Virus record (IMG/VR): IMGVR_UViG_3300025141_000918
Span: 1-21,468 of that record
Length of the DNA: 21,468 bases
Strand: one strand, 5' to 3'
From: a virus
The notes under the pieces are model-generated. The model was not told the origin of the DNA and made no database searches. It saw only the letters and a list, made by a program, of their open reading frames with translations. Shown here piece after piece: positions 1 through 21,468 of this stretch. Each line of letters starts with the position of its first letter. The stretch's first letter is position 1. The position numbers were made by a program, and so were the translations under genes.

Positions 1-1
1 G

Positions 2-1492
2 GGAGAAACTATCTGGAACCCACCATTTGCTTTAAGTTCTACTGCTGATAATGCCACCACTAGTAAAGGTGACAACATTAGAAGAGTTTATTTGGGTATA
101 TCCACTAGTGAACCGTCAGCATATGATGATGATTTTTTCCAATACAAAGGAAAACAACCCGCATCCAATACATGTACCGACTTAGATGGTGATGATTGGG
201 GATGTATAACACCTGGTTTTCATATGGATAGTGGAGCGACCTGTACTAATACTTTAGGAGAATTATGTGTAACTACATTATGTAAAAATTGTGGACCTTC
301 AGGTACAACTAGTGAAAACCAATTTTCCGTGGGTGCTGCTTCTTTTAGAAGGGAACCAACAGACATGAGTGACCCGTATTATAAAATACAATCTAGAAAA
401 TTCACATTAGCCCCTTATGGTGGTTTTGATGGATGGGATATCTATAGAAAATATAGAACTAATAGTGACCAATATATCCGAGGTAAATCAGGATTCTTAA
501 ACGGAGCTTGTATTTCCACCCAATTCCCTAACGCTAAAGGTGATGGTTCATTTAAATTATTAAGTCAAACGCCTTGGGGTGAATCGGGATACTACGCAAC
601 TACTGACTATTACGCTTATTACTTTGGTATAAAAACATTCCGAAATCCAGAAGCGGTTAATATAAACGTATTTACCACTCCGGGTATTGATTATGTAAGT
701 AACAGTAATCTTATTGAAGAAACTATTGATATGGTGGAGAGTGAAAGAGCAGATTCTCTTTATATTACTACCACACCCGATTACAATATGTTTGTTGCAT
801 CATCTAGTGACCCTAATAATATAATTCAAGCTACTGAAGCCGTTGATAATTTGGATTTAACTGGTATTGATTCTAACTATACCGCTACTTACTATCCTTG
901 GGTTCAGTATAACGACCAAGAGAATAATACAAGAGTGTGGTTACCCGCAACTTATGATGTAATGAGGAATATAGCCTTAACGGATAATATCTCATTCCCT
1001 TGGTTCGCTTCAGCTGGATATACTCGAGGTATTGTAAATGCAGTCAAAGCAAGAAAGAAACTTACTTTAGATGAAAGGGATACACTTTATCAAGGTAGAA
1101 TCAATCCAATAGCAACTTATTCGGATGTTGGGACTATTATCTGGGGTAATAAAACACTTCAAAGTAGACAATCAGCACTTGACCGAATTAATGTAAGAAG
1201 GTTACTACTCCAAGCGAGAAAACTTATTTCGGCGGTTGCAGTTAAACTTCTATTCGAACAGAATGATGAACAAGTAAGAAACGAGTTCTTAGATTTGGTT
1301 AATCCAATACTGGATTCAATTAGAAGGGAAAGAGGATTAACTGACTTTAGAGTTGTTCTTTCAGATGACCCACAATTAATTGACCAAAATACATTAGAAG
1401 GTAAGATTTATATCAAACCTACTCGGTCACTTGAATTCATAGATATTGAATTCCTAATCACACCAACAGGTGCGTCTTTTGAGAATGTATAA
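2..1492 (+). CDS. Tail sheath protein, T4 gp18-like (5' end outside window)
   Basis: Contractile sheath subunit that polymerises around the tail tube and contracts to drive it through the host envelope. The frame is open from base 2, so the gene starts upstream; an apparent TTG start at 92 is internal. The C-terminal ~115 residues (from about base 1142) have the gp18 pattern: WGNKT, then RINVRRL, a helical stretch, a RRERGLTDFRVV segment and the terminal IYIKPTRSLEFIDIEF strand pair followed by TG.SFE. This is the conserved sheath core and handshake region. The part before it (bases ~100-1100) is divergent and should be the variable surface domains. A cysteine-rich patch with six Cys lies at bases 173-292. 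The gene is followed directly by a TATTTATA box and the next gene. Family assignment is firm; the role of the Cys patch is unknown. Confidence 0.93.
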   Translation, partial: GETIWNPPFALSSTADNATTSKGDNIRRVYLGISTSEPSAYDDDFFQYKGKQPASNTCTDLDGDDWGCITPGFHMDSGATCTNTLGELCVTTLCKNCGPSGTTSENQFSVGAASFRREPTDMSDPYYKIQSRKFTLAPYGGFDGWDIYRKYRTNSDQYIRGKSGFLNGACISTQFPNAKGDGSFKLLSQTPWGESGYYATTDYYAYYFGIKTFRNPEAVNINVFTTPGIDYVSNSNLIEETIDMVESERADSLYITTTPDYNMFVASSSDPNNIIQATEAVDNLDLTGIDSNYTATYYPWVQYNDQENNTRVWLPATYDVMRNIALTDNISFPWFASAGYTRGIVNAVKARKKLTLDERDTLYQGRINPIATYSDVGTIIWGNKTLQSRQSALDRINVRRLLLQARKLISAVAVKLLFEQNDEQVRNEFLDLVNPILDSIRRERGLTDFRVVLSDDPQLIDQNTLEGKIYIKPTRSLEFIDIEFLITPTGASFENV

Positions 1493-1500
1493 TATTTATA
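1493..1500 (+). promoter_or_regulatory. TATTTATA box, candidate phage late promoter
   Basis: TATTTATA begins at the base after the sheath stop codon and 20 bases before the next ATG. The same octamer recurs in other late-gene leaders (6175, 8303, 20270). An AAGGAAG Shine-Dalgarno-like stretch follows at 1504-1510, very close to the ATG. Promoter function is inferred from recurrence and position only. Confidence 0.45.
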
Positions 1501-1512
1501 AAAAAGGAAGAG

Positions 1513-1965
1513 ATGAATTTAAAGTATAAAAAATCAAAATTAGTAGAGAGTATGGGGTACGATATCGTACTCCCAACTTCCTACGGTAGTAAACCTCAAA
1601 GTATTAAATTAACTGAATCACAATTTAAGAGATTAGTCGAATCGTATATGGATGATGAAGATGAAACAATAGCCGAAATAAGCGAAACTTTTGGAGACGG
1701 TGATATTGGTGGCTTAACTGGTCATGATACGGACGCTAATCTAGATGGTCCTGAAGATTTCAATACCACTTCAGGATATGATTTACCTGAAGATGCAATA
1801 TTGGATGAGTTATCCGATGAAGAGGAAATTTTAGAAACTTCAAGAGATAGTGAAGGAGAATATAGAGGAACTCCAAGTCAAGTAGAAAAACGAGACACTT
1901 ATGATGGAAGACCTGGTAAGGTTGTGGGAGTTTATTCTAATATTAAAAAACAAAGAGAACAATAA
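1513..1965 (+). CDS. Small acidic protein of unknown function, downstream of sheath
   Basis: 150 residues, not recognised as a characterised family. The first ~45 residues are basic/amphipathic and contain two similar motifs, KLVES (residues 9-13) and IKLTESQFKRLVES (31-44). The rest is strongly acidic (DDEDE, DELSDEEE) with Gly and Thr-rich stretches, apparently disordered, and the C-terminus turns basic. The LTESQ...RLVE motif contains L-x-E sites of the kind T4 prohead proteases cut, so a head-associated or scaffold-like protein is possible, but this is speculation. The ATG at 1513 is supported by AAGGAAG just upstream. It follows the sheath gene by 20 bases and is the last gene before the terminator at 2001-2024. 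Confidence 0.75.
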   Translation: MNLKYKKSKLVESMGYDIVLPTSYGSKPQSIKLTESQFKRLVESYMDDEDETIAEISETFGDGDIGGLTGHDTDANLDGPEDFNTTSGYDLPEDAILDELSDEEEILETSRDSEGEYRGTPSQVEKRDTYDGRPGKVVGVYSNIKKQREQ

Positions 1966-2000
1966 TAGAAGATTTAATAGATATTATAGTATTTTGTATT

Positions 2001-2024
2001 AAAACCCACTCTGTGGGTTTTTTT
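2001..2024 (+). terminator. Rho-independent terminator after the sheath operon
   Basis: A perfect 9-bp stem, AAAACCCAC (2001-2009) with GTGGGTTTT (2013-2021), closes a 3-base TCT loop and runs into T-rich sequence (TTTTTTT at 2018-2024). It separates the sheath/1513 unit from the accessory island. Confidence 0.88.
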
Positions 2025-2041
2025 ATTTGACTTTTTTTTCA

Positions 2042-2049
2042 TATCTTTG
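2042..2049 (+). promoter_or_regulatory. Possible Bacteroidota-type -7 promoter element (TATCTTTG)
   Basis: TATCTTTG matches the Bacteroidota primary-sigma -7 consensus TAnnTTTG and lies 25 bases before the ATG at 2074, just after a terminator. A TTTG at 2026-2029 could be the upstream element, but the 12-base gap is shorter than the usual ~19-20, so only the -7 part fits well. It suggests that this gene is read by host polymerase, separately from the TATTTATA-box late genes. Confidence 0.35.
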
Positions 2050-2073
2050 GTATTCAACTAATTAAAATAATTT

Positions 2074-2517
2074 ATGAAATTAGCATTATTCGATTTTGAT
2101 GACACCTTATTTAAGACTCCTTATCAGGAAGATTGGTCTTATATGGATACTCCTTCCAGTTTAAATCCTAGAAAATGGAAATTTGACCCAAAAGAAAATG
2201 TTATTAAAGATTACAAAAAAGAATATCACGACAGAAAAAGTATAGTTATTCTTTTAACTAATCGTATTAGTGATGTCTTCTCAGATTTAAAAACTTTATT
2301 GGATTCACGTTTCGTATTTTTTGACGAATACCTACCCATCCAAGGGAAAAACGGTAACAGGTCCAAAGGTCAAAGAGTTTTACAATTATTGAAAAAATAT
2401 CCACAGGTAGAAGAAATAGAATATTGGGAAGATAAAGATAAACACATTGTAGATGTGTTAAATGCATTAGAAGATTTTCCGGATATTAAAGTTAAAATTA
2501 ATAAGATACCTACTTAA
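2074..2517 (+). CDS. HAD-superfamily phosphatase, resembling the Swiss-Army-Knife RNA-repair HAD type
   Basis: 147-residue single-domain HAD hydrolase. Visible motifs are motif I DFDDT (D7 nucleophile, D9 acid/base), motif II T62 in LLTNR, a probable motif III Lys near K98, and motif IV WEDKDKH (D120/D122). LFDFDDTLFKTP near the N-terminus followed by a Trp-containing region, together with the late ED..KH motif, resembles the HAD domain of fungal RNA-repair (HAD_SAK) proteins and the phosphatase half of polynucleotide kinase-phosphatases. The likely activity is removal of a phosphate from a nucleic-acid 3' end or a small substrate; the substrate cannot be read from sequence. It ends 8 bases inside the convergent kinase gene. 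The island position with a kinase and another HAD phosphatase supports an end-healing role. Confidence 0.82.
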   Translation: MKLALFDFDDTLFKTPYQEDWSYMDTPSSLNPRKWKFDPKENVIKDYKKEYHDRKSIVILLTNRISDVFSDLKTLLDSRFVFFDEYLPIQGKNGNRSKGQRVLQLLKKYPQVEEIEYWEDKDKHIVDVLNALEDFPDIKVKINKIPT

Positions 2518-3163
2518 GTTGATGTATCCTGCCCAACGGTCTTTCACTAGGAGCTAAATCCTGAGTGTTATCGATTACCCAATAATTATCTACATAAGGT
2601 ACTAAATTCCCAACGGCATTCTTAACTTTATCATGATAATCTACAACCATTTCTGCTGGTAAACTCCTGTCTCTTTCGAGATTACGTTCCAATGCTTTTT
2701 CTATATCGGTTACAACATGAACAATACTAACTATAAATCCATTTTCTTCCGCTGTTTTTATAATCTCCTTCATAACTTCTTCCTGTCCACCTCCAGCATC
2801 ATATACTAGGTTAGTGGGTTGACTTCGTTCTGTTTCTAAAAAGTTCTTTAAATGTTTTATAGTTAAATTTCTGGGGTCAGATGTAGTATGTGTCATATCT
2901 ATAATGGTTTTGTAACCTTCTTCTGTTGAAATCATTTCTTTCCAATCATCTCCCCATAATTTTTTTGCCATCCCTATTCTATAATTGTCTACATTAAAGG
3001 GTTTAACATTATCTAAATCTATAAAATGTTGACTCACGTAACTTTTACCCGCACCGGGTCCACCAGCTAAGATTACAAAATTTCCATTAGGTTGGTTAAA
3101 GGTAACCATTTTGGATTCCATTAACATTAAATTTTTCATTCTATTTATTTGTTCTACTAACAT
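2510..3163 (-). CDS. P-loop kinase, zeta-toxin/polynucleotide-kinase-like
   Basis: 217 residues on the minus strand. Walker A is GGPGAGKS (residues 34-41), preceded by a hydrophobic strand (FVILA). Other features are D59 in VDNYR after the first helix, a LVYDAGG strand (119-125), and an Arg/Glu-rich lid-like segment ERNLERDRSLP (159-169). This layout fits the P-loop kinase group that includes zeta toxins and polynucleotide kinases: transfer of a phosphate from ATP to a nucleotide, nucleic-acid 5' end or sugar. The first ~20 residues precede the fold and look like an added leader (NRMKNLMLMES, with an L-x-E site at 14-16). It is convergent with the HAD gene at 2074 (8-base overlap) and divergent from the HAD gene at 3207. 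A single-gene toxin is less likely in a phage structural region. Confidence 0.8.
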   Translation of the reverse strand: MLVEQINRMKNLMLMESKMVTFNQPNGNFVILAGGPGAGKSYVSQHFIDLDNVKPFNVDNYRIGMAKKLWGDDWKEMISTEEGYKTIIDMTHTTSDPRNLTIKHLKNFLETERSQPTNLVYDAGGGQEEVMKEIIKTAEENGFIVSIVHVVTDIEKALERNLERDRSLPAEMVVDYHDKVKNAVGNLVPYVDNYWVIDNTQDLAPSERPLGRIHQLK

Positions 3164-3169
3164 ACCTAC

Positions 3170-3187
3170 TAATAAATATATTTATTA
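3170..3187. promoter_or_regulatory. 18-bp perfect palindrome, candidate shared divergent promoter
   Basis: TAATAAATATATTTATTA is its own reverse complement and presents TATTTATT in both directions. It lies between the divergent starts of the kinase (ATG at 3163, minus) and the second HAD phosphatase (ATG at 3207, plus). Similar boxes precede other late genes, so one palindrome could drive both. A repressor-binding site is an alternative. Confidence 0.45.
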
Positions 3188-3206
3188 TGTAGAACTATAA
3201 TTGTTT

Positions 3207-3854
3207 ATGAAAAATTTAATAAAACAAATTCTTAAGGAATATGCAAAAACTAATAGGTTAATCCTCTTAGATGTGGATGACACCCTTTTAAAACCCACTG
3301 GGGTGTACATCTATAGAAATTTGCCGAGCGACGCAGAGGAGGTAGCATTGACCCCCTACGAGTATGGTTTGGAAGACGTAACACCCGAGAATAAACAATA
3401 CTATGATTATAGGGATTTTATGAATCCCGAGAAAACTAGACAGTCTATTTCCCAAGCTGAACCTATAGTAGCAAACTTATCTGTAATGGATGATTTTATT
3501 AAACGGGGTCACCAAATTGGAATACTAACCGCCCGTTCCAATGAGGACATTGTATACCAAGGATTAAAAGATTGGTTAATGTATAAAGATAAAAGTGGGG
3601 AATTAATTCCATTAGGGGACAGGTTAGAACGACAAAATATATTTGCCGTTAACGACACTAAAAGAATAGAGGAGTTAGAAGCAGAAACGGACTATGAAAA
3701 AAAGGCAGAAGTGGTGGAGAGATTACTACATCAGTATGATGAGATTGTGTTCATAGATGACGATTTAAAGAATATAAAACAAATGATGATACTTAAACGA
3801 GATTTACCCAAAGAATTAAGTAAAAAGTTATTTGTAATGCATGCTAAAGAATAA
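3207..3854 (+). CDS. HAD-superfamily phosphatase with N-terminal leader-like segment
   Basis: 215 residues from the ATG at 3207; a TTG two codons upstream is less likely. HAD motifs are clear: motif I LDVDDTLL (D22, D24), motif II ILTARS (T108), a probable motif III Lys at 165/166, and motif IV FIDDD (D184-D186). The segment between motifs I and II (about 80 residues) is a moderately large cap-like insertion. The first ~14 residues (MKNLIKQILKEYAK) form a basic amphipathic helix ahead of the HAD strand, with L-x-E at residues 9-11. It is divergent from the P-loop kinase, with which it probably shares the palindromic promoter. The substrate is unknown; nucleic-acid 3'-phosphatase is a reasonable guess from the neighbours. 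A paralogue-like HAD gene lies at 2074, but the sequences are too different for a recent duplication. Confidence 0.82.
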   Translation: MKNLIKQILKEYAKTNRLILLDVDDTLLKPTGVYIYRNLPSDAEEVALTPYEYGLEDVTPENKQYYDYRDFMNPEKTRQSISQAEPIVANLSVMDDFIKRGHQIGILTARSNEDIVYQGLKDWLMYKDKSGELIPLGDRLERQNIFAVNDTKRIEELEAETDYEKKAEVVERLLHQYDEIVFIDDDLKNIKQMMILKRDLPKELSKKLFVMHAKE

Positions 3855-3862
3855 GCTTTTAC

Positions 3863-3870
3863 TATTTATA
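3863..3870 (+). promoter_or_regulatory. TATTTATA box in the gap before the tail tube gene
   Basis: Exact TATTTATA, 130 bases before the tube ATG in the 145-base gap at 3855-3999. The gap also has a second box at 3959 and an AT-rich inverted repeat at 3941-3955. No gene is visible in it; the ATG at 3879 opens only nine codons. Confidence 0.3.
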
Positions 3871-3958
3871 TTAATAAATGAATAGCTTTATGCTTTGCAT
3901 ATTATAATTTTAAAATATTAAAGTAAAGGGTTTTATTCTCGGTTTTTGAAAAACCATA

Positions 3959-3966
3959 TATTTATT
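3959..3966 (+). promoter_or_regulatory. TATTTATT box upstream of the tail tube gene
   Basis: The sequence around 3955-3968 (CATATATTTATTAA) is close to the leaders at 20266 and 3176 and lies 41 bases before the tube ATG. It is a candidate promoter for the highly expressed tube gene, which is closed by its own terminator. Confidence 0.4.
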
Positions 3967-3999
3967 AAGAAATAACAATAGAAAAACAAAAATATTACC

Positions 4000-4488
4000 A
4001 TGGCTGATTTATTAATGAAAATGCCCATACCTTATGAACCTAAAAAGAAAAATAGGTTTATACTTAGATTTCCTTCTTCATTAGGGATTAACGAGTGGTA
4101 TGTGGAAACAACTTCTAGACCTCAGGTCACAGTTAATTCCGTAGAAATTCCATTTTTAAATACTTCTACTTATGTTGCAGGAAGATTTGTTTGGAACACT
4201 ATAAATGTAACATTCAGAGACCCAATCGGTCCTTCAGCTGCACAAGCATTGATGGAGTGGGTGAGATTACATGCCGAGTCCGTTACTGGAAGAATGGGAT
4301 ACGCTGCAGGATACAAAAAAGATATTGATTTAGAAATGTTAGACCCTACAGGTGTTGTAGTTGAAAAATGGATTTTACAAGGAACATTTTTAACAGATGT
4401 TAACTTTGATAGTTTAGGATATAGTGATGATGCAATTGCAACTATATCAGCTACTCTACGACCTGACAGATGTATTCTAGTATACTAA
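4000..4488 (+). CDS. Tail tube protein, T4 gp19-like
   Basis: Major subunit of the inner tail tube through which DNA passes. The 162-residue length is almost that of T4 gp19 (163). The pattern fits: N-terminal PYEPKKKNRFILRFPSSLGINEWYVETTSRP, where a first strand leads into a W-containing loop, then VEIPFLNTSTYVAGRFVW.TINVTFRDP, and a C-terminal Gly/Asp-rich strand ending in ATLRPDRCI. The tube usually follows the sheath directly in T4-like phages; here about 2.5 kb of accessory genes separate them. It has its own leader boxes and is followed by a terminator, so it can be transcribed alone, as expected for a protein needed in many copies. Confidence 0.93.
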   Translation: MADLLMKMPIPYEPKKKNRFILRFPSSLGINEWYVETTSRPQVTVNSVEIPFLNTSTYVAGRFVWNTINVTFRDPIGPSAAQALMEWVRLHAESVTGRMGYAAGYKKDIDLEMLDPTGVVVEKWILQGTFLTDVNFDSLGYSDDAIATISATLRPDRCILVY

Positions 4489-4510
4489 TATCCTTTTAAC
4501 ACATATATTA

Positions 4511-5155
4511 TTAATAAGCCCATGTTTCATACGTGGGTTTTTTATTTAAGGGTGCTACGTTTTTTATTTTGGGGTAAGAACATTTTTTCCATAGACATTT
4601 TAAGGTTTTATCATAAATGAAAAGATACCTATGTTTTTGGGGTCTATTTCTCCATTCCCCTTTAAATCCCTTTACAGGTCCACGTTGATGTTTTTTAAAG
4701 GTTCCATCGTTATTTTCAAACCAAAAATCCTTCTTTTTATCAGTTAAACCATAATACCCAAAATTGGTGGCTTGATAGATGTAACCTTGATGAAATGAAG
4801 AATCCGCATAAGAAAGTAGAGCCCGTACTTTTATTTCTTTTTTTAAAAATTTAATACATTTAGACACAAACCATGATAATATATTTTTTTCAGTTAGGGT
4901 GGGTAAAATACACAACCTACCTAATTCAAAAATACCTTCTTGCTCGTTTCTTTTCAAATTAAAACAACCTTTAACAGTCTCAGGTACCGAAGGAGAATGA
5001 AATATACAAACCCCAACCAATTTATTACACTTAAACAACCCAAAATTATAACCAGACCTAAACCCCTTATTGATTTTAGATAAATAATGGTGTTCCTGAA
5101 GTATAGACTTACATTCCTTTTTAGTTATTCTTTGTATATTAAAATTTTTAATCAT
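4511..5155 (-). CDS. Mom-like DNA modification protein (GNAT-related)
   Basis: 214 residues from the ATG at 5155. The frame is open to a TTG at 5215, but the ATG at 5155 starts just before the conserved region and is preferred. It resembles phage Mu Mom, which modifies adenines in phage DNA and so blocks many restriction enzymes. Visible family-like segments are HHYLSK (residues 22-27), a GFRSGYNFGLF...LVGVCIFHSP strand pair, ELGRLCI, a helix with NILSWFVSK, and SYADSSFHQGYIYQATNFGYYG, the strongest signature. The C-terminus is basic (KKHQRGPVKGFKGEWRNRP), suitable for DNA contact. It is encoded opposite to the tail genes between tube and hub-assembly genes. Its last codons overlap the tube terminator. 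A GNAT-like enzyme with another target is the alternative. Confidence 0.77.
   Translation of the reverse strand: MIKNFNIQRITKKECKSILQEHHYLSKINKGFRSGYNFGLFKCNKLVGVCIFHSPSVPETVKGCFNLKRNEQEGIFELGRLCILPTLTEKNILSWFVSKCIKFLKKEIKVRALLSYADSSFHQGYIYQATNFGYYGLTDKKKDFWFENNDGTFKKHQRGPVKGFKGEWRNRPQKHRYLFIYDKTLKCLWKKCSYPKIKNVAPLNKKPTYETWAY
4516..4543 (+). terminator. Terminator after tail tube gene, overlapping the end of the Mom-like gene
   Basis: A 9-bp stem with two G-T pairs, AAGCCCATG (4516-4524) with CGTGGGTTT (4532-4540), has a 7-base loop and is followed by TTT and then ATTT. It is oriented to stop transcription from the tube gene. The stem also encodes the last codons of the minus-strand gene, so the two convergent units share it. 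Confidence 0.8.
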
Positions 5156-5184
5156 AGTGTACTTATATAAAACATTGACTTCTT

Positions 5185-5215
5185 CTAATATAAAATTAAA
5201 TTTAAAGAAAAACAA
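5185..5215 (-). promoter_or_regulatory. Possible Bacteroidota-type promoter for the Mom-like gene
   Basis: Read on the minus strand, TTG (5213-5215), a 20-base AT-rich spacer and TATATTAG (5185-5192) fit the Bacteroidota TTG...TAnnTTTG layout with one mismatch in the -7 element. The start codon is 30 bases downstream at 5155. AT-rich sequence makes chance matches easy. Confidence 0.28.
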
Positions 5216-5221
5216 GCATTA

Positions 5222-5986
5222 ATGGACCCAAGACAATATTCTGATATTGCACAAGCTAATATTCCTTACGACATCGTTCCTTTACCTTCACAAGGTATGT
5301 TCTACCCAAGTAAGGTAAATGAATTGAAAGTTGCCTATTTGACTGCCTCTGACGAAAATCTTTTAAGTTCCCCAAACCTAATCGAATCTGGAAATTTAAT
5401 AGAAGAGTTATTACGTAGAAAAATCTTAGGAACGGAGATTTTAGTTAGTGACATGTTGGAATGTGATAAACAAGCTATTTTAATATTTTTAAGAAACACG
5501 TCTTATGGTCCCATATATGAGTTTAATTTAAAAGACCCAGCCAATGGTAATTCTTTTAAATATAGTCATGATTTAAGTAAAGTGAGCATGAGGGACTTTA
5601 CTTTAATTCCAGATGAAAAAGATGAGTTTGAATTCACTTTACCCCAAACAAACAAACCACTTAAATTTAAATTTTTAACATCCCAAGCTGAAACAGAATT
5701 AGAAAAGTTAAAAGAAGCTTATTCTACAAATGGACAAGTAGCTCCAATTGTAACTCGTCGATTAGAATTATTAATACAAGAAATAGAGGGTGAAAGAGAC
5801 AAAGAAAAACTTTCACAGATTATACAAACAATGCCTATTCGAGACTCACAGGAGTTTAAAAAATTCGTTAGGAATAATCAGCCGGGACTTGAGTTATCAA
5901 TTACGGTAAAAGCGCCATCAGGAGAAGATATCACTACAGCAGTGGTGTTTGGCGCCCACTTTTTTCGTCCTTTCTTCGGAGTATAG
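5222..5986 (+). CDS. Baseplate hub assembly protein, T4 gp26-like (T4_baseplate family)
   Basis: 254 residues. The opening NIPYDIVPLPSQGMFYPSK, then an ELKVAYLTASDENLL segment, a helix with LIEELLRRKI, and DMLECDKQAILIFLRNTSYG, fit the family of T4 gp26-related proteins found in many myoviruses upstream of gp51-like proteins and the tape measure. These act in hub and tape-measure assembly, in the genomic position of the G/GT chaperones of other tailed phages. The central part is a strand-rich region (YEFNLKDP...), and residues ~155-215 are helical and charged. The C-terminus (VVFGAHFFRPFFGV) overlaps the start of the next frame by about 38 bases. The start is the ATG at 5222, with an A-rich leader (AAAGAAAAACAAGC) and no strong Shine-Dalgarno. 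Confidence 0.78.
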   Translation: MDPRQYSDIAQANIPYDIVPLPSQGMFYPSKVNELKVAYLTASDENLLSSPNLIESGNLIEELLRRKILGTEILVSDMLECDKQAILIFLRNTSYGPIYEFNLKDPANGNSFKYSHDLSKVSMRDFTLIPDEKDEFEFTLPQTNKPLKFKFLTSQAETELEKLKEAYSTNGQVAPIVTRRLELLIQEIEGERDKEKLSQIIQTMPIRDSQEFKKFVRNNQPGLELSITVKAPSGEDITTAVVFGAHFFRPFFGV

Positions 5987-6158
5987 GCAAACTGTGCTCG
6001 ATGAAATCTACTATCTAACAAAATTCGCTAATTTTTCCCATCACGACATCCTGAGAATGCCTATCTATGAAAGACGATATTACGTAGGCAAACTAACGGA
6101 GGAGTTGGAGAAAAAAAGAGAAGCCATAGACCAATCAAAAAACCAATCTAGACTCTAG
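5949..6158 (+). CDS. gp51-like hub assembly protein, possibly made by frameshift from the upstream gene
   Basis: About 70 residues in the +1 frame relative to the gp26-like gene. The core is LDEIYYLTKFANFSHHDILRMPIYERRYYVGKLTEE, followed by a charged helix, a pattern I associate with gp51-like small tail-assembly proteins. The frame is open from 5910 but has no ATG before 6057, which lies inside the conserved core. Possible starts are TTG at 5949 or GTG at 5994 (GGAG at 5978-5981 would be its ribosome site), or the protein is the tail of a frameshifted fusion of about 311 residues. In T4, genes 26 and 51 are adjacent in this order. The coding call is secure from the conserved motif; the start and mode of expression are not. 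Confidence 0.72.
   Translation: MAPTFFVLSSEYRQTVLDEIYYLTKFANFSHHDILRMPIYERRYYVGKLTEELEKKREAIDQSKNQSRL
5957..5968 (+). other. Candidate +1 (or -2) translational frameshift site
   Basis: In the gp26-like frame the codons read CAC TTT TTT CGT. A Phe-tRNA on the second TTT (5963-5965) can move forward one base to TTC (5964-5966) and continue GTC CTT TCT into the gp51-like frame. A six-T run also allows a two-base backward slip. The zero-frame stop is six codons further (5984-5986). Paired assembly proteins made by frameshift are well known upstream of tape measure genes in other tailed phages. A sequencing error is the alternative. Confidence 0.4.
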
Positions 6159-6174
6159 AAAATTCATCCCCATC

Positions 6175-6182
6175 TATTTATA
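6175..6182 (+). promoter_or_regulatory. TATTTATA box upstream of the tape measure gene
   Basis: CTATTTATAGTAAAA, 25 bases before the ATG at 6200, shares the extended ATTTATAGTAAAA stretch with the leader at 20271-20283. It lies in the 41-base gap after the gp51-like gene. It is a candidate late promoter for the tape measure and the long genes after it. Confidence 0.48.
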
Positions 6183-6199
6183 GTAAAACAGAGTAAAAA

Positions 6200-8293
6200 A
6201 TGGCAAAAGGCGGAAAAGTTAATTACGGCTCCTGGGACCAAGCTAAAGATAGCGGTTGGGGTGGCAAAGAAATTGTTTGGGACAACATGACCCGAGCTCA
6301 GCAGAAAGATGTTTTAACAAAAGGTGCCACCAACATGTCTAATAAAGGAGTTGCCAATGTAGCTGAGAATGTAACCGGAGAAGGGAAGGGTGTCCAAAAG
6401 TTACAAGGACTAATTGCTGAATGGGAAAAACTACAACAGTTAACCCAATCCGTGGGTGCTGGTACTGCAGGAGGGCAATTTACGGGTATGGCATTAGACC
6501 TGTTAGAAGAGGAAGCTACCATTAGAAGAGGTATAGTAAAAGACCTCGGACAAACAGGACTTCTACAACAACGTACCACCAAAGAAATTTTTAAAGCTTC
6601 CGTAGCAACTTCCCAATATGGCATTTTACAAGAAGATTTATTGGCAACACTGACCAGTATTAGTGATGTGGTAGGGAGAAACATTGCTTTTACAGATGAT
6701 GAAATAGAACGGTTAGCCGTATTCCAGAAAGCTTTTGACCTTAGCGGTGACCAAGTAGGGAGAATGGTAAAACAATTTGACCAAATGGGATTCACTATTG
6801 AGACTTCCATCGATAAGGCAAATGAAATGGCGGATGTGGCACGAATGATGGGTGTTAACATGGAAGGATTCATGGACAACATGACCCAAAATATGGACAT
6901 GTTGAATACCTACAATTTTGCAGATGGGGTAAAAGGATTTGCAAAAATGGCCGCACAATCAGAACGATTAGGGATTAGTATGGGCACCACTGCAAAATTA
7001 GCAGAACAAGTAATGGACCCAGAAGGAGCTATAGAATTGGCCGCCAATTTACAAGTTATAGGTGGAGCAGTAGGAGATTTAGCCGACCCATTTAAATTAA
7101 TGTATATGGCCACCAACGACTTGGGAGGTTTACAAGACGCGTTAGTAGACGCAGGAAAATCACTTACTTATTTTAATGAAGAAACAGGAGAAATTAGTTT
7201 CCCACCAACGGCACAACGACAATTAAGAGCAATGGCTGATGCCTTGGGTATGAGTAAAGAAGAATTTGCGGGCATGATTAAAATGCAAGCAAAATTTGAA
7301 GCCGCATCTAATCAGATGAATTTATCTTCATTTGTTGGTAAAGATGCTGATGAAATGAAAGAGTTTGTTGCGAGTATGGCCAAAATGGGGGAGAAAGGAA
7401 TTTATCAGATAGAGTTGGAAGACAAGACAGGAAAGAAAGAAATGGTGAATCTTTCTGATTTGACTAAAGACCAAGTAGATGTATTAAGAAAAATAAGAGA
7501 GCAACAAGAAATGACCGAAAAAGATGTTGCTTTAGAACAACTGAGTTTATTGGATGCCATTAAAAACAATACTGCAGTAATGCCCAAACAGGCTCTTAAA
7601 GCTGGCCTTATAGAGAAATTAGATGTGGGTGCAGTTCAAATGACTTTAACTGAAGGGGTGAATGCGGCTATTGATGGTGAAAGTGTAAAAGCGATAGGTG
7701 ACGCGATGGGAGAACAGATGAGAAAAGGGGTTGAATTGATGACTGGTAGGGACTATGATGAGGTAAAGGAAGGTGTAAAAAAAGGTACAAATGTAGGTCA
7801 AGCCGGAGTCAAAGCAGGATTACAAACAATAAGTGAACTTATTACCACCTCAACTAATACCACAGTTAATGCACAATCCGTGGCAGTATATGGAAATATA
7901 GAGGCAAAACCAGAGAAGGATTTTATGATGGCAGCGGATGGAAAACCTAAATTAATTCTAGGGGGTCCCGAAGGGGCTATTATAAGTGCCGCTGACGATA
8001 ACATTATGGGTTATAAAGGTGGTGGTGGTGCATTAGGGAGTGCAGCGGGGGCAACCGCTGGAGGTGGTGGACAACAAACCATTGCACTTAAATTAGAAGG
8101 AATGTCTAGTCTACCTGTGACCTTAAAGGGAGTGGGTGAATTTGCTAATGTTAATATAATAGACAAATTATTGAATGGCCCAAATAGGGAATTATTTTTA
8201 CAAAATTTAAAACACGCTATAGAGCAAACTAATCCAACAGGAACACAATCCTATGTTCAATTACAAGATGCTGGTGGTGTGTATGACAAATGA
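6200..8293 (+). CDS. Tail tape measure protein
   Basis: 697 residues, predominantly helical, Gly/Ala/Met-rich, without Cys. It fits a tape measure: it occupies the tube lumen during assembly, sets tail length and leaves with the DNA. Supporting points are its position directly after the gp26/gp51-like pair, long amphipathic helices (residues ~65-130, 150-330), a degenerate MADVARMMGVNMEGF...MAAQSERLGISMG helical region, and a Gly-rich flexible segment at ~606-625 before a compact C-terminal domain. The usual rule of thumb of ~0.15 nm per residue gives a tail near 100 nm, similar to T4, whose gp29 is 590 residues. Minus-strand ORFs here are frame shadows. The N-terminus (MAKGGKVNYGSWDQAKD) is Gly/Lys-rich. 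No lytic or peptidase motif was noticed. Confidence 0.82.
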   Translation: MAKGGKVNYGSWDQAKDSGWGGKEIVWDNMTRAQQKDVLTKGATNMSNKGVANVAENVTGEGKGVQKLQGLIAEWEKLQQLTQSVGAGTAGGQFTGMALDLLEEEATIRRGIVKDLGQTGLLQQRTTKEIFKASVATSQYGILQEDLLATLTSISDVVGRNIAFTDDEIERLAVFQKAFDLSGDQVGRMVKQFDQMGFTIETSIDKANEMADVARMMGVNMEGFMDNMTQNMDMLNTYNFADGVKGFAKMAAQSERLGISMGTTAKLAEQVMDPEGAIELAANLQVIGGAVGDLADPFKLMYMATNDLGGLQDALVDAGKSLTYFNEETGEISFPPTAQRQLRAMADALGMSKEEFAGMIKMQAKFEAASNQMNLSSFVGKDADEMKEFVASMAKMGEKGIYQIELEDKTGKKEMVNLSDLTKDQVDVLRKIREQQEMTEKDVALEQLSLLDAIKNNTAVMPKQALKAGLIEKLDVGAVQMTLTEGVNAAIDGESVKAIGDAMGEQMRKGVELMTGRDYDEVKEGVKKGTNVGQAGVKAGLQTISELITTSTNTTVNAQSVAVYGNIEAKPEKDFMMAADGKPKLILGGPEGAIISAADDNIMGYKGGGGALGSAAGATAGGGGQQTIALKLEGMSSLPVTLKGVGEFANVNIIDKLLNGPNRELFLQNLKHAIEQTNPTGTQSYVQLQDAGGVYDK

Positions 8294-8302
8294 CTTAAAA
8301 TA

Positions 8303-8310
8303 TATTTATA
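8303..8310 (+). promoter_or_regulatory. TATTTATA box directly before the 1683-residue gene
   Basis: AATATATTTATAAATAATG places the box 12 bases before the ATG at 8315, in the 21-base gap after the tape measure. It overlaps an exact T4-type TATAAATA at 8307-8314 that abuts the start codon. If it is a promoter, the message would have almost no leader. Confidence 0.35.
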
Positions 8311-8314
8311 AATA

Positions 8315-11300
8315 ATGCCAGGATTACAACAAAATGATAACAGAAAACCTAATATAAGTTTTGCAGGTACCGAAGCTATTAGGAAACTGATGCTTAGTAA
8401 GAATTTGCCCAACCCAACTACCTCTCCATATTTTGATAAAAGAAATACGGGTCCAGATGAGTTTAGTAAGAATTCTTATCGTATCCATTCTATGCGAGAT
8501 ATGGCTGTCCCAGACCAACTTACGGTGGATGAACAAGCAGAATTTTATTTGGATAAATCTTATTTGGCAAATGCCTATGGGCCTCCAGGTGGGTTCGGAG
8601 ACTGGATTCAAATATATGATACCTCTCAAAAAATTGCAAAAGTAAACGAAGGATTTTACCCTAATTTTAGCCCTCCCGAAACTGGTACTGGACTTTTTGG
8701 GGAAAACCCATTTAGACAAGTAGCTCAATACTATTCTCCTATGGATATTTTGTTGGGGGTTACCGCCCAAGGACTATTATCCACTACTTTATTAGAAGAT
8801 AGTGAATTACAACAACAAGGGGCAATCCAATTACATAAAGAATTCCAAGAAAGAATAGCTCAAGAATTATATCAAGAGACTATTGGTAGGTTAAATTTTA
8901 TGGATGCGTTAAAAGACCCTTTCAGAGCTTTAGACATTGTAACTGGAAGAGACTCCATAATTGAACGTGATAATAACATTACAGTACCTAAGTCATTAGT
9001 AGGTAAAGGAGTAGATTTTATTTCTAGATTAACAGGTGTTTATGTACCACGTTCTTATATTCCCGGTGACTATTTCGAATTAGAACCACCTAGGGGTTTA
9101 GGAACCGCAGGTAAAATAGTCTCGGATATTACGGGCATTATGGGTAGTCTCATCGGTATTCCCCGAAGACGACAATCCCCATCTCAAAGATTTTTAGAAT
9201 ATACCGGAGGAGGAAGCAAGTCCCAACTTTTTAAACACATAAGATACAATGTGTATGGACCTCAGTATGGAGAAGGTGCACAGGCCCAGACCGCCATCGG
9301 AGCGGGCATTGGGGAAGCCATAGATTTCGTTAAAGGTGGAATATTAGGTGCTGGAAATTTCCCACCCAACCCACCACAATATATCGGAGGTCCGAGAAAT
9401 AGGGTGGCAGACATGACAAGTCCTCCAGACAGTACTTATGCGGGTAAAAACTATATCCCACAATTTGGTCCCGATGCCGTGGCTAAAGAATTTGATGAAA
9501 ATGATTATAATTTTGGATTAAAAGGATTAGCGTATATAAATCAAGGAACAGTTCCGGCAGGATTTACGTGGTATACCGACAAAACTCCCGGCAGTGGATT
9601 TTTAAATAGTGTTGCGAGCCTATTTCAAAAAAAGGAAAAAAGAGTAGGGCCCCAAGTCCCCGGCACTTCTCAAGGGGTCGAAGGTTCCACCGACGATACT
9701 ACTAAATACGAAATTCCCAATGGATATGATGCCTCTAAATCTACAAATTATCAATTTAGAGAGGATAGTTTAATGGATGTAACCCAACAAATAGTGGATT
9801 CCGTACCCAAAGGTGGTGCTGGATTAAAATCGGTATCCCATTCAATTAATCAGGTAAGTAAAGTTTTTAATGATGGGTATAAAGAATTAACAAAAGGGTC
9901 TAGGGTTAAAAGATTTATCAATACGGACCCCACTGATGGTAATGGAGTAGAACAAGAAAGAGAATATTGTAGAATATGGACAAAAGATATCCCCTATTAT
10001 ACTTACGGAAATTTAGTTAAGTCACAAATGAATCATAGGAAGGAAACTTATTCAGTTCTAGATAGTCCGTATAATCTTAATATTGCTCCTTGGAGAACTG
10101 ATGAGACGGGCAAAGGCTCTACTAATATTAAAAATGGAAAGGTTAAGAAATATATGTTTTCTATAGAAAATTTAGCATGGAGAACCAGTTCAGAAAAAGG
10201 ATTTACCTATGACGATTTACCCACCTGTGAGAAAGGACCTAATGGTGGAAGAATAATGTGGTTCCCACCATACGACTTACAAGTAGATGAGTCAAGTAAT
10301 GCTAATTGGACGGAAAATAATTTTGTAGGAAGACCAGAGCCTGTTTATACTTACAATCATACTAATCGAACAGGTACTTTACGTTTTAAAATTGTAGTTG
10401 ACCATCCAAGCGTTTTAAATTTAATAGTTAGAAAGGAATTACAGAACTTAGGACCCAAAGAGACGGACGCTATTGTAGATTCTTTTTTTGCTGGTTGTAA
10501 GAATTACGACATTTATGATTTAGCAAGAAAGTGGAAACAATTTTCAGTAAATGAATTAGCCGAAGCGAAATTAGTATTAAATGACCCTAATGTTAATAAA
10601 GATTCTAAGGCAGAAGTAGCTACTGGTACTGCTACGGATGTAGCGGATGTAGCGGAGGCCACCACTCAAATCCCCACCTTTGACGCTTCCGAATATCCAG
10701 CCTTTTATTTTGAAAATGATTATCCAGACCCAAACACTAAGGAGCCTGAAAGTACCGTACCGTTTAATGCATTAGCGACTGGTGGGGCGTCAAAAAACGG
10801 AGAAAGTTATTTAAGTAATGATAAGGTAACGGAAAATAGATATTTAGGTCAAGCCGAAGCAAGTCAGCAAGTACCCCTACAAGAATGGTTCACCAAAGCA
10901 CGTGTTCAATACGACACTAAATGGAAGAATTTAGCAGAAAAATTACATAAAGCATTAGAAGATGGGTACGAGATAAAATTATCAATGGTGGGTTCTGCAA
11001 GTTCCTTAGCGTCAACAGGATATAACAAGACCCTATCTGAAAGACGATTAGACTCCATTAAACAAATGTTTCAAAACTACACCTTAGGTGGGAAAAATGT
11101 CTTTAAACTTCCAATGGAGAATAGTAAACTTATTTTTCCTACCCCCGAAGCTTTAGGTGAAAGTAAATGTACTGGAGTTCCAGATAGTGGGGTCGCTGCT
11201 ATTTTTTCTGAACCTGCTGCAGAATGTAGAAAAGTTTATATTGACGATATAAAAGTTAAGGAGAAAGTCCCAGAACCACCAACACCAGACCCTATTATAA

Positions 11301-13366
11301 GAAAAGAAAGGCCTACCACTAAAAAACAAAAAATAGATAAGTTAAGAGACAAAAATACTAGGAGAGAAATCGCTAATAAAGTATTAATGAAAATGGTTAC
11401 AGAATGTGATTATTTTGACCTTATAAGTGAAGAAAACGAATTTATATATGATGCATTAAAAGAGAAGTTCAAATTTTTCCAACCAGCATTCCATGCTATT
11501 ACACCCGAAGGACTTAATAGTAGATTAACTTTTTTAAATCAATGTGTAAGACCGGGAGCTACCATTCCCACTAAACAAGAAAATGGTGGGTTATCTACAG
11601 GTGTGGACGCGAAAAATACGGCCTTTGGTGCTCCCCCTATTTGTATACTCAGAGTTGGTGACTTTTACCACACTAAAATTGCTATTGATAGTATTGCTTT
11701 TACTTATGAGGATAATTTATTAGACCTGAATCCTGAAGGTATAGGGGTCCAACCTATGATAGCTAGTGTAAGTGTCATCTTTAAATATTTGGGTGGACAA
11801 GGATTAAAAGAACCAGTAAGTAGATTACAAAATGCCTTATCTTTTAATTATTATGCAAATACTGAAATGTATGACGACCGTTCAGTTTTAACAGTAACTG
11901 ATGAAGAACCAGATGAAGCCGCATGGATTGCACAAAATCAGGATTTAATAAAAACTACCCAAGCAACTGGAGGACCTAATCCAGAAGAAGACGCTGCCGC
12001 TACTGAACAAGAAAATACTGCACCTAACGATGGTATAATGATTGGAAATAGGGAAGACCAAAAACTTACCACTACTGGGGAATCAGGAACAGTAACCTAC
12101 CAAAGTAATTTTAATGACATAAGTGAAAGAGCTTATGATTATTTAAAAAATGTTAATGAAGAGTTATTTAACATTATTACCGAACATAATTATGGATTAA
12201 TAGAATTATTATATGCTGAAAAGGAATGGGATAAAGGAGACTATTATAGAGCGGGTGGAACACCCACAAAAATAAACGGTGAGTTAGTGGGTATCCCACT
12301 CGATTATCAAAAAAGGTTTAACAATTTAATTGCTGCATATAAGACTAAAATAGAAAATGAAACCACATATATCCAGCAAGAATGTATTGCAAAGGCAAAC
12401 CCAACCAACGCACAAAAAAGAAAATTAAAAGATTTTCTCGAAGAACAAACTGAAGATGCAGAATCTGAAATAAATTATATCTTAGAACAAGCTAATCTTA
12501 ACATTAGAAGTGCACATATAGAATATTTACGACATGTCACACCACTTAATGTGATAAATCAGTCTGGTGATGGATATATTGAGGAAGGAAAAACCACAGT
12601 ATTTGCCTTAAGTGGAGGTACACCAGTAGATGCAACTTCCATAAACCCTACACCATCTGATACTTTAGTGGAATTGGGAAATGATTATTTTTATCTTACA
12701 AATGTTTTAAGTTGTTATTCTAAACTAATGAACGGCACAACATCAATACCATTAAGTAATGGTTCTGGTGTATCTAATGAAAAATTAACAGGACCGGGTA
12801 AATTTACTTTAACTAATAGTGAAGCCGATATTGAAAACAAAGCCGATACCCAATTAAATAAATTAATAACAGAGTATCTTTTATTTTCTAGGGAAATGGT
12901 AGATAAAAATAGTGTAGACACTTTGATACCATTAAACCAAGATGTCCCCTATTTTAAAGAGTATTCTGCAACCTATAAAAATACAGGAAGTGTATTTTTT
13001 GACGAGTTAAAAGAAATATTTGGACTGAATCCCCAAGGTATCGACCCAGCATGGATAGGTAAAATAAGAACAGACATTACTAAGGGAACAGCTAAAAATG
13101 ATAATTATTATTTAGAACAATTTGTAACTGTGAAAGAAGAGTTTATAGAAAAAGTAATAAGTGAAACACCTACTTACCTAACTCAAGGATTTAGTAGTGA
13201 TATTAGTGTAACATTAGACCAAAAACTTACGGACCAGAAAACTAGAAAACTTAAATACACTAAAACTACTAACCCCACTACGGTCGAAAATTTAGCCGAC
13301 TATAATAGTAAGACTAATTCCCAACAAGGGGAACACCCTCAAAATTTTAATTTAAAATTTAATTAA
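8315..13366 (+). CDS. Large baseplate/tube-cap protein (gp48/gp54-like) with inserted OmpA-like domain
   Basis: 1683 residues. Two segments look like parts of a tube-initiator or cap protein: residues ~645-705, with GRPEPVYTYNHTNRTGTLRFKIVVDHPS, and ~1105-1190, with PPICILRVGDFYHTKIAIDSIAFTYE, LDLNPEGIGVQPMIASVSVIFKYLGG and LQNALSFNYYANTEMYDDR. Between them, residues ~789-1010 resemble an OmpA C-terminal peptidoglycan-binding domain: FYFENDYPDP, then KLSMVGSASSLAS..YNKTLSERRLDSIKQMF, ending AECRKVYIDDIKV. A short repeat (VADVADVAE, ~775) and a Pro/Lys-rich linker (~990-1015) flank this insert. The N-terminal ~450 residues are Pro/Gly-rich without recognisable motif; the C-terminal ~450 hold helices and Thr/Asn-rich regions. 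T4 gp48 and gp54 are each only about 320-360 residues, so this is greatly enlarged. The baseplate role is likely; exact gp48 versus gp54 equivalence is not established. Confidence 0.72.
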   Translation: MPGLQQNDNRKPNISFAGTEAIRKLMLSKNLPNPTTSPYFDKRNTGPDEFSKNSYRIHSMRDMAVPDQLTVDEQAEFYLDKSYLANAYGPPGGFGDWIQIYDTSQKIAKVNEGFYPNFSPPETGTGLFGENPFRQVAQYYSPMDILLGVTAQGLLSTTLLEDSELQQQGAIQLHKEFQERIAQELYQETIGRLNFMDALKDPFRALDIVTGRDSIIERDNNITVPKSLVGKGVDFISRLTGVYVPRSYIPGDYFELEPPRGLGTAGKIVSDITGIMGSLIGIPRRRQSPSQRFLEYTGGGSKSQLFKHIRYNVYGPQYGEGAQAQTAIGAGIGEAIDFVKGGILGAGNFPPNPPQYIGGPRNRVADMTSPPDSTYAGKNYIPQFGPDAVAKEFDENDYNFGLKGLAYINQGTVPAGFTWYTDKTPGSGFLNSVASLFQKKEKRVGPQVPGTSQGVEGSTDDTTKYEIPNGYDASKSTNYQFREDSLMDVTQQIVDSVPKGGAGLKSVSHSINQVSKVFNDGYKELTKGSRVKRFINTDPTDGNGVEQEREYCRIWTKDIPYYTYGNLVKSQMNHRKETYSVLDSPYNLNIAPWRTDETGKGSTNIKNGKVKKYMFSIENLAWRTSSEKGFTYDDLPTCEKGPNGGRIMWFPPYDLQVDESSNANWTENNFVGRPEPVYTYNHTNRTGTLRFKIVVDHPSVLNLIVRKELQNLGPKETDAIVDSFFAGCKNYDIYDLARKWKQFSVNELAEAKLVLNDPNVNKDSKAEVATGTATDVADVAEATTQIPTFDASEYPAFYFENDYPDPNTKEPESTVPFNALATGGASKNGESYLSNDKVTENRYLGQAEASQQVPLQEWFTKARVQYDTKWKNLAEKLHKALEDGYEIKLSMVGSASSLASTGYNKTLSERRLDSIKQMFQNYTLGGKNVFKLPMENSKLIFPTPEALGESKCTGVPDSGVAAIFSEPAAECRKVYIDDIKVKEKVPEPPTPDPIIRKERPTTKKQKIDKLRDKNTRREIANKVLMKMVTECDYFDLISEENEFIYDALKEKFKFFQPAFHAITPEGLNSRLTFLNQCVRPGATIPTKQENGGLSTGVDAKNTAFGAPPICILRVGDFYHTKIAIDSIAFTYEDNLLDLNPEGIGVQPMIASVSVIFKYLGGQGLKEPVSRLQNALSFNYYANTEMYDDRSVLTVTDEEPDEAAWIAQNQDLIKTTQATGGPNPEEDAAATEQENTAPNDGIMIGNREDQKLTTTGESGTVTYQSNFNDISERAYDYLKNVNEELFNIITEHNYGLIELLYAEKEWDKGDYYRAGGTPTKINGELVGIPLDYQKRFNNLIAAYKTKIENETTYIQQECIAKANPTNAQKRKLKDFLEEQTEDAESEINYILEQANLNIRSAHIEYLRHVTPLNVINQSGDGYIEEGKTTVFALSGGTPVDATSINPTPSDTLVELGNDYFYLTNVLSCYSKLMNGTTSIPLSNGSGVSNEKLTGPGKFTLTNSEADIENKADTQLNKLITEYLLFSREMVDKNSVDTLIPLNQDVPYFKEYSATYKNTGSVFFDELKEIFGLNPQGIDPAWIGKIRTDITKGTAKNDNYYLEQFVTVKEEFIEKVISETPTYLTQGFSSDISVTLDQKLTDQKTRKLKYTKTTNPTTVENLADYNSKTNSQQGEHPQNFNLKFN

Positions 13367-13368
13367 TT

Positions 13369-13776
13369 ATGGCACAATATTATAATAGATATACAGATTT
13401 TATCATAAACGGAGAAACATTAACCGTTCCCTTTTTAAAAATACCATCCAAGGCAAGCGATAAAAAAATAGTATACAAAGTGGGAGGGTCACGATTAGAT
13501 AAAATAAGTGAACAATATTATGAAAGTCCTTATTTTGGGTGGTTAATATTGCAAGCTAATCCTACAGTGGGTGGTTTAGAATGGAATATTAAAGACGGAC
13601 AAGTATTGATTGTTCCTTATCCTTTAGTAGCTTCCTTACAAGCTTATAAAAAAGCTGCGGATGATTACTTCTTTTATTATGGGAAAAATGTTCCTATGAC
13701 AACTTATAACGTTCCAGATATAGGAAGTAAACCCATAACAGAGGTGGCTTCCCTCCCAAGAGGAACCTCTTTTTAA
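13369..13776 (+). CDS. Baseplate wedge protein, gp53-like, LysM-type fold
   Basis: 135 residues, starting two bases after the previous stop codon (translational coupling). After a short N-terminal segment (YYNRYTDFIINGETLTVPFLKIP) comes a LysM-like unit at residues ~36-85: YKVGGSRLDKISEQYY, SPYFGWLILQANPTVG and WNIKDGQVLIVPYPL, the strand-helix-helix-strand order of LysM. T4 gp53 joins baseplate wedges and has a LysM-type domain, and proteins like this are common next to hub genes in myoviruses. The C-terminus (DYFFYYGKNVPMTTYNVP) is aromatic. In T4 the domain is used for wedge assembly, so peptidoglycan binding should not be assumed. Confidence 0.8.
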   Translation: MAQYYNRYTDFIINGETLTVPFLKIPSKASDKKIVYKVGGSRLDKISEQYYESPYFGWLILQANPTVGGLEWNIKDGQVLIVPYPLVASLQAYKKAADDYFFYYGKNVPMTTYNVPDIGSKPITEVASLPRGTSF

Positions 13777-13787
13777 AGTTTAATTAG

Positions 13788-16700
13788 ATGGCAAATGAAA
13801 TTGCAAATGGTAATAATGTTCTAGTCGAATTTTCAGAGAACAACATTCTTTTAGTAGACCCCAATAAAATCTACGAGAACGGTAATCCTGTTGCTAGATT
13901 AGTCGAACCAGAAAATCTAACCATTTATGCTAATTTAACAGCACGGGTAGTTCCCAGAAGTAAATTAATTTCTGGGGTTGCTCTAGATACACAGTCCCCA
14001 GAATCTTTTGTTGATATATTTGAAGGGGATATAAATTTTCTTAAACCCGGTAATAAAGATTATTTAACCACTCAATGGACCGATATGCAGACGGGATTTG
14101 GTGTGGGCAGTAGTAATGGTTTAAACCAAGATTATACTAATCCATTAAAATCCAACTTTACGGGTCAAGACGCATCTAGAGAGAAGATATTAAATAAATT
14201 AGATGGTGAATCTTTTGGTATAGAAAATATTTCAGTTACCATAAAAAAAGGATTTATACCCCAAGTTAATATAACATTTATAGATGTTAGAGGTCAAACT
14301 CTTTTTGAACAGGGAGCAAATTCCCCATATGCAGCCTTTTTTCAATTACCCTACCCCCTTTTTAATTTGATTTTAAAAGGATATTATGGAAAAGCAGTCA
14401 AATACCAACTAATGTTAAAAACATTTAATGCGTCATTTGACGGTAATACTGGCAATTATATTGTCAGTTGTTCTTTTATAGGAAGAATAGCAGCCCTACT
14501 TAATGATATTACACTTCAAGAATTAAGGGCAGCACCCTATATGTTTTCCAAAACGTATACCCTTAATAATCCTGACGATGATAGTGCAGAGCCTAAAACA
14601 GTAATGACAAGTCGAGGAAGACAAATTCTTGAAGATGTCTATAACAGTTATAAAACATTAGGAATAGTTTCTGATAGTCTGCCTCACTTAACTTTGGATG
14701 AACTTATAGAAAAAATTAAAAGTTTAGATACAACCATAGAAAAAAGTTTAGAAAAAGAAGATTTAACAGTTTTAGATGATATTGAAGAGTATGATAAAAA
14801 TATAGACATATATAGAAAAAAAATATTAAATCCCGGTGGGTGGAAATATACATATACTGACCAAAAGGCGGATGGGGCTAATCACTATTATATAGACCGT
14901 GCCACTCAAGAAACCTATTATAGGTGGAAAAAAATATATCAGGAAGACGTAGAAGATAGGGAAGCCGCTATACAAAAACTTAAACAAGAAATAGATAAAT
15001 TTAACAAAGCATTAGAAAATAATGCCACCTTCGGAAAGAATGGTAAAAGTGCAATTCCAGTAACAATAAAATATGAAGATTTTTTAGCCCCTAAGCCCGA
15101 AGGGTATGACCAGTACAACGACGAATGGTTTGTTTTCGATATAAGAGCAGAAAGTTTTGGTGAGAAAATTTCTGACATGTTTGCAATTTTCAATACCAAA
15201 AGGAATGAAATTGAACAACAAATTACATTAAATGTGAATAATGTGGTTATAAATGCATTAGGGTTTAAACCTACAGTAAGAAATCTATTCGCTATTATTG
15301 TTGCACAAGCAGATACCTTTTTAAGGTTAATGGATGATACCCATACAAAAGCTTTTGCGGTAAGAAATTCTAAATATAGACTAGAAGCAGTTAATGGTGG
15401 TGGAAAAAGTTCATTAACATCTGAATTACCCGAAGAAAATTTTATTTATCCATGGCCCCATTATTATTTACGTGAAGAATCCAATGGTACTTTATCTTTT
15501 GTTAGCACTTATCCCGGCAGCGTCACGGTTGTTAATGAAACCAAGGCGTATGACCCAGTATTGTGGCCTGAAGTCGATTTTGTGGAAGAATTTTTTAAAG
15601 CCCAAAAAATAAAGGATTCTGGTAGTAATGTAGAATTTAATGTGGCTACAGTAGGGGATAATTGGTTACCCATCACTTCTTTTGATTTTTTAGAAAATGA
15701 ATTATACCACACCGCTGCTTATACACCACTTAACTATGAAATTTGGGATAGAAGCGTGGTTCACACTTTTTTTTCGGGGATGGTAAATAGAGTAGAAAAA
15801 GACAAGTTAAAATTGGCATTAAATGCAATGAGTCATTTTGAGTCTCTTAATATAGTGGGAAAAACTAAAGGGTATTTAGATATTCAAGAATTCTTAAAAA
15901 ATCAAAATTTTAATTACAATACCTTTTTAGTGGAGTTAGAGAAGATAGCCCCCCAAACTAATTATCAACTATTAATTAGAGACTTATATAACACAGACTA
16001 CCTTAGGGAAAAAATTAATAATTCTAGATTTAGTATTCACAGTAATGTTACTTTTGGAGCTGCTAACTATTATACGAATGATGGGGATATAAAGACAGAT
16101 ATCCAACAAATGGAACTTTCTCTTGCGTATCCTCTTAGTGCCGAAGGAATTGAAGTGCCACTAGAAACTTATCCTTTGTGTGATTTTGAAGGGGGCGTAT
16201 CTCTAACATTTTCTGCGACCACTTCGTGGGTAAAACTGAATCTTGCGGGAGGTCAAAATATAGGGAGTTACCAAGACCTCAATACTATACATAATAGTGT
16301 AGTCTTCAGTAAAGGCCAAAAAATGTTTAGTTCTTATGTAGACACGGGAGGGTTCATCGCAAACCCTCAATTTTATTCTAATATTAATTGGTTACACCAT
16401 AATTTTATCTATGAGGACCAAAATAGTTTAAATATAAGAACTACCGAATCTGACCACAATACAGCATTGAAGTATAAATTCTTATACCAAGAATTTATTT
16501 TGTTCCTATATAGTCATAATTCTAAAACATATAAAAATAAACATATGTTTTTAACTGAAGGACTAGTTAACTACGGTAAAAACTATAAAGGAAATGTTAG
16601 TTCTGAACAGACTACGTCTATCTTAAACACCCCCTATTTTATTAACTCTTTAGTCCAAGGTATTAAAAATGAAATTAATGACACACCTTATCCCTATATG

Positions 16701-19700
16701 AGTGCAGCCTATCTTTTTTTAAATACATTACCCTTACCAACCCTAAGAGAAAAAACAATTTTGGGCCATGTAAATTATGGTGATTATATTGCTAAAGTTT
16801 TAAATCAAGTTTCTGCGGTTCATCCCCTCCCTTTTGCGTGGATTTTAAAATATGGGAGCATTTGGCATAGATATAAAACTTTTGTAAAAACAGGTAATGA
16901 CATATTAACGGGTATCTGGAATAATTTTGATGCTAATCAATATTTTAATGCGACTAATGGATTATCCAATCAATACACCTTAAATGTTGGCCCTAATAAT
17001 ACCCCCATGATTTTGGGTGGACAATGGAATATAGGAGGTAATTTTACTAAATTAAATGTTGGATTTTATCCTGAATTAAATAACTATATGAGTTATTTTA
17101 TGACAGGAAGATTGTTATACCACGGAACTAACATTACAGGAAGTGGGTTAACGAGCAATCAAATTAATGCATTTATTAATGATGGAACTTTAAATCTAAA
17201 AGAAGCTAATGCGTTGATGATAAATTCTAATCCCACATCATCTACCTCCCAAGACATGAATTGTACCTTTTGGTATAACTATTATGATTGTGCAAGAGAT
17301 GCCTTCTTGACAGGAAATACGACCCCCACCTATTTTTTATTTCCTTCCGCAGGTGGCATGAAAACCCAGCAACTTCAATTTGAAGTCGATAATCCACAAC
17401 AATTAATTAATAATCCTATTGCACATAATGGTGCCACTAGATTGGCATGGGGAATGTCTAGTTATGGATTTTTTGAACATCAGAATAATACATTTCCAAG
17501 CCCTACACAGTATTTACAACAAATTGATACTAGAATGGACAATCAATACGCGTTTGAGATAACTAACAATCAAAACTATTCCAGCATAGAAGAATTATTT
17601 GATATCTTTACCCCAGATATATTAAATGTTTTTGAAAGTTATTTTTTAGATTTCTGTAAGAAAGAGTCCCAGTTAAAACAAACAGAAATGAATGGTGGTT
17701 GGTCCTTACAAAAAATTATAAAAAGTTTTTTAACTGTAAACCAGAGTGATGTAGCACCCGCTACTGACTCTACCGAATTTAGTTTTAATTTAGGTGCCGC
17801 TCAACTTGATAATATTAATTCTAAATTAAAATTATTTTTAAAATATCAAATAGCATTTAATTTTTATAATCCAAAAGATGTTGACATTAGAGTTTTACGT
17901 ACATTGGTAGGCGATACTAAGTATTTTGATTTTGGGTCTTATAGTAATAACCTTCCTCCAGAAATATCCCTATCAGATTCTCAGACTAGTAATCCTCAAG
18001 CCTGGCAGACATTAAAATTGCAGGTGGGATTTTATAGTGAATTATCTTCTGGAACTACTTCCACTGGGCTCGCGTATAGTGATTCTGGGTCTTATGCTAC
18101 TGATTTTTTCCGACAAATGAATATTGACTTTAATAGTAATAATATTGAATTATTACGTAAACCAATCAGAATGTACGTTACCCAAAGGTATTTAGGGAAG
18201 AAAAATGATACACCAGTTACGGTAGAATCTTTTAAGGGAAGTGTAAAAACCAATATTATTGATAAATGTGATGATGCACAATTTAATTTTTTAAATCAAC
18301 TTTTTATTGATTTAAAATCTAACTTACCAGAAGTTACACAAACACAAAGTGAAGAGTTTGAACAAAAAGCTATTTTTAATACTGACGAAAATAAGTTAGA
18401 ACAATATATGGTTTTTAAGACTCTTAATGATAAATGGATTTCGGGGGAAGATTTTAGCAACCGATTACTTTTTAAAGATTTTCTTTTTTTAGATATTGCA
18501 AATAGAGATATTGGGGATGATGCGGTTATTTCTACAGACGCTATTAAAAGTTTGGACTCAGCTCAAAACGCTAATCTTTCTCTTTATCATGTGTTAGGAA
18601 AATTATTACAAGGAAACTTTTTTAATTTTTTAGCTTTACCTAGTTATATTAATTTTTATGGTATTACTTCTGATGGAGATAGAGAGTTTCCTAAATTTAG
18701 TACACAAGAAGAAGCCAATTCAATTTTTGGAACTCATTTAGAAGTAGATTATTTAGATTCCGCTCCCAAATTTTTATGTCAATATATTGGGGACCCTTCC
18801 ACACAATTAGCTGACCTAGGACCCCAAACCAAATACAATAGTGACTCCTTTATGTTAGGAAGAACAGCCGATAATCCTTTATTTTCTGATTGTTATAACC
18901 CAGATAGGTGTAATAAAGTGGTATCGTTTGCAGTAGATTTTGGTGTACAAAATCAGGGAGTGTTTAAATCTATTAGTTTAGACCAAAGTGAATTTAAAAA
19001 CACATCAGAATCTTTTATAGTAACTGAAATGATGGCACAATCTGCGAATGATGCGGATATTAAGACACAAGGTATGAGTCTTTTTAATGTATATAAATCT
19101 AGGTCTTATACTTGTAAAATTGAAGCCATGGGAAATGTATGTATACAACCCACAATGTATTTTACTTTACGCCATGTTCCCATGTTTAATGGGCCTTACA
19201 TTATTTTAGATGTACAGCATCAAATCCAACCCAATACAATGACTACTACTTTCACTGGGGTAAGAGTACCATTTCATAGATTACCTATGGTAGAAAACTT
19301 AATAGGTAGGGTTAACAAATCATTTATTAATAAAATTCGTAAGAAACAAACCGACACAGAAACAAAAATTGCTCGTGGTGGTTTCATTGCCGAAGGACCT
19401 AATGAAAAAAGAAATAAAGAAGCCACTTCATTATCCAAGGAAAAAATAAAAATGATTATCGTCCATGTTACCGCGGGAATTAATTATGGAGCTGACCCTG
19501 TGGGGAATATTAATAGCCAACATAAAAATAGAGGATTCACGGGAATAGGATATCATTATGTAATTTCTAGAGGTAGTGACGGGTCCGCTACAGATGGATG
19601 GGCATTAGGTGGCAGGCCTACCAATCTAGTGGGGGCACATGTAACAGGAAAGAATTCTGAATCTATAGGTGTTGCAATGGTAGCTAATTGTGCTAGAATG

Positions 19701-20225
19701 GGAAAATACGATAGTGGTGGTGGTGAATATCCCACTACTGCACAAAAAAGAACACTAGAATGGTTATTATTGTGGATATTATTTAATAAGAGATTATTAA
19801 GTTTAAATTTAAGTACAACAGAATTAGTTTTAAAATTTAGAGATTATCCCACAGACGATGTTAAACTTTTTGAGAAAAAGAACGATAAGTGGCAATCTGG
19901 TAACGCTGGGGTTACTTCCAAAATGTGGGGAAAAATTATAAAAGGACATAATGAATTTAGTAATAAATTATGTCCCTGCTTTAAAATGGAAGAAGCATTA
20001 ACGACAGGCACTTTAACTACCCATCTTAATGATAATTTAATTACATATTTAAAAACTAAACTTTTTAAAAACGCTATCACTACCCAAACCTATTTAGAAA
20101 TGGACAATGGAGCAACTTTTGATAGTCGAATAATAATAGGATTAAACTCTAAGGTAAGTTCGTTAGTCGGGTACACTACCACCCCCTACCCTAACGACAC
20201 TACATGGAGTGATAATTTAGCTTAA
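13788..20225 (+). CDS. Giant baseplate hub protein with C-terminal N-acetylmuramoyl-L-alanine amidase
   Basis: 2145 residues. N-terminal ~130-260 has a tail-hub-like strand set (FFQLPYPLFNLILKGYYGKAVKYQL, TFNASF..NTGNYIVSCSFIG). A long central region (~290-1750) has no recognised domain but contains a charged coiled-coil-like stretch (~310-400). At ~1772-1835 a second hub-like segment appears: SYTCKIEAMGNVCIQPTMYFTL, VPMFNGPYIILDVQH, TFTGVRVPF. Residues ~1885-2080 are a type-2 amidase of the T7 lysozyme/PGRP type. H1893 (VHVTAG), Y1922 (GIGYHY), H1951 (GAHVTG), H2054, K2060 and C2062 (GH..F..KLCPCF) correspond to T7 H17, Y46, H69, H122, K128 and C130, with identical spacing for H-Y, H-K and K-C. 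Zinc ligands are thus H1893, H2054 and C2062. It would cut the peptide stem of peptidoglycan during injection, the role gp5 lysozyme plays in T4. It starts 11 bases after the gp53-like gene. Confidence 0.85.
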   Translation: MANEIANGNNVLVEFSENNILLVDPNKIYENGNPVARLVEPENLTIYANLTARVVPRSKLISGVALDTQSPESFVDIFEGDINFLKPGNKDYLTTQWTDMQTGFGVGSSNGLNQDYTNPLKSNFTGQDASREKILNKLDGESFGIENISVTIKKGFIPQVNITFIDVRGQTLFEQGANSPYAAFFQLPYPLFNLILKGYYGKAVKYQLMLKTFNASFDGNTGNYIVSCSFIGRIAALLNDITLQELRAAPYMFSKTYTLNNPDDDSAEPKTVMTSRGRQILEDVYNSYKTLGIVSDSLPHLTLDELIEKIKSLDTTIEKSLEKEDLTVLDDIEEYDKNIDIYRKKILNPGGWKYTYTDQKADGANHYYIDRATQETYYRWKKIYQEDVEDREAAIQKLKQEIDKFNKALENNATFGKNGKSAIPVTIKYEDFLAPKPEGYDQYNDEWFVFDIRAESFGEKISDMFAIFNTKRNEIEQQITLNVNNVVINALGFKPTVRNLFAIIVAQADTFLRLMDDTHTKAFAVRNSKYRLEAVNGGGKSSLTSELPEENFIYPWPHYYLREESNGTLSFVSTYPGSVTVVNETKAYDPVLWPEVDFVEEFFKAQKIKDSGSNVEFNVATVGDNWLPITSFDFLENELYHTAAYTPLNYEIWDRSVVHTFFSGMVNRVEKDKLKLALNAMSHFESLNIVGKTKGYLDIQEFLKNQNFNYNTFLVELEKIAPQTNYQLLIRDLYNTDYLREKINNSRFSIHSNVTFGAANYYTNDGDIKTDIQQMELSLAYPLSAEGIEVPLETYPLCDFEGGVSLTFSATTSWVKLNLAGGQNIGSYQDLNTIHNSVVFSKGQKMFSSYVDTGGFIANPQFYSNINWLHHNFIYEDQNSLNIRTTESDHNTALKYKFLYQEFILFLYSHNSKTYKNKHMFLTEGLVNYGKNYKGNVSSEQTTSILNTPYFINSLVQGIKNEINDTPYPYMSAAYLFLNTLPLPTLREKTILGHVNYGDYIAKVLNQVSAVHPLPFAWILKYGSIWHRYKTFVKTGNDILTGIWNNFDANQYFNATNGLSNQYTLNVGPNNTPMILGGQWNIGGNFTKLNVGFYPELNNYMSYFMTGRLLYHGTNITGSGLTSNQINAFINDGTLNLKEANALMINSNPTSSTSQDMNCTFWYNYYDCARDAFLTGNTTPTYFLFPSAGGMKTQQLQFEVDNPQQLINNPIAHNGATRLAWGMSSYGFFEHQNNTFPSPTQYLQQIDTRMDNQYAFEITNNQNYSSIEELFDIFTPDILNVFESYFLDFCKKESQLKQTEMNGGWSLQKIIKSFLTVNQSDVAPATDSTEFSFNLGAAQLDNINSKLKLFLKYQIAFNFYNPKDVDIRVLRTLVGDTKYFDFGSYSNNLPPEISLSDSQTSNPQAWQTLKLQVGFYSELSSGTTSTGLAYSDSGSYATDFFRQMNIDFNSNNIELLRKPIRMYVTQRYLGKKNDTPVTVESFKGSVKTNIIDKCDDAQFNFLNQLFIDLKSNLPEVTQTQSEEFEQKAIFNTDENKLEQYMVFKTLNDKWISGEDFSNRLLFKDFLFLDIANRDIGDDAVISTDAIKSLDSAQNANLSLYHVLGKLLQGNFFNFLALPSYINFYGITSDGDREFPKFSTQEEANSIFGTHLEVDYLDSAPKFLCQYIGDPSTQLADLGPQTKYNSDSFMLGRTADNPLFSDCYNPDRCNKVVSFAVDFGVQNQGVFKSISLDQSEFKNTSESFIVTEMMAQSANDADIKTQGMSLFNVYKSRSYTCKIEAMGNVCIQPTMYFTLRHVPMFNGPYIILDVQHQIQPNTMTTTFTGVRVPFHRLPMVENLIGRVNKSFINKIRKKQTDTETKIARGGFIAEGPNEKRNKEATSLSKEKIKMIIVHVTAGINYGADPVGNINSQHKNRGFTGIGYHYVISRGSDGSATDGWALGGRPTNLVGAHVTGKNSESIGVAMVANCARMGKYDSGGGEYPTTAQKRTLEWLLLWILFNKRLLSLNLSTTELVLKFRDYPTDDVKLFEKKNDKWQSGNAGVTSKMWGKIIKGHNEFSNKLCPCFKMEEALTTGTLTTHLNDNLITYLKTKLFKNAITTQTYLEMDNGATFDSRIIIGLNSKVSSLVGYTTTPYPNDTTWSDNLA

Positions 20226-20269
20226 ACATAAAAGAATTATATTAGATGATAATTTAACATTTAATCATA

Positions 20270-20277
20270 TATTTATA
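20270..20277 (+). promoter_or_regulatory. TATTTATA box upstream of the 20293 gene
   Basis: CATATATTTATAGTAAAAG, 23 bases before the ATG at 20293, lies in the 67-base gap after the hub gene. It shares ATTTATAGTAAAA with the leader at 6176-6188, the strongest pairwise leader similarity in the window. It would start a two-gene unit ending at the terminator at 21265. Confidence 0.48.
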
Positions 20278-20292
20278 GTAAAAGAAAATATC

Positions 20293-20499
20293 ATGAAAAA
20301 TTTAGAAAAGAATTTAGACAAATTTCTTGGTAAGAAAACAAAAACCCCCGAAGAACTGGAAGTAGAAGAAGAAGGATTCACAGAGGTATGTGATAAAGAT
20401 ACAGGTGAGTGTTATACTATTAGGGCTAAAGATGGTTTAATTGAAAGAGTAAATAAAAAAATGATTACGGAGGATGGAAGAACCTTATTAATGGATTAA
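20293..20499 (+). CDS. Small protein of unknown function
   Basis: 68 residues, not recognised as a characterised family. The first half is charged and helical (MKNLEKNLDKFLGKK, then an acidic EELEVEEEG). The second half looks like a small folded unit: VCDKDTGECYTIRAKDGLIERVNKKMITEDGRTLL, with two Cys seven residues apart that could bind a metal or form a hairpin. It is the first gene of a two-gene unit, with its own TATTTATA box and the following ATG two bases after its stop codon. Small acidic proteins near structural genes are often prohead core or scaffold parts in T4-like phages, but nothing here proves that. Confidence 0.65.
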   Translation: MKNLEKNLDKFLGKKTKTPEELEVEEEGFTEVCDKDTGECYTIRAKDGLIERVNKKMITEDGRTLLMD

Positions 20500-20501
20500 T
20501 A

Positions 20502-21236
20502 ATGAGTAAAAGAAGCCGACATTTAGAGAAATTAATATCTGAAGAATTACAAAGATTCGAAGGTATTAATAAATATATAGACCCTATAGAGGAACAATTT
20601 TTAGGATTAGGGGGACAACAAGCAGCATTTCAATTGGGAGAACAAGAAGGAGAAGAAAAAGAAGAGGAACTGACATTAGATTTTGGTGGTGAAGAAGAGA
20701 GCACCGAACCTGGAGAAGAAGGTGGATTAGATTTTGGTGGTGATGATAAAGAGACCCCCGAACCTGCAGAAGGGAGTGAAGAGACTACTGATACCGAAGA
20801 AGGCAGTAATGTAGAAGAATTGGATGTTACCGAATTAGTGACTATGGCCAAAGAAAGTGGGGAAAAAACAGAAACATTAGAAAAATCTATCGGAAGTCAA
20901 AAAGGTAGTATAGATTCTTTAATTTCTAAGTTAGATGATTTAGAAAAGAAATTAAACGATATGGATAGTATTGTTTCTTCAGTACAAGAATTAGAAACTA
21001 AATTTGAGAAGTATAGGCCACAAACCCAACAAGAAAAATTAGAGTTAAGATATTTAGATAGTGGTCCGTTTAATCAAAAACCTGCCGATTATTGGGAGGA
21101 AAAAACGGGAGAAATGGCCAAGCAGAAAGATAAACATGAATATGTATTAACACAAGAAGAGGTAGATGACTATAACGATGCAGATATTAAAAAGAGTTGG
21201 ATATACGATAATGAAGACGAAGAAGAAAATAATTAA
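20502..21236 (+). CDS. Acidic coiled-coil protein, probable structural or scaffold protein
   Basis: 244 residues. The N-terminal ~20 residues are basic and amphipathic (MSKRSRHLEKLISEELQRF), with an I-x-E site at 12-14. Residues ~45-105 are a Glu/Gly/Thr low-complexity acidic region with a repeated LDFGG motif. Residues ~110-170 form a coiled coil with SLISKLDDLEKKLNDMDSIVSSVQELETKFEKY. The C-terminal ~70 residues (QQEKLELRYLDSGPFNQKP, DYW, ending in DNEDEEE) are again acidic. A leader plus acidic region and coiled coil resembles prohead core/scaffold or internal virion proteins, but the exact role is unknown. It is translationally coupled to the gene at 20293 and followed by a strong terminator. 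Confidence 0.72.
   Translation: MSKRSRHLEKLISEELQRFEGINKYIDPIEEQFLGLGGQQAAFQLGEQEGEEKEEELTLDFGGEEESTEPGEEGGLDFGGDDKETPEPAEGSEETTDTEEGSNVEELDVTELVTMAKESGEKTETLEKSIGSQKGSIDSLISKLDDLEKKLNDMDSIVSSVQELETKFEKYRPQTQQEKLELRYLDSGPFNQKPADYWEEKTGEMAKQKDKHEYVLTQEEVDDYNDADIKKSWIYDNEDEEENN
20675..20743 (+). repeat. 18-bp direct repeat encoding an LDFGG motif
   Basis: ATTAGATTTTGGTGGTGA occurs at 20675-20692 and exactly again at 20726-20743, offset by 51 bases (17 codons), so both copies are in frame and read LDFGG followed by Glu/Asp-rich sequence. This looks like expansion of a short acidic repeat by slippage or unequal recombination. Confidence 0.8.
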
Positions 21237-21264
21237 TAGTTAGAAAAAATAGTAAAATTTAGAT

Positions 21265-21294
21265 GGGGAAGGATGTTGACTTCCCCCTTTTTTT
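21265..21294 (+). terminator. Rho-independent terminator after the 20502 gene
   Basis: A perfect 7-bp stem, GGGGAAG (21265-21271) with CTTCCCC (21280-21286), has an 8-base loop and is followed by C and seven T. It ends the late unit and isolates the next gene. The 110-base gap also contains an A11 run at 21331-21341 just before the next start, and no small gene is seen. Confidence 0.88.
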
Positions 21295-21346
21295 GCGTTA
21301 TTTTTACATATTAAAAACAATTTTATAATTAAAAAAAAAAAGAATT

Positions 21347-21468
21347 ATGAGCAGTTTAGACGCAGTTTTAAAACAATACGAACAAAATCAAGTGAACACT
21401 TCTTCTACAAATAATATTAGTAGAGAAGAGAGATTAAAAAAATATTTTGCTGCCTTTTTACCAAAAGG
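21347..21468 (+). CDS. Probable single-stranded DNA-binding protein, gp32-like (3' end outside window)
   Basis: Only the first 40 residues are present: MSSLDAVLKQYEQNQ at the N-terminus, then a Ser/Thr/Asn linker and REERLKKYFAAFLPKG. A short helix followed by a polar linker and RLKKYF..FLPKG is how many phage gp32-like proteins begin, the helix being the self-association segment and the rest entering the OB-fold. T4 gp32 protects single-stranded DNA in replication and recombination. The A11 run just before AGAATTATG is a plausible strong A-rich leader, and the terminator upstream means it has its own promoter. The assignment rests on remembered family patterns at the N-terminus only. Confidence 0.55.
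   Translation, partial: MSSLDAVLKQYEQNQVNTSSTNNISREERLKKYFAAFLPK

Follow-up and report, generated by a model that had tools for sequence, protein, structure and literature searches.

A gene for a P-loop kinase flanked by genes for two HAD phosphatases lies in the tail region of a T4-like bacteriophage, and an earlier note on this DNA read the three as a polynucleotide end-healing system resembling T4 Pnkp but split among separate proteins. This raises the question of which of the three belong together, what they would act on and when in the infection they would be present. The window (the whole stretch of DNA analysed) is a 21,468-base virus record, a fragment with sheath, tube, hub and baseplate genes, and its features around the locus are as follows.

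1513-1965, plus strand: variable gene with an internal IKLTESQFKRLVES motif
2001-2021, plus strand: terminator-like hairpin (9-pair stem, then a T tract) closing the upstream structural gene, just 5' of HAD1
2043-2050, plus strand: TATCTTTG box, some 24 bp 5' of HAD1, a -7 element of the Bacteroidota promoter type
2074-2517, plus strand: HAD1, 147 aa, stand-alone HAD_SAK_1 phosphatase with a probable Pnkp-type 3'-phosphatase fold, lacking an N-terminal tag
2510-2517, no strand: tail-to-tail overlap of the stop regions of HAD1 and the kinase gene, 8 bp
2510-3163, minus strand: kinase, 217 aa, P-loop kinase of the Pnkp/PSTK/zeta group
3116-3163, minus strand: N-terminal tag of the kinase, MLVEQINRMKNLMLME, ending in a gp21-like L-x-E
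3170-3187, no strand: palindromic element TAATAAATATATTTATTA between the kinase gene and HAD2, carrying the late-type TATTTAT element in both directions
3207-3854, plus strand: HAD2 (ATG at 3207; TTG at 3201), DUF2608-type HAD with the N-terminal tag MKNLIKQILKE
4511-5215, minus strand: Mom-like DNA-modification gene (PF25680, 2.5e-30; PHROG 1384)

Organisation and conservation of the locus

The motifs and layout described in the earlier note were found intact. HAD1 and the kinase gene converge on their 8-bp overlap, and the kinase gene and HAD2 diverge across a gap of 43 bp, so that the locus, with its convergent pair and a neighbour running away from the kinase gene, does not form an operon. 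The catalytic residues were invariant among relatives in HAD1 (D7/D9/T11, R64, K98 and E119/D120), in the kinase (GGPGAGKS, D59, R62, D122 and R160/N161/R164/R166) and in HAD2 (D22/D24/T26, R110, K165/K166 and D184/D185/D186). Given that the three ORFs remained open in about 30 contigs with protein identities of 40-90%, they must be considered genes and not chance reading frames.

The proposal of a single three-gene cassette stood for two of its members. In the approximately 30 related contigs, HAD1 and the kinase co-occurred in every complete stretch, always in convergent orientation, and the identical 8-bp overlap was present in 10 of the 12 loci measured, including a relocated pair in contig L055. 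The HAD2 locus occurred without both HAD1 and the kinase in six contigs, while in a 297-kb contig the pair lay at 15 kb and HAD2 at 154 kb; HAD2 thus keeps beside the tail-tube gene rather than with the pair. Since HAD1 and the kinase are lost or relocated as a unit and HAD2 stays with the tube gene, they constitute a true pair with an independent neighbour. The two were separate genes in every relative examined, and no single-polypeptide Pnkp was seen.

Homologues of the kinase family, PHROG 5268, were found in about 200 phage records. In the genome collection there were no bacterial relatives of HAD1 and only one of the kinase, in a Rhodobacteraceae bin, where it probably lies in a phage stretch. 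The HAD1 relative in LR745208 is a SAK domain inside a 508-aa protein, and no kinase was recognised among its neighbouring ORFs, as judged by reading them. In the outgroup phage L121 (G011), a HAD2-like domain is found within a 1013-aa protein. Regarding the surrounding genes, the Mom-like gene lies between the tube and hub genes, oriented against the tail genes, and is kept in many relatives and absent from others. In relatives, several unrelated proteins have the IKLTESQFKRLVES motif close to their N-terminus.

Families and folds of the phosphatases and the kinase

HAD1 matched HAD_SAK_1 (PF10307) with 32.8 bits, above the gathering cut-off of 25.6, and all 20 HAD1 homologues matched this family. 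PNK3P was matched weakly by 12 of the 20 (E-value ≤0.05), the HAD1 of the window remaining below the curated cut-off. The best PDB matches of the HAD1 structure model (pLDDT 96) were to Pnkp1 of Capnocytophaga gingivalis (1e-5), the phosphatase of T4 Pnkp ranking seventh (7.6e-4), and its viral matches were SAK proteins together with many Pnkp proteins. These matches support the suggested likeness of the first HAD to RNA-repair HADs. In contrast, DUF2608 was matched by all 22 HAD2 homologues and no PDB match to HAD2 was found by sequence. On its synteny and family, HAD2 was rejected as a third component of the system; our best guess is that it is a separate HAD of the tail locus, likewise tagged.

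The kinase matched the Pfam families AAA_33, 6PF2K and Zeta_toxin, the last with 30.0 bits against a cut-off of 22.3; Zeta_toxin was also matched by all 19 homologues. Its PHROG matches were 5268, to which no function is assigned, and 505, polynucleotide kinase; its profile matches were L-seryl-tRNA kinase (2.8e-8), the Clostridium thermocellum Pnkp, CthPnkp (5.5e-4), and Pnkp1 (0.026). The model, of moderate confidence (pLDDT 79), had as its best PDB match the CthPnkp kinase domain (6.6e-8), closely followed by PezT, zeta and PFKFB. Thus, best matches to Pnkp-type structures were obtained for HAD1 and the kinase, but zeta toxins come almost as near to the kinase as Pnkp does, and it may act on a zeta-like substrate. 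D35 and R38 of T4 Pnkp align with D59 and R62 of the kinase, and the D-x-x-R acceptor motif and the R-N lid were invariant in the 19 homologues, as expected of a Pnkp-type kinase. No antitoxin gene was recognised beside the kinase, the neighbours being the two HADs and structural genes. With respect to the split of Pnkp over three proteins envisaged earlier, the families and folds support it for HAD1 and the kinase and not for HAD2.

The pair resembles T4 Pnkp (PseT) in both folds, in the kinase P-loop and D35/R38 equivalents and in the DxDxT of the phosphatase, but it is encoded by two convergent genes and only the kinase of the pair carries a probable capsid tag. The best solved-structure matches of HAD1 and of the kinase belong, respectively, to the bacterial Pnkp1-Rnl-Hen1 system and to CthPnkp, which, unlike the split pair, are fused multidomain repair enzymes that act together with a ligase and Hen1; moreover, the CthPnkp phosphatase is a metallophosphoesterase, unlike HAD1. 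The stand-alone Swiss-army-knife (SAK) HADs of jumbo phages belong to the Pfam family of HAD1 and, in a survey of these phages, were assigned to RNA repair as proposed 3'-phosphatases (PMC7824862). Unlike them, HAD1 is tied to one kinase, and the usual ATP-grasp RNA ligase was not found in seven large pair-carrying relatives.

N-terminal tags and promoter-like elements

The earlier note mentions neither the N-terminal tags of the locus nor the differences between its promoter elements. The kinase begins with about 16 variable residues that end in (L/F/M)-x-E, E16 being invariant in 19 of 19 sequences. In the related contig L010, nine genes of the sheath-tube interval were compared irrespective of whether they bore the tag; they had a mean N-terminal likeness of 13.75 versus 6.24 in random sets (1500 sets from a 245-kb relative, sd 1.20, maximum 10.67), while their internal stretches were not alike (5.4). 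The sharing was strongest among the kinase, a superoxide dismutase and two ORFs that matched no Pfam family, so that unrelated proteins have an N-terminal tag ending in (L/I)-x-E in common; HAD1 did not share it in this test. A second tag form, recognised by pattern, is common to DeoC and the kinase of the window type. The genes between the kinase and HAD2 in L010 encode the superoxide dismutase (5570-6232), the DeoC aldolase (6289-7092) and an uncharacterised protein (7095-7976), and it is possible that the genes inserted here, each with a capsid-targeting-like N-terminus, represent a cargo island. In contig L050, an M23/SLT/peptidoglycan-binding protein (2877-4316, minus strand) bears the first tag form, MKTLIKKILRE, and belongs to a series of genes with tags.

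In T4, capsid-targeting sequences comprise some ten residues and are cut by gp21 (PMC9026906). Kinase homologues of other T4-like phages begin with T4-type tags (MKSFKDFVSLDE, MKTFAELQE and MKKFSEFIKLEE), and a homologue of the prohead protease gp21 (PF03420) was found in five relatives, including G001. In the Rhodobacteraceae bin contig (L146:6457-9145), the genes beside the kinase homologue start with MKSFKDHMTE, MLSFQQYLDE, MKTFKQLKEE and MKSFKKFAEA, all of which resemble T4-type tags. The simple L-x-E pattern was only weakly enriched at N-termini genome-wide (12 versus 7, sd 2.5), and the tag claim consequently rests on the island test and the kinase homologues. What is new here is an L-x-E tag on the kinase and HAD2, common to unrelated nearby enzymes and resembling the T4 capsid-targeting sequences. 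As in the capsid-targeted internal proteins of T4 (IPI-III and Alt), unrelated proteins share a short tag at the N-terminus with a gp21-type L-x-E at its end, in phages whose relatives have a gp21 homologue; the difference is that the predicted cargo would be a kinase and a HAD and that the tag sequence is another one (MKNLIKQILKE or MLVEQINRMKNLMLME). Given the shared tag, the T4-type tags of the homologues and the gp21 homologue, the kinase seems to be packaged in the virion, and such packaging is predicted to be likely. No published virion proteomics of kinase-bearing phages was found, and the text of a study on a Klebsiella phage of another genus does not mention a kinase.

The sequence TAnnTTTG, the consensus named for Bacteroidetes promoters (PMC10309648), lay ahead of HAD1 in 19 of the 20 loci versus 3 of 38 upstream regions of kinase or HAD2 genes, counts that are not independent because the loci are related by descent. 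From this box, the host of the phage is probably a member of the Bacteroidota. Kinase and HAD2 genes with an upstream region of their own mostly carried TATTTAT there, and in the 245-kb relative this element was enriched upstream of genes, including tail, head and gp21-homologue genes. The T4 late promoter TATAAATA was considered and rejected, given that TATAAAT, unlike TATTTAT, was not enriched upstream of genes in that relative. A sigma-70 scan gave no more matches than in shuffled sequences.

Proposed function and alternative explanations

We tentatively propose, as a reading that may well prove wrong in its substrate, packaging, cleavage, timing or function, that HAD1 and the kinase are a split end-healing pair of which the kinase is delivered by the virion and the phosphatase is made early. 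The kinase would be produced late, enter the prohead through its N-terminal tag, be cleaved after L-x-E by a gp21-type protease and be injected with the DNA; the untagged HAD1 would be expressed early from the host-type promoter. With an injected kinase and an early HAD1, the infected cell would contain both partners from the outset. The kinase would then phosphorylate 5'-OH ends and HAD1 would strip 3'-phosphates, so that nucleic acid cut by a host nuclease, most likely tRNA, would be made ligatable by the pair.

The sealing ligase would apparently not be a phage-encoded member of the known RNA-ligase families. The following results count against a repair pathway like that of T4. A phage RNA ligase elsewhere in the genome was sought in three families (PF09511, PF09414 and RtcB), with T4 as a positive control that matched PF09511 and PF09414, and none was found in seven large pair-carrying relatives, some of whose records are fragments; this also sets the pair apart from T4 RNA repair, which has the ligase RnlA. 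The same relatives have 0-2 tRNAs. Jumbo-phage kinases and phosphatases usually accompany RNA ligases (PMC7824862). The outgroup L121, which does not carry the pair, has 40 tRNAs, an RNA ligase and an NAD DNA ligase.

A less probable reading, though still to be taken seriously, would make the kinase one of zeta-toxin type or one acting on small molecules, injected to alter host metabolism at entry, and the neighbouring HAD a nucleotidase or sugar phosphatase, with no end healing involved. The Zeta_toxin match of the kinase and all its homologues and the position of PezT, zeta and PFKFB among its best fold matches are consistent with this, and the kinase homologues of T4-like phages match mainly Zeta_toxin. 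In Pseudotevenvirus and Melnitz, the gene after the kinase homologue encodes an untagged NT5C-type HAD, annotated in some T4-like phages as 5'-3' deoxyribonucleotidase; in two Aeromonas phages the gene at this position is not of this type. In the nearest other kinase-HAD pairs the partner is an HAD of the NT5C type, which suggests nucleotides and counts against end healing. Nevertheless, HAD1 groups with SAK and Pnkp phosphatases and not with nucleotidases, and the kinase, which shares the P-loop fold and Pfam match of zeta toxin and PezT, differs from them in having no recognisable adjoining antitoxin gene and in its Pnkp-like lid; its R-N-x-x-R lid and D-x-x-R motif, which follow Pnkp and PSTK, argue against such a kinase.

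DNA and RNA alike are substrates of Pnkp-type enzymes. It is conceivable, but unlikely, that the pair heals 5'-OH/3'-phosphate nicks that host nucleases leave in the phage genome as it enters the cell, to be sealed by a DNA ligase. This would agree with the probable co-injection of the kinase with the DNA, the scarcity of tRNAs and lack of an RNA ligase in pair carriers, and the ATP-dependent DNA ligase found in three of the seven pair-carrying genomes; on the other side, neither DNA ligase family searched was found in the remaining four, including G001, and the SAK HAD family has been proposed to act on RNA (PMC7824862). Finally, that three unrelated accessory genes met by chance in a sheath-tube cargo island without joint function is very unlikely: the superoxide dismutase, DeoC and uncharacterised genes of the island, the clear independence of HAD2 and the non-operon orientations fit this, but HAD1 and the kinase are never apart in complete stretches, are lost or relocated jointly and retain their overlap.

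The proposed split end-healing pair might also have counterparts. It is possible, although doubtful at present, that several T4-like lineages combine a capsid-loaded, injected P-loop kinase with an unpackaged HAD phosphatase made in the infected cell, the partner being of the SAK type in the clade of the window and of the NT5C type in others, as a general virion-delivered strategy of counter-defence or end repair. RNA repair by phage T4 is known as the work of an enzyme made after infection. If the proposal is true, the virion-delivered half would let end healing start ahead of all phage protein synthesis, a point of importance against defences acting within minutes. From sequence alone, the tag would offer a route to predict the capsid cargo of T4-like jumbo phages whose hosts are of the Bacteroidota type, and PHROG 5268, the family of the kinase, would become testable.
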